DNA of 64,000 nucleotides from Actinernus sp. WN-2022 (Eukaryota > Cnidaria > Anthozoa > Actiniaria > Actinernidae), in the NCBI GenBank assembly GCA_030867875.1, contig JAOWCC010000577.1, positions 83,805,740-83,869,739 on the forward strand, given 5' to 3'. Below are positions 1 to 64,000 of this stretch, piece after piece. The first letter of the stretch is position 1. Every line of letters starts with the position of its first letter. Below the pieces are notes generated by a model, which worked only from the letters and a program-made list of their open reading frames with translations, was not told the DNA's origin and searched no databases. The translations under genes were made by a program, and so were the position numbers.

Positions 1-14
1 CAATTACACTACTC

Positions 15-1382
15 GCTCTCAGTTTCTATAGCTGATAGTTAACTCGGAGCTCCTCGTCTGTGGCGTTCAATTTCCGCCAAAAATCGAACTTTGTATTTTA
101 CTTTGTACTTTTGGTATTGATGCCTACATATTGCACTTGGCTTTGTAAATTGTAGTTTACAAATTTGACATTCAATATTCACGTTTGGTATGCTACTTAT
201 GCCATTTTGAAATATTTTCGATTTGACATCCAACTCAGCAATCCAGCAAACGATTGACATCGTGAGATCAATCATTACCTTCTCTCCTCCCCTGACGTAC
301 ACGCCAAAAGGCTCCCCAAGGAAGTAGGTTGGGGAGGTGGCAGTCCATCTCTACACAGTTAACATTCGCATGTGCTTTTTTTCAAAATGGAGGAACGAGT
401 GTAGTGTATGTATGTACAATCTAGTATATTTTCGATTAGGAAGTTCCTTGCTTTAAGTGACACCGTATGAACGTGTTAATTGACATGTTACAGATATGAT
501 ACGTGTTCAATAGTGAATAGATATTAATGAAAATGTGTAATTCATGTCCCTCCCAACGTAGGATGTTATTCCGCTTCCTTTACATTTTCAGCTGTGATCA
601 GCTGCTCGTGGTTCTTTGGCTCGGTTTAGAGTCACACCCTTAGATCCGAGTACGACGGTACAGCTTTTCACAATCAAGGAATATTATTAAACGAACAAAT
701 ACTTTGAATACATAGTAGATTATTCATAATTGGAAGATTCCTACTTTCCTTGACAAGTAAACGGAGTGTACAAAAGTAAAGGTAATGTCTATTACCGAGC
801 TAAGGAGCCATGACCAGGTTGATCATGAGTATTTAAAACGGATTTGCAGATTCGCTTAAGTGTTCTTAGCTAAGTGTGCTTGAACTCTGCGGTATTTTAG
901 TCTTGAGCATCGTTCATTCGTTTAACATTGCGCAATTCGTTTCCGCCATTTCGAGAAAGCACGTGCGAAAGTCGGTTATGTTGGGGTGGTCTGTCACCTC
1001 CCCAACCTAACTCCCCTGAAGAGCCTTTTGGCGTGTACTCCAAGGGCGGGGGAAAGGAAATGATTGAGCCCACGATGTCGATCATATGCTAGATTGCGGT
1101 TGGATGTCAAATGCAAAAACTTGCATATCAAACTTGCATATCAAACTTGCATGTCAAATCGAAAATATTTCAAAATGGCATAAGTACCATACAAATGTGA
1201 CATATTGAATTTGTAAACTACAATGTTGAAAACTGAAATTCAATTTACAATAGGCAAAGGTGAAAGTCAAATGCAATATGTAGGCATAAATACCAAAAGT
1301 ACAAAGTGAAAGACGAAGTTCGATTTTCTTTGGCGGCATTGAACGCGATACTCGGCGACTATCAAACTTCCAGCTCATAGTC
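15..1382. repeat. Large foldback (inverted-repeat) element
   Basis: Two diverged arms at about 15-355 and 985-1382 are reverse complements of each other, separated by about 630 bp of unrelated DNA. Matching landmarks include the block around 'GTACTTTTGGTAT', the block 'CATTTTGAAATATTTTCGAT' and the G-rich inner ends around 'AGGTTGGGGAGGTG'. The short open frames in both arms are mirror images of one another, so they are not genes. No target duplication was found because the left end is too close to the window edge. Likely a non-autonomous DNA element or a pair of inverted copies. Confidence 0.75.
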
Positions 1383-2454
1383 TAATTGGTAATTAGAATT
1401 GGACCTCGTCTTGAATTACTACTTAACCTTCGCATTCGGCAAACGTATTTTGTCTAGCGATTAATCAACGTGGATGAAAAGTGAGTGTCGGCACTCACAC
1501 TCCGCGGCTCAAATAATTAAGCCAGATTATGTACTCGCCGTAACGCTAACGAAAAATACGGAGCACTCTGAATGTCACTACAAGAGACTACTATCATGTT
1601 ACAATTAACTCAACATTTGCAATGGGATTATTTTAAGAAAGGCATGTGTGAGAGTATAATACAACTAAAGTGATTCCACGTTAAGCCGTACTCAAATTCA
1701 CACAAAGCTGTGGTATGAAAACAAAATCCAAGCTCAGAAAGATCAAACAATCTAGAGCTGTCAGTAGGAGGCACAACAACTGGCTATGTTTAAAATCTAG
1801 AACCGGGAATCCGGGAACTCGGAACGTGGAACCGGGAAAATTGATATATTAAATTTAAACTCGTTTTGATAAAATAAAATTGAGGAAATGGAAACAGTTT
1901 ACTTCTCCTCATATATAGAATTAACTAAATACAAGTGTGTTCAACATATATTCTTTTGTTAATGAAGCCAAAGTCCAGCCGATTATTTTCTAATCTATCG
2001 GCAGTTTTGTAAAATGAAACAGCTGTCGTGCGGTAGTGCTTAGAAAAAAAGGGTTTTATGATGAACCGTACTCTGGAAAAATCGAACCAATTAAAAACTT
2101 TGAAGAACTATGTAAATTTAGATAAACATTCTATCATTCTTCTAAGTCTGTACATGGTTCGAGTTTTCCAGTGGAAGGATGTCGATGTTTCTATGGGCGG
2201 CAGTCACCACCAAAAATAGATAAACTGAATACGAAATTACAAAATGCGAGGGTTTAGCTTGCCATGTTGAATTAGTACAGGCAATCGTTAAATAGTTAAA
2301 GCGTAATGCAAACAGACTAGCTATCATTTGTGAAACAGAATAGGTAAATTAGAAATGGACTACCGTGTTACCAAATGGTACAGCTTCCGTATGAAATACA
2401 GGGTAGTCTACCCAAAAAATGATGGAAAGCGCTGCATGTATACACGATATAGCT
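1383..2454. other. Non-coding stretch, nothing recognised
   Basis: No supported gene. A short purine-rich tract with repeated 'GGGAA' and 'GGAAC' steps lies near 1800-1840. The remaining sequence is AT-rich and unstructured as far as I can see. Confidence 0.5.
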
Positions 2455-2512
2455 TTTGGGTGTGTGTTACCCTCTTTAAATAAATAATATTATTATTATT
2501 ATTATTGTTATC
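2455..2512 (+). repeat. LINE 3'-end-like tail with (ATT)n
   Basis: The block 'GTTACCCTCTTTAAATAAA' followed by an (ATT)n run matches, in reverse complement, the 3' end of the LINE fragment at 39296-39992. It is probably a very short, severely 5'-truncated LINE copy or the tail of a related SINE. The (ATT)n run is the expected microsatellite tail. Confidence 0.5.
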
Positions 2513-2775
2513 ATTATTACACCTACAGCTATCTCATTTTTAACCAGAAGCACCGTTGTCAGCAAAGGTCTATACAGGAACGTTTCGTTATGCGTCAGAG
2601 TGAAATCCTGATGTTAGTATCGTCTGTAGAGATACACGTCAGTACCGAGACAAGGAAAGTGGGCAACAAAGAAGCTCTAGTATCCGGAGAACATTCAAAA
2701 CTACGCTACCTGTGTGACAGTAAGCCGGCCCGTTATACACTGCTGGTAATTGCGAATGAGCATGAACAATTATGT

Positions 2776-2995
2776 GACTTAGGCCTACGGCAAACGTCGA
2801 ACTAGCTATGAACTTAATTCAGTCGAACCTATTAATTTTGAAATAGGCTCATGGATAGTACGACGTTTGCCGCAATTGAGATCGACCTATTCAGTAGGTA
2901 CGAGTCCAGCATGAGGTTCGAGTAGCCAAGTCGGGAATTACGACTCTGGTGCGACTTTACGGCAAACGTCGTTCTTAACACGTGCCGAACTAAAT
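2776..2995. repeat. Palindromic repeat block with 'GGCAAACGTCG' motifs
   Basis: The motif 'CGGCAAACGTCG' or its complement occurs three times (about 2790, 2863 and 2960). A small palindrome, 'GAACCTATT...ATAGG', sits between the first two. A related block lies at 3925-4012 in the opposite orientation, so the two may be terminal inverted repeats of an element enclosing the Cys-rich relic at 3051-3293. Confidence 0.5.
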
Positions 2996-3050
2996 TATGT
3001 AAAATAATAAATAAATCATGCAAATAGTATGGATTGTGCCAAAACCGTGA

Positions 3051-3293
3051 AAACAACATCTCCCCCTGCCGGAAATTTGTAGTTCGTGCTTTAATGTCAC
3101 AAAATACATTTGCCTTAAATGCAAAATGCCCTTTTGTAATAAATGCTCAGTATTCGAAAGTAATGAAGACGTGTCTGGCTGGAATGCCGGCAGAAGCATT
3201 GGCTATTGCGAATGTGGCGATATAGCTCGCTTTGAAACGCTTCTACCATATGAAGTAAAACCATCCAGAATGTCGTTGAAAACTGGGGCATGA
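3051..3293 (+). pseudogene. Cys-rich zinc-binding-like coding relic, first copy
   Basis: This 80-codon frame has no start ATG and follows a stop at 3048. It encodes a closely spaced cysteine pattern: C-x2-C-x7-C-x2-C-x4-C-x2-C, then 'GYCEC' about 25 residues on. Such spacing suggests a zinc-binding treble-clef or LIM/RING-like fold, and it also resembles the C-terminal Cys-rich domain of piggyBac-type transposases. The latter would suit its position between inverted repeat blocks, but I cannot decide. A second, more damaged copy begins near 3411 with the first cysteine lost and a stop after 'SVFES'. Probably a transposon relic. Confidence 0.45.
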
Positions 3294-3750
3294 TCGACTA
3301 TAACAGAGGTTTCAATGTGTGAATCGCAACCGCTAGAAACATGGCCAATAACGCCACTTGCAGTGACAACCATCGTCTCCTATACACAAACAGAAAATGA
3401 CGCTCAGCCGGAAATGCGCAGTTCGTGTTTTAATATAGTGTCACAAAATACAAGCCTTAAATGCGAAATGCCCATTTGTAATAAATGCTCAGTATTCGAA
3501 AGTATATGAAGACGCACCTCGCTGGACTGCCGGCAAAAGCGTTGGTCATTGCGAATGTTTCGATAGAGATTGAAAAAAAGGCGCGGGTCTACAAGTGACT
3601 GTAGAGCAGAGTACCGGCGACTGTTGTATACCGACGAGAAAAACATGATCGACTATTAACAGAGGTTTCATTGTGTGAAACCGCTAGAAGCACGGCTAAT
3701 AACGCCACTTGCAGTAACAACCTTCGTCTCCTATACATGGAACTGAGTGC
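3061..3750 (+). repeat. Tandem duplication, unit about 350 bp
   Basis: The segments about 3065-3390 and 3410-3745 are diverged direct copies. Shared landmarks are the Cys-rich coding block with 'TGCTCAGTATTCGAAAGTA' and, downstream, 'ATGATCGACTAT(T)AACAGAGGTTTCA' followed by 'AACGCCACTTGCAGT'. The second copy contains the disabled version of the zinc-finger-like frame. Confidence 0.7.
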
Positions 3751-3924
3751 TATGCACAACGCCATTCTTCTGTTTCTGTTTTGGACAATCATTTTCCACA
3801 GAAAGGCCCTTCTTATAGATTCGACCGAGCACTGTATTACTCCATACCACTAGCCGCCGGCGAAAAGTGAAATGCGCCAGAACACGTGTTAGTTCCAGTG
3901 CCAAGTAGGCGCGAGTGAATTAAG

Positions 3925-4012
3925 CTCGACATTGGTTCGACGTCTGCCCTAAGTCGATCTTCTACCGAACCTATTTTTTTGATAGGACTGGCGCGACTTA
4001 AGTTCGACGAAA
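3925..4012. repeat. Second palindromic block, partner of 2776-2995
   Basis: It contains 'TTCGACGTCTGCC', 'CGAACCTATT', 'GATAGG' and 'TAAGTTCGACG', a diverged reverse-complement relative of the block at 2776-2870. It would be the right terminal repeat if this is one element of about 1.2 kb. No target duplication is evident. Confidence 0.4.
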
Positions 4013-4184
4013 GTGCAATAAAACTTCGTTTCATATATTTAATATATACAGGGAGGATTAGCATTATTATTTAAAATTAATAACAACCATATATATCAAA
4101 AAATTGGATATCAGTAAATTCGGTTGGAGTACAAGAGAGAAAATGTTTAATACACTTGGATTTAGTTATGCATCAGTCAATTCC

Positions 4185-4520
4185 AGCAATGCCCAAAGGC
4201 CATAAGCTTGTTTTCAAATTCCTCAAGTGTATTCAGTCAACCATCCAATAACACTGAACCTTTTTTTTTCATTTGAGTTATAGTCACGACGATGGAAACA
4301 GTTCAGTAGCGCTTTAAGATTTAAGCTACAAAATATAATTTGAACTATTGTGTTTTGTTTTAAGCTTTTTACTTTAATCTTTATTTTTAAACAAAAAGGT
4401 GAAAAACTGCCCCCAAAAACTACTATTCCAATATGCTAATTTTCTCAGTGTAATTGCTTTAGTTTTCGTCATGAATGGGTGACTGAATACACGTGAGGGA
4501 ATTTGAAAACAAGCTCGAAG
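4185..4520. repeat. Foldback element, arms around 'GAATTTGAAAACAAGC'
   Basis: The left arm, about 4187-4250, reads 'GCTTGTTTTCAAATTCCTC' followed by 'GTATTCAGTCA'. The right arm, about 4474-4515, is its reverse complement ('TGACTGAATACACGTGAGG', then 'GAATTTGAAAACAAGC'). The interior of about 220 bp is AT-rich and non-coding. A small non-autonomous DNA element is the simplest reading. Confidence 0.6.
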
Positions 4521-5690
4521 CGGGAGAAAAGGCCAGGAGTGATTTCCAAGTTTTTAATCACCTACATTCCCGACATCAGTGCGGGCAAAAACGTATTCGT
4601 GAAACGAAATGAAATTGCAGGTGTCACAAAATATGTTGTCCTAAACAACATACTCGGGAACAACGCATTTTTTTTAATATTTACATTAATTCGAAATTGA
4701 CGCATTTCAAATATTCTCAATTAATTTTACTTCCTTCATCTAGTGATAAATATATATATACTCCGAACCGCTTTCTCGGTTTTCTTATAGTTAACAGTTT
4801 TTGTAGTTTCCCATGGTGTTCAACAACAGATTACAGGAGAGAATTGGACGCGGATATCAAAGTTGCCCGACTTTTGCAAGAAATTGACAAACAATATTTT
4901 GCGGTAACATTTATATCTCTTTTGCTTTGGAAGTTTCCACTCCATCGATTTTTTTTGAAACTCGTTACCAACAAAGTTCATTGGTTACTTCATATAGTCT
5001 CCCTGCATAATACTGTAAAACAGTAGAGAAAATGATTATGCTGGGAAACTATATGGAACGAAACACTACCATGAAGTATATACCAGTTAAACTGTAACAG
5101 TATTTTTTTGGATAAATCTGTCGTGTCGTTTTGAAGATTTTCGCATCTTAGTTAAAACAAGTGGTCGAAAGAAGCACATCATATATATCCGAAAATATTG
5201 TATCTTGAAATTCTGTTGTGTGTTTATTATTCCTACAATATCAGGAAATACACGGTCCAAAAAATCTCAAAGATCGCCCAAAAACTACCCGCTTGAAAGT
5301 ACGAATATTTACGATGCCCATTCGGCTGTCACAATACCCGTGATTAAGGTAAATAAACGGGGGAGAAAACATTACAGCTGCTACTGTTTGGCAACTCAAA
5401 AGGCATTCAATAGCCTCCAATTATCCGCCTTTATAAACGAAGCTATATCTGTTTTGTGTTCCACCAAAAACAAGTAAAAAGGGGGGCAGGGGGGAGGGGT
5501 GGGGTTGAACACTTTTCTGCCCATGCATATCGCATTTGAATTAAATGTATGATGCTTTACCTAGTTTTCCCATCAGATAATTTAGACAGGCAGACGGACA
5601 TAATGTTTTGTATTTATAGCTCTCTGTGCTGCATACTCAGGTACATCTAAATTAGTATCAATTAAAATATCTTAGGTTACAGATTACAGC
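4521..5690. other. Non-coding or undetermined stretch
   Basis: Three modest open frames (4503-4700, 4697-5026 and 5205-5477) lie in series. They have no recognisable domain, and the possible splice sites do not join in phase. I see nothing firm here. The G-rich tract at 5480-5505 is low-complexity. Confidence 0.4.
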
Positions 5691-5799
5691 CAAGTATTGT
5701 GGAAAATCGGGCATTCATGCACGTATTGTGCTGCTAGTGCTCGTTCCAACTTCCCTCGGGGGGTTGATAATAAAAATCAGTTTCTCACCTCACCACCTC

Positions 5800-5862
5800 C
5801 GTCCCCAGCAGTCCACCCTCCCCCCACCCCACCCCACCCCACCCAAAAACACAATCCCTCCC
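5800..5862. repeat. C-rich low-complexity tract (CCCCA)n
   Basis: Repeated 'CCCCACCCCA' steps. The proline-rich frames read through it are artefacts of the tract. Confidence 0.8.
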
Positions 5863-6769
5863 CTTGTCCCAGCCCATTATCAGCCAATTAAGCCAGCTCG
5901 ACGCTTCTCGAATGCTCATGGCTGACTCAAAGGAATGACTTCAATATAAACAAGTCACTTTTAGCGCAGTGCAGTGTGACATGCCCCCATTAACAAGTGC
6001 CAGTCCTTGGCTAGTTCTTAAATGCCTTTGTTATGTAAATGATGGAATAATCCAGTCCATTGTATTTATGTTCACGTACTTGACTAAAGAGTATGATTAG
6101 TCTGTGGTTCAACCGGAATGGTAAAATTCAGAAATGGTTGTTTTGACGATGAAATGTCTTGGATAAAAATCCTATTGTACTAGCTGAAAAACTACAAACA
6201 CGATTATATAAATAAACTGGCGTCGTTATCTATACGACCAATAGCTATAGTAATGGGTGTAGCATCAGTATCTGGGAATAAGCAGCAACTGGGAAGTTCA
6301 AATCCGTGAAATGAGAAAAAACGTTGGAATGCCTTGAGGCATGATATATTCCGATCATTCTTCTCGCTAATCAAACAGTTGCAGTTAAAAGTTACAGGTT
6401 TCATACACGCAGACATTCATGATCGATCACAGCTACAATCAATTTCTACATCAGCGACCCTTGCCCAAATATTAATTTATTTCCTTCCCCCAGCCTGTCA
6501 CTCCTACCTTGGAAGACAACAATTTCTCTAAATCATACTTACAAACACACACACACACATCTCTTTCGAGATCGTCATGTTTAGGTACAAGTATACTCGA
6601 TGATTGAAGACTTATTATCTTCGCTGATGCGGGAACATTGAAATTATATGTTCAGTTGCATCGCTATAAGTACAACACCCAAAACAATTAACTGATCGAG
6701 TCTGAGTCACGCATCAATACCCTCGCTCTCTCCGGCTTTGATTCTCGCAAATTCCAATAACTGAGTTGG

Positions 6770-7140
6770 GCATATGAAACAATTTATCGAGAAAAGTGTC
6801 GTTCCTGATACCCTGGGTGCCAGAGGTTCTACTGCCCTCTCTAAGCCAAAGTTTAGATCGACGAGAAGGCTAAATAGAGAGGGCAGTAGAACCTCTGGCA
6901 CCCAGGGTACGTTCCTGAGAGCTCCCTGTCATATTCCATATGTGGTGAATATATACCATATTTGGAAAGCAAGACGGATCATCGAATACCATTACACGTT
7001 CAGGAAGTGCGATTATAAAAATAATAGTTTTTTGAAGATTATATACGAAATTAGAAAAGGATGGGCATAAGCCTCACTAGCATCTAGTCAGGCCCAAATA
7101 TTACTCTGAACGACAACACTTGTTTGATATGGACCCAGTG
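6770..7140 (+). repeat. Dispersed repeat, copy 1 (second copy at 38098-38400)
   Basis: This segment matches 38098-38400 in direct orientation. Shared blocks include 'GAGAAAAGTGTCGTTCCTGA', 'GAGCTCCCTGT', 'CCATATTTGGAAAGCA', 'CAGGCCCAAATAT' and 'ACTCTGAACGACAACA'. Copy 1 is interrupted by the hairpin element at 6809-6909 and lacks about 50 bp present in the other copy. No coding capacity was recognised. Confidence 0.75.
6809..6909. mobile_element. 101-bp hairpin MITE with 9-bp target duplication
   Basis: The termini are near-perfect inverted repeats of about 35 bp starting 'TACCCTGGGTGCCAGAGG', around a loop of about 25 bp. The 9-mer 'CGTTCCTGA' flanks both sides (6800-6808 and 6910-6918) and is present once at the matching point of the uninterrupted copy near 38.13 kb, so both insertion and target duplication are directly visible. 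A 9-bp duplication is typical of Mutator-like elements, hence the inference of a MULE-derived MITE. It belongs with the element at 21162-21266. Confidence 0.85.
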
Positions 7141-7322
7141 AGGGACACGACTGTACACTCTGCAATAACGTATTTACATCTATAATTTGAATACCTGTCT
7201 ATATGCGTGTAACGGTATGGGTTTTGAAAAGAAACCTAGACTATTCCGGTGAATGTTAGTAAACAATATTTACAACTCAAGCATCTATACAATGTATATA
7301 CTACTGTGCATACATGTTGGAT

Positions 7323-8540
7323 GGAAAATGAGGGGTGCGGAGTATGGAATATGGGTAGTATCGAAAGTGATGAGTGCGGAGTGTGGAAAGTGCGGAGTGT
7401 GGAAAGTGCGGAGTGTGGAAAGTGCGGAGTGTGGAAAGTGCGGAGTGTGGATAGTGCGGAGTGTGGATAGTGCGGAGTATGGAAAGGGAGGAGTGTGGAA
7501 GTGCGGAGTGTGGAAGTGCGGAGTGTGGAAGTGCGGAGTGTGGAAAATGAGGAGTGGGGGGAAAGTGAGGATAAATAATCAAATAATTACCCTGGGTGAA
7601 CACGAACACGGTTGCGCAAACAATTGAATGAAAGAATGAGGGTGTATCAGGATATGAAAACTCACAAAAAGCAAAAACTAATCCCACGACTTGAAAAAGC
7701 GTATTGACCTGGGCAAATAATTATGCAAAGTTTTACAATCCTGCATATCGAAAAAGTTATAGGCGTAAAGTTTTAACATTTATGCAGAAACCTTTTATGG
7801 TAGGCAAAGCCTTGCCTTCCAGTATAGGTTTCTGCTTAAATTTTCAAATTTTGCAAGGCAACAACTTTACACAACAGTTATCTACATTGTATCTCCCTAA
7901 AAATGCTAATATGCTCTACAAGCCATGGAATTAGTTTTTGCCTCGAGTTTTATTTACCCCTCTGAAAAATCCTCATACGTTCAGTGTCTTTTATATTTGT
8001 TTGACTTGTCAATACCTCGCCGACATCTTGACCGCCAACAGAGCTCTGAGCCACCCATGGCGCACGATTCGCACGATTCGACACAGAGGCCACAATAAAA
8101 AATTGATTTCGTTACGCCAAATACCTGAATACCTTGTCCAAACCGCAAATTTCCTCCCCCCCCAAAAAAAATAAAAATAAAAAACTCACCATGTAGTACT
8201 GACATGACTCGGTTAGGTATACCCGGGCTCTCTCAGGTTTCTGCATAAATTTTCAAACTTTACGCCTATAACGTTTTCGATATGCAAGAAGGTAAAATTT
8301 TGCATATTTGCCCATGTCCATACGCTTTTTCAAGTCGTGGGATTAGTTTGTGCTTATGGTGAGTTTTCATATCCTGATAGGCCATCATTCTTTCATTCGA
8401 TTGTTTATGCAACCGTGTTCGTGTTCATCCAGGGTAATTATTTGATTATTTCTCCTCACTTTCTCCCCACTCCTCATTTTCCACACTCCTGATTTTTTAA
8501 TTTCCGCACTCCGCACTCTACATTTTCCATCCAATCAATT
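7323..8540. repeat. Large foldback containing a minisatellite
   Basis: The segment about 7560-7800 is the reverse complement of about 8240-8450. Landmarks are 'TTACCCTGGGTGAACACGAA', 'GGATATGAAAACTCAC', 'CCCACGACTTGAAAAAGCG' and 'TTATGCAGAAACC'. The outer parts continue as 'GTGCGGAGTG' repeats on the left and 'CACTCCGCACTC' on the right. The spacer of about 430 bp is non-coding. Open frames inside are shadows of the repeat. Confidence 0.75.
7335..7560 (+). repeat. Minisatellite, 16-bp unit 'GTGCGGAGTGTGGAAA'
   Basis: About 13 imperfect tandem units of 14-16 bp. Because the unit often is not a multiple of three, all three frames stay open and give artefactual repetitive peptides. A short remnant lies in the opposite arm (8440-8525), so the array probably expanded after the inverted repeat formed. 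Confidence 0.9.
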
Positions 8541-8904
8541 TCCAAAATGGCCCTGCTTTATATACATTTCAGTATTGCAAGGAAGTCCAGATGGACTCGG
8601 AAATAGCCTGCAGAACAGGCGCTCTGAGAAGAGACCCCAGAAAGTAGGTACTGCGAGCGAAGCGAGTTCGTTGTGATGCGAGCAGAGCGAGACGCGAGAG
8701 AAAATAACCTCATTCTCCTCTCTTGTGCCAGTCTCCTTTTTTTCCATTTTCACGCTGCCAAATTATTTTATCACTTCCTTTGCGTTTAAATAACACTCGG
8801 AGGGCCTGTTTCGCAAGCTAACTCAGAAACGAAGTGCTTAATTAATTAAAAACATATCAAACATGTGCCTAAGAAACTTCACGATTGTGAAACTACAGCA
8901 TGCA

Positions 8905-9110
8905 AATTATATACATGCAGCTAGGGCTTTCAACATGTTTTGAGTAGGAGCCAGGTCAACAAAGGAAAGTAGGCGTTTGAGACAAAGGATACAAGTAAAG
9001 CAAAAGTGTCGTTGTCTGTTGATAAAGAAAATATTATCGGCGATGTACCTCGAGCTCAATGTTCCTCCAAGAAACCGCCGGAGCTCCGGTAGTCGCCGGC
9101 TTATTTTGAT
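8905..9110 (+). repeat. Dispersed repeat, uninterrupted copy (partner at 35700-36200)
   Basis: Blocks 'AGGGCTTTCAA', 'TTTTGAGTA', 'TTGTCTGTTGATAA', 'GAAAATA' and 'CGATGTACCTC' recur in the same order at 35700-36190, where a SINE separates 'GTTGATAA' from 'GAAAATA'. This copy is therefore the empty-site reference. Confidence 0.65.
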
Positions 9111-9337
9111 AGCCGTGTACATGTATTACTAGACTTGCCACATGTCAACTGTCTTGAAAACTACTTAGTTTTCAGCAAGCCGAAACAACACATCGACGTT
9201 CTCGTAAATGGACTTTGAGAAAATCTAATGTATTACATAGGTAATGTTAACTCTCAATAAATTTACTGTTCTTGTATTTCAATTGTTTTTGTCACGCTGA
9301 TCCATTCAAAGTACAGAGTTACGGTACAGTACGATTA

Positions 9338-9396
9338 CGGTAACGCTACGGACATGCCGTAGTTTGTCCCACTCATACGAAATCCGCTCTAACTGC
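9338..9396 (-). repeat. Dispersed repeat fragment 'AGTGGGACAAACTA'
   Basis: Read on the minus strand, 'GAGTGGGACAAACTA' preceded by 'AGCGGATTTCGTAT' and followed by 'CGGCATGTCC' matches the plus-strand copies at 32215-32275 and 32493-32545. Confidence 0.6.
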
Positions 9397-9885
9397 ATGT
9401 TACATGTACATGTATGTTCAAAGGTCCCAAAATTCACAACATTTTTTTTTATATATTCTTCTTTTTCGAATGAGAACAATTTAAGACGCAATATTACTAT
9501 CATACAGATAGGAACACGTAGTGGGAAATAACCAGCGCTCGTGATCGTGTGACCCGCTGTACATAACTAATAATACTTTGGGTATTTTACTGAGAATATA
9601 CTAAGAAATGGTTACTTTGCTAGGATTATCCCAACTACGAACGTACTTAACTATCTAATTCATTTGGTGTTATGATTTCTCTTGTCCTAATTCTTTTTCA
9701 TGACATAATTTCATAATTCAAATTTAAAATGTACTTATACCGACATCTAGAGGCTAACTAGAAAACCTACCAGTTAAATTAGCCTCTAGGCACTTATAAT
9801 CTCTTTTATTATACAGTTTTGTCTGTTTAATATAAATAAATGTAAATTTAATTTAAAATTCGAAATATAATTCGAAATAAGTGTG

Positions 9886-9932
9886 AATATAATATAATAT
9901 AATATAATATAATATAATATAATATAATACAA
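9886..9932. repeat. (AATAT)n microsatellite
   Basis: About eight perfect 5-bp units in tandem. Confidence 0.95.
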
Positions 9933-10416
9933 TAAAAGCCCTCTATGGTTGATATACATCTAGTTCCTGTGGACTATATAATCTATGGTATCTAAGGGAC
10001 AATAGAGCTACCCAATTTTGAACATTCTTGTGCACGTAATTTACATAATTAAATAAAGCATCCATAACATAAGTTATATTAACAGAGCCAATGCCCTTAC
10101 AGACAGTATATTTAGTATTTTAAGTAATCCAGTTACATTTACTGTAGTCCATCTGAAACACAGTGTTGTTCTTGTTGTTATGTTGAGTTCTAAAACGTTT
10201 TCTAGTGATACAAAGTAACTACAGTAATAATGTGATTATGTTGTCACAACAAACAGCAATTAAGTTCAGCTATGTTGTCAAATCCAAAATATCATGGCTT
10301 GAAAGTTCATTATGCATATATTACAGCATTTCTTTCTCGGGACAAAGCACCCTTGCGGTGATTCTATGGTATCCCTAAGCCTCCTTAAAGTGCCTATGAA
10401 CCTTACTATTATTTTT

Positions 10417-10763
10417 AGTAGAATGGTACAATATATCTTGCTTTGAATGCTGTCCCGCTGAGTTAAGGAGGTTTTAATATCCAAAATGCTAATTACATGA
10501 CGTTTGGGGAGCCATCAATTATTATACATTTTTTTTGTTACAATTAAACAAATTTATCAAATTATCAGTGTTATACCCATGGTTGAAATAAAATGTTAGA
10601 AATTTGTTTTTCTATATCAGTAGAAATGCCCATTCACAACCACTAAGAAATGAATTGCAGATACCTCCCCTGACATCCTGTAATTAGCATTTTGGATATT
10701 AAAACCTCCTTAACTCAGCGGCACAGCATTCAAAGCAAAATATATTTTACCATTCTATTATTC
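10417..10763. repeat. Foldback element with arms of about 85 bp
   Basis: Left arm 10417-10503 and right arm 10672-10763 are about 90% reverse complements. They share 'TTAGCATTTTGGATATTAAA', 'CCTCCTTAACTCAGCGG' and 'ACAGCATTCAAAGCAA'. The AT-rich loop of about 170 bp has no coding potential. A MITE-like non-autonomous element is the likely explanation. Confidence 0.8.
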
Positions 10764-13329
10764 ACTTGATATAGAATTGATATCTAAAATCAAATTAATT
10801 AAAAGAAGCAAACTCAAGTTCTAAAATATTTCTTTCAATGCTTTATACTGTCTTTGTCAGAGGTGAAGCTTATCTATAAGTCTGTTTGATCTTTTCACAA
10901 CTTACTATACTCATGCAAGCTATTTGAATTTAGTAGTATAATAGACAGGATATGCCACATGGGGACTCAGGAAAAAAATCACTTCACACTGAGTTAAATA
11001 AGCACAATGTAGATGCATTTTATTGTACATACACAGTAGATATTTGTTCACCTTTTGATACATAATAACTATGGAAACAATTATGAAAGCAATTTACCAT
11101 TAGTATTTATGTCAAATACTACTGAATTTAAGGCTTTGAAAGTTTATACCCATTTCACCCAAAAAAAATTGAAGTATAAAAAAAATTTGACTGTGCTTTG
11201 AATTGATTGCCATGCAATTGTGCACCAATACTAGCTCAGTGTTACAAATAAAACTACAACAGAACTGAAAACAAATATACATCACATTATATCATTCTAT
11301 AACTAATCTCCACATCATGTCATGTGTTTCAGTAATTATGTACATGAAAAATCTCAGCAAATTAATTAAATCACTGAAAAAGAGGTGGCAGTGAAGATGG
11401 ATATTAAAATAGGATACACATGTACTTCAGAGGATGAAAACAACCATGTACCATTAACTATAATTAACAATATGTGTCAGCAGTCAAATTTCCATGCAAT
11501 GTAGAAGAACCCATTGCTAGAGTTCTGCAATAAATCAGGGTCATTAGAGAATACATGTACATTACATATATATTTTTCTTCCCTGTGGCCATATTTGATG
11601 GCTAGATTGTGTCCATGGCAAAAGCTGATATCACTGATAAAACTATTAAGCTGACAGTTAATTAACAAGTGCACTTACACTGTAATTTTATCAGGAAGCA
11701 GCTTAATTCTTAGAAACAGCTGTAACACACACATGGTTTTACTACTTGTAAACTCACAAAATGTATCCATATGGTTTCATAAAAGCTAAGGGTAGAAGCT
11801 AACAGTATCATTACTTACAAAACATGTACATGAATATTCCACTTGGCGATAAAACTACACTGGTATATAGATGATATCACAGTTTGACTTGAAATCATAT
11901 TTCATAGATCTTGTAAAATTTGTTACCAAAAACACATACTGGTATTACTTATCTTTAGTTTTAAGTTCCTATGAAGTGAAAAAAACATCAACCCTGTTTT
12001 ATTTTAATCGCCTTAGTCAATTTGTGCAATTAAAAATGAAACTCGAGAGCATTTTTTTTCCATGTTGAAGTCATGTATAATTGTCAAAATCATGCAACAG
12101 TTAGCACATCAATATTCGTCTTCATAAATAATACAAAATACAGTGTGTTATATTGTCTAATTCTCACTGTAAATATGTCTTACTTGAGGGGCCTTGCTAT
12201 CTGTCCTATTTTTTTCTCTAAGAAGCCTTGCCGTCATCTATATTTTTACTTAATTGTGAATATAAATTTATGTGCAAACCATTTGATTAGCACATCTTTA
12301 ACGGTATAACAATTGTCGCATGATTTTCACAATAATGCATTACTTAAACACAAACAAATATGTTTGTACTCTCCAAATTTATTTTTAATTGCACAAAATG
12401 AAAAAGGGAAGACTAAATTTCAATAAAATAAAATAATAATAATGTAGTCAATTGTTTCATTTCATAGGCACTTTATGGCTGTTTCTGAAAACAGGTAGTA
12501 AAAAATATATCAGTTACATTTTCCAAACAGGTAACGTGCATGGATGTTGATGGATTACAACAGCTAAAATGTACGTACATTGTAGTTCACACAAAAAAGC
12601 CATTTAGGAATTATTAGCCATCTACACGTACAACTTACAGTAATGTTTGATCATTAGTAGATGCCGGAAGCAATTTTTGTGAATTATTAGTGAAAACTAA
12701 TAGAAAAGGGGTAACTTTTTTAAGGAAACCCTACAAATGAGGAAGTAATTTTGTTAACAAAGAAAGTTAAATCATGTATATCACTCCAATAACGAATGAA
12801 TTGAGCTTCTAATGCAATGGGAAAGGCTTTGTTGGAGGGAAAAGTGCAGGTTTAGATAGGAGGTAGAAAAAAGAATTTACAAACAGGTTTTGCTAATGTT
12901 ACACTAGTACTGTAACTGATCTTGTATGCATGTGTTTAAATGAAATAATGTAGTCAGGTATTGTCTACCCTCCAGGGCCCAGTTGTTCCAAGCAAATCTA
13001 CATGTACTGTACTGCTTACACAATCATTGGGAAACCATATTGCAGTCACTATAATAAGTCAATTCACATAAAATTGAGAAGCCATTATGTGGATCAGAGA
13101 AGTCAAAGAAAATAATTTCCTATTGAACCAATAAACATGTTCCATAAGTCTTAAATCTTGTGGAAATGTGAGTGATGGAAGTTGGTACATAATTTATATG
13201 CATTATGGATATTTTACATCAGAGCGAGACTAACGTTGAGTAAATGCATCTCTAGTCATCACATCAGGGGGGTGGGAAATTTGTCAAAGAGAGGGAAAAT
13301 AGTGAATGTTAAAAAGAGATTTGTACTCT
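10764..13329. other. AT-rich non-coding stretch of 2.5 kb
   Basis: No coding signal beyond short chance frames, and no inverted or tandem structure that I can detect. It could be intronic or intergenic. Confidence 0.5.
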
Positions 13330-13462
13330 GTCGTTCCAAAGCCCCATGGTGGGGCATTTGCATAGCTTAGCTCACTCCACGGTGGGGCATTTGCAACATC
13401 AACTCAAAAATGTCAAAAGCCCCACAAATGCTGGGACCGGGGGAGGATGGGCAGGTTTGGAA
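13330..13462 (+). repeat. Dispersed repeat 'GGTGGGGCATTTGCATA' (second copy 31350-31445)
   Basis: 'ATGGTGGGGCATTTGCATA', 'TTAGCT', 'AAAAATxTCAA' and 'GGCAGGTTTGGAATTGATAGA' recur in order at 31350-31460, where a (GGGA)n tract replaces the G-rich middle. Within this copy, 'GGTGGGGCATTTGCA' occurs twice about 38 bp apart. Confidence 0.65.
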
Positions 13463-13642
13463 TTGATAGAGCTATATTTCATGAATGCAAAATGGTCTAT
13501 TACAGTTAAGAAAGTTCTGCATTTAAAATATGCTGCAAAATGATATGAATATGCAGGCCTTAATTTATTTTATTCTTTCGTAGATATGTTTTTTTTAATT
13601 TCAGGCATTGAGATGAACTTTAAGTGAGTTTAACAATGTTCA

Positions 13643-14045
13643 ACTCAGTAATTATGGTATCCAGGCTCTACACCATAGGTTTATTACCTCTATTTCTACA
13701 CTAACTGTCAGTGAGGTGAGGGGCAACTAGAAAGGAAATAACCTCTAGTGATGCTGGTTTGCAATCTCACTTCCATGTTCAGATCAGTTACAACATTTTT
13801 ACCTTGTTGCCAATTGGTTCTCTATTTAATTCACACAACATGATTCAACCAATCATGACAGCACTGATAGATAATGTGAAATAGAGAACCAGTTGGCAAC
13901 AAGATATAAATTGTGTACCTGATCTGAATATAGAAGTGAGATTCCCAACCGATGCCACCAGGTTATTTCCAGTTTCTTGTTGCTTTGCTCCTCACTTAAA
14001 ATTAGTGTAGGGGTAAACCTCTGGTACCCAGCGGGTACTCAGTAA
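13643..14045. repeat. 400-bp foldback element with long imperfect arms
   Basis: Arms of about 180-200 bp (13643-13845 and 13868-14045) face each other around a short central segment. Matching blocks include 'CTTGTTGCCAATTGGTTCTC' versus 'GAGAACCAGTTGGCAACAAG', 'AATCTCACTTC' versus 'GAAGTGAGATT', and 'ACTCAGTAA' near the inner left versus 'ACTCAGTAAATCATAG' at the outer right. It is non-coding and would fold into a single long hairpin if transcribed. Confidence 0.75.
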
Positions 14046-16620
14046 ATCATAGTTACTTTCTTCTTGCAATAAGAGATATTTTATCAAACTTAGAACCCAA
14101 CATTTAGAAAAATTAACTGACAGTCATTGCATTCTTTCATAAACTTTAAGACTTACATGTACATTTATAATTATCAACAACAAAGCTTGGATGACCAAAA
14201 AATAATTAAAACATGTATAATCATACATACATACCAAAAACAATCCTTACATGGACCTTATCAACTCTTAATTAGTTGATAAAACTTTCAACTGACTGGT
14301 ATGGCCTCGCTCAGATAAGGTTCTGATCATGATTGAAAGATGTGTTTACTTTTGTAATGTTTAAGCTAACAGAGTCAAACAATTTATTTGGATACTGGAC
14401 CACAAAATCTGAAATGAAAAGTTAGCCTGAACCACACTAGCGGTTGTGTAAATCATTTTGCACCACTAAATGAGCTTTTAAAACCGATTTAAATAGTCGA
14501 TTTCCAATAAGACTTGTCGATTTCATGGAACCCTGCTGTTTGGGATTGGGTAAAAGCTCGTCAAAACTCCAAGAAAACAATCGCTTCCTCTGGTCTCTAA
14601 TTATTGAAGGCTTGTTGTTATTTCAAGGAAAAAACAAACACTGAATTCTAAAGACTTCAACTAAACATTGCATACTTCTCCTTAAAAGATTTAAAAAAGA
14701 TTTCTCGAATATTTGTCATGCAGTATCTTCAGCTAATTTGTATTCACATGCGATGCTTTAGCGAAGCCCAAATAATGCCTTTTTGTGAGGGATAATAAGT
14801 TGATTAGGCCACAATTATCCTGAGGCACGAAGCGTTTGAAAGAAAACAATCTGTTCAGCCAAGCGAAACTCGGGTCTCGAGTTACATGTAACATTCGACC
14901 AACGAGATAACAATCTTTGGTAATTCTTATAGAAAAAAAATTCCAAAAGGACTAACTCTGCAATCATTCCCCTTCGAACTGCGACCGAAGTTCTGTGATT
15001 AATGCCTAATGGAATGAGTTTGCTGCAATTATAAAGGACTACATGTATATACATTGTATACTGTAGCTCATTGCCGGACATGCATTTTACAAGTGGTGGA
15101 GCTAATTAATACAGAATCACGCTGAAATTTCAGTTGATAAATCCTATTAGATAACGGAAGACACTCGCTGATTAATAGCTTTCAGAACTGACATGGAGTG
15201 ATATGATAAGGGTTTCTAAAATAACAGCACCGCGTTTGCGCGCCAAGAAGGTTATTAACTAATCAGTATTTCAGTCAATCAAGAAAAGCTTGAATTCCAA
15301 CCAAAGTACTCCCATAGCTAGAATTCACCGTTTAAAGATAAGAGAGTTTCAATTAAACGTAGAAAAGAACCTTGATGGATTTCTTAGACTTGGTATAACT
15401 TTTGACCCAGGCCAAGCGATGAACGCTATAAATTCCACGTATCAATTTATAAGCTTAACTCGCGTCACCTTCGCACGTTTTGCTGTGTCAAAAACTGAGT
15501 TTCATTCACCAGTTTATGCATTTATATCGATCACAACAATACCTAACATCTCCAAGCCGTATGCTGCACGCAAACACAATTTCATAAAACGGCGTCTTCG
15601 ATTATACGACAGAGTATACTTTGCTATTTAATAGTGTTTGATTTAGCGGTTGTGGTATGGCGGTCGAGTAATTACGTAAAAATAACCATGCTTCAATTTC
15701 GATTTCCGAAGCAGCTCACACTTTAGAATGGTCTTAAACTATGAAACTAAACAGTAAACACGCTTTCTTTTGCATATTCAAACATAAATACTTGTAAGAT
15801 AGTCAAAAGGAAGAAAAATTTCAGGAACAAACCTCAAGCGCCTCAAATGTAAGCGACTATATCGTATATATTCTCCACAATTTATTATGAAAACATTAAC
15901 AAGTTTGACCAAAACTTGCACTGAATATCGGGTAAAATCCTCCTACAGCAAACTCACCGTGGATCTACCTAATATTGTAAAATAAGCCAATGAAAGTCAA
16001 AATACATTACAATAATCGAATTATGCGTATATAGCTATACAAAGTCTACGAGTACGAGGAAATTCAAACGACATCGTCGCTCCACGAGAACTTGATAAAA
16101 CTAGACTGTGTCCCCTTTGAAGCACCCAAATTAAGTAAGTTGATCATCATACATATGAAAGTAGGGTGGCTTTATAGGCCATAACAAGAAATAAATATAA
16201 GTAATGTTATCTCAGAGCTGGGTGGAAGATTTATCGTGTTTTCTCTATGAATGAGTATTAAACTACAAAATCAGAATTTACAAACCTCTGAAGAGATTCA
16301 ATGCCATAGCGTTTGAGCTTCGATCTTGCACTGTTTCCTTTGGTTAATAATTCACCTATATCTCGAGAAGAAGCGAGTCCAATTGAAGCGGTTTCCTCGT
16401 GGTTTCCCCGTTTGTTAATAGCGAACCCGAATTTCCCACGCTGGAAGGTTTGTTTTCAATAGCCGACGTTTCTTTCAAGTGCTCCAACCAAGCAATTGCA
16501 AGCGGAAACGGATATGTGACGTCAACAGCCTCGACCTCGCGCGAAAGGCGAGCAACTGGGGCCTGAACGGTATTTTTCGAATTCTTAAAGATCAAATACA
16601 CTTTAACCAAAGAGAATAAT
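14046..16620. other. Mostly non-coding stretch with two unassigned open frames
   Basis: A 113-aa plus frame at 15290-15631 and an 84-aa minus frame at 16356-16610 are the longest. Neither shows a recognisable domain, membrane segment or repeat, and both could be chance. Nothing else is supported. Confidence 0.4.
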
Positions 16621-16624
16621 TATT

Positions 16625-16712
16625 ACCTGAATTTAGCAGTCTTTAGGAGTGGCTGGTAGCGTGGTGACTTTCATTCTCTGCTCCCCAAGCCACAGGCAGC
16701 CCGAGTAATAGA
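16625..16712 (+). repeat. Dispersed repeat end 'GACTTTCATTCTCTGCTCCCC' abutting 'GCCACAGGCAGCCCGAGTAA'
   Basis: The first part (to about 16684) is the end of the family seen at 24253-24405, 51305-51385 and 52995-53170. The second part (16687-16710) is the reverse complement of the element end at 18101-18125 and matches 54742-54766. Two terminal motifs thus touch here, suggesting they are the two ends of composite elements or an empty-site junction. Confidence 0.6.
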
Positions 16713-17785
16713 ATCCTACTTGAAAGTCTTCCATGGTTTTGTAGTTGTCTTATAAACAACAACAAAATTAAAGGAGCAGTGTCACGATTAGTATTCATGC
16801 CCAAAGTTTTGAAAATGTGTCAGGCGGACAATAAATCAAAAGATGTGACAGAAGTAGAAGTCCGTGAGTAATCCGCTTGCATCGGCGTATTTGCACGATA
16901 TGTCGAGCCGAAATTGCTTTAAAACTATACTTCAGTCACTGATATGGTTAGGTTTGATGTTATATTTTCATAAAGCAGCATTTTATTTATTTCAATCGAA
17001 AGATAAATTTGCAGCGGCGCGTGACATAGCGTGATTTTGCCATTGTCTATAACAAATAACGGCATACGAGTTAAATATCATCACCCATTCACATAAAGCT
17101 AGCTGTTTAATTAAACTGAAACAAGTTTAAAAAATACCTGTCAATTTATATAAATCTACAACTCAGTAACTTACTTCTTATTAACCGAGAGCGAGTTCTT
17201 TACGGGAAAATATCAGACCAAGGTCTTGACAGTACGTACATAAATACCAAGGTTTGATATATTTTTCTTAAAGACCGAGCGGACGAGGTTAACTGAAACT
17301 GTTTTTTTAATTGTTGGAAAACAAACTGAATATTAACGTAAAACCGGAAGTTGATATTTTACATCCGGATGACGCCCACGCGTCTTGATTGTAGTTTTCA
17401 CGCGCTTTAATTTTGAGTTTTGTTTCACGACTCAAACACTGTTCTTTGTTGATGAATAGAGAGGGAATAAGTCCGGGAAAAAAGTCCAGCCATCAGCCCA
17501 TAACCAGGCCTATGTCACATAGATTATTTTTAGAATGATTAGGCCGATCATTTCACTGTGGAAACAGACCCTAGCTTGCCTAATCGTGACTAAGTTATGG
17601 GAGGAAGTATTTAGCCGAGGCAATGAGTTGTGACGGCATAAGCGCTGAGAAAACGTAGGAGGTGGGTGGGTCAAAAACCTGTGGTGGAGCTAGAGCGACG
17701 TACGTAATTTTGCAAAGGCCGAAATCCCGAATTAATAGATATAAATGGTAAAACAACGAACCTAGGGATACGGTGTAATGTCGCG

Positions 17786-17895
17786 CTTCGTAATAATCGT
17801 CGCACATTGTAATACCTGTCGTACTTTGTAATAAACGTTGACTGAAGCTGTCGCACTTTATAATAACTCCGTCGCACTTTGTAATAATGTTGTAA
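17786..17895 (+). repeat. Degenerate minisatellite 'GTCGCACTTTGTAATAA'
   Basis: Five imperfect units of 17-20 bp, each reading approximately 'GTCGCACTTTGTAATAA', separated by 0-20 bp. Translation through it gives repetitive artefacts. Confidence 0.75.
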
Positions 17896-17949
17896 AAAAT
17901 AGGTCCGCAATGCGAACAGCGGCGACCATTATTATAAATGTTGGTAACC

Positions 17950-18085
17950 TCCCCTTGTTTAAATTTTATTATAGGGCATGTACCCTTCATGTTGTATTAT
18001 TTACTTATTATAGGCCACACCCCAGTGAGTTTGGAATTACCATGATCTACCCCTCTCGTTATATTTTTGATTCAATATAGCCTAC
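17950..18085 (+). repeat. Pyrimidine-rich degenerate repeat (family of 33835-34200)
   Basis: Phrases such as 'TATAGGCCACACCCC', 'ATTACCATGATCTACCCCTC' and 'TTATATTTTTGATTCAA' recur in the same order at about 33930-34085. Confidence 0.65.
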
Positions 18086-18100
18086 CTGTTCACTTCGATT

Positions 18101-19170
18101 ATTACTCGGGCTGCCTGTGGCAGCGCCGAGTCTGAAAATGCAAGTGTTTTTTTTATTTTTTTTTATTCAGTGTCAGACGGCTTCTGCGCATGCGTTAAAG
18201 GTCAAATTCAAACCAATCAGATTGCACTGTGCTGGTCACGCAAACAAAGGTTAGATTTCCTCAGGCGCGCTCAGATAAGAAAATTCCAAGCTCAGACTAC
18301 CTTATTATAGGAAATTAACAATGCACGTTGACAACGCGAAGAAAATTTACGTTACACTAAATTAACGCGAATTTTTCAAAAGTTAGGTTTACATGCATTA
18401 AATTAACGCGAATTTTTCGATAAGCATCTTGCTTTATTTACTGCGATTTTCATAATTCTGCAAACTCGCACTTTACATTTCTGAACGCCAAACTGCGTTT
18501 TGGCTTCCGTCAATAAAACCTTCTAAGACAAGTGCACGGATGTTTCTAAGTTTTTTTTAAAGCCGAAAATTTGGGTTTGAAGCCTAACTAGACCCTATCA
18601 ATTCAAAAGATCTTTCAAAGCCTCACGGTGAAATCACCAAGAGCTGCTCACTCGTTTGATTGACGGAAACCAAACCGCAATAGTGACTCTGAAGAGCCAA
18701 TAGAGGAGTCATGAACTAATAAGGTTTTGAAATGAAATAAAGGTGCTTTAAAATAACAATGTTGTAAAATAGCGTGCATTAAATTTACATCGACATTAAT
18801 TAAGATACATTAAATTAACGCGAATTTTGTAAAATCGCGTTAATAAAGTGCATTGTTAATTTCCTATAATAAGGTAGGCGAGACAAGGAGATATCAATTT
18901 CAAATAGTCATTGTCAGAAATCTATTCCATCGTGGGCAATGATGCAATACAACCTAAATTTGGGTCAGGTCCATGTTTTACGACAGAATAACCAGAGTCT
19001 TTCTACTGGATTCGGAGAGCTCGAGACATCAGATACAAGTCTGCTAATATGGGGAAAACTGAAACAAAAAATGAACTTTGACGGCAGAAACCCTCATATT
19101 TGAGCCAAGCGGAATATTTACATGATCCGCTAAGATTTTTACAAATCTAATTAGTTAAGCAGATGTCACG
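18101..19170 (+). mobile_element. Composite dispersed element starting 'ACTCGGGCTGCCTGTGGC'
   Basis: The segments 18170-18299 and 18875-19170 correspond, as reverse complement, to about 52925-52985, 52603-52665 and 52346-52602. Shared landmarks are 'CGCATGCG', 'ATCAGATTGCACTGTGCTGG', 'GGCGAGACAAGGAGATATCA', 'TCAGAAATCTATTCCATCGT', 'TTTTACGACAGAATAACCAG' and 'GCCAAGCGGAATATTTACAT'. The left end matches 54742-54766 in reverse. This copy is split by the insertion at 18300-18874, and the 52-kb copy has an unrelated insertion. It is non-coding. Confidence 0.8.
18300..18874. mobile_element. 575-bp DNA element, 27-bp TIRs, TA target duplication
   Basis: Both ends read 'CCTTATTATAGGAAATTAAC' and then 'AATGCAC' (27 bp, perfect inverted repeat). 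They are flanked by TA at 18298-18299 and 18875-18876. The inverted paralogue near 52.61 kb reads 'CGCCTAGTCTGAG' with a single TA and no insert, so the boundaries are certain. Subterminal copies of 'AAATTAACGCGAATTTT' occur twice near the left end and once near the right. There is no coding capacity. TA duplication suggests mobilisation by a Tc1/mariner-like or similar transposase, which is inference. Confidence 0.9.
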
Positions 19171-21150
19171 AGCATTTCGCGCGCCAATCTAATCAAAATT
19201 TCAAGCATGTAACGCGGGCTCATTTTGTGAAGTAATTTATGCGTGCGCTATTATTTGATTCTTTATTTTCGTGGTCAAAGCCGCGTTGCCGGCCGGTTTG
19301 TAGTTATAACTTATATATCGAGTTTTTCTTTACGAAATAAAGGTAAAATGTGTGATCTGTCAAACATTAAGTAGCTCTAGGTTCATACATTTAACGTTTC
19401 CTGTCGAGGAGCTTTACTTGAAAAAGGAGCGCCTTGGCGATGTTTAGTTGTTTCGATCGCTCGGAAACAATCTTAGACTTCAGTCATTTTGTCGATTATC
19501 TCGGTCAGTAAAACGCAAATTGTAGGGCTAAGGTAACCGAGTTTCGGTGCAAGGAGAAGTGTACGGGTAGAGATGGCTACGGAACGCAGGTTGAGGAGAT
19601 GGATCATCTTGTAATTGTTACCAGTAAGTCGGCAGCAGTTGAAGTGGTCGTCATTTATACCTCCAGAAAAAGTGGTGATTTTTAGTCGTCTTGATGTATT
19701 TGTAGATCTGGTACAGTGGTTGTTATAAAACATGCACAGCATTATTATATCTTGATTGTGTTGGGAAAGAAATGGTAAATATTCTTACCCTGACTCTTCA
19801 TATTTTGTATAAAGATACTCTTGGAGAAACATATCACAAACTGTTACACAAAAGCAATGAAAGGTTTGGAGTAGTTGTGTTTTTGGAAAAGAGAAATGAT
19901 TTTATGAAAGCCTCAAAAATATTTCATTCAAAAGGTTCCATGAAAATTAATTGTAACTAAATTTTTGAGAATAACTGATATTAAAGAAGTTATTTCAAAG
20001 ACAGATGTAGCTATAAAATGTAACCGACTTCGAAAGAACTTCAGTTTAAATGACAAGGGTGCTTCTACTGATATATCCCAAATAACAGCCATCACATTTG
20101 AGTTTACTAATTTGTGGTGACAAAGACATTTACATCAACAAAACTTCTCCTACAGTTTAATAATACAAAGAAACATCAGTCTCTAAAATTATTAGAGCTA
20201 TAAAATACTGGGAACTTTTGTAGGACTTCTTGTCCTATAATTAAACTTCCATGCCCCACTCCCTAGCCAGCAACTGCTAATATAAGCAAAATTAGTACAA
20301 GAAAGCCCTCAAGACCTGTAGAAATAAAACCAAAAGCTACCTTAAATGCATCTAGATTCAAACAATAAAATTCAAAGACTTTTGTGCAAGTATTGCAAAC
20401 AGGTCTTGAGACCAACAACACAATCTGAATCAACTGAATATTTTTGTTGTCAGCAAATGCTGTTTTAGTGGAGATTATAGCCCAGCTACTTGGTCTCACT
20501 TGGCTATCAGATGTTTAAGGTATACCTCATGCTCCTCTAATTATTCAAAAATATCAAAATAAGAATGTACCTGAACAAAAGCTTGAAACTCTAATGGCAA
20601 GAACAAATGAAGTTTAAACAGTTATAGTTGCAAGAATCCAGCTCTATTCCACCTCTTTTTCTTGTTAGAGATAAATGAGATGCAGACTTTGATTAGCCAT
20701 TATAGTTGTTTCAAGGCTTATTAAACTTAAGTGTTTTTTTAATCCTGTTCACAGGGTCACATAGCTCAATGGCCTAGGTCTAAATAATTGAATGCAGTTG
20801 GTGTATATATGCCACCATTCAAGAAAAAGAAGCTCAGATGTCACTATAAACTGCTCAGTAGCAGTACATGTAGCTTCACAGCAATCCCAGTGCCAAATCT
20901 GAAGAAAACAGAGGAAATGTTCCAAATACAGCAACTTAAGTCATCTTTTTAAGTGTAAACAAGCCAATGCTTCCTTTAAAAATACATACAAAGACTGTAC
21001 TACTGATGTTAAAGTGATTTTCATAAACCTGTGAAACAATTATTGCTTGTTAATACATCTAATAGTCAAATATACACAAAAGAAAACAATAGAATTACGA
21101 TTTGTTTTATTGCCCAAGAGCATGCAGGCCGGTGTACAAATTGTGTTCAT
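19171..21150. other. Non-coding stretch, nothing recognised
   Basis: Only short chance frames are present. I detect no repeat structure in 19.2-21.1 kb. A host intron or spacer is possible. Confidence 0.5.
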
Positions 21151-21161
21151 GCAGCGAAATC

Positions 21162-21266
21162 TACCCTGCGAGCAGAGGTTTCTCATCTCTTTGCCTGTCC
21201 CGTCCGCCGAAAGAAAGGGAAAGGAGAGCAAAGGCAATGAGATGTGAAACCTCTGCTCGCAGGGTG
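21162..21266. mobile_element. 105-bp hairpin MITE with 9-bp target duplication
   Basis: Imperfect terminal inverted repeats of about 35 bp begin 'ACCCTGCGAGCAGAGGTTTC' around a loop of about 35 bp. The 9-mer 'AGCGAAATC' flanks both sides (21153-21161 and 21267-21275). Length, end motif ('TACCCTG') and duplication length match the element at 6809-6909, so they are one family. It is non-coding. The 9-bp duplication points to a Mutator-like transposase as the source (inference). Confidence 0.85.
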
Positions 21267-22459
21267 AGCGAAATCAAATCATAAAAAAATTGGCTGGCGG
21301 GCATTTTTTTTGTAAACTGACACGCCAAATAGTAAGAATTTGTTGTTCAGCTTTCAACAAAATTAATGAATGAGACAGACAAAATAAATAATCAAACTAT
21401 AAACACTAAATATCACAATCAGCGCAGCTACCAAAATTAAGTAATATTTACAATGTCTGTGGCATAAATCGCGCGTGTAAAACTCATAAACACAAGCAAA
21501 TGATAATTTGCATATTACAGAATTTAAAAGAAACTAACATGATATGGAGAGGGCCTCATACCTGTTCAGAAATGATGAAATATTCTGGTGTTAGCCATCA
21601 GCAACGATAATCCGACTACAACAATGTTGCCCAGTGTGTAATGTAAAATATATTTTTACATATGTTAAAATGGTTCTCCTTACAGTTTTCCTTCCACAAA
21701 GCCACAATATAGTGACATTTATAGTACAATGCTAAAGTTGTTAATAACAAAATTCGGTCGAATTAAATTCCAGTGTGAAGCAGTCTCTAAAGAACGTTAC
21801 CAAAACTGAATAGCTTTCAGTTTTGTCTCGCAACTCTTCCTCAAGCTATCTATCGTATTGCCTATGAAATCGAAACACTTTCTAGCCAGAACTTCGACTT
21901 GGATACTCCGCTGTATTGAAAACGCCTGAAAATGAAGTACCTTTCATCACAGAAGGTTTAATCCAGAAAAAGGTTATCTTCTCCATCAGATCAGAAAAGA
22001 ATCCCAACTTCATCTGATTCCTCTGAAGAATGGTGAGAGAATGCGAAATTCTGACAGTGGTTCTTCTTGTAGTTCAGTTGTTATTCAAAAGTCAAAATAT
22101 CCCGTGTTAGTTCATGTTAATTTCGACGTTAACCTTCGTGACAACTTTTCGTTGCAAATAACCAACTCAGTTAAGGCTATGAAGATCCGATAAATGTGCC
22201 TAAAGTAGGTTGAAAGTGTGATACAAACTTCGCCAGTGACAGTTAACTTTCTCCTCCTTTTGATCGCGCACACGCGACGAACACAATCCAGACGTTGCAC
22301 GAACGCTCTGCGGACAATTATATCCGCTGGGGGTGGTGATGGAATCGAATATCTAATGCGCATGCCTATACACTAGACATAACTTCCAAAGGCCAGATTT
22401 ATGGCGGGCTCACATTGAAGATTAGTTTGTGAAGGAACCATGCTAGCGAATTGCTCGTG

Positions 22460-22566
22460 ATGTACGCAGTGTATGCCAACTGAAATGCTGTGCTCGTTTT
22501 GTGGTTACGGCTCAGTGGGGCAACTACCCGAACAAGAAGCATGAACTGCCAGCAAAGAGAGAGGAA
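22460..22566 (+). repeat. Dispersed repeat (inverted copy at 52262-52345)
   Basis: 'ATGCCAACTGAAATGC' and 'GAACAAGAAGCATGAACTGC' followed by 'CAGCAAAGAGAGAGG' recur as reverse complement at 52270-52342, next to the composite element there. Confidence 0.65.
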
Positions 22567-23060
22567 AACTGAAAGAGGAAATCCTTGTGAGAAATCGACG
22601 TACATATGAAGCTATATACGTTATCATCGACTATATGGGAGTCAAACATCGAGCTGCTATGAAACCGCTTGTGACAGTGTGTTTACGCACTTTCATGACA
22701 AACGAACGTTTCTACTTTCGACACAACGGTCGCTAAACTGTACGAAATCTCCAAGGATATATCCCTAATGTCCAAACTAAAGGGAAAAACTGAAAGAGGA
22801 AATCATTGTGACCAATCGACATAAATATGAAGCTCCAGAAGTAATTATTGAATACATGAGAACCCATAGAGAAAACCGATAATAATGAACACGGTATTAG
22901 TTTCACCGACATTTGTGGCGTAACTGAACTCGCACTACAGCATAGCTTGAAATACTGTACGAAAACTCCCGTTTAAAAATTTCCTGATGCCGAAAGGACC
23001 GTAGCATTTAAACAAGATATCCTTCTGACCAATCGACATACATATTAAGCTGTGAAAGTA
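22567..23060 (+). repeat. Tandem repeat with a unit of about 219 bp
   Basis: Three spaced copies of 'GAGGAAATCxTTGTGAxxAA' followed by 'TCGACATACATATGAAGCT' begin near 22567, 22787 and 23005. The period is about 218-220 bp and the intervening parts are strongly diverged. This looks like an old satellite-like or segmental triplication. Confidence 0.6.
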
Positions 23061-23802
23061 TGTTTCCATTCCATAACAGCCGATAGTGCAAACTAGTAAA
23101 CTGCCACTAGTAAATTGACCTTGCGAGTACTGAACTTTCTAGCGTCAAATGCATGTGTTACGTTTCCAGGACAAGAAATCTTCCATAGAATGTTCTATTT
23201 TATTTACAGCTGAGAACTGTATTATTAAACATAAGAAATAAAACAATGGTGCCATTTGAAGAATTATATCATGTCAAAAGTGCAAACGAAGAAATATATA
23301 TCTACGGACGCGAGCAGCTCGATCGTTTCACTTTGGTCAAACTCGGACTGTTTACGACTGGAACCTGCAGTTTTATCGGACCTGCAGACTAAATTGTAAA
23401 CGTGTGGCCGTGTTCAGGCTAGTAAATCTAGCTAGCTAACCACAGGAGGTAGCGAGCTTCTTTAGTCTGAACAGTTTTTCTGCTCTGGTGATTAGCTAGC
23501 TAGTGGTCGGTGGAATACTTTGAAGTTCCAGGCTACCTAGCGAGGTAGCTTGAATAGAATCTAGCGCGCTAAAAGCCCATCGATGACAACTACCGGGTGT
23601 ATTGTACGTCAATTGAGCCATCATGGATAACGAGGATCGCCAAACACCAGTCAGTAGCAGTTTTTCGCACGGTTTTAATATTTTGGTTGAAATTTCAATT
23701 GAGCACTTTGGCGGTCAATTATTTGCGATTACGAAACACTTGCGCCAAGGGCAGTTATAGACCAAATTTCTATCTTTTAGAGAGGGTCTGAATGGGGGGG
23801 TC

Positions 23803-23978
23803 TACATGTCAGTTGTCAGTTAAAATGTTGGCCATTTGTCAGTTGTCAGTTAGCCCTAGTTAATCATTACTAGAGAAAATTTACAATGTTTGACCCACAA
23901 AAACCAAATTTGTCAGTTGTCAGTTATTTTTCGGTTGTCAGTTGTCAGTAAAAAATCGTCATTTGTCAGTTGTCAGTT
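23803..23978 (+). repeat. 'TTGTCAGTTGTCAGTTA' repeat cluster
   Basis: The doublet 'GTCAGTTGTCAGT' occurs five times with spacers of 5-70 bp. No flanking gene explains it. A looser set of 'AACTG' steps occurs at 35465-35570. Confidence 0.75.
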
Positions 23979-24252
23979 AACCCCATTCATGCCCTCTTTA
24001 GAGATAGAAACAAACCAGAAGAGGGAAAAACAAAAAGTAAAACCTACTAAGTTACTAGGTCTGAACAGTACTAATTTATTAACTAGCTGCGAGTTGCTGA
24101 CAGATATCTCAAGACTCTAGCTAGCTGCACGGTAGTAGTCTGAACATACATACACACATGAATAAGTAGTGTTTTCAATAAAAGATCAACTACTTTAATT
24201 TACATACGAGAAAACAAAAATATTAAATTACATACATGTATATATATACTAG

Positions 24253-24405
24253 GGGAGCAGAGAATGAAAGTCACCGCGCTACCGGCCACTCCTAAAGACT
24301 GCTAATAATTCTTCCCTTTGGTTATTACTAAGAGGATTTCAAATGAAAGTGTATTTCATCTTCAATCTCATGTGGCCCGAGTGAAAGCCCAGATGGGCTC
24401 TTGTT
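24253..24405 (-). repeat. Dispersed 150-170-bp repeat, minus orientation
   Basis: Begins 'GGGGAGCAGAGAATGAAAGT' and ends 'AGCCCAGATGGGCTCTTGTT'. It is the same family as 52995-53170 (plus), 51305-51385 (partial) and the end at 16625-16684. It is non-coding, and 'AGCCCATCTGGGCT' at one end is a 14-bp palindrome. Confidence 0.8.
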
Positions 24406-25359
24406 TAATTTATATTGACCACTTTCCCCTTCTATTTTTGATTCACTAGCTCCCCTCTAACTTCAAGTATTTAAAGAATCCAAGTCATCCAAAAGGCATT
24501 GCGCGCTCACAAGTGCGAATCCGCCATTTTGTATGCCAGGATAAATGGCGGCCATATAGGGAGTTTAGCAGTATAAGAGGAAAATCTGTTTCCATCGGCC
24601 TAAGTGTTTACGTTAAAGTCAATTGTATCATCAAGTTGTTTTTCAGAATTATCAGTCTTCGTGTGTATGTTATTATTTTAAAGTTTTAGTCGTAGTTAGT
24701 ACGTGAAGAACGGCAGGCACTTTAGTCGCCATCCCCGAGGCCGAAAAAGTGCAAGGAGGAGAAAGGAATCGCTCCACGTATGTGCTATAGAACCAGAGAA
24801 AGGAAAGTTTTGGGATAAAAGGCCTTTCAAATAGCGAATATGATGAAATTTTACTCCGACCTCCAGAGTATCGCCGAGTTGCCGATGCGAAAGGTTTCAA
24901 CAAGGAACCCTAGCTCGAGCAACACCAACAGCCTACAATACATGTACATCAAGTAAGTGTTGAATTCAATTGCTTGTTGTAACGTTTCTTTTGATTTTAT
25001 AAGCTTATTCAGTGGGAAAGATATATTTGCTAAAGTCTGAAAGTCTTGTATCTCATTCTCAGCTAAAATTTCGGGTGTGATAACTCATCCCTAGTCCTAG
25101 ACCTAGTTTTCGATTTTTTCTCCCTCGTCCCTAGTGAGTTTTAAACATTTCTCCCAAGCCCAAGAACATGAATGTAATCCCATAATTTTTCTTCCTCCTC
25201 CCTAGTTTTTTTCTGGACATCTTTCCGTCTCCCTGGCATATATAGACTGACCCTCTCCGCTTTGATAAATTGCATTGTTTCTTTTTTAAATACATGCCAT
25301 ACTAAACTTTAAATGGTTGCTATTTAAATTTAGGTAAACGCCAACGCTTTCAGTCCAAG
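24406..25359. other. Non-coding stretch
   Basis: The pyrimidine-rich phrases at 24415-24490 resemble the family at 33835-34200. The 76-aa minus frame at 24673-24903 has no recognisable feature. Confidence 0.45.
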
Positions 25360-25771
25360 TTCAAGTTTCAAGTTTGTTTTATTTTGCACTATTTCTTTTA
25401 AAGATAACTACACAAGAAAATAATTGTAGAAAGAAAAAGAGAGGTACGGTAATAATAAAATAGTTTTGAATTTCAAGAATGTGCATAGAGGTCAAAGGAG
25501 CCATAGGCTTTCTAGTTGACCTCTATCACAAGAAAAATAAATGAGGATATTTGGAGCACAGAAAATACATAAATATCTATTGTACAAATTTTCTTGGGTG
25601 GTAAGCGGCTAGAATTAATACTAATAGGAAGAAGAATTTATTTACAATATTGATACATAATTATATGGAGACGATGACAATATATTTATATATATGCAAA
25701 GAATAAAGATGGTATGAATATATTAAGTCGATCTTAGTTATTGTTCTATATTTACAATTTTACACAGTAAC

Positions 25772-28700
25772 TTAGGCCTGGTTTTCAAGTAAAAATAATT
25801 TGTATTGTTTTTTAAAACTATTGTGTGGGAGGGATTTTATTTCTAACGGTATTTTTTCCCATAATCGTGATGCAAGAGATTTAAATCTCGATAGACCATA
25901 ATTAGTTCTGGAAGCTGGTCTGTATAAGTTTTGGTTAGTAGCATATCTAGTATTATAATTATGAATATCAGTTGCAGAGGGGACTAAGTCGAAAAAAACA
26001 GGTGGTACACCTATTTTAACATATTTTATTTTGTGAACAAGAGTGGAGATTTTCAGATTAAAGGCATTGTCAAGTTTTAGAATTTGCAAAATTCTATAAT
26101 ATGGGGTGGCATTTTCAAATTTGCTAGCAAAGAAAATGCAGCGAACACATTTATTTTGCTTTGTTTTAATTTTACTTAGTCTAGTCTTAACAGCAGTACC
26201 CCAGGTCATTAGGCCATAACTCAAATACGAATAGATAAGAGTATAATAAAGTTGCTTTAGAATAGTAATAGAAATATGGTATCTTAGCTTACAAATAATT
26301 CCAATATTTTTGGCAATTTTATTATTAACATGTGTAATTTGAGTGTCCCATCGTAAGTGTTCGTCAATAAAAACCCCAAGATATTTAATATATGTTTTTT
26401 GCTCAATATTGCAAGCAGTTATTCTTATATTAGGGTTCTTCTTAGGGGAGGTTATCAACATATAATTTGTTTTTTTTAAATTAATCGATAATTTGTTTGC
26501 TGCACAATATTTTAAAACATTAGCAAGCTCTTCATTAATAACTCTTTCTAGTTCTTCAGAGTTATTTGAAGAATATAAAATATTTGTATCATCAGCGAAT
26601 ATTCTGAAAAGGAGTTTTTGAGAGGAGTTTGGAAGATCATTTATGTACAATAAAAAAAGTAAAGGGCCTAAAGTTGATCCCTGTGGAATGCCACAGGTTA
26701 TGTTTCTTAGACTAGATTCTGTATTATCAATTTTAACATATTGTTTACGATCTGTTAAATAGCTTGAGAACCAATTATGTGGTAAACCACGAATGCCATA
26801 TTTATACATTTTTGCCAATAAAATATCATGGTTAATCGTATCAAATGCCTTCGAAAAATCTAGGAATATACCACAAGTTATTTTGTTTTCATCTATAGCC
26901 GTCTTCAGGTTTTCTATAGTTTCAAGTATTGCATATTCTGTAGAGTAGCCTTTCCTAAAGCCAAACTGATAATTAAATAGTATATTATATTTTTCAAGGA
27001 AGGACATCAGTTGGTCATATACCATTTTTTCCAGAACTTTACTGAATGATGAAATAATTGCTATAGGTCTATAATTACCTAATTCTGTTGCACAGCCACT
27101 TTTGAATATAGGGGTTACTCTCGAGATTTTAAAAATATTTGGTACAGTCCCTGTTAGAATTGATTCATTGAAGATTTTTGTAAAAGGAACAGATAATGGT
27201 TCACTTGCCAGTTTAATAAATTTATTTGGAATATTTATATATGCTTTATTTTCATTTAGTGTAGCAAATTGTGTTAAAACTTCGGCTTCAGACACAGGCG
27301 ATAGAATAAAACTAGAGGATGGAGAATTGTTTATATATTGTGTGGGATTTACGAAATCGTTATTTATAATCTTGCTTGCTAAAGTTGGACCAATATTAAC
27401 AAAGTAGTGATTGAAATGTTCTGCAATATCAGCTTGTTGGGTCACAGTTTTATTATTATGAACAATTCTAATGGGTAAGGACTGTCCTTTTGTTTTACGT
27501 TTAATAAGAGTACCAATTAGTTTCCAAGTATGTTTAAGATTATCTTTATGTTTAAAAAATTGGTTGGAATAGTAGTCTTTTTTGCTTTTATCTTTCAAAT
27601 GTGTAAGTATATTTGCATATTGCTTATATTCCCTAGTTTTCTGTGGGTCTTTGCTATTAAAATGTGTACGATACATTTTTTGCTTCCTTTTTATTGATTT
27701 AAGTATGCCAGCTGTAAGCCAAGGTTTATTGAGTTCTTTCTGTTTTGAATTAGAGGCCTGTTTCATTGGGGCATGTTTGTTAACAGTAGTCATTATGGCA
27801 TTGATTGCATCATGTGTTTTTTCATTTAAATTCTTTCTTACATCTAAGACTTCTTCCCAATTTATTAATTTTATATCAGCCAAATATTGATCCTTATTAA
27901 ATTTAGAATAATCTCGATAATATTGTTTGCGACTAATTTTTTCCACTTGAGTTCGAACTATGCAGAATATTGGCAGGTGATCAGATATGTCAACAGTAGC
28001 AATTCCTGAAGTAATCTGGGATAAAGGTGTGTTGGTATAGATATGGTCAATAAGTGTTGAAGTGTGATCCGTTATTCTAGTAGCTTTGGTAATAACAGGG
28101 AGAAGGCTATTAGTAAATAGCATATCTAAATATTCTTCAGTCAGTGAATGTATATTACATTTAAAAAAGTCAACATTTATGTCACCAAATATGTAAATTT
28201 GATGTTTATTGGGGTTCAGTGTTTTAATAATGTTATTTAGTTGAGTAGTAAATTCTGCAAGATCATTAGTAGGGTGTCTGTATATACAACCAACAATTAT
28301 AGGTTTTGCATTCTTTCCTGGATCAATTTGGGACCAACAGGATTCCACTAATTCCAATTCGAATTTGATATCTGGTCTAGGTACAGCTTTAATATTTTTA
28401 GCTATGTAGAGGCCTGCACCACCAGCATTAGTTAATGAATCAATATGAAGGAAATTATAAGAGCGGATGTCAATATTTGTAACAGAATATTCGTTAAGTT
28501 TTGTTTCAGTAACTCCTATTATATCCGGTTTAAAGTCTAAAGAGCAAATTATTTCTTCCAGTAGATCTAAATTTTTGGGAAGGCTTCTAACATTACAGTG
28601 AAAAATTGAGAGGGCTTTTGGGCCAGACTCATTCATAGCTTTGTTTAATTTTGAAACTGAAAAGTAATTAGAGTTAGGCGCGGCAAGCATCAAATCAGAG

Positions 28701-28855
28701 TCGCATTCGTCATGTTTATCTGGATTAGAAAACAAATCATAAAGGTCAAAATCGTCGTTTAGCAAACCAGACCAGCTTCCAAACATAGCATGAAATTCTC
28801 TATCAGATAGTGAATAAAAAGGGAGAGTACTTACAATTTCTTGAAGACCAGCCAT
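25772..28855 (-). CDS. LINE ORF2: apurinic endonuclease plus reverse transcriptase
   Basis: 1027-aa polyprotein that nicks target DNA and reverse-transcribes the element RNA at the nick. The APE-type endonuclease covers about residues 82-300: 'FHCNVRSL', 'VTETKL' (acidic catalytic site), 'YRHP', 'FGDINVD' and 'SDHLPIF'. Reverse transcriptase covers about 560-830: 'NYRPIAI', 'DFSKAFDT' (motif A, Asp666), 'GIPQGSTLGPLLF' and the catalytic 'FADD' at 753-756. A C-terminal region with several Cys follows. Length is normal for the family and no stop or frameshift was seen. The ATG lies 45 bp after the ORF1 stop, as expected for a two-ORF LINE. The clade (CR1/L2 rather than jockey or Rex) is inferred from overall layout. 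Confidence 0.93.
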   Translation of the reverse strand: MAGLQEIVSTLPFYSLSDREFHAMFGSWSGLLNDDFDLYDLFSNPDKHDECDSDLMLAAPNSNYFSVSKLNKAMNESGPKALSIFHCNVRSLPKNLDLLEEIICSLDFKPDIIGVTETKLNEYSVTNIDIRSYNFLHIDSLTNAGGAGLYIAKNIKAVPRPDIKFELELVESCWSQIDPGKNAKPIIVGCIYRHPTNDLAEFTTQLNNIIKTLNPNKHQIYIFGDINVDFFKCNIHSLTEEYLDMLFTNSLLPVITKATRITDHTSTLIDHIYTNTPLSQITSGIATVDISDHLPIFCIVRTQVEKISRKQYYRDYSKFNKDQYLADIKLINWEEVLDVRKNLNEKTHDAINAIMTTVNKHAPMKQASNSKQKELNKPWLTAGILKSIKRKQKMYRTHFNSKDPQKTREYKQYANILTHLKDKSKKDYYSNQFFKHKDNLKHTWKLIGTLIKRKTKGQSLPIRIVHNNKTVTQQADIAEHFNHYFVNIGPTLASKIINNDFVNPTQYINNSPSSSFILSPVSEAEVLTQFATLNENKAYINIPNKFIKLASEPLSVPFTKIFNESILTGTVPNIFKISRVTPIFKSGCATELGNYRPIAIISSFSKVLEKMVYDQLMSFLEKYNILFNYQFGFRKGYSTEYAILETIENLKTAIDENKITCGIFLDFSKAFDTINHDILLAKMYKYGIRGLPHNWFSSYLTDRKQYVKIDNTESSLRNITCGIPQGSTLGPLLFLLYINDLPNSSQKLLFRIFADDTNILYSSNNSEELERVINEELANVLKYCAANKLSINLKKTNYMLITSPKKNPNIRITACNIEQKTYIKYLGVFIDEHLRWDTQITHVNNKIAKNIGIICKLRYHISITILKQLYYTLIYSYLSYGLMTWGTAVKTRLSKIKTKQNKCVRCIFFASKFENATPYYRILQILKLDNAFNLKISTLVHKIKYVKIGVPPVFFDLVPSATDIHNYNTRYATNQNLYRPASRTNYGLSRFKSLASRLWEKIPLEIKSLPHNSFKKQYKLFLLENQA

Positions 28856-28900
28856 TAGTTAATGAAGACAAGCTTATTAAGTTTACAAGGCTTCAGTAAC

Positions 28901-29710
28901 CTATTGTACTATCTGGTCAAGATATTCATCGAACTGTTCATACGTGACAAAGGTTAATGGCGGCGAAGTGTCAGACTCTCTTAGCAAAATCCTTCCATTA
29001 ACGGTCCAAAGATACTTGTAATGATAATTACGCTTGAATTCTAAAATACGCCCAAAAAGTCGCTTTCTATAGGAGGTGAGGCTTTCGTTAATATGGATAG
29101 CAGCGTTGTGCTTGATAGCAACTGATTCTGGTTGGGCTCGGACTGTCGGCAGATCTTTGGTCTTCTTTGTCCTTAATTGGCCTCGCTTCTTGTATATTTC
29201 TTCGCGTTTTGATCTCCTAGTGAATTTCACGATGATCCGATCTTGGACCTTCTTTGTAGGCGGGAGTCGATGGGCTATAGAAATATCCTGATCGTCTAGT
29301 TCCACGCCAATTACGGTAGCCATTTCTTTGATGAGCTTAGCGGGATCGTCGTTCGGGACAATTGGGATTCCTGTAATTTCGAGCGAATCCCTCCTCGTAT
29401 ATTGTTCCAGTTCATCGAGGCGGCTCTCGAGTCTGTAATTGCCATCTTGCAAGAAGTTGGCGTCTTTCTCGATTTGTTGTATCCGGCCTTCGGTTCCTTG
29501 AGCTTGCTTCTTAATGTCTTGGACTAGAGCCACAAGAGTATCGTATTGGTTAGAGATGAATTGTTGCGAAGCTTCTATCTCGTCGAACTTTCGGTTTAAA
29601 GCAACAATTTTTTCATTCAATGGCTTCGCTTCCCGTTGTATTTCCTGGCGGATATTTGGGAGAAATTCATCCCTCCAAGTAGATCGTAGGTTATCCAATG
29701 TTAAAGACAT
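28901..29710 (-). CDS. LINE ORF1: coiled-coil RNA-binding protein
   Basis: 269 aa. The N-terminal half is strongly heptad-like and charged (about residues 15-110, ending 'LDELEQYTRRDSL'), as in trimeric L1/L2-type ORF1 proteins. It is followed by an RRM-like 'LEITGIP' strand and a basic region 'KFTRRSKREEIYKK' expected to bind the element RNA. The C-terminal segment 'NGRILLRES' fits the conserved end domain. The frame is intact and it lies directly upstream of ORF2. In the family, ORF1 packages LINE RNA as a chaperone; here that is inferred. Confidence 0.85.
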   Translation of the reverse strand: MSLTLDNLRSTWRDEFLPNIRQEIQREAKPLNEKIVALNRKFDEIEASQQFISNQYDTLVALVQDIKKQAQGTEGRIQQIEKDANFLQDGNYRLESRLDELEQYTRRDSLEITGIPIVPNDDPAKLIKEMATVIGVELDDQDISIAHRLPPTKKVQDRIIVKFTRRSKREEIYKKRGQLRTKKTKDLPTVRAQPESVAIKHNAAIHINESLTSYRKRLFGRILEFKRNYHYKYLWTVNGRILLRESDTSPPLTFVTYEQFDEYLDQIVQ

Positions 29711-29780
29711 AGATTCAAGTTATCTACTGAGCACGCTTTCTGAGCTCCTTCCTCTTCGATGGTCAGATGGTCAGCATTGA

Positions 29781-31065
29781 AGAGTGATGCAAAAGGATCC
29801 CAGCGTGATATTTCTCTGGTGGCAGTTTCAGAAGGGGAAGATTGAAAGGTCTTTCAATTTCACTGTATTGCTCATGCATTTGCCCATGTATCTGTGTATA
29901 CATAGAGACCCTAGTGGTATATAAAGGCCCTAGTGCATCCTCCTTTATACCCAATAAAACACTACATGGCTTAGTTGCTTCATCTGATTGGTCAAAATGT
30001 CATTAATGTGTTTTTGAATGATATATATTTCTTATACTGGTCCACTGAGAATCCACTGGAATTGCACACTTTGGTTGGCAGTCCATATTTTGTTTCTCAT
30101 CTGGGTGACTGTAGCTAATCCCAATGCTTTTCAAAATTACAGCTTTTGACAATATTTTTACATAAATGTAACTTTTCATTTAACACTGTGTTCCTAATAC
30201 ATTTTTTGTTTTTATTGGAAGCCTCCAAACAAGGCCATGAACTACATAACTTGAGTAATTGCTTTTTAGATTATGCAACAGAATTTAAAAACTAAAATAA
30301 AAATCAGAAGGAATAAGCTATGTGTACAATCTTGGACAAATGTGTTTTGTATTCTGGACCTCCCTGTTCATTCAATGTTGAAAGGGCAATTTTTATATTC
30401 AGCTTATTGTGCATAACTAGAAAACATCAACATTGAGCCAGGGGATGGGTATATAAGGAAAAGGGTAATAATTTTCTTGTGTTTTAATCTCAAATGGATG
30501 TGCCAACCTATTTTGTCCAAGTTTGTTGGTTGGTACTGATAAAAAAATTGACTGCAAGAGGTATTGAGTATGGACTGAGACTGAAGACCTAATAATTATT
30601 GTGTGGTTAATAAAAGGGGGGAACTAGTGTTAAACAGAGTAACAGTAAATAATTGAAAAGTTGATTACAAAAAAAAATATGGAGTCCAATTGCATTTACA
30701 GACAAGGTTAAATGAACATAATACATGTATGGGCCTGGTATAGTAGAGAGGTTGTCCATAGTGCTAGGACAACCATCATTGTCTATATACAAAAGTTTTG
30801 AGAGATTACAATAATACATTGAAATATTTTGTGCTATACTCAATTTCCATTCATACTAGCATGCCTTTTGATGTTCAACTAATTCTAATACAAGGATAAG
30901 GAATCTGAGATCTACTGTGGTTTCAATAAACTAGTTTTGTATTCTCACAGATCAGCTGGAACTAGCAATAAATGGAGGCTCTGCTGAATAGCTTTTTAGA
31001 AAAGTTCATCACATTGACTCCTCATCCAGCTCGTCTGCAAATACTAAACTTGCCTAATAAATACA
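29781..31065. other. Non-coding stretch
   Basis: No gene or repeat recognised. It may be the unique sequence flanking the LINE insertion. Confidence 0.5.
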
Positions 31066-31097
31066 ATGCATGAGTTACCAGTACTGTCCTCCCCTCG

Positions 31098-31137
31098 CCC
31101 CCCCCCCCCCCCTCCCCCCCCCCCCCACCCCAACACC
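31098..31137. repeat. Poly(C) low-complexity tract
   Basis: Long C runs interrupted by single T and A. The proline-rich frame through it (31066-31284) is not a gene. Confidence 0.9.
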
Positions 31138-32210
31138 CCAACATACCTAGGCACCTGTCCCAGGGGCATTTGTCGGAGAGGGTGGAGAATAGCACATTTT
31201 CATTATGGCATCATTTTATTTTTTTTCTCTTTCAAATTTATCAATTCCTTTGAGAGTTCCAAGACTGATACAAATTCGAAGTAGTTGTAGTATGTGATGG
31301 CATCATGAAAATGTCCTGTTTGTCAGAGTATTTAATTACATCAATTTTTATACATGGTGGGGCATTTGCATAACTTAGCTGACACCAAAGGTGGTGGTTC
31401 ATTCAAAAATATCAATGCCTGAGGGAGGGAGGGAGGGATAGGCTTGGAATTAATAGATACCTTAACAGTCTACAATAATGAACACATTTGAGTACATCCC
31501 CCACAAAAAAAGTAACTAGTTTCGAAATATTTTGGTATCATGAAAGCATCTTATTAAAAAATAAAAAATGTACATGTATAATTATTATTGTACTGTTATG
31601 GTTTTCTAACAAAAAGGTATATTTTTGGCATATAATCACTAATTGTGATTACTTTTGGTGGATCCTGTGATGTCATCAGTTGAATCGACTCCCAAGAGAA
31701 CTGGTACAATAACATCCCATAGGATTGAATTATGACACTGAGACAACACAGTCCTGCAATTCAGGTAGCTTTTATCCTAGTTTAATTACTGTGACTGCCT
31801 TTTGAAGAAAAATAATTTAGACTCAACTATAACAAAATATAGAATTTCAGCATAAAGAATTCATGCTGTGTTAAAATGTTACTTGCACTTTAAATGTCCT
31901 GAAATGTTTCCAACTGGAGCAATGATAATGGTGGACCAATAATCCTAGTGATATAGCCCCTTTAAAAAATAAGTAGATAAGTAATTGTTGTATCCAATGT
32001 ATGCCCTGCCTGGTTATGGATAGTCTTATCGGATCATGAGCACCACACTGGATGGTAGAACTCTGCGGTTTGCTCAACCCAGTTTTCCATATTTCCACAG
32101 GCAATATTGCCTGTAGGCTGCCTTTCGAAATGAGTTACTTGAATAATCTGGTTCTTCTCCCTTATGCCACATCTAGTCCGAAAAACTAATGTTAGAACTT
32201 CTCGATCTAG
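31138..32210. other. Non-coding stretch with one dispersed repeat
   Basis: 31350-31460 is the second copy of the 'GGTGGGGCATTTGCATA' repeat (first copy at 13330-13462), with a (GGGA)n tract. Nothing else is supported. Confidence 0.5.
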
Positions 32211-32214
32211 GCAG

Positions 32215-32545
32215 ATCAGTTACTAAATAGAGCAGATTTCAGATGAGTGGGACAAACTATGGCATGTCCATAACCGATTTGATTGGATCAGCAGGACAAA
32301 AACAATGGGAAATTATTTCAATGTCATGTCACGGCATGCCGTGGGGAACTACCAGAAGGTGATAAAGATATACTGCTTCTGAAGGCTATTAACTTAAGGT
32401 CATGGAAGTCTAGAGTTCGCTTGAACCACACGGTCAACCAGATGATAAATCCCCAGCGACCTGGATGGTGTACTTGTGCCATGGGGTCTGTATAGACCTA
32501 GAACAGATTTTGTATGAGTGGGGCAAACTACAGCACAATGAAATC
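32215..32545 (+). repeat. Two direct copies of a dispersed repeat
   Basis: 'AGCAGATTTCAGATGAGTGG' followed by 'GACAAACTATGGC' at about 32230 recurs near 32500 as 'AACAGATTTTGTATGAGTGG' followed by 'GGCAAACTACAGC'. A minus copy lies at 9338-9396. Confidence 0.6.
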
Positions 32546-32550
32546 CTGCT

Positions 32551-32795
32551 ATGCACCTATCAATGTTAAGCCCGGGGGAGGGGGGTTTGGCAAGGGGTGG
32601 GGATTTGACATTTTTGCCCAAAAAAATGTCAAATTCCCCAACCTCTGGAGAACATGTTTGGTCAAAAATATCAAATATCTGCCCTGTCTTCCTTATGTTT
32701 CCTATAAATAACCCCACCCTGGGCAGGCAGCGTATGTCAAAATCCCCACCCCACGTACCCCACCCCCTGCATGGGCTTAACATTGATAGGTGCAT
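32551..32795. mobile_element. 245-bp MITE with 23-bp TIRs
   Basis: Both ends read 'ATGCACCTATCAATGTTAAG' and then 'CCC', as perfect inverted repeats at 32551-32573 and 32773-32795. The interior is G-rich on the left and C-rich on the right, with a small hairpin 'GGGGATTTGACATTTTTG...AAAAATGTCAAATTCCCC' (32599-32639). It is non-coding. I could not fix a target duplication; TTA/TAA-like bases flank it. Confidence 0.8.
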
Positions 32796-33199
32796 TAACA
32801 GAAGTAGTTTTCGACAGTAGTTTTCATTCGTAAAAGGTACAACATTCAATATACGTTTATTTCACTCAAAACAAAAACAATAATTACTGAGTAGGCAGGA
32901 CCTGAATAAACCAAGGGGTTATCGAGTCTAGTTTCTATTAAACAAAACTACAATTATATGCCGTGAGATAGAAGAGAAACACGTATAAATAAAGGGGAAA
33001 ACGTATACCAATAAGTTCATTTAATATTAGATTTTGAGTGGATTCAAAAATATCATTCTAGAATTTATTTACAGTTAAAGCAAAATCGATGCAAGTGACT
33101 ATTCAACTGACCCCATTTCTGATCATCGTCACAAAGTTTCCGATTTTTGGTTGCAGCTAGTCTCGCGCGAAACAACAGAAGAAAAAGTATTAGCACATT

Positions 33200-33423
33200 T
33201 CATTTCTCACCTTTATTTCTCTCAGCATTTGCGACTTGCTCCTGGTGTCGAGCAAAGGCATTTGGATTACGATTTATAACTATAAGGCTAACTTTATTCT
33301 TGCATCCCGCCTTTTGGTACCGCATTTGCAGTAACAGCATTTTAGGGAAACACTTTTGCACGATGAACAACCCTTTGTTTTGGCACCTTTCTTCCTGCTG
33401 CATGTGTTCTTGCAGGAGCAAAC
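33200..33423 (-). pseudogene. Last exon of a decayed gene: CXC-like Cys-rich C-terminus
   Basis: The exon follows a good acceptor ('ACATTTGTAG' then 'GTTTGC'). In its first frame it encodes 'VCSCKNTCSRKKG', 'KGCSSCKS' and 'CCYCKCGTKR'. After a one-base shift near 33312 the other frame continues 'KAGCKNK' and runs to a TGA at 33200. The Cys pattern with 'CxCGT...CKN' resembles tesmin/CRC-type CXC DNA-binding domains, which are also found at the ends of some transposon proteins. The phase agrees with the exon at 33518-33668 if that exon's own shift is allowed for. Function unknown; DNA binding is inferred. Confidence 0.5.
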
Positions 33424-33517
33424 CTACAAATGTTTATTCGTATAAAAGTTCATTTTTAAAATAGATAATAACTAACTCAAATTTAAAGTACAATATTCCA
33501 AATAAAAACCTGCTTAC

Positions 33518-33668
33518 CACTCGGTCAGAAGTGAGACTGAGAGTCAGATAATTTCTCCCAATGCGTTTGGTGATGGCTCGTTAACATTTCGCTCAGGCTG
33601 AGCACAAGCAGCTGCAGTTGGAGAGCCGTAGCAATTGTGTGAAGGACCAGGACGACTTTCATCTTCAC
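33518..33668 (-). pseudogene. Middle exon of the decayed gene: acidic/proline-rich linker
   Basis: 151 bp between the acceptor 'AAAAGCAG' and a consensus donor (TG followed by 'GTAAGC'). It encodes an acidic, Pro/Ala/Asn-rich linker ('EDESRPGPSHN...PNALGE'). A frameshift near the end then gives 'TLSLTSDRV', which enters the Cys-rich exon in phase. The first codon is split exactly as the donor at 34576 requires. Linker-like; no domain recognised. Confidence 0.45.
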
Positions 33669-33834
33669 CTGCTTTTATCTACAATACTTGAAGTGAACAA
33701 TATCAATTCCCGGGTCTCTAACCTCCATTGCTCGATCGAGTCGAGTCCGTTTAAAGGTCCATGTCCCGTATGTAAACAATAACATGAGCGCGCAATGCCT
33801 TTTGGATGACTTGGATTCTTTAATTACTATAGCC

Positions 33835-34200
33835 CCCTCCTGTTCTAATTTTGAATCACCGAAGTCTACCCCTCCCCTTCTTTTATTTTATTAGTATATG
33901 GTACCCCTTCTGTCTATTATTTAATTACTTTAGGCCACACCCCATTGATTTTTGAATTCCTATGGTATCCCCCTTCTATTATATAATTACAATAGGGTAC
34001 TCCTGCTGTTCTATTATGTAATCATATATTTTTCAATTACTATGGTCTACCCCTCGCATTATATTTTTGATTCAAATTATATAGCCCACCCTCTAACTTC
34101 AATTATTTCATTTCTAATGGTCACTCCTCCCCTTCTATTTTTGTTTCACTAGCCCACCCTCTAACTTCTATATATTATTTAATTGCTAGAGTACTCCTTG
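33835..34200 (+). repeat. Degenerate tandem repeat 'CCCCTTCTATTATTTAATTAC'
   Basis: About nine degenerate units of 35-45 bp alternate C-rich and AT-rich halves, with recurring 'TACCCCT', 'ACCCTCTAACTTC' and 'ATTAC(T/A)ATGG'. It lies inside the putative intron between exons 34576-35128 and 33518-33668. Related pieces occur at 17950-18085 and 24415-24490. Confidence 0.7.
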
Positions 34201-34575
34201 CCTTCGATGTGTTGCACGGGCTGTTTGTCTGTTTAATGATCAACTTATTTACTAAAAATAAACTACAAATATATTAGTGGCTCTTGCACGGACGTTCGCG
34301 GCAAAGTTTTATCGGTGTATATGAGGTTGAGAGATTTCACGGTGAAAAATCTTAGTTCATTTCGATTCGAGTTCCACTTTGCCGAGAAGATCGGCACTTA
34401 TTAATTCACCTTCACACGTATGTAAAACAATAACAACATAGTACTCCAAAACTTGCTCTTAAAACATTCACGATACTCTCTAGGTCTTAAGTACATCGAA
34501 TGCATTCCAATAACAGCCCTATATTGCTATAGTGCACAAAACTATTTCCCATATTGATTCAGTTTGGACACGTAC

Positions 34576-35128
34576 CTTCGTCAGTTCACTTCACTTGAAT
34601 GTCAGCTTCTGGTTCAGCAATAGCTTGTCTCGTTCACAGAGTTTGACAACAGTTTTGTTGCGTTCGACGAAGGAGAACGCATACTAATCAGCTTGCATTG
34701 GGCTCCCTGTGCGTTCCAGGCGAAACACATCGAAAATGTGGTCAACTTCGTTCCCAGGGGTCTTTACGCACATAATCCAAAATGGCGTCGGAGTACTGGT
34801 TTCGCTTGAGATGTCACGTACTTCGACGCTGAGAGCCACTCCGTCGAGAACCTTGCCGAGACGTTCTTCGACGTTTGTTCTCCAGGCCTGCTGGTTTTGT
34901 TTGTACGATTTATCAAAGGAGTGATTGCCTGAGGGAAATGTTCACAAGTCTACTGCACTCTGGATCATTGACAAAGTCCGCTGTTCGAACTGTATCATAC
35001 CAAACATGGTATGTTTTGTCGGTGCAGCCTATTCAACCCCAACAGTCAAATCACCTCCCATAATATTTGCTGAATTGTCCAGTAAAAACCGAGTGAATCT
35101 GCGATCGAAACTTCTGTTGGCTTTTTCG
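34576..35128 (-). pseudogene. Upstream exon of the decayed gene, unknown globular domain
   Basis: The minus strand reads in long segments with protein-like composition: 'FLLDNSANIMGGDLTVGVE', then after a shift near 35030 'CTDKTYHVWYDTVRTADF', and after a second shift near 34918 'NQQAWRTNVEERLGKVL...TPFWIMCVK...DHIFDVFRLERTG'. An in-frame TAG at 34684-34686 interrupts it, and the frame resumes 'YAFSFVERNKTVVKLC'. The flanks look like an acceptor (CAG at 35129-35131) and a consensus donor 'GTACGT' after 34576. I do not recognise the domain. The many breaks make it a pseudogene, either host-derived or from an intron-containing DNA transposon. Confidence 0.5.
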
Positions 35129-35699
35129 CTGTATTGGATTGACAAACGGAAAATGTCATTATTCCTCATTTAATTTAGAAAGCGTTTTAAAATTAGTTTA
35201 ACTTAAAGTTACAAACACAAATATTCATTATTTCTTCCAATTTTATAGCCATTCAGCATTACTCCGATTCCACCGTACCCCTTACACAATTATAAACTAC
35301 CAATATTGATCAGAAATAATTATACAATATAAACTGACAATGGACACTTGATATTCTACAGCCAGCCTTGATCTCACTTGAAGAATAATTTGAATTCTCT
35401 GAAGGAACTGGAGTGTAGTTTATACACATGTATAATTATATGGTTAGGATCTGGATGGGGTTAACTGACATGTACAAACGGCCTAAAATGTAACTGTCAA
35501 GTGACACATAAGGGTGTTTTTAACTGTTAACTGATAATATAAATTTTACTGTTAGCTGATAAATTGCAGATCCAGCTTTGAAATTCAGCAAAGTAATATT
35601 AATTCTCAAAGATTACCCTTAAAATGGTCATAAAATGGTCATTTCATTGTTAGTTAAACCCCCACCCCTAGTATCCAGTCCCTCCATTAATCAGACATT
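35129..35699. other. Non-coding stretch
   Basis: AT-rich. It contains loose 'AACTG' repeats at 35465-35570 that recall the cluster at 23803-23978. Further upstream exons of the decayed gene may lie here, but I could not find them. Confidence 0.4.
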
Positions 35700-36190
35700 T
35701 ATAGGGCTTTCAAAATATTTTTGAGTAAGAGTCAACAGAAGAAAGTACACGTCTAGCTGTCACAAAACTCGAGGTGAAGGCAAAATTCTAATTGTCTGTT
35801 GATAATGTCTGTTGATAAATTCTAATTGTCTGTTCACACTGGTCTAGAGTGCGGGAGGTCGGGGGTTCGAATCCCGGCCCGCGTCCTTTGGCGAAGACGT
35901 TTATAAGCCGTTGGCCTTGTCTCCTTCTACTTCTAATCAGTATTTGAAGGGGACGTGAAAGAACCTGTTGTACTACTCGAAAAAGACCAGGGGATTGTCA
36001 CCCGGTACAGCAGCCTGGCCATTGCGGCTAACCACAATCAACATTGTAAACTGCGTGGAAGCTATTAGCGCCATGAAGCAGTCCGAAATAATTCACTGAC
36101 GGGATATGTCAGTCATATGTAAAGCGCCATGAAACTGTGGTTGATATGGCGCTATATAAATATGGGAAAATAACTGCCGATGTACCTCAA
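35700..36190 (+). repeat. Dispersed repeat interrupted by a SINE
   Basis: 35700-35845 and 36167-36190 match the continuous copy at 8905-9050. The SINE sits between 'GTTGATAA'-type and 'GAAAATA' blocks. 'TTCTAATTGTCTGTT' is present as a short local duplication on the left side. Confidence 0.65.
35849..36167 (+). mobile_element. tRNA-derived SINE
   Basis: A consensus pol III B box ('GGTTCGAATCC', 35864-35874) lies near the 5' end within a tRNA-like 'GGTCGGGGGTTCGAATCCCG' context. It is followed by a body of about 250 bp and a 3' end 'GGCGCTATATAAATATGG'. The A box is not clear. The body contains 'AGCGCCATGAA' twice. Transcription by pol III and mobilisation by a LINE sharing the 3' end are expected for SINEs. 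It is not a functional tRNA gene, because no acceptor-stem pairing is present. Confidence 0.8.
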
Positions 36191-36377
36191 AGCATGAAAC
36201 CGCTGGATCATCCAATTATTTAATGTTACACATATAGATAACCACAGTTTTATAGCCTGATATGGACTCTGTCCATACACCACATAGTTAAAATAATCAT
36301 TTTTAATGGTTATTTTAACTGTTGAATTTGTTAAAACCACATTTTCCCCTTAAATAAACTTACCTACCGGTATTACA

Positions 36378-37030
36378 TGGGCCGCGTCAGACAAAAAGGG
36401 CCCGGACGACATAATATGTAAATGTATTTTGAAATTGTATCATGTTTTTTTATACTTGTGGTGCGATTACAATATGCATCGCGAGCGCCACATTGTGCTA
36501 CTAACAAGTAATGTTGATTTCATGAGATTTCATGAAGTGAAATCGTGGACGAAATTTACGATATTTTTACAGAAACGTGTGATCACAATTTTTTTTAGCA
36601 GGCGCAAATGATTCCTTATCATCAGATGATTGTTTCAAGGTGTAACTTGTACTATTGCTAAAATCATATTATGAGCTACGGGCAGCAGAATGACTGAAGA
36701 AAAGGCACTTTTTGGCCAAAAGGTGATCATCTTGTTCATCTTATTTATTTTTTACTCTTTAATGCAAGCATGTGTAAATGAATGGCATACATCAAAATCA
36801 TCCCCTCTGACAGGATTCCTAATTTTGTGGTCATATTTGTAATCGGGCCCTTGCATAAAAATCACGTAACTTTCACCCCTGTTTCTTGAAACTGACATTT
36901 ACTGTTATGGTTGAAATGTAGCACTCCTCGTCAAGAATACAATACAATCTTCAACCTGTTATTAGGAACACCATTGTAGGAATAATTTAACTTGAACGTC
37001 GTCCGGGCCCTTTTTGTCTGCCACGGCCCA
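36378..37030. mobile_element. 650-bp non-autonomous element with 34-bp TIRs
   Basis: Left end 36379-36412 and right end 36996-37029 are inverted repeats around 'CAGACAAAAAGGGCCCGGAC' with two or three mismatches. The interior is AT-rich, and no frame resembles a transposase (60 aa is the longest). The target duplication is unclear, so the superfamily is undetermined. Confidence 0.8.
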
Positions 37031-38097
37031 GTCATTATTTAACAAAATACAAAACTATATGCGTGGCTTGCTTAATATTTTCTTTGGTTAGCAATTGGAA
37101 CTGATAACTTACATGTACATACTCAATGTTGCAATCTAAAATGTTTACTTTATCTGAGCCATTTGATGACCTACAGTGTATTTAACCGAACATATCCATC
37201 CCTTTTATAAATTATAAGTCGAGATGTTAAAAAAAAAAAAAAATTTGAAGACATATACATTTTTGATCAGGATATTTTTACATCCACAGTAGACTCTGTC
37301 TGTTATTGACTATTGTCGACAACGTAGTCTAGATTGCTGCAGTAATGTATTTGTACCTACCACAGGAAACCCAATCCTTTCTCATACAAAAACAATATTT
37401 GAAATTACTGTTCATTTATTTTGTTATAACTCGAGAACAGGTAGAATTGATAACTGTGGTCTTAAAAACCATTTCGAACGCACTTTCTTTCTATGATTAT
37501 CACTACTATATATTCCTTTATGTTGCTTTGTAGTTCTTTATAAGCTTTTCAATTAAGTGGCAATACGACAGTGTAACTGTCGGCCCGACTGGAGAAACAA
37601 GACTCGGTTCTAAACAGCTCAGCTCTCAAAGATTTTAGGGTGCCGGGCTTAATTTGCGTCTCTTGACCGTAGATATTCTAAGGCTGTGTATGCAAATGTA
37701 AGTTTGACAAGTGCACAAACATGAAAGCAAAGCAGGACAATTCTCACCGATTATTTTTCCGCGAAGTCTCACCGCAGGAAGGTTCCGAAGGCCGCGTTGT
37801 CAAGTCATATATATCCCATGATTTAGTTATTACATTTTTAGCACATGCATGGCCGGGGTCCTTGGGCTTTTCGTTAAAATATTATTTCTATTCGAGAAAC
37901 AACGAAGAGCCAACACACCAAAACCTTTTACTTGCAATAAAACTAATGTTCTGTTGTCGAATATATTAACAAGAGTAATAGAATATACAAAGATCTATAT
38001 TCTACTGCTTTCCTCACCTCACACAACACTATTGTTGTACAAGAGTATATTGTGTTGATGTTTGGTAGCTGTATTGTGTATAACGAAGATATACATG
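37031..38097. other. Non-coding stretch
   Basis: Short frames at 37345-37533 and 37721-37969 have no recognisable features. A poly(A) run lies at 37230-37243. Confidence 0.45.
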
Positions 38098-38400
38098 AAG
38101 CATATCAAACAATTTATTGAGAAAAGTGTCGTTCCTGAGAGCTCCCTGTGATATTCCATATATGGTCAATATATTCCATATTTGGAAAGCAGGACGGATC
38201 GTCGAATACTAGAACACGTTCAGAAAGTGTAGCGAGCCGGCAGAAGAGAGGCGGATACAACGTAGGCTACAAGAAGTGCTATTAAAAAAATCGATAGCGA
38301 AATTTGAAAAGGATGAGCGTATGCCTTACTATATAGCATCTATTCAGGCCCAAATATAACTCTGAACGACAACAATTGTTTGATATGTAGATTTTCAGTA
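38098..38400 (+). repeat. Dispersed repeat, copy 2 (empty-site reference for 6809-6909)
   Basis: Same family as 6770-7140. Here 'GTGTCGTTCCTGAGAGCTCC' is continuous, which shows the pre-insertion state. This copy holds about 50 bp ('GTAGCGAGCCGGCAGAAGAG' onward) missing from copy 1. Confidence 0.75.
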
Positions 38401-39295
38401 AGCCACGTGACTTATGACGTCACATAATATGATTGACAGCTGGTGTTTGTCTTGTACCCGAGGGTGGCTGTGTTGATTACTTGATTATGTCACACTTTTT
38501 GATTGGCAGCTGTTGTTGATAGGATATGTTGATAGGGAAACCTCTTTCTCTAACATCATCACGCATAATACCTTCAGAAATTCATGATAATAAATAAATA
38601 TTTTATTTGTTATAGCAGGCTGAGTATTACAGCTTAAAGCTGGTGGGGGCCTGCTTTTACTTCTCACGCACTCCCTACTACATTAACTGTTTTGGACACA
38701 CTACACTCGACTCACGGTTGATTTTTACGGAAGGAGGAAAACCGGAGGACCCGGAGAAAAACGGCCTCGAATGCAGATAAGGAATCAACAACAAACCTAA
38801 CTCACATATATATGATAACCCAATAATCGTAACCATAAATAGTGAAAGACGAGATGCTTCACCTCTATACTGTCGGTGGAACATCGTTGGGTTTAAAACC
38901 GAGCCACCATGAAACCGCGTCATGCGAAAAACGATTGAAGAGGCCGTGCCGAATGTAGAATGGCAGCAGGTGTACTGAACATACCATAATAGCATTCAAC
39001 TATAAATAGAGGATATTATATGCATGGATCGGACGTTTGGCTTGGTGTTTAGATTGATAACTCACGAGTTAGCATAACACTATGAAACAAGTGCCAGTTA
39101 GTCAAGTTAAATACGAGAAGATAAATTCTGTATCTCCAAGCAGCCATTTGATTTTCTTTTTATTGCATGGAAACCACGCGGTGTGTATATGCAAAATTTT
39201 CTAATTCAGAATATAGTTAAGCAAAATCACCAAATTTCTTTAAAAGCCTGCATGTGAAATCAAGTTGATAACAATGATGCAGTGTGACATCATGA
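38401..39295. other. Non-coding stretch
   Basis: Contains 'GGAGGAAAACCGGAGGACCC' near 38732, a low-complexity phrase, and a 105-aa minus frame (38678-38995) without recognisable features. Confidence 0.4.
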
Positions 39296-39992
39296 ATGAA
39301 TGGAAACTTTATTTAAAGAGGGTAACACTCAATAGTGGAGCACTAATAAACTTGTTGCCCTCCTAAACTAATAAATACAATAATAGAAGCTAACAACTAC
39401 AAAAAAAATAAAACTATAATTATAAGGGCATGAAGGTAAAATTATGATAGAACAATATTCACTAGGCATTAAAACCTATATATAAATACCACTAACTATA
39501 AATACTAATGAAAATACGAAAAGACTTAAAGAAAACGTTAAGATACCTTTTGGTAGGCCAGACAGCGCTTATACAGAGAGGTTTTAAGAGATTTTGCGGA
39601 AGAGTATGATCTAATATTTAATAGCATTATTTTAATAGTTGAGACTGTAAATGATCTGCCACCTTCTGTTTTATGCGCGTACTTTGGGGAAACATAACTT
39701 AAACGCGCATTACGAGTAACTCGGGAATGACGATCACTATTGAGCACTAACATATCATTAAAGTAGGTTGGCGTTCCACCAACACAACGCTTAAAAGCTA
39801 AAACACATTTCCTGATATCAGCTTCATTATAAAATGGCAGCTAACCGAGAGAATTAAATAGATCCACAGATGAATGTCTCGGCTGCGCATTTAGTAAAAC
39901 TCTGGCCGCACTTTTTTGAAGAGATAAAACTCTGTCCAGATTATCTTGTTGCAGTAAGACCAAACTGTACTACAGTACGTTAATAAAGGCAT
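39296..39992 (-). pseudogene. 5'-truncated LINE fragment (reverse transcriptase C-terminus)
   Basis: On the minus strand the sequence begins at the BEL target site with 'LLTYCSTVW', runs through 'LDRVLSLQKSAARVLLNAQP' and a stop, then 'FYNEADIRKCVLAFKRCVGG' and 'RNARLSYVSPKYAHKTEG', ending near 39541. This is the familiar tail of CR1/L2-type reverse transcriptases after the catalytic domain. The 3' end 'GAGTGTTACCCTCTTTAAAT' matches 2455-2512. It belongs to a different subfamily from the element at 25.4-29.8 kb. An in-frame stop and a small deletion ('IMLLNIRS') show decay. Confidence 0.75.
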
Positions 39993-40088
39993 TTTATGAG
40001 ATGTTAACCTGGTTCATCCATATTTATTCTGATACTGGGGAAATCCTAATTACAGTGATTGTGACGTAGTTAATTACATTCTCGAATA
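39993..40088 (-). repeat. BEL 3' LTR
   Basis: 96 bp, identical in its outer parts to the 5' LTR at 43952-44044 ('GAGATGTTAACCTGGTTCAT' on one side, 'GTGATTGTGACGTAGTTAAT' and 'TACATTCTCGAATA' on the other). A middle segment of about 29 bp is in the opposite orientation to that in the other LTR. Confidence 0.85.
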
Positions 40089-40103
40089 GTCTCCCGCTCC
40101 GCC
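40089..40103 (-). other. Polypurine tract before the 3' LTR
   Basis: The minus strand reads 'GGCGGAGCGGGAGAC' directly before the LTR start 'TATTCGAG'. This is the expected primer site for plus-strand DNA synthesis. Confidence 0.6.
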
Positions 40104-40394
40104 AAGGTGATTAAATCATCAAAATTAGTTTACAGTAATTTATGAGGTTTCAGTTATGCGTAACAGTTCTGTTTTCTGATAAGTTAGTTGTTAGCTAGTT
40201 CTTTGATTTTCTGAGCTGCTGCTTGAGCTGCAGCTATGTGTCACTTGTGTGCCCTGGTAGGTGTCTTCTTCTCCCTTGTTAGCCTTCTGTTTTCTCGCTT
40301 GATTTTTCCGTCTCATCTGTCACTTCTAGAGGGTAAAGTTTCTCGATTGGTCTTGATAATTCTTTGCCTGTACTAACTCGAAGAGAAACGGCTC

Positions 40395-41433
40395 TCACGA
40401 AATCATCTCTTCCTTGGTCAGAAGTTTGGTCACTACTCCTAACCTCCACTGTTTGCGTGGTGTTTCATCGGGTATGAGCACTACATCTCCTACTTTGACG
40501 TGTTTCGTTATGTACGATAGATTTGTAAGGTAGTCATTTCTCCATCGTTCCCAGAAGTTTTTCGTTAGTTTGTGATGATGTTTTGCTCTTCTTGTTAAAT
40601 CACTTCTGTTAGTTTTTGTCGGATCGAAGTCGAAATCTTCCTCTTCTTGCGAGGGGCCGGGTAGAGTCAACAATCTTTGGCCACAAAGGAAATGCGATGG
40701 TGTGAGTGGAGGTATATCGTTGATGTCTACATTAGGATATGTCAGTAGTCGACTGTTTAATGTCGCTTCTACTTCAGTTAGAATTGTATTCAACTTTAAA
40801 TTGTTCAGTGACGCTTTGCCATGCAAGTACTTTCTTCAAACATTTCTTTACCAGGCCTACGAGTCTTTCGTAGAAACCTCCCCACCATGGGTCTCTTTCT
40901 GGAATGAATTCCCATATGATGCCTTTCCGTCAGATAGGAAGTTCTGGCATGTTGGATGCTTGAATATTTCTAGCAGTTCTTTCGCTCCCGCTTTAAAAAT
41001 GTTGGCATTATCTGATATGACGTGCGTGGGTATACCTCTTCTTGATGAGAATCGTCTGAATGCTCTTAGGAAGGCTTCCGCTGTTTGATCTTCTACTAAT
41101 TCTAGGTGTATTGCTCTAATAGTTGCGCATGTAAATAGACATATGTACATCTTTGTTTGACCGTTCGTGGTGCGCACATATAGTGGTCCAGCGTAACTCA
41201 ACTCCTGTTGTTTGGAATGTTTGTGATGTCGTGACTCTCGATGTAGGCAAGGGTGGGTTGGTAATGGAACGAAAAGGAGGTCCTTGAATCTTTTTGCATA
41301 TGACGCACTTAGTAATAATCTTTCTTACGAGTTGCCTTCCTTGTGGTATCCAGTATGTTTGAAAAACTTGTGTAAGTGTCTCTCCCACACCTCCATGCAT
41401 GACTGCTTTGTACATAGCTTGCACCACAAGCAC
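40395..41433 (-). pseudogene. BEL/Pao integrase, frameshifted
   Basis: The N-terminal zinc-binding region shows 'VMHGGVGETLT' and 'CVICKK' (41433-41220). The catalytic core has 'YAGPLYVR' and 'VISDNANIF'. The C-terminal part (40826-40395) has 'LTPSHFLCG', 'NFWERW' and 'VGDVVLIPDE', the region normally near the chromatin/DNA-binding tail. It is spread over three frames, with shifts near 41200 and 40900. The position where the first catalytic Asp should precede 'YAGP' reads Ser, and the segment with the catalytic Glu lies across a shift. In an active element it would insert cDNA; here it is inactive. Confidence 0.85.
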
Positions 41434-41829
41434 AGTAAGTTAGTCGTCTTTCGGTAGCAGAATGGGGAACTTTGCGACTTTTTCTAGATCTGACTGTTCC
41501 AGTCTACCATGCACGACAGCGGACAAGGCCGTTTTCTTCCAAGTAGAGTCCTAATTGTTGTATCAGTGCTGGAGATTTCGCTTTGGTTTTGCTCTGGATA
41601 TGTCTAATTTCTTCAGCATAATGATTTTGTTGTGTGGCTTTCAGAAGTGCGTTTCGAGCTTCAGTGAAGTCTGCAGTTGTTGAGTGTTTATTTGTTTCTG
41701 TGTTTCTCCATCGACGAGTGACGTGGATTACTAGTGCTGTGATACGTAATGTGTTTCATGAGCTATACTTTTTCAGATTGATGATCTTGAGATTACTTGG
41801 GTTGTATTCAACTTTTACCGTCATGCTGT
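41434..41829 (-). pseudogene. BEL spacer between RNase H and integrase, degenerate
   Basis: No long frame remains. Its position corresponds to the RNase H-integrase connection of BEL/Pao polyproteins, and several stops interrupt all frames. Assignment rests on position alone. Confidence 0.4.
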
Positions 41830-42159
41830 TTAGAACTTTGGGTTCTTCTGTTTCTTGAATTGATTCATGTTCAGTAGTTGGCCAGATTTCTTCTTTCTCC
41901 TTAAGCCACGAGGGACCGTGGAACCATAAGTCTTGGTTGTAAATATCTGTGGGGATACGCCCCTTGTTACTAAGTCAGCTGGGTTATCGTTAGATGGACA
42001 ATGCTTCCAGAATTTCGTCAGAAAGTGGTTGAGTTTATCGTTATTTGTTGGCCTTGTATTTAGTGTGTGACATAATGTGTTGCATTTGTTGTCGATGATA
42101 AAATCTTGAGTGGGTGTTGGCCCTGAGAGCAGCCAACCACACATGCTCTGTACTGCCAT
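41830..42159 (-). pseudogene. BEL protease-end and RNase H-end fused by deletion
   Basis: A 109-aa frame joins 'MCGWLLSGPT', which normally lies just before the reverse transcriptase, to 'FWKHCPSNDNPADLVTRG', the hallmark at the end of the RNase H region. The reverse transcriptase of over 1 kb is missing between them, so an internal deletion, not scattered decay, removed it. Confidence 0.75.
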
Positions 42160-42482
42160 CCACTTGTTGTCGTGGGATTTCTTAGTGTTTCTAATAATAA
42201 CTTGACCGTACGTAGTGGTAATTTCCTATGAGTATGTCCACTGTATGATCATCTATCGCATTTGTGGGGATCTGCAATTTCTAGGAACTTGAATTCGTGA
42301 TGAATTTCGATTTGCTCTAACTTAACGTTAAGTGGTGGACAGATGATTGGCGTGACTAATGCAATGATTATTATATCTCCTTTTACTGTGTGTAGGGTAA
42401 GTTTTACAACTTCATATGCTTTTCTTGAGCTTTCTTTGGCACCAAATGTGGAAATGGACCTAGTACTTCATCCTGTATGACC

Positions 42483-42770
42483 TTAAGCTGCAGCTTTTCT
42501 TTTAGTTGTTCTTATGAAGCTATTTTGAGAGCCTGTGTCAAGGAGCATTCGTGCCTGACACTTTCTTAACGGTCCGCCTGCTGTGACTAAAGCTGTTTGC
42601 ATCAGGAGATTTGACGTTTTAGCTGTCAGGCTTATTATTGTGTGAGTATGCTTTGGTGATGCTGAATTTTGCTGTGGTTCATCTTGTTTAGCGTCTTTTT
42701 TTCGTGTTTTTTTGTCTCGTTCTTGATTTGGCTCACAAATCGACGTGTGATGCAATGTAAACATCTTCAT
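42483..42770 (-). pseudogene. BEL/Pao aspartic protease region
   Basis: A 95-aa frame with the catalytic 'MLLDTGSQNSFIR' of retropepsins, preceded by a charged linker and 'LLMQTALVTAGG', a typical entry strand. The flap and C-terminal half are not in this frame. Protease would cut the Gag-Pol chain; this one is truncated. Confidence 0.75.
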
Positions 42771-42774
42771 TTAG

Positions 42775-43928
42775 AACGGCATTCACCTTTTGGGTGACCT
42801 GACCGAAGGCAGTTAAAGCAACTTATTTTCTGATACAGTATCAATCTTCTATCCTTTGCTGTTTGACTGTTTCACACTTCTCTGGGCGGTGTTTGCCGTC
42901 ACAGTAGATGCACGGTCGAGGTTGTGATTTGTCGTTTGTGTTAGAGCTTCGTTGTTGTGAGTTTGCTAGTAAGGCGCTAGCAGTTGGTACAAGCGCGTCG
43001 TCCGATGTTGGCGGTGAATCGCTTTCTTCAATTAATTGGCGTTTTTCTCTTGTTTCGATTTCTTGGCGAAGCGCGCTCCGTAATTCATTTAGCGAACTGT
43101 CTGCTAGAGGGTTAGCTCTAAATAGTAAACATCTTATTTGTTGTGGTATTTTTCTAAGTTATATTGGAATCAATAAACTTCTGTAAGAGTCCGTCTGAAC
43201 CCCCAATGTTTCTAGCGCGCGAATGTTGCTTTCACAACTATCATAAAATGTTCTTAATTGGTGCGCTTCACTCGCCGGTGCATTGATTTTTAATAGTGAT
43301 TCCATATGAGCGTTAATTAGAACTTGTTTTCTCCCGAAACGATCTATGAGCATTTGAATGGCTTTCTCGTACTTTGTGACGTTATCGGTAATCCTGAAAT
43401 TGCGCGTGCTGCTTCATTGGTTGACATTCCTTTCCGATAGTTCATTTTATCGATATTAGGTATATCTGGATTGTTGTGTACCGCATTGGCGTAGCTGTCC
43501 CAAAATGTAAGCCATTCAAGTGAGTTTCCTGTATATGGTTGAATGTTTAACTTTGGTAAATTGATGTGTATTTTATGCGCTGCTCTAGTTTCTTCAGAAT
43601 CATGACTAATTTGCATGGAACGAACTCACCGCGTTATGTTTCTCTTCAATAAGTTCGCCGATCTTGAGTTTCCAATACTCGATGTTGCCTTGAAACGTTA
43701 GGGCCAGGGTTATGTCTTCCTCTTTTTCTAAGGCTCCGACAATTTTTGTATCCATGTGGCTGTAATTTCATCGATTCGTCTCGAAAGTCGTCCCATTATG
43801 GCTTTCTGCTCCGTCTTGTCTATGTCCGTTTCGGCCATAATTCGCTCCGCGCGCTTGATCTCTTGCGTACAATGCCCTTTGTACGATCCCCTTACAGCTT
43901 TGAAGTGTGTGATTTCTGCCTTGGACAT
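42775..43928 (-). pseudogene. BEL/Pao gag, broken into several frames
   Basis: Starts with ATG at 43928, just after the PBS ('MSKAEITHFKAVRGSYKGHC'). The core appears at 43616-43344 with 'LPKLNIQPYTGN...EWLTFWDSY', typical of Pao gag, and at 43353-43159 with 'LINAHMESLLKI'. Two zinc knuckles lie at about 42925-42780: 'CIYCDGKHRPEKC' and the canonical C-x2-C-x4-H-x4-C 'CFNCLRSGHPKGEC'. At least four shifts or deletions separate the parts. Gag would form the particle and bind RNA. Confidence 0.8.
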
Positions 43929-43934
43929 TGTTGA

Positions 43935-43950
43935 CCGGGTTTCGGCACCA
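43935..43950 (-). other. Primer binding site of the BEL element
   Basis: The minus strand reads 'TGGTGCCGAAACCCGG' one or two bases after the 5' LTR. This is the classic sequence that pairs with a tRNA 3' end to prime minus-strand DNA synthesis. Confidence 0.85.
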
Positions 43951-43951
43951 G

Positions 43952-44044
43952 TTTACGAGATGTTAACCTGGTTCATCCATTAGGATTTCCACAGTATCAG
44001 AATAAATACAGTGATTGTGACGTAGTTAATTACATTCTCGAATA
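43952..44044 (-). repeat. BEL 5' LTR
   Basis: 93 bp, bounded by the PBS on one side and the target duplication 'GGCAT' on the other. Outer parts match the 3' LTR. The middle 'ATTAGGATTTCC...CAGAATAAAT' is inverted relative to it. Confidence 0.85.
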
Positions 44045-44049
44045 GGCAT

Positions 44050-45499
44050 CATGTTACTGATTATAATTTATGCAATATTTACAAAGAACTTTTCAGCATA
44101 TTTGATACCTAACCAGATTCAAAGTGATAGCATCAGTTCTCCATTGTTATCGGACTCGTTTTGCGTAAGCTATTTCCGTTAATCTGTACCATAATTTTAG
44201 TATCTTTACCTATTTTATTGTAATATTCTTATCCGTGCTGGTGCAACTAAAATATTGTTATTGTTATTGTTGTTGTTGTGTTAAATGTTGTCTCTTTTTA
44301 AAAGGAAACATCTGTGATCATATCTTCAAATAGTATGAAGTGACAAAACATATTACAGTTAGTAACCTTTCTGAGCGACCACCTCTTGGTAAATCTAAAG
44401 TTCCCGTTTTTTTAATTTCTCAGTCAAACACTGTAATTAATACCTCTCGTAAGCGACCACCTCCCGTAACATCCTCTGATACCCACTAGGGGTAGTAAGT
44501 GGACGATGGGCAAAAAGGGGGAAAAGGGAGAGGGACCCTTTTTCTTTCCCCCAGGTTCAGGTTCATTCAATGTACAGTACAGTATGTATTTGTAAACAGA
44601 AATTAGGAGTCTTTTTTAGAATATTCCTCCTGTTCTGACTTTTCTCACATGAGAAAAGAATCCAGAATAAAGCCATTTAAGTTACCCAGTAGTTTGACTC
44701 CATTCACTTTAACAGTTTAACGTTGCATAACTGACATTGTTATATAACGTTTCCATGCGTTTTCCAGATATAACGTGCGCGCTATAAAACAAACTGTTTC
44801 CCGCGCAGGCAACAATTTTGAAAATTATGACGTCAGAGGTTAACAACGCATCAATTGTTGCCCGCTGGTGTCGCGTGCGCCAGTAGTTGGTTAACACAGG
44901 CTAACCATCCTCTCATTTTGTGTATTTGCCACCGATGTTAATCAATTTGTTGATTTAGCGCGCGCTGATAATACAGCTCGGGCTTCCTGTGGCTCCGGTT
45001 TGTTTACATATAGCTCGGGCTTCCTGTGGCTCATCTCGCTAACCGCATAAAAGTACACAAGACAGGCAACTAAATTCATGGCCGCCAAGCGAGAAGCGAA
45101 AACTTCATGGTTCCTGCTTCCTCCCTAACATCCAAAATTCTGAAGAACAGTAAATGAGCTGAGTTTTTGGTGGTAATTACGGCGATATCGAGTGAGCTTC
45201 CTAGAAACCGTCAACTGGTCCAGATTTTCGGCGATTTTTTTTCTCCCTATAATCGGGACAGATATTTTCCATCATAAGGATTTATAACGGTCATCAAAAT
45301 CAAATTGATTTTTTTTTTATTAAACTGTCGAATGATCTCCCGTCTATAGTCACACGCGAAGAAATGGACAGCTGACATATTTCCCCTAATCTCCCTCGTA
45401 TAGGCTGTTTTGAAACTTGACACACCACCCCGATGAAGGTTTTTTGGGCAGCTTCGGACAAACGAACCGGAAGACAACTATATTGAAGACTTGATGGTG
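44050..45499. other. Non-coding stretch with repeat fragments
   Basis: 44195-44280 ends in '(ATTGTT)n' and looks like a LINE/SINE 3' tail in plus orientation. 44365-44470 has two 'GCGACCACCTC' phrases that recur near 47765-47815. 'CTCGGGCTTCCTGTGGCTC' occurs twice (about 44977 and 45014). No gene. Confidence 0.45.
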
Positions 45500-47385
45500 T
45501 GAGATCGCGGGAAGTTTGTTTACAAAAAAAATATATTTCGCACGACCGCTAAACTCTCGTATTATGATTTCACTCCACTCTACTAGTATTAACATCAATA
45601 AATTCAGCACAAATAGAGTTTATCACATCATAAAAAAAATATTTAACTAGCAAATTACCGTGTTTGTAGTGAGCTTGCTTGTTCCAAGAGTGTCAGGATC
45701 TTTGAAATTAAATTTCTAGTCGAGAGTGTGAAGAAGAAGTTTCACTTTCTTCCGATTTGAAGCAGTCGATTTTTCCGTCACATATTGGCACAAGCATTGA
45801 GAAGTTGAAGCCAATTCGCGACCCGAAGTCGAAAAACAAAGACTGGCCATCACTTTAAACCTAGTCTAACAGTTCCAGGCATTGTCCAACATTTTCTCGT
45901 CGTTTGTCGAAGGCAAAGAAACAAATACTGCTATTGCACAGTGCCGTTAAGTGTAGAAAGCGGCTCAGACGTTTGTCCAAGACAAATCATTCTCGTGAGA
46001 GATTCAAGAGGACCATGAGTAGATCTCTGATGCAAAATGCAAAAAGTAGTTTTCCCGAGGCGGGAATTTGGTAACGCGCTCTGCAAAAGTTTTTCGCGCC
46101 TTTTATGCGAACTGAGTTGAACAAAAAATCCAAACTGAGTGAGGGTTAGCTAGAAAACCGTTGCAAAAAGTGTGCAAATACTCATATATTTGGAAGCAAC
46201 CGTTAGACTACTAGTTAACGTAGTCAGCTACTTGAACTGTAAAAATACAAGCAAAAAGGAAACCCCAAGGCTGGTAAAAATGCAAGATAGCAGTGTCAGT
46301 GAGACTTCTGAGCCGCTGAATGCACTTATCAGATGCTGTACAATGTTTTCTTTGCCTTCGACAAATCGACTTCGGTCTCAGTCGGGAGTTCATATCGGAA
46401 GAAAGTGGAACTTCTTCTTCACAATTGACTAGAAATTTCAAAGAACCTGGCACTCTTGGAATGAGCAAGCTCACTACAAACACGGTAATTTTAATTTGCT
46501 AATTTGTTTTGATGTGATAAACTGTATTTGTGTTGAATTTATTGATGGTAATACTACCGTAAAGTTCCGAAAGTAGCGACCCCCCCCCCCCCCCCGAATT
46601 TGATGCTTGCTAACAAATCCCGAAAGTAACGACCCCCCGAAAGTAGCGATCCGCCCGAAAGTAACAACGATTATTGGGCACACAGTCAGTCTACACTAAC
46701 AAGTATGGCTACAGTGTACAGTAAATTCTGTCAGATCTTTTCACGGGTCAAAGGAGATCACTGCTATCGTTGTAATCCGAAAATTAATGAAAACTGCAGC
46801 TGCGTGCCTGAGCCTTCCAATACTTCTCCAAGCCATGCAATCGCAGTGGTCATGAAAGCAGGAACAAGCAGCAATGGCACGCAAGAGAAAACAATAGGTA
46901 ATGTCCCTGATAGTGTTGCAGAAGTCCTGTAAAAAATATTGGTAGACAAGACGATAACCGTATGGTGACGTGTTACCGGCTAAAGCAGTTCTAATTAAGT
47001 TCTAAGTGCGCCCGAAGGTGTAGATTAGATGACAAACAGCACTAGCAAACAGCACGTAAAGAGCCAGAACATTTACTGCTAGACATAAGCAAATGTAACA
47101 AAAGCAATAGTCATAATAAAATACGTTCTACATCCTGTGAATATTTGTTGTTTGTTAAAATACCGTACACGATGTCGGTATGGCTCCTAAAAGTTAACGA
47201 TTTTAGCACCCCGAAAGTAGCGACCACCCGAAAACAGTTAACTAAGGTTGCTAAATCCGAAAGTAACGACCTCGCTACTTTCGGAACTTTACGGTAGTAG
47301 TGTGAGTACAATTTGGTCTGAAATCTTAGTACGAGAGTTTAGCGGTCGTGCGAAATATATTTTTTTGTAAACAAACAGACTCTCA
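45500..47385. repeat. Large foldback, right arm interrupted
   Basis: Left arm 45500-46010 and right arm about 46230-46551 plus 47300-47385 are reverse complements. Landmarks are 'TTTGTTTACAAAAAAA' with 'TATATTTCGCACGACCGCTA', 'CGTGTTTGTAGTGAGCTTGC', and 'GTCGAAGGCAAAGAAA'. The right arm is split by the TA-flanked element at 46554-47297. Short frames in the arms are mirror shadows. Confidence 0.75.
46554..47297. mobile_element. 744-bp DNA element with 26-bp TIRs and TA duplication
   Basis: Both ends read 'CTACCGTAAAGTTCCGAAAG' and then 'TAGCGA' (perfect inverted repeats), flanked by TA at 46552-46553 and 47298-47299. Multiple subterminal 'CGAAAGTA(G/A)CGACC' steps lie inside both ends, a common layout for transposase-binding repeats. 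The interior has a 75-aa plus frame (46705-46932) with six Cys and no recognised family. A decayed relative lies at 48914-49030. Confidence 0.85.
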
Positions 47386-48087
47386 AGATTCTTAGTCATT
47401 AAGTGTATGTTGTTATATAACCATAAGTTTTCCAGATAAAAAAAACGAGGTGTGCGCCATCATTGGTTAATTACTGGTCACCTGGTCGTTTAAATTGGAT
47501 TTCGAACCAGCTCCAAAGAAACAATTTGCAAATTGATCAAGCATGAAAGAGGGAAATGTTAAACCTCGCTTACAAGTATTAGTATCCGTAAAACTGGTCA
47601 CTACATTACAAAATACTTTATGACTAGTTTTGTTTCCCACGACTCTCGATGGGAAATCATAGAGATTCTTGGGAAACAAAACTCACTGTTTCCTTCGGGG
47701 CCAGTCATTAAATGTTTATTAATTTATATTTGATATTTATTAAGTTTCGGGCTTCCTGTGGTGACTACTCTCGTAAGCGAACACCTTGCCTGACAACCAG
47801 GGTGGTCGTTCACGAGCGGTTCGACTGTACTTTGAAGTTCAAGACTTCAATACAGACTTCGTAAACCCGATCGATAATATTGCTCTTCAAACTTTTAATT
47901 ATAAGTCAAGAAAAGGTTGCAAAGTTCCCACGTATATTTATTAATTCTTTCTGCACTTGAGAACTTAAGGCCTTATGCTATTTAAAAACACTCAGGCTCT
48001 TAAGTAATGTTTCAAGGCCGACAATGAAGACTGGCGTGATTTCAAAGTCCGAGGCGTAGCCTTGAAACTTGGAGGCCTTGAAACGAC
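47386..48087. other. Non-coding stretch
   Basis: Contains 'CGGGCTTCCTGTGGTGACTA' with 'CTCTCGTAAGCGAACACC' (47750-47785), related to the phrases at 44.4 kb. No gene. Confidence 0.4.
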
Positions 48088-48728
48088 ATCAAACACTACT
48101 TAATAAGTTCATGCTTGTTTGGTGGTTGTGGGATAAACAACAAATTGATTTTAAAACTTCATGCATTTAGAGTTTCGATGTTTCAGGCTTGTAGGTTGTA
48201 CTTGCGTATTTACTTATCGTTGCTTTGTTTGACTTAAGTAATCAAACGTCCATTGTTAAAGAAAAGATGCATGGAATGTTAACAATTATGCGCTTGTTCT
48301 CGTGGGAGTACGTGTTTACAACCTGGCGTGAAATTTGATGAAAACATTATAGTTTGGCACTATAGTTGGTGTCACGGACATGCGCAGTGTCGGGGCAGTG
48401 TGAAAAAATAACAGGTTCCCACATTGGAGAGACGGTCTGTATGCATCAAGACAGGTATTGTACCTTGATATTTTTTAACGCTTGGGGAAGTCCGTGATCA
48501 ATCGTGAGACCTCCCTTTGTTCAATGTATTTGCCTACAGAACTTTGAAATTCTTTTCTTAGTCCAAGGACTTTGAACTATGGATATTCATAGTAAAGTCC
48601 TTGGACTTAGAAAAGGACTTCAAAGTACCGTAAAGAGTACTTTGACGGGCTTTCAAAGTACTGCACGTGGTACAAATTAAGACCTCTGGTTGGCTACTTA
48701 CCTCGTGAATTATTAAGTAGTGTTTGAT
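48088..48728. mobile_element. 641-bp segment with 19-bp terminal inverted repeats
   Basis: 'ATCAAACACTACTTAATAA' at 48088-48106 is exactly inverted at 48710-48728. The interior is non-coding and contains the hairpin at 48553-48617. No convincing target duplication was seen, so element status is probable rather than proven. Confidence 0.6.
48553..48617. repeat. Strong hairpin around 'CTTAGTCCAAGGACTTT'
   Basis: 'TTTCTTAGTCCAAGGACTTT' pairs with 'AAAGTCCTTGGACTTAGAAA' across a loop of about 20 nt. 'CAAAGTACTTTGA'-type steps follow downstream. Confidence 0.7.
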
Positions 48729-48913
48729 CGGCATGATGGGATTTTAAATATGTTTATTTGCTAAGTACTGTATACTACATATATGATTATTAATGGCATG
48801 TGTATCTATTTTCTGTAGTTGTATTAGTAATATATCTTTGATCTTATTTTCTGTAATTTGTAATAATAATGCAGTAGTTGCTGTTTTTTTTTTTTGCAGT
48901 GATTCAGTAGCAT

Positions 48914-49040
48914 AGCTACCGTACAGTTCCAAAACTAACGAGGGTACGTCATGACTTTCGGATTCAGCAGCCTTCTACTGTCGTTAATTTCGGGGGGTCG
49001 GCCACTTTCGAGGAGCTAAAACGCTTACCGTATATAGGCC
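48914..49040. repeat. Decayed relative of the 46554-47297 element
   Basis: 'CTACCGTACAGTTCCAAAAC' followed by 'TAACGAGGG' resembles the TIR of that element, and 'TTTCGGGGGGTCGGCCACTTTCG' resembles its subterminal repeats. Most of the interior is missing. Confidence 0.45.
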
Positions 49041-50112
49041 GAGATATCCCAACATAAAATGTGACAAACATGAAAACACACGCACAATCGTAACTAGAAC
49101 GTTATTTTACTGAGCAACAACAACAACAACAAAAAATCACATTTACGCTACTTTAAATTACATTATTTTGTCTATATAAATATAATTGAGAACTAAAGTG
49201 AAAGAAATATAAGTGCCTACAAGCCAAATAAACCGTTAGATTTTCTAGTTCGCTCCTAGCATTAAGGGTTTCATGTGGTTAACATATCCGTTTGATCTGT
49301 CAATGCTGTTATTTTTGTACTCTACTATTTACCGAATTTCTCTAAATAGTACCATGAGCCGTTGGAGTAAGAAGTTGAAGTTTCCTCTTAAGTTCTTTTC
49401 GTTGTTCTTTCAGTCCCTTATCAATTTAAAGCATAGTTATTGAAGAATGTCATGGTGCTTTTATTTTCTCGATTTTGTCAAACCTTGAGAGTATAGGGAA
49501 GCAGAAAACGCGAAATTCGGCCATGTGTCTTTGACTGAATTAAACTCCCTTGCGTTACTCTCAATAAGCCGGCGAGCTGCATTGTGTCAAACAGCACCTA
49601 TTGGAGAACAAAACAGTGTCACAGAAATTGAACATATCATTTCTTTCAAAAGTTATAACATTTCAAAGTTTTGTTATGCAAATTTCGCTGTGTTTTTGCT
49701 ACACCGGCCAAAACTCAGAAACTATTTAGAAATTGAACATTCTGAGACACGGGTTTTCATCATCAGTTATTGTTCTAGGTTTCAGCCGATTTTATTGAAG
49801 TTTAAACAAAACTACGGGTACCTTTAACTCAAAAATACGACTTCAATTGAGCGAAAATCCACAGAGGAGAAAATGCGTCAAGCTTTTTCCTGCTTACCTG
49901 CTTTCTGTTTTCACACCTAATAATACCCGAGTTTCGGCCAATTACACGCGATCACGTCCCTACTGTGCCGGAAAATGAGCCGCTGCCGCGCCACAGGGCC
50001 GTTTTTGTTGTTGTTGCTGGACTCCGCATGCTTTCAAGTTAAAATGGGCAAAGCTGTTAGGGGGAGAGGAGGTATTAACACAACAAGAAAAAAAAAGGAA
50101 AATCCCTGCGAA
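49041..50112. other. Non-coding or undetermined stretch
   Basis: A 100-aa plus frame at 49525-49827 has no recognisable domain and may be chance. Nothing else is supported. Confidence 0.4.
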
Positions 50113-50449
50113 ACGTTTACTTCACTTTCGCGGCCGTCCCCGTCGCTTTCGCGAATTCGTTGTTCTGCTCGCTTTCGTCAGACGAATCATCGGTGCAGTC
50201 GGTAGCTGGATTGTGATCAGGAAGGATGACTTCACTTTTATCTTGCACTTGAATACCAGCCGGAGAATCAGAATTTGATGCAGTATCTTTGTGCGGACTT
50301 GCCAGCCTTTGACCGAACCAAGATTCACGATCGCTCTCACACAAGGAAGTTTATTCGGAGTTGTCGAATGATTTTTTTTTTGCTTTTTTAGCGGGCCGGG
50401 CCGTATTTGTTCTTGATTTCGACCAAGGACAGCGCTTTTTTCTAGGCAT
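50113..50449 (-). pseudogene. Possible first coding exon with a basic N-terminus
   Basis: From the ATG at 50449 the minus strand encodes a Lys/Arg-rich start ('MPRKKRCPWSKSRTN...PAKKAKKKS'), like a nuclear localisation signal. It is broken after 32 codons by a stop next to an A-run. In another frame it continues 'CESDRESWFGQRL' and an acidic Ser/Asp segment 'TDCTDDSSDESEQNN' to a stop near 50117, next to a possible donor 'GTAAAC'. The basic-then-acidic layout suggests the N-terminus of a nuclear or transposon protein. No family was recognised and no further exon was found. Confidence 0.3.
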
Positions 50450-51300
50450 ACTGTAGTGAGCCTCCACGCGGTTCTAGTTTCCTGTGGAAGGTTCATTTAT
50501 TTTATCGGGAGTTGCCTGCGGAGGAGGCTAACGTTAACGGCTGATAGAGGGCTTCTGGTAGGCTATCAGGCATGCAACCTCGTTCCCAGGCTCTTTTGTT
50601 CACAGGCTAGCTAGCGAGAAAAAGATCCTGATTGGGGCTGGTCACGTGGTTCCCAAAATCTGGGAGATTGGAGGGAGGGGCTGGTAAATCAAATATTGTC
50701 CTTATCAAGTCTAGGATAGAGCTGGACTTTTGCCATCAAAACAAACTTTTATGAAAGTGGTACACGTGAGTGGATAAACGTCAAGATCGGGTTTACCTGA
50801 CTTTGGACGTCATGTGGTGTTCCGACCTTCCACAAACTCCGAAGTGATAGATGTTCATATTCTCGTATAAGTGACGTTAAATCAAGTTCGATTTTCTTGT
50901 CGGCTATGACAGTTCGTTGGCGATGTTTTGCGTTGGAAAAATATATACGGTAAAATATTCTTTATGTGGAGCACTCTTCAACGGTATAATAAGCGAACCC
51001 GCTTCTTTCGACACGGCTACGTTAGCACAAATGATCCTCGAAGTGATCACTTTGCTATATTTTCGAAAGTTTCCAACGTAGAAGATTAATTATTTGTGGG
51101 ATGATTAAGACGGATGACCAAAACAAAATCCAATGACTTGAACTAATGTAGACATCTTGATGACGTCGCAGTTATGTTATGTATCCATTTATAATAGGTT
51201 TCTCGATGTTTTCAATTACCTATAACATCAGCAAATTTTATATTTTCGGTTTTATATTTTCGACGAAAGATTTGGTAGCAAAAATTATATTTATGTCTGT
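50450..51300. other. Non-coding stretch
   Basis: Contains 'CCTCGTTCCCAGGCTC' near 50580, a palindromic phrase typical of short repeats. No gene. Confidence 0.4.
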
Positions 51301-51304
51301 GTTT

Positions 51305-51388
51305 ATGTTAACAAGAGCCCATCTGGGCTTTCACTCGGGCCACATGAGATTGAAGATGAAATACACTTTCATTTGAAATCCTCTTAGT
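51305..51388 (+). repeat. Dispersed repeat fragment (family of 24253-24405)
   Basis: 'AACAAGAGCCCATCTGGGCT' through 'CATTTGAAATCCTCTTAGTA'. Only the first half of the family unit is present. Confidence 0.8.
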
Positions 51389-52261
51389 ATCAAGTCGTGC
51401 TTTAATTCGCCAGTGAGAACGCGGTCAAAACCCCGGGGGGGGGGGACTCCCATATAAAAGGGGTAGGGATGCTCGTCGGACATTTTCGATTTGACCCCTA
51501 AGTGGTACTAAAATGGGCGTGGCTCAAGCTTATTTTGACCCCTAAAATATAATAAAAATGTAAATATTGATTGAAAATAGATAAAAAACTCGGGGAAATG
51601 TCCGGCTAAAACTGTATGAATAAATGTGAAATGAAACATAAATTTCATAGCAAGAAAAAAAATTGTAATTCCTATAAATGAGAAAGCTCTTCTATTAAGC
51701 CGCTTCTCAAATTCACAGACTGTTTCACAAAAATCATTTGCGCTTATCGACACAAGAGTTCAGTTGACCTTTCAAATAATTTATTCTGAGGTACGCATAC
51801 TCTAAATCACAGATGTTAAATAAAGCGATAATTAGCAGAAAAGTACATTAACAGACAAACTGAGAGGAAATTTATTCAAATCAAAAAGAGTTTACTTACA
51901 GTACTTACTTAACTGAATCTTTCGTTTTGGATCTTTTGGTAGTGTTGTTGACAGCACCCACCTTCGTGCACATATGCACTGAATCGGAATGAAAGTCGAA
52001 GCCTACCTCGAACTTAACTTTCAGCTAACCTGTTTCCTTTCATTCCACAATGAATAATAATCTCATAAAGTAAGCCCGAAGCTTTCAATAAATTTGCCAG
52101 TGTCTGAATGAAACAGCTAGATCTTTTCCAATTTCTCTCACGAGTCACGGCAGAAGACAGTCTCAAGGTACGAAACTTGAATTTTGATCCTCTTCACAGT
52201 AACGTAATTTAACGTCTCAGATATTATATATATGCCCTATTTCAGCTAGCGCTGTGCATTT
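51389..52261. other. Non-coding stretch
   Basis: A G-rich segment at 51430-51545 has 'TTTTGACCCCTAA' and 'TTTGACCCCTAAGTGGTAC' phrases. The 81-aa minus frame at 51508-51753 has hydrophobic runs but no recognised family. Nothing else. Confidence 0.4.
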
Positions 52262-52990
52262 CAAATACTTTTTCCTCTCTCTTTGCTGGCAGTTCATGCT
52301 TCTTGTTCGTGTAGTTGCCGCATTTCAGTTGGCATACTCTGAAAACATCTGCTTAACTAAGATTTGTAACAATCTTAGCGGATCATGTAAATATTCCGCT
52401 TGGCTCAATTGAGGGTTTCTGCCGTCAAAGTTCATTTTTTGTTTCAGTTTTCTCCATATTAGCCGACATGTATAATGTCTCGAGCTCTCAATCCTGTAGA
52501 AAGACTCTGGTTATTCTGTCGTAAAACATGCCTTAGCTGTACAAGACCGCCCACGATGGAATAGATTTCTGACAATGACTCATTGAAAGTGATATCTCCT
52601 TGTCTCGCCTAGTCTGAGAGCTTTGAACTTTCTTATCTGAGCGCGCCTGACGAGATCTAACCTTTGATTATAATTCGATACCCGTTGATATCCAAACGTG
52701 TTTGGATATTGTATTTCGCTTACGTTTCTAAATGTACATTGGATCTGTCCAAACAGCGCTGATCGAATGTATTACGGCTCCTGGTTGTTCATGTATTTTT
52801 ATGGTCAACAAGAGCGCCAGTTGAAATATCCTGAGCCTGTTGGAAGGCTTTCGCCCTCGCGGGTCGACCATTTTGATTTACTGTATTCACTTATGTAAAT
52901 GCATTAACCTGGCGATTGTTGCGTGACCAGCACAGTGCAATCTGATTGGTTTGAATTTGACCTTTAACGCATGCGCAGAACCCGTCCGAC
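52262..52990 (-). mobile_element. Composite dispersed element, inverted copy
   Basis: 52262-52345 matches 22460-22566. 52346-52665 and 52925-52990 match 18875-19170 and 18170-18299 in reverse complement. About 256 bp (52670-52925) is inserted relative to the 18-kb copy, and the latter part of that insert recurs at 54474-54630. This copy lacks the 575-bp element and so serves as its empty site. Confidence 0.75.
52806..52985 (+). repeat. Direct repeat A flanking a coding relic
   Basis: 'GAGCGCCAGTTGAAATATCC', 'TGAGCCTGTTGGAAGGCTTT', 'TTAACCTGGCGATTGTTGCG' and 'CACAGTGCAATCTGATTGG' occur here and again at 54474-54690 in the same order and orientation. Confidence 0.75.
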
Positions 52991-52994
52991 ATCA

Positions 52995-53170
52995 AATAAA
53001 AAGAGCCCATCTGGGCTTTCACTCGGGCCACATTAGATTGAAGATGAAATACACTTTCATTTGAAATCCTCTTAATCCTCTAATATTAACCAAAGGGAAG
53101 AATTATTAGCTGAATTTAGCAGTCTTTATGAGTGGCCGGTAGCGCGGTGACTTTCATTCTCTGCTCCCCT
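52995..53170 (+). repeat. Dispersed 170-bp repeat, most complete plus copy
   Basis: Starts 'AGAGCCCATCTGGGCTTTCA', ends 'GACTTTCATTCTCTGCTCCC'. Complete counterpart of 24253-24405 (minus). Confidence 0.85.
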
Positions 53171-53329
53171 AGTATATATGTAATTTAATAGTTTTCTTTT
53201 TCTCGTATGTTGACCTTTTAATTTAAACACTACTTATTCGTTTAACACACTGCATTTGAGCAGGCATATATTCATTGTTTTGAACCCGAGAATTAACCGT
53301 ACTACCGTACTTCATGGTCCCTTTCTTTA

Positions 53330-54440
53330 GTAGTGGGTTGTCGGTCAGGTGATTGTAAACTCTCGTCATTTAGCACAGAAAATGTATTCTGATGAATAGG
53401 GATCGGGTTGTCATGTAAGAAATATGGCTCTTGAACAAACTGATAAGCTTCAGTAGGTTGGGTAGTCTCGGAACATTGTCTTCTTTTTTGTATTCTTGAT
53501 TTTTGTTTTTTAAGTTTGAAAGTCGGATCTCAGCTTTATTATATCCGCTTTCAACTCGCCATTTTCAACTTCTAGGTCAATAATATATTCGAGATGACAG
53601 CATCTTGATTACGGTCTTGTATATATTATCTTGCTGCACTAATTTGTCTTCCAAATGACTGAGTTTGGTTTCTTGATTCGTGTTTTGATGTGACGAGAGT
53701 AAGAATTCATTACGCATATCAGTTAGGTCAGCCTCCATGTTACAAATCAAGGGCGTTAAATCTTATTGCGGGCTAACAAATATTTTTATCCTCGTGAAGA
53801 ATCTAAAGAATTCCGTCTCTTCCGGTTTGAATTTGACTCATGTGTATGTTGCTTTTGGAGTTTCAAGGATATGTTGATCCAAAACTACAGGCTCTTGGGG
53901 TTTTTCATTGACTTGTGAACTTGCAGGCTCTGTAATTTGTTTTGTTTTCTTAGTATAACATAAAGTGTTGAACATGTTCATGTTATCAAGCATGTCGCGC
54001 GTGACCTCTGTTTCTTCGTTCATTAAGTTCTGTACATTCATCTGTAATCTGGGAAACTCTATCTTTGCCCATGCCTTGGTACATAACTATTCCTGTTGTT
54101 AAGTAGACGTGTATGATTATAAGTAAAATCCTTCGACAGCTTGTACCGTTTCCGCTAGGTCAATATCCTCGCTGGAACGAAATAACTTGATCTCAATACT
54201 CTCTGATCCAACTTACGGTAAATTTAAATCTCTGACAGTTTTTAAGAGACTCATAATATTGGTCTTGAAGTGCCTTCACCCAAAATAAGATGTTCTCCTC
54301 GGATGTTTTAAATGCAGCACAGCGAGCCGATGGCTTATAGATTCCAATATCTATTTCTTCGAATTTTAGCTTTCCGGATCCTGGCCGCTACACTGGCTTC
54401 AGGTCGTCGTACGTGTCGTATAATAAAATCACTGGCCATC
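53330..54440 (-). pseudogene. Decayed coding region of unknown family
   Basis: Protein-like segments follow each other on the minus strand across frames. 54375-54215 reads 'FEEIDIGIYKPSARCAAF' and 'ENILFWVKALQDQYYESL'; then come 'IEIKLFRSSEDIDLAETV' and a 67-aa frame (54041-53838) with 'NLMNEETEVTRDMLDNM'. 53770-53590 has 'NMEADLTDMRNEFLLSSHQN' and 'ETKLSHLEDKLVQQD', a heptad-like coiled coil, and 53560-53380 has 'AEIRLSNLKNKNQEYKKED'. Several stops and shifts interrupt it. The block sits between two direct repeats of about 190 bp. I do not recognise the family; it may be an unclassified transposon protein. Confidence 0.4.
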
Positions 54441-54473
54441 TGGGTAAAAAACGCGGTCCTTCGGCTCCGACAA

Positions 54474-54690
54474 TAGCGCCAGTTGAAATATCCTGAGCCT
54501 GTTGGAAGGCTTTCGCACGAGTGAAGTTAAATAAAACATTAAACTGGCTTACATTTGACTATGCGGGTCCTCCGCCATCTTGCTTTACTGTATTAAATTA
54601 TGTAAATAAATTAACCTGGCGATTGTTGCGTGATCAGCACAGTGCAATCTGATTGGTGTGAATTTGACATTTAACGCATGCGCAGAAATT
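54474..54690 (+). repeat. Direct repeat B flanking the coding relic
   Basis: Copy of 52806-52985 with about 40 extra bases after 'GGCTTTCGC'. Continues into the composite-element end at 54691-54766. Confidence 0.7.
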
Positions 54691-54766
54691 TTGCGACACC
54701 CAACAAAAAAAAATAACGACTTGCATTTTAAGACTCGGTGCTGCCACAGGCAGCCCGAGTAATTAG
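54691..54766 (-). repeat. Composite-element end 'GCTGCCACAGGCAGCCCGAG'
   Basis: The reverse complement of 18101-18175, including 'ACTCGGTGCTGCCACAGGCA' and the adjacent 'CATGCGCAGAA'. It marks the left neighbour of the virus-like element. Confidence 0.7.
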
Positions 54767-54786
54767 TGGCTGATCTACGCCAAATT

Positions 54787-54926
54787 TGCATACGAACTCA
54801 ACATACGAATTAATCGTAGCTTAGCTACTGCTCTTCGTAAAGTGAAAATAACGCCCACGCTTGATGACGTAATGTACCACTATGACAAGACAGAAATTTA
54901 CATACGAACTCGACATACGAATTAAT
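54787..54926 (+). repeat. Direct repeats near the left end of the virus-like element
   Basis: 'CATACGAACTCAACATACGA' followed by 'ATTAAT' at 54789-54814 recurs with one change at 54901-54926. It may be part of the Polinton terminal repeat, but the other terminus is outside the window. Confidence 0.55.
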
Positions 54927-54990
54927 TTATACGAAGCTTTTTGTGAAATGGAGGTAGCTACCTTGCTTATTTCTCTCGATTTTTATCCCA

Positions 54991-55558
54991 CTAGACTGCC
55001 AAGTTTTGCTCGCAGTTCTTGCTTGAGTTCGGCCGAATTTGTTCCACGCTTTTTTCACCTGTGGGTCCCGAACTAGCCGAAGTTTTGTGGCGAATTTCAA
55101 CCCTCATAGCCTCGTATTTATCTGCTTCAGCGAGGATGAGATTGTAGTCGGAGTCAGACACATTTTCATCACGCAGGGCTTTCGACACGAGATCACGAAT
55201 CGTATTAATTTTCGCTCTCGCCAACATAGCGGTTTTCTCATGCTTAGAAATTTTTATTCCGAGTTTTTTAGCCCCAACAGTCGTAGAGGCTGAAATTAAC
55301 CCACATAGCCCGCCGATAACGCCAAGCGGTAGGCCAAGAGCTTGATAAAAGCACACTAAGGCTACCTGTGGCCACAGCGATACCGTGGGCAATTCCCTGC
55401 GCATGGGCATATTTTTTACGCACCGCCTCGTAGTGTTGTTATTGGGCTTTGATGCTCTCAAGCGTATCGCGGACCTCTCGCCGACGAAAGTTCTCTCCAG
55501 AGAGCGAGGGATAGATCTGTGGCGCCGTCGGAATGGTTTGAATTGAGTCGCTTGTCAT
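54991..55558 (-). pseudogene. Polinton-associated membrane/helical protein, broken
   Basis: The probable ATG is at 55556-55558 ('MTSDSIQTIP'). An in-frame TAA occurs after about 40 codons, and a frameshift follows near 55360. After that shift the frame 55461-54991 reads a Gly-rich hydrophobic segment ('LPLGVIGGLCGLISAS') and then a charged helical domain ('KKLGIKISKHEKTAMLARAK...NTIRDLVSKALRDENVSDSD...EADKYEAMR'). This combination of one or two membrane segments plus a helical bundle is common among small Polinton genes of cnidarians; its role is unknown. It is transcribed towards the left end. Confidence 0.65.
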
Positions 55559-55635
55559 TATACCTATGGTTATATATTATATATATATATACATAGATAT
55601 ATATATACAGTCAATGCCAAAAAGGTTGTCCAGCA

Positions 55636-55733
55636 GAACATAATATAATACTATAATATCCATTGTTTTGGGCTATTGTCTAGACCAAAACAATAGGCCA
55701 AAACAATGGATATTAAAGTATTGTATTATATTC
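55636..55733. repeat. 98-bp near-perfect hairpin between two virus-like genes
   Basis: Stems of about 44 nt (55636-55679 and 55690-55733) pair with about five mismatches around a 10-nt loop. The core is 'AATATCCATTGTTTTGG'. It lies in the spacer between the two minus-strand genes. It could be a MITE insertion or a transcription/processing element of the host element. Confidence 0.85.
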
Positions 55734-55799
55734 ACCACAAACAAGACACGAAACTAACTTAGCAGTTGTGGCTATTATTGCCGCCGGAGCCGCGTGGAT

Positions 55800-56729
55800 G
55801 ATATTTCGTTGATTAGCGACGTCGTCCCGACGATTTATACTGCTCCATTAGAAGTATAACCACTCCCACAATCAGCAACCCGCAGTCCGGAATATAAAAC
55901 TCGCAATAGCACCTACCATTCCAGGTAGTATTTGTCCCAACCTTTTTCGAATATCCTTCAAACCGCCGCCAACCACCCCGGCCACGCTAGCCAACTTTGT
56001 AGACAGCGCGGAAACTATAACACCAATCACGGCAGCCGCAACGGCCATCACTCCAAGCACCGTGAAACCATACTTCTTGAATAGGGCTTTTGCACGGTCC
56101 CGTAGCGACATACGACTTTCAATGGCCTCAATTTGTTGCTTGAGCTTCTGTATCTGATCCTATAGTTCTATTGTTTGCTTCTTTGCTGCTTTGTATTCTG
56201 GTGTTCCCTTCTTTAAGGAAGCCATAGCTTTTATTTTCTCAGTTTTTTGTTTCTCGAGTTTGTCACGGTCGGCCTCGTCTTGACTAATCATCTCTTTCGC
56301 AGGAGGCCCCAGAGCATCTACGAGCGTTTTAGGCAATTTTTCATTGAGATTGCCTTTGCCGTCCAACAGAACGTGGGCTATGCTCTTACCACGATTGAGT
56401 CGCACCACAACCCTATCATATTCGTTCAACCCCGCAGTGAACCCAGCATTCTCTGGGTCTACTTTTGGAAACTTAGCACGGATGCGGTCCCAGGCCGTTT
56501 TAGTCTGTTCTGCCAATTCCATGTATTCAGTTCTACTGGTTCCCCATTTACTCTGATTTTTATACATCTTATCCAGAATGGCTTGTGATAGATCTCCTAA
56601 TTTGCTACGCACTCTAGTTGACCAAGCCGCCTCTGTCTCATGTGCACCAGGTCGAGACTCTGCCCATTCTCGCCTAGCACTCTCATCCTCCGCAGTGCGA
56701 CATTTTTCGGTTGTGGTTTCACCTTCCAT
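55800..56729 (-). pseudogene. Polinton-associated helical plus membrane protein, split by a stop
   Basis: Two frames, 56729-56160 (189 aa) and 56111-55872 (79 aa), are in the same register. They are separated by a single TAG at 56160-56162, and the 16 intervening codons are open. The N-terminal part is charged and helical ('MYKNQSKWGTSRTEYMELAE...AKFPKVDPENAGFTAG...NRGKSIAHVLLDGKGNL'). The C-terminal part has a hydrophobic segment 'FTVLGVMAVAAAVIGVIVSA', a Gly-rich linker and 'GQILPGMVGAIASFIFRTAG'. A stop follows; a small deletion there shifts the frame, and a further hydrophobic stretch with a basic tail is readable to about 55815. Function unknown, possibly a virion membrane component. Confidence 0.65.
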
Positions 56730-56792
56730 ATTGAACGTTGAATAACCCTAGTAGTTATACTACGAGTATACTGTGAGGATTGACTTTTCAAT

Positions 56793-58029
56793 ATGCTATC
56801 ACCAAATCTCCATCCGGACTATGCTCCAAGAGAAGGTAGATCTATCAAAGCCAGCCGTGTGTTCCACCGCGTAACTTTCACCCGGTCAGAGGCCAATCCA
56901 GGAGCAAAGTTGAAAATAAGCTGCTAGTACCTGGCAGTCTGGCACTCAGCGCCAATATCACTCTATCTGGTGGTCATGCTAACAACCATTTGGTTGCCAA
57001 TGTTGTGCGCTGTCTAGTCTCAAAGCGGGTCGTAAAATAGGCACTACTGTCTTAGAAGATTGTGGTCGACCCGATCTACTGCAGGTATATGGTGATCTCT
57101 ACCTACCTACCGTAGAACGGGAGAATCGCATAGAGCAGGGTATTCAATCCGCTAATGTGAACAAACTTCGCTCGGGTGCTGGCGATAAATACACCTCGAA
57201 TGCGGCTGACAATGCAACACTGGCTGCATATGGTAGCGTGTACAAGATACCTATTGATCACGATATTATCACAACTTATGGGGTCTTTTATCCGCATGCG
57301 CTTCGAGACAAGATGTCCTTCAATTTGACTCTGGCACCAGCCACAGTCGTCATAGTTGGATCTGACAGCACAAAAGTAGGCACATATAAACTCACAGACA
57401 TTGAGCTTAAATATGAAGTCATCGAAAGTCTTGCTCTTGCGGTGCAGGCCAAGGAAGTCTACGACAGCGGCAAAGCCTTCCTGTACAACCATGCCGAGTA
57501 CTTCAAGACCATCTCAGTCAACCAAGCAACCGACACACTTATAACTGAAAATGTGAACGTACTTCGTCGCTCTTTCACTGGTATCCTTCTTCTCTTTGTG
57601 GATCCACAAACTGCAGGCACCCGAGACAGTGAGTAGTTTGTAAATTCAGGCATCACCAAGGTCGAAGTGCATGTCAACAGCATCCCCAATGCTCTATATT
57701 CTTTTGGTATGCTACCAAGGGATTTATGGAAGTCAGCAAATAATTGGTTTTGTGGATTGTCGTCCCGACAAGATGTTGGAACGACGGCCACTACATCCAT
57801 GACACATAAGAAGTTCTTCGAGAACAAGTTCGCCGTACTCATCGACTGTCGCACTTCTCAAAACAGTACAGCTCATGGAGATGGTTTGGCCCAACTAGAT
57901 ACGGGAGCAAATATTCGCCTGCGGGTTCATCGAACAGGCGGCACAGGGATTGTGAATATGCATATATTCGTGCTTTCTGATACTCAGGCAACTATTGAAC
58001 AAGGAATGCGGCAACATGTTTATAACTAA
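56793..58029 (+). pseudogene. Polinton capsid protein, broken (F54H12.2-like)
   Basis: ATG at 56793. After about 40 codons the frame is lost, with one or more shifts between 56910 and 57150. It then runs from before 57157 to a single in-frame TAG at 57634-57636 and stays open in the same register to the TAA at 58027-58029. Recognisable stretches are 'FYPHALRDKMSFNLTLAP', 'LFVDPQTAGTRDSE' and 'GMLPRDLWKSANN'. I recall these as belonging to the F54H12.2-like family common in cnidarian Polintons, widely taken as a jelly-roll capsid protein. The total of about 410 codons is short for a double jelly-roll major capsid protein, so whether it is the major or minor capsid is undecided. Its stop overlaps the ATPase start (TAATG). 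Confidence 0.65.
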
Positions 58030-58663
58030 TGGACACATTAGTAGAACAAATTCCCTTTAACGCCTTGATAATTGGCCCCACAAACTGTGGAAAGACTCAG
58101 TTTGTGATCGATCAGTTGCGGGGTCCATTTCGTTTTAAGTTCGATTATATCGTGTTGATTTGTCCCACCTACGTTCACAATAAGACCTACCAAGGTTTCG
58201 GTAGTGGAGATCCGCGCTTCATTTGTATAGCACCTTCGCAGAATGCTATCGATGACACCCTGCGCGAATGTGCTTGTTTATTCGAAGGAACAAACACGCT
58301 TATTATCCTTGATGATTGTGCCGCAAGCAAGGACGTCAAGGGAAGGACCGATAAGCTATCTGACTATCTTTTTCTGCACGCCACATTGGCATTTCCATTT
58401 GGGCATCGGCACAAACGCAAAAGAGCATATGCAAGGATTTTCGCGAGAACTGTGCAATCGTTGTGGCCTTTCGCATCGCAAGTGCGCCGGGCCTCAAGGA
58501 TCTGTTTGATGACTATGGTGCTGGACTATCGCCGGATGACAAAAAGCTATTTATCTCAGAGCTTGAGACCAAGTTTGCCCACATATGCTTCTGTTTGCGT
58601 CATCCATTTAACACCATATTGGAAATACCTGCGCCTGTGACATACCACGATATGTTAAAGTAA
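58029..58663 (+). pseudogene. FtsK/HerA-type DNA-packaging ATPase, one frameshift
   Basis: This is the motor that would pump viral DNA into the capsid. Walker A is 'GPTNCGKT' (residues about 14-21) and Walker B 'TLIILDDCAA' (about 93-102). The first frame is correct to about 58375. The C-terminal part ('LKDLFDDYGAGLSPDDKKLF', 'ICFCLRHPF') lies in the next frame and ends at 58663. One shift near 58375 explains the break, with no other stop seen. The start ATG overlaps the capsid stop by one base, and the next gene starts 2 bp after the stop, so all three probably share a transcript. Confidence 0.85.
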
Positions 58664-58664
58664 G

Positions 58665-59228
58665 ATGGGCGAAGGGTCCGACGATATACTAGACTATATA
58701 ATAGGTGAGTCCTCTGAAGAAAGCAAAACAGATAGGGCATGTTGCTCTGCCACCGCAGCCGTGGAAGCATCGGCTGATACATTGGCTGATCATCGGGAAG
58801 CACTTGCGATTTTAGCTGCCACTGGTACAACAAAGGACTACCTTGGGAAATCGTACTCTCTAGGAGATATCCATAGACTATCTGAGAAAGACGTTGAACG
58901 ACTATATAGAAGGCACCAGGCCGTTTTAGCTCAACAAATAACAGGCTGTTTCGTCAATAGTATGATGACCCTAGCTACTCGTGTAGTTGCGTACTTATTA
59001 CCCATAGATTCCAAACAAGCACTACTAAAGGACTTACAAGAAGATCGCCTAGTCCGCAATGAGATCTCTTCTTGGGCTGGCTCGTGGGCTCTTACATCAG
59101 GTCGCTTCGTGGCCCTAGCTAGTTCTATGTTTCATGTAGCCAACCACATAGAAGTTGCCTCTTCTGATAAATCTTTTGAAGACACACCAACTATCAACAT
59201 ACAGCAAGATGTCGGAGCGTCAGAATGA
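58665..59228 (+). CDS. Unknown 187-aa helical protein of the Polinton
   Basis: Intact frame directly after the ATPase. The N-terminal third is acidic and low in order ('GEGSDDILDYIIGESSEESK'). The rest is predicted mainly helical, with moderately hydrophobic stretches ('NSMMTLATRVVAYLLP', 'ALTSGRFVALASSMFHVAN'). No catalytic motif was recognised. The last 20 bp overlap the start of the next gene. Position between ATPase and membrane genes suggests a structural or assembly role, which is inference only. Confidence 0.6.
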   Translation: MGEGSDDILDYIIGESSEESKTDRACCSATAAVEASADTLADHREALAILAATGTTKDYLGKSYSLGDIHRLSEKDVERLYRRHQAVLAQQITGCFVNSMMTLATRVVAYLLPIDSKQALLKDLQEDRLVRNEISSWAGSWALTSGRFVALASSMFHVANHIEVASSDKSFEDTPTINIQQDVGASE

Positions 59229-59859
59229 AAACGTAGAAAAGAGATCCGCCATTCATGACTTATCGCAAGAGTTATCGCAAGTAGAAGAAAAGTTGGAAAC
59301 ATTAAGCAACAATAACACCCCCTACGTGCTTTCCGCAGTCGGAGTAACCCTAGCAATGGTAGGGTTGTCATATATGGACTACCTCACCAAGGTAAGACGG
59401 CGCTTATTCAATGACTGGCACGACAAACGACACACTATGGCCGTACTTACTTCATCCATTCCAGTAACTACCCCACCCGCCCCAGTAATTCCAGTAACTA
59501 CCCCACCTAGTTCAGTAATTACTCCACGCCGCAAATGTAGGTGTGACGAATCAGCACGATGTAATCATCGCGAGTATGGGTTGGCCGAAGCAACACGGTA
59601 TTACAACCTTGGGTGGGACGACTCAGCACGAAGTAGGCGTGAACTAGATGGAACGATTAATAGAATAGGTGGAGTAATTGTTCCATCTAGTTCAGTAACT
59701 ACGCCACCTAGTTCGGCAACTACTACACCTACATGTAGTTCAGTAGTTACTCCACCAATTACTCCACCTAGTTCGGCAATTACGCCACCTAGTAGCGACC
59801 CTACAATTGAAGCTATGTCACTTGCCAACATACAGCAAGATGGAAGAACCTCCGAATGA
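59209..59859 (+). CDS. Membrane protein with Thr/Pro-rich tail, tandem copy 1
   Basis: 216 aa from ATG 59209, preferred over 59155 because the second copy starts at the same point in an identical leader ('CAACATACAGCAAG'). A charged coiled-coil-like N-terminus (residues 1-35) is followed by one membrane segment 'PYVLSAVGVTLAMVGLSYM' (about 38-56). After this come a basic patch, a short Cys/His cluster ('CRCDESARCNH') and a long tail of 'TTPPSS'-type repeats. The tail resembles mucin-like stalks. No stops or shifts. Paralogue of 59840-60226. Confidence 0.6.
   Translation: MSERQNENVEKRSAIHDLSQELSQVEEKLETLSNNNTPYVLSAVGVTLAMVGLSYMDYLTKVRRRLFNDWHDKRHTMAVLTSSIPVTTPPAPVIPVTTPPSSVITPRRKCRCDESARCNHREYGLAEATRYYNLGWDDSARSRRELDGTINRIGGVIVPSSSVTTPPSSATTTPTCSSVVTPPITPPSSAITPPSSDPTIEAMSLANIQQDGRTSE
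59457..59800 (+). repeat. In-frame minisatellite 'GTAACTACxCCACCTAGTTCA'-type
   Basis: Degenerate units of about 12-24 bp encoding Val/Ile-Thr-Pro-Pro-Ser-Ser, in two blocks (59457-59530 and 59685-59800). Unit length keeps the reading frame, so it expands the tail of the 59209 gene. Confidence 0.75.
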
Positions 59860-60226
59860 CCTCATCACAAAAGAACCAACTACGCCTAAAAAAGAAAAAA
59901 ATCCAAAGCGCGTTGCTGCCGGTAAAGCCATAGCGGAAAGAAGAAAACCAACTAAAGACGCCCTCGCCAGCAATCCGGTAGACAAAAAAGAGGAAGACGA
60001 TCGGGACGACAAGCCAAGCTGGATAGCCAACAACATGTCGACCAATACCACACTCACCGCAGTTGGAGTAAGCATAGCACTGGTAGGTTTGTACTATCAG
60101 TATATGCGTTACACGCAACTGCGCCAGGATAGACTCAATAACTGTTGTTTGTCGGGGACCGCAATCGGGACGAAGGCAGAGGCCACCACCAAAGGTAGCA
60201 CTCTTAAAACTAAAGGTATGATATAG
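59840..60226 (+). CDS. Membrane protein, tandem copy 2
   Basis: 128 aa. The N-terminus is Lys/Glu/Pro-rich ('PTTPKKEKNPKRVAAGKAIA'), then one membrane segment 'TLTAVGVSIALVGLYYQYM' that closely matches copy 1, then a short basic tail without the Thr/Pro repeats. It overlaps the previous gene by 20 bp, exactly as copy 1 overlaps the gene before it, so the duplication copied the stop-start junction as well. Function unknown; possibly an envelope or inner-membrane protein of the virus-like particle. Confidence 0.6.
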   Translation: MEEPPNDLITKEPTTPKKEKNPKRVAAGKAIAERRKPTKDALASNPVDKKEEDDRDDKPSWIANNMSTNTTLTAVGVSIALVGLYYQYMRYTQLRQDRLNNCCLSGTAIGTKAEATTKGSTLKTKGMI

Positions 60227-60260
60227 CATTTGAAGACATATCTCATATTTCATATCGATT

Positions 60261-60476
60261 ATGCACGAACTTATGAAAACATTATCAGACGCTGCCATAT
60301 TGACTGGACTTGCAGCAGGCATCGGCTGGATCGTAAAAAAAGTCATCAAAGAGCCCATGACTGGCGATCCTTCATCAAGCGTTTTGAACTACGTAAAGTG
60401 GACAGCTGTGTTGACTGGTAGCCTTACCGCTAAGCAATACCTCGAGGATCGAAAGATCTTACCTGCTAATTTGTAA
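60261..60476 (+). CDS. Small membrane protein, 71 aa
   Basis: Two hydrophobic segments ('AAILTGLAAGIGWIVKK' and 'WTAVLTGSLTAKQYL') separated by a short polar loop with 'KEPMTGDP'. The frame is intact, 34 bp after the preceding stop. Membrane association is inferred from composition. Confidence 0.55.
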   Translation: MHELMKTLSDAAILTGLAAGIGWIVKKVIKEPMTGDPSSSVLNYVKWTAVLTGSLTAKQYLEDRKILPANL

Positions 60477-60482
60477 CGAACG

Positions 60483-60914
60483 ATGGCATCGATAATAGGT
60501 GCGGCAATTGCTTTTGCTATATTCGGGACTGGCATAAGCTACGGCGCCAAATACTTCGAGAAAGCGATTAGTGGGCCAGATGCGTTCGATGTAGAGACTG
60601 AAAGACACGATAGAGCCCTTGAGAAATTTAATGCTGATAATACTGCCTATGAAGAACAGCGCGAAATACTACTAGAACAACTAGCCACCTGGGAACATGA
60701 GAGAGAAAGGCAGCAACACGATTCAGTTGCTGATAGAGCCGATGCGCTTCGAAAACTCTCCTTGTTTAGGAAAATCCATGCAGAGCTAGAGGCTATGAAA
60801 AAATCCCACCGCTCTGATTACTATCGCCCATCAAGGTCGAAAGAAAATGCCGAATTGGCGGCCGTAGGTGGTGGGGTGGTCGCACTAGGATACGTTTCCA
60901 GCAAATTGCTATAG
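60483..60914 (+). CDS. Coiled-coil membrane protein, 143 aa (copy 1)
   Basis: A hydrophobic N-terminus 'SIIGAAIAFAIFGTGISYGA' is followed by a charged helix ('ETERHDRALEKFNADNTAYE...LATWEHERERQQHD') and a hydrophobic C-terminus 'LAAVGGGVVALGYVSSKLL'. The start lies 6 bp after the 60261 gene. The frame is intact. A decayed duplicate follows at 61254-61604 with the same 'ERHDRALEK' signature. Function unknown. Confidence 0.6.
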   Translation: MASIIGAAIAFAIFGTGISYGAKYFEKAISGPDAFDVETERHDRALEKFNADNTAYEEQREILLEQLATWEHERERQQHDSVADRADALRKLSLFRKIHAELEAMKKSHRSDYYRPSRSKENAELAAVGGGVVALGYVSSKLL

Positions 60915-61190
60915 CGTTTTCTTAGAAAAAACAACACAAAAAACAAAAACGATTACTAGGTAATTACGTTAATTACTAGGTAATTACTAGACCAGCGATT
61001 GCTACAGCGTTTTTCTTAGAAAAAAAAAAAAAAGATTACTAGATAATTACGTTAATTACTAGGCAATTACTAGACCAGCAAATTGCTATAGCGTTTCCTT
61101 AGAAAAATAAATAAAAAATGCACAAAAAAACATTACTAGATGAGTCCCTAGGTAATTACGTTAATTACTAGGTAATTACTACACCAATTG
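60900..61190 (+). repeat. Three tandem units of 85-105 bp downstream of the 60483 gene
   Basis: Each unit reads 'TTGCTA(T/C)AGCGTTT', 'CTTAGAAAAA', an A-rich run, then 'ATTACTAGGTAATTACGTTA' and 'ATTACTAGxxCAGC'. The start of each unit equals the 3' end of the upstream gene, so the repeat arose by duplicating that gene end. The inner 'AATTACTAGGTAATTACG' is nearly palindromic. Confidence 0.85.
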
Positions 61191-61253
61191 TACCCATCTA
61201 GTAATCTTTTTTTCTGCGTGTTGAAGTTTGGTGGGATACACCATATAGTAACG

Positions 61254-61604
61254 ATGAGTGTTCCAGACTTGGTGGCTATAGAGGCTGAAAGACATGATAG
61301 AGCCCTTGAGAAATATCAAGCTATTTGGGCTACTTTCCAGGAGGCCCGCAAAAAATTGGCTGACTGGGTCCAAGAGCAGAAACGTATGCAGCGTCACTCC
61401 CACAAATATCTATCCAATTTGACTCGAGCTCGAATCCTATTCAATACGGCCCAAGTAGGGCTAGACCATTTAAGTCTGCAGAATATGAAGGAGCCTCGTT
61501 TCTCCGATTAATATCGGTCATCAAGGCCACAGAAAACTGCCGAATTGGTGGCCGTAGGTGGTGGGGTGCATGCGCTAGTATACGTTGCCAGCCGATGGCT
61601 ATAG
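61254..61604 (+). pseudogene. Decayed duplicate of the 60483 gene
   Basis: ATG 61254. 'AIEAERHDRALEKYQAIW' matches copy 1, then the sequence diverges, with a stop at 61509-61511. The 3' part is still readable past the stop ('TAELVAVGGG', 'YVASRWL'). The N-terminal membrane segment is absent. The leader 'GTTGAAGTTTG(G/A)TGGGATAC' also precedes the integrase, indicating that intergenic DNA was duplicated too. Confidence 0.6.
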
Positions 61605-61694
61605 CGCCTTCCTTAAGGAACGAAAAAAAAACACCTATTTTTCGCTTGTTGAAGTTTGATGGGATACGTCATATGGCAGGTTCATTTCGAAACC

Positions 61695-62793
61695 ATGGCT
61701 GTTCCAAAGGAACAGAAACCGTCGATTCGGCTAGTTCGGGACGAACAGGTGAAGGTATTCGCGAATACTTACTATAGTCCTCAAGGCTATTGGAAAGGAC
61801 TCGCCGCGATTAAACATCTTGCCACTGCAACTGGCATCTCCGAAGATGTGGCTAGGATGTGGCTGGAAAAACAAGCTATATGGCAGATCTATTTACCAGC
61901 TCCTCAATATATATGTTCCACGACCTAAATTTAAAGTCTCTACGCCAAACGAGGTTCACCAAGCCGATCTGCTCTTCCTTCCGCATGATCGCCCTGGACG
62001 TGGACGAAAGCTATATAAGTATGCACTTACAGTCGTTGACGTAGCATTCAGATACAAAGAAGCCGAGCCATTAGCCACTAAAGAAGCTAAAGAAGTTGCT
62101 GCGGCCTTTGAGCGAATCTACAAGCGAAGTCCACTGACATGGCCAAAGCTGCTCCAGGTCGATCCAGGGCGTGAGTTCATGGGTGCTGTTTCTCAGCTGC
62201 TGGCCAAGCATAAAGTTTCTGTAAGGCGTGGACGTGTGGACATTCACCGGGATCAAGCAATTGTTGAGCGTTTTAATCGTACGCTGTCTGAGAGGCTATT
62301 CCGATACCAGTATGCTCAGGAGATGGTGCTTGCTTCACAAGGAAGGGATGATAGGTCAGTTGAGTGGGTAGCTCGTCTACCTGAGGTCGTCAAAGCTTTG
62401 AACAATGAAGTTACGCGTTTGACAGGAAAACAGCCAACCATAGCAATTGCATCGCTGGGACAGCTGGGACAATCAATTGAATCGAAGCCGGCAGAACCTG
62501 CACACTATGGGCGCTTAGTTGGTCTCAAAGAGTAAAGGCTTTCATTCGACGTTGGTGTTCGATATCTATATACACCTGGTGAACTGGAAGGTGGACGCCG
62601 GCGTGCAACTGATCCTATACGGTCTTTAGATATATACCAGCCAGGGAGTGTTGCTATCAAGCCTAACGAACCAGTCCTTTACTATTTGGCGGCTGTCGTC
62701 TCGACTGCTGTACCGCTGCGTGGTTTCGTTCGCGAAGAGCTGCAGGTGGTAGCTACAGACACAGAACTACCGCCAGATGGTGTCTTAGACTAG
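61695..62793 (+). pseudogene. Polinton integrase (retroviral-type DDE), two breaks
   Basis: ATG 61695. The N-terminal region 'YWKGLAAIKHLATATG...WLEKQAIWQIYLPAP' is in one frame. A one-base slip near 61910 in an AT run moves the catalytic core to the next frame: 'HQADLLFLP' (first Asp), 'QVDPGREF' (second Asp) and 'DQAIVERFNRTL' (Glu, about 35 residues later). A single in-frame TAA at 62533-62535 follows 'YGRLVGLKE'. The same frame then continues to TAG 62791-62793 and ends 'LPPDGVLD', where a chromatin-binding tail is usual. It would join element ends to target DNA. It overlaps the polymerase 3' end by 9 bp, tail to tail. Confidence 0.85.
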
Positions 62794-64000
62794 TAGCTCA
62801 TCAATGAGATCATCGAAGTTTACCTCATCTTTGTGCCCATATGCAAATGTTACATCCACCCCATTTTCTGCAATCCATCGCTTGGAGTCGAATGGCGAGA
62901 GAGAGACCTTATTCATATGAATACCATACATTCTATGCCCTTCACTTCGAAGCATATCCATACCATGGTGAAACACTTTTTTATCCAGCAGGCACTCTTT
63001 GTATTGCCTATGGCGGATGCGGTGTTTCACAACAGGCCTGCGCGTTCCCTTTGCTTTCCGGATCTCCGTACCATCTGCTTTCAAGATTGAGTAGAGTTTT
63101 GACCGTAGTCCAACGTAGTCCACAATGGGAGTACCTTCGCATTCGTCTTTCATTTTGCCGAGGCCTTTCTTGTTGTTGATGTTATACAACAGGTGGTCCT
63201 TGCTGTAGTTACTCGTATCGTAAAGATGTGCGTGGGCACCAATATCTACATAGATATCTTCCGTTTCGACGTGTAGTAGGAGACTGTCAGTGTCTGTGTA
63301 GAGTAGCTTACAGCGTTGCCCAAATTGTTGCTGGAGCTCGTTATAGTAGAAATCATACATCAAATGCTTTGAGAGGTCTAGGATCGACATCCCAACATAT
63401 GTCGGGCGGTTCAGTAGTAGTCTGCTTTTGTAGTTGTGTACGGCAGCTAGCTCATCGTCAAAGATCGTGGAGTGAGCATAGCTAGGTTTGTTCAAGAGAC
63501 GCTGTAGTCTGATTTCCTCTGAAGACCGCACCAGCTGAACGTCTATACGCTTGCGTAGTTGTTCATTAACTTGTAAAGTTCTTGCTCGAATGTGCTCTTT
63601 GCCTGTTTTCGTAGCTCTGTGTTCATTCGGATGTATGGCTCCATCCATGGGCTTTGATCAAAGCAAATTGCTCTGTGGATCTTTTTCAGACACATGCCTA
63701 GAGAGAGGTATAGCTGTAGGTTGCGGTAGTGAAGCACATATCGCTCTTTATCATAGAGGTTAGGTATTAGCTTCTCCACTTTCAAGGATCCATTGCCCTT
63801 GTAGAGCTTCTCGAACATTTTGGTTTGATACTCTGAGAACCAGGCTTTATCTACCTGCATTCTCTCTGGCGCCAGAGGATAACTGTTATGTGCCTTGTGA
63901 AGTTTTCGAGGATACTCTAGGTCAACCTCAAGGATATAACCTTTATCTGCATCGTTTGCTAGGTTAACAACCTGTTGTTCAGTGAGTTTGCACCACTTAA
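62785..64000 (-). pseudogene. Protein-primed family-B DNA polymerase, partial and frameshifted
   Basis: The frame is open from the window edge to 63543 and holds the first palm motif ('ILEVDLEYP', about 63930) and the region leading into motif B ('LYKLMNN'). There a small deletion shifts the frame. The second frame (to 62785) continues 'KRIDVQLVRSSEE' and has the catalytic 'YTDTDS' and later 'YVGLRSKLYS' with a basic thumb region. The 'DLEYP' and 'YTDTDS' motifs and the context fit Polinton polymerases, which start from a terminal protein. The break removes the core of motif B. Exonuclease and N-terminal parts lie outside the window. Confidence 0.85.

What the first reader, a model, noticed from the sequence alone, without database searches (positions are those of the whole stretch)
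54787..64000. Polinton-like element with a compact, unusual gene complement
The visible order is: two leftward helical/membrane genes, capsid-type protein, ATPase, unknown 187-aa gene, duplicated membrane proteins, two small membrane proteins, integrase and convergent polymerase. The ATPase and integrase are separated by five small genes, several hydrophobic, instead of the cysteine protease and penton gene common in other Polintons. Either those genes are past the window or this lineage has replaced them with membrane proteins.
Basis: partly seen in the sequence, partly recalled or inferred. Interest (0 to 1): 0.75.

Follow-up and report, generated by a model that had tools for sequence, protein, structure and literature searches.

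The report
Broken Polinton-like element missing penton gene
The stretch is a decayed, gene-deleted copy of a large virus-like DNA element that is abundant in its host genome; sister copies still carry the gene this copy seemed to lack, and some carry a gene related to a single-strand-DNA-binding protein of African swine fever virus.

Summary
The gene order is largely real, but it comes from a broken copy running from about 54.77 kb to about 67 kb (the genome was read past the window), with frame breaks in its capsid-candidate, ATPase, integrase and polymerase genes. The host genome holds at least 150 scored relatives of its ATPase. In ten fetched places a penton-like 221-aa gene occurs in 7 and a 550-aa gene in 8; both lie between the two leftward genes. 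The window keeps only about 70 bp of the 550-aa gene, beside a 98-bp palindrome. So the penton candidate is neither past the right edge nor replaced: it was deleted here. The small genes coexist with it (four have dN/dS 0.20-0.55). No adenain-type protease was found; about a quarter of published Polintons lack a recognisable one. Unexpectedly, five of the ten copies join a closely related capsid-ATPase pair (80-88%) to a very different polymerase (about 24% identity) and a homologue of African swine fever virus CP312R, an ssDNA-binding protein (E 4.5e-45, one copy tested). Best filed as a new variant of Polinton-type elements. Capsid and penton folds are unproven: both fold predictions, made for the capsid candidate, failed.

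The parts
54765..54990 (.). inferred left terminal region, with a 33-bp direct repeat (54782-54814, 54894-54926)
   Evidence: host interspersed repeat shared with 18101-18243 stops at 54763; repeat; 54893-55054 matches the left end of another element in L033 at 74%. The exact terminus is inferred.
54991..55558 (-). g1, small helical/membrane gene, broken frame
   Evidence: ORF 54991-55461; tblastn of family g1 at 55364-55558, 61%; hydrophobic segment
55559..55733 (.). foreign filler (TA repeat and 98-bp palindrome 55636-55733) where the penton-like 221-aa gene and most of the 550-aa gene lie in relatives
   Evidence: matches to L030 and L024 begin at 55733-55734
55734..55802 (+). remnant of the 3' end of the 550-aa gene
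   Evidence: 93% to L024:3446-3514, where p550 ends
55878..56735 (-). p330, charged helical gene with C-terminal hydrophobic part, split by an in-frame stop
   Evidence: tblastn 48% over 90% of the family protein
56787..58026 (+). major-capsid-protein candidate (family length about 417 aa), broken: frame changes near 56.9 and 57.03 kb, stop at 57634
   Evidence: tblastn 77-83%; 12 database relatives. Capsid role inferred.
58029..58660 (+). A32-type packaging ATPase, frame change between 58364 and 58457
   Evidence: Pfam Pox_A32; tblastn; 1069 database relatives
58665..59228 (+). p177/187-aa gene, open
   Evidence: 62% to the family protein; no relative in the protein database
59155..59859 (+). 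open frame with TTPPSS-like repeats at the place of family gene p100
   Evidence: no tblastn match to p100
59801..60223 (+). p138, basic protein with a weakly hydrophobic C-terminal part
   Evidence: 57.5%; dN/dS 0.23 among sister copies
60258..60473 (+). p72, small membrane-type protein
   Evidence: 65%; dN/dS about 0.2
60483..60914 (+). p140, N-terminal hydrophobic segment plus charged helix
   Evidence: 47%; dN/dS 0.26-0.28
61257..61601 (+). second, broken copy of p140; the window copy lacks the 337-aa CP312R-like gene of type-2 copies
   Evidence: 34%; DNA repeats D3, D7; p337 absent
61770..62787 (+). rve integrase, frame change near 61912
   Evidence: Pfam rve 1.1e-7; tblastn 58-65%
62785..64000 (-). 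C-terminal part of type-1 polB in two frames; continues in L002:2-913 and L002:1062-2162 (window 64002-64913, 65062-66162)
   Evidence: 82-84% to polB pieces of C888:91.1M, one of which is DNA_pol_B_2 3.2e-11

Best explanation
A dead, internally deleted copy of a Polinton-type (Maverick) virus-like element that has multiplied in this host genome. Sister copies whose ends were placed are about 16 kb with terminal inverted repeats of roughly 270 bp. By general knowledge of Polintons, polB copies the linear element by protein priming, the integrase inserts it, and the A32-type ATPase packages the DNA into an icosahedral capsid built from the 417-aa protein with the 221-aa protein at the vertices; the small helical and membrane-type proteins probably belong to the virion. 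This copy lost the penton candidate and most of the 550-aa gene and decayed by small frame breaks. The family is modular: a related capsid-ATPase pair is joined to either of two very different polB modules, one of which brings a CP312R-like ssDNA-binding protein. Shown: gene content, deletion, copy number, repeats, dN/dS, mosaicism. Inferred: capsid and penton roles, priming, packaging.
For: ATPase and integrase by Pfam; polB by Pfam in relatives. 150 scored ATPase relatives of 4793 first-look candidates; 34 of the 150 share the rounded score of 222.2 bits. Penton candidate in 7 of 10, p550 in 8 of 10, p330 in 7 of 10 fetched places. The window keeps only the last ~70 bp of p550. TIRs, and 5-bp duplications CTAGA and ACTTA at 2 of 3 resolved insertions. 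dN/dS below 1 for 10 of 11 genes with a defined ratio. Right edge read directly. p337 matches CP312R, 4.5e-45.
Against: No profile or PDB hit for the capsid or penton candidate; hhalign to the capsid and penton candidates of a polB-related viral contig was not significant; AlphaFold failed for the capsid candidate (mean pLDDT 36.5 and 34.6). The window copy's own right repeat was not found. One type-2 copy shows no target duplication and another was not resolved; the duplications are 5 bp, while 6 bp is what I recall for Polintons. p100 has dN/dS 1.4-1.5. Only 2 of 5 window-like places show the penton candidate, one of them in a neighbouring element.
Confidence: 0.85

Rival explanations
1. The compact layout is a streamlined sublineage that spreads without penton and 550-aa genes, possibly using its sister copies' proteins in trans.
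For: Among the window-like copies C869 and C1288 lack the left genes and most of the capsid gene, and C1312:122.5M has none of the left genes in the fetched stretch left of its capsid gene.
Against: The window copy has breaks in at least four core genes. C869 and C1288 share 98.5% over 4.5 kb and more, so are not independent. C888:91.1M keeps parts of penton, p550 and p330. The missing parts differ between copies.
Confidence: 0.08
2. Protease and penton lie beyond 64 kb in a standard Polinton arrangement.
For: The window ends inside polB.
Against: L002 shows the rest of polB, a short zinc-ribbon-like frame, then host-like GC and no ORF above 130 aa from L002:2163 to 10000. Matches to type-1 copies end at L002:2871. 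tblastn finds no type-2 family gene in L003.
Confidence: 0.02
3. The capsid candidate is not a capsid protein and the element is a non-viral transposon with a DNA-translocating ATPase.
For: No link to any known capsid protein at profile level.
Against: The gene sits directly before an A32-type ATPase, has dN/dS 0.18-0.20, and its length suits a double jelly roll (general knowledge); a penton-like gene accompanies it.
Confidence: 0.12

Closest known systems
Polintons/Mavericks (Krupovic et al. 2014, PMC4028283, passages seen)
   Same: polB, rve integrase, packaging ATPase, capsid-like genes, terminal inverted repeats, about 16 kb (15-20 kb in the paper), short target duplication
   Different: no adenain-type protease found (the paper: PRO identifiable in 74% of Polintons, so absence is not unique); no sequence link of capsid or penton candidate to known ones in our searches; penton candidate separated from the capsid gene by two genes; an extra CP312R-like gene in type 2
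Adintoviruses (preprint PMC11071296, passages seen)
   Same: polB plus integrase; mixed capsid/polB pairings and a few genomes without detectable penton are reported there
   Different: BLASTP recognisability against adintoviruses could not be tested (no reference sequences at hand)
Meld23486, a chimeric meldvirus (same preprint, Figure 7 legend and one passage)
   Same: polB and integrase combined with poxvirus-like virion genes; our ATPase is of the poxvirus A32 Pfam family
   Different: sequence not obtained; kinship untested
African swine fever virus CP312R (PDB 8hw5, 7yeq)
   Same: p337 residues 34-314 align at E 4.5e-45; CP312R is described as ssDNA-binding (PMC9963768 and PMC12172490, passages)
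   Different: p337 lies in a 16-kb integrated element; absent from the window copy

Membership tests
[quoted passage not shown]
   DNA_pol_B_2 4.4e-11 (type 2) and 3.2e-11 (type-1 relative); window piece 63% to L033 polB, though without its own Pfam hit. Protein priming itself not tested.
Polinton/Maverick | retrovirus-like (rve) integrase | tested here: met
   rve 1.1e-7 window, 3.8e-10 sister copy
Polinton/Maverick | FtsK/A32-type packaging ATPase | tested here: met
   Pox_A32 2.7e-4 window, 19 of 19 relatives, sister copy 7e-9
[quoted passage not shown]
   candidate by place only; no PDB or Pfam match, fold failed
Polinton/Maverick | single-jelly-roll penton | tested here: inconclusive
   221-aa gene in 7 of 10 fetched places, absent from the window copy; hhalign to another penton candidate P 0.055; no PDB match
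Polinton/Maverick | adenovirus-type cysteine protease | tested here: not met
   no Peptidase_C5 or C48 match at E up to 1 in the family proteins scanned. The paper finds it in 74% of Polintons, so a common but not universal feature; genome-wide search unanswered.
Polinton/Maverick | terminal inverted repeats and short target duplication | tested here: met
   for type-2 sisters: TIR about 267 bp at C235, 5-bp duplications in 2 of 3 resolved; not found for the window copy
Adintovirus | polB and hexon recognisable by BLASTP to adintovirus references; integrase with C-terminal chromodomain | not testable with these tools
   no reference sequences available; the adintovirus paper is not held
CP312R family (p337, type-2 sisters only) | sequence homology across the ssDNA-binding protein | tested here: met
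   E 4.5e-45, residues 34-314 of 337, for the variant in L040; the other variant (53-55% identical) not tested

The most novel reading that the evidence does not exclude
This is a distinct, recently spreading group of integrating animal viruses that bridges Polintons and large cytoplasmic DNA viruses (A32 ATPase, asfarvirus-type ssDNA-binding protein), works without a maturation protease, and exchanges its replication module (CP312R-like protein, integrase, polB) against a related capsid-ATPase core inside one host genome.
Probability: 0.3. Interest if true: 0.75.

Novelty: new variant of a known kind. Interest (0 to 1): 0.5.

Why it matters
Polintons are central to ideas on how adenoviruses, virophages and giant viruses arose (general knowledge). 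A family in one host genome that joins a related capsid-ATPase core to two deeply different polymerases, and carries an asfarvirus-type ssDNA-binding protein, makes gene exchange between small integrating elements and giant viruses testable with many copies. It also shows that an unusual gene complement should be checked against sister copies before a lineage is said to have lost a gene.

Tried and rejected
IMG/VR scans with capsid, ATPase, integrase, polB and p337 queries gave one relative only, L001 by polB. Prokaryote genomes: none for the ATPase. Phages: none for polB, ATPase, capsid and p337. Rfam at gathering threshold on the window: none. PHROGs: nothing convincing. NCBIfam: only below-cut-off transposase matches for the integrase (IS481 1.1e-13) and weak matches for the ATPase relative. 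The 187-aa gene: none of 577 candidates at E 1e-3. Two AlphaFold jobs on database relatives of the capsid candidate were far too poor to search with, so no fold search was run; the penton candidate was found too late to be folded. The idea that the small genes are chance frames was rejected for p177, p138, p72 and p140 by dN/dS 0.20-0.55 (p177 rests on 5 synonymous changes and p72 on 4 per comparison); p100 stays open (1.4-1.5). The motif at 55054/61726/L002:2868 was noted but not explained.

One search shows 80-88% only for capsid and ATPase (63% average for the window's broken ATPase); the other shared genes are 31-72% and the integrase 52-66% between the two types. The wording was mended and the novel case lowered from 0.35 to 0.3.
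Full report
What was given. It asked whether the missing genes lie past 64 kb or were replaced.

What is in the window. ATPase and integrase are supported by Pfam (Pox_A32 2.7e-4; rve 1.1e-7). The window's polB pieces have no Pfam hit of their own, but one is 63% identical to L033 polB and relatives hit DNA_pol_B_2. The gene before the ATPase has 12 database relatives at 42-53% identity and is the capsid candidate. Coding density far exceeds simulated sequence (18 frames of 120 aa or more against a mean of 1.2 and a maximum of 6), and GC is 45% against 38% in the first 54.7 kb of the window. Yet the core genes are broken: the capsid candidate by two frame changes and a stop, and the ATPase, integrase and polB by frame changes. 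This is a dead copy.

Past the window. The window lies in a 1.39-Gb genome; that the host is an animal is inferred. The next 20 kb was fetched. polB continues, leftward-reading, to L002:2162, followed by a zinc-ribbon-like frame at about L002:2.3-2.45 kb. Matches to related copies end at L002:2871, GC falls to host level between about L002:2.5 and 3.5 kb, and no ORF above 130 aa follows in L002. L003 was searched only by tblastn with the family's proteins, without a match. The left limit is set by a host repeat that stops at 54763.

Sister copies. A search with the ATPase piece scored 150 copies of 4793 first-look candidates, a lower bound; 34 of the 150 share the rounded score of 222.2 bits, and two of the fetched right-hand pieces are 99.9% identical over 4.26 kb, which suggests a recent burst. 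Ten places were fetched as separate pieces: five window-like (94-97% ATPase) and five of the 81% group. The 81% group reads, from left to right: zinc-ribbon-like gene (-), g1 (-), 221 aa (-), 550 aa (+), p330 (-), capsid candidate (+), ATPase (+), p177, p100, p138, p72, p140, 337 aa, integrase (all +), polB (-). The ends read AGTAGTATATG inward; the inverted repeat at C235 is about 267 bp, and the three copies with both ends placed are about 16 kb. Flanking 5-bp duplications (CTAGA, ACTTA) are seen at 2 of the 3 insertions resolved; the third shows none and a fourth was not resolved.

Presence and absence. Penton-like 221 aa: 7 of 10 places (5 of 5 of the 81% group; C888:91.1M, cut by the fetch limit; and a neighbouring element in L033). 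550 aa: 8 of 10. p330: 7 of 10. 337 aa: 5 of 10, all in the 81% group. The window has none of the 221-, 550- and 337-aa genes beyond a ~70-bp stub of the 550-aa gene at 55734-55802, directly next to a 98-bp palindrome. Caveats: only 5 kb upstream of each ATPase was fetched for window-like copies, only 2 of those 5 places show the penton candidate, and two of those copies (C869, C1288) are near duplicates.

The penton candidate. The 221-aa protein looks beta-rich to the eye and aligns over most of its length with the penton candidate of the polB-related contig L001, but weakly (hhalign probability 1%, P 0.055); the PDB gave no match. Two genes lie between it and the capsid candidate; Krupovic et al. 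describe penton genes next to or one gene away from the capsid gene (PMC4028283, passages). I call it a candidate.

The protease. No Peptidase_C5 or C48 match at E up to 1 appeared in the family proteins scanned. The same paper reports PRO identifiable in 74% and ATPase in 83% of its Polintons, so a missing protease is not itself new.

The small genes. Between sister copies dN/dS is 0.43-0.55 for p177, 0.23 for p138, 0.20-0.21 for p72 and 0.26-0.28 for p140, beside 0.18-0.20 for the capsid candidate, 0.03-0.12 for the ATPase and 0.08-0.14 for the integrase; the 221-aa gene has 0.38-0.46, p550 0.20-0.29, p330 0.44-0.52, p100 1.4-1.5, and p337 was too diverged for a ratio (L040 against L042 and L034). 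Four small genes therefore look real, and they coexist with the penton candidate.

Two surprises outside the window. First, the polB of the 81% group shares only about 24-25% identity with the window type, while the capsid candidate is 81-83% and the ATPase 80-88% identical in the fetched window-like copies (the window's own broken ATPase averages 63%); the other shared genes lie at 31-72% outside g1, the integrase at 52-66%. Within the 81% group L038 equals L040 at 99-100% over the first 7.5 kb of the piece and then falls to 93, 60, 67, 85 and 95% per 500 bp, a break around the start of p337; three of the five carry a p337 at 53-55% together with integrase at 93% and polB at 90%. The right-hand module thus seems to be exchanged as a block. 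Second, p337 matches ASFV CP312R at 4.5e-45. CP312R is described as an ssDNA-binding protein (PMC9963768, passages; nucleoid table in PMC12172490, passages). No paper of the held library contains both 'CP312R' and 'polinton'; this is one search of one library. In Bellas et al. (PMC10120064, passages) cnidarian capsid genes are the only metazoan ones outside the main Maverick-Polinton cluster; whether this host is a cnidarian was not determined.

Verdict. Observation partly confirmed; interpretation partly supported. The window copy itself is ordinary decay; the family is a new variant of a known kind.

Noticed in passing
L040:7829-8839 and homologues in L034, L036, L038, L042: 337-aa gene of type-2 sister elements; the L040 variant matches ASFV CP312R (ssDNA-binding) at E 4.5e-45; a second variant is 53-55% identical to it.
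   Followed up: partly
L038 versus L040, around L040:7.8-8.0 kb: Drop from 99-100% to about 60% identity: mosaic elements with an exchanged right-hand module.
   Followed up: partly
window 55636-55733: 98-bp palindrome (86-91% complementary) at the deletion joint, preceded by a TA repeat.
   Followed up: partly
window 55054-55081 (inverted), 61726-61753, L002:2868-2891: 24-28 bp motif, 93-100% identical, at three places of the element, the third where matches to relatives end.
   Followed up: no
window 60938-61118: 83-bp tandem repeat with TTACTAG-rich units between the two p140 copies.
   Followed up: no
window 25772-28855 and 28901-29710: Two long leftward ORFs (1027 and 269 aa) that look like a LINE-type retrotransposon (from memory of motifs, not scanned).
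   Followed up: no
L001:2219-2659: IMG/VR contig with a related polB also encodes a phospholipase A2-like protein (PF08398, 1.1e-14).
   Followed up: no
L002:2-913, L031:1974-3356, L033:794-2965: Type-1 polB carries an Endonuclease_7-like segment (PF02945, 4e-6 to 4e-5); not seen in the one type-2 polB scanned.
   Followed up: partly
L034:1233-2711 versus L040:1059-2711: The 550-aa gene is 61% identical between two copies whose adjacent genes (221-aa and p330) are 86-89% identical: perhaps another exchanged segment.
   Followed up: no
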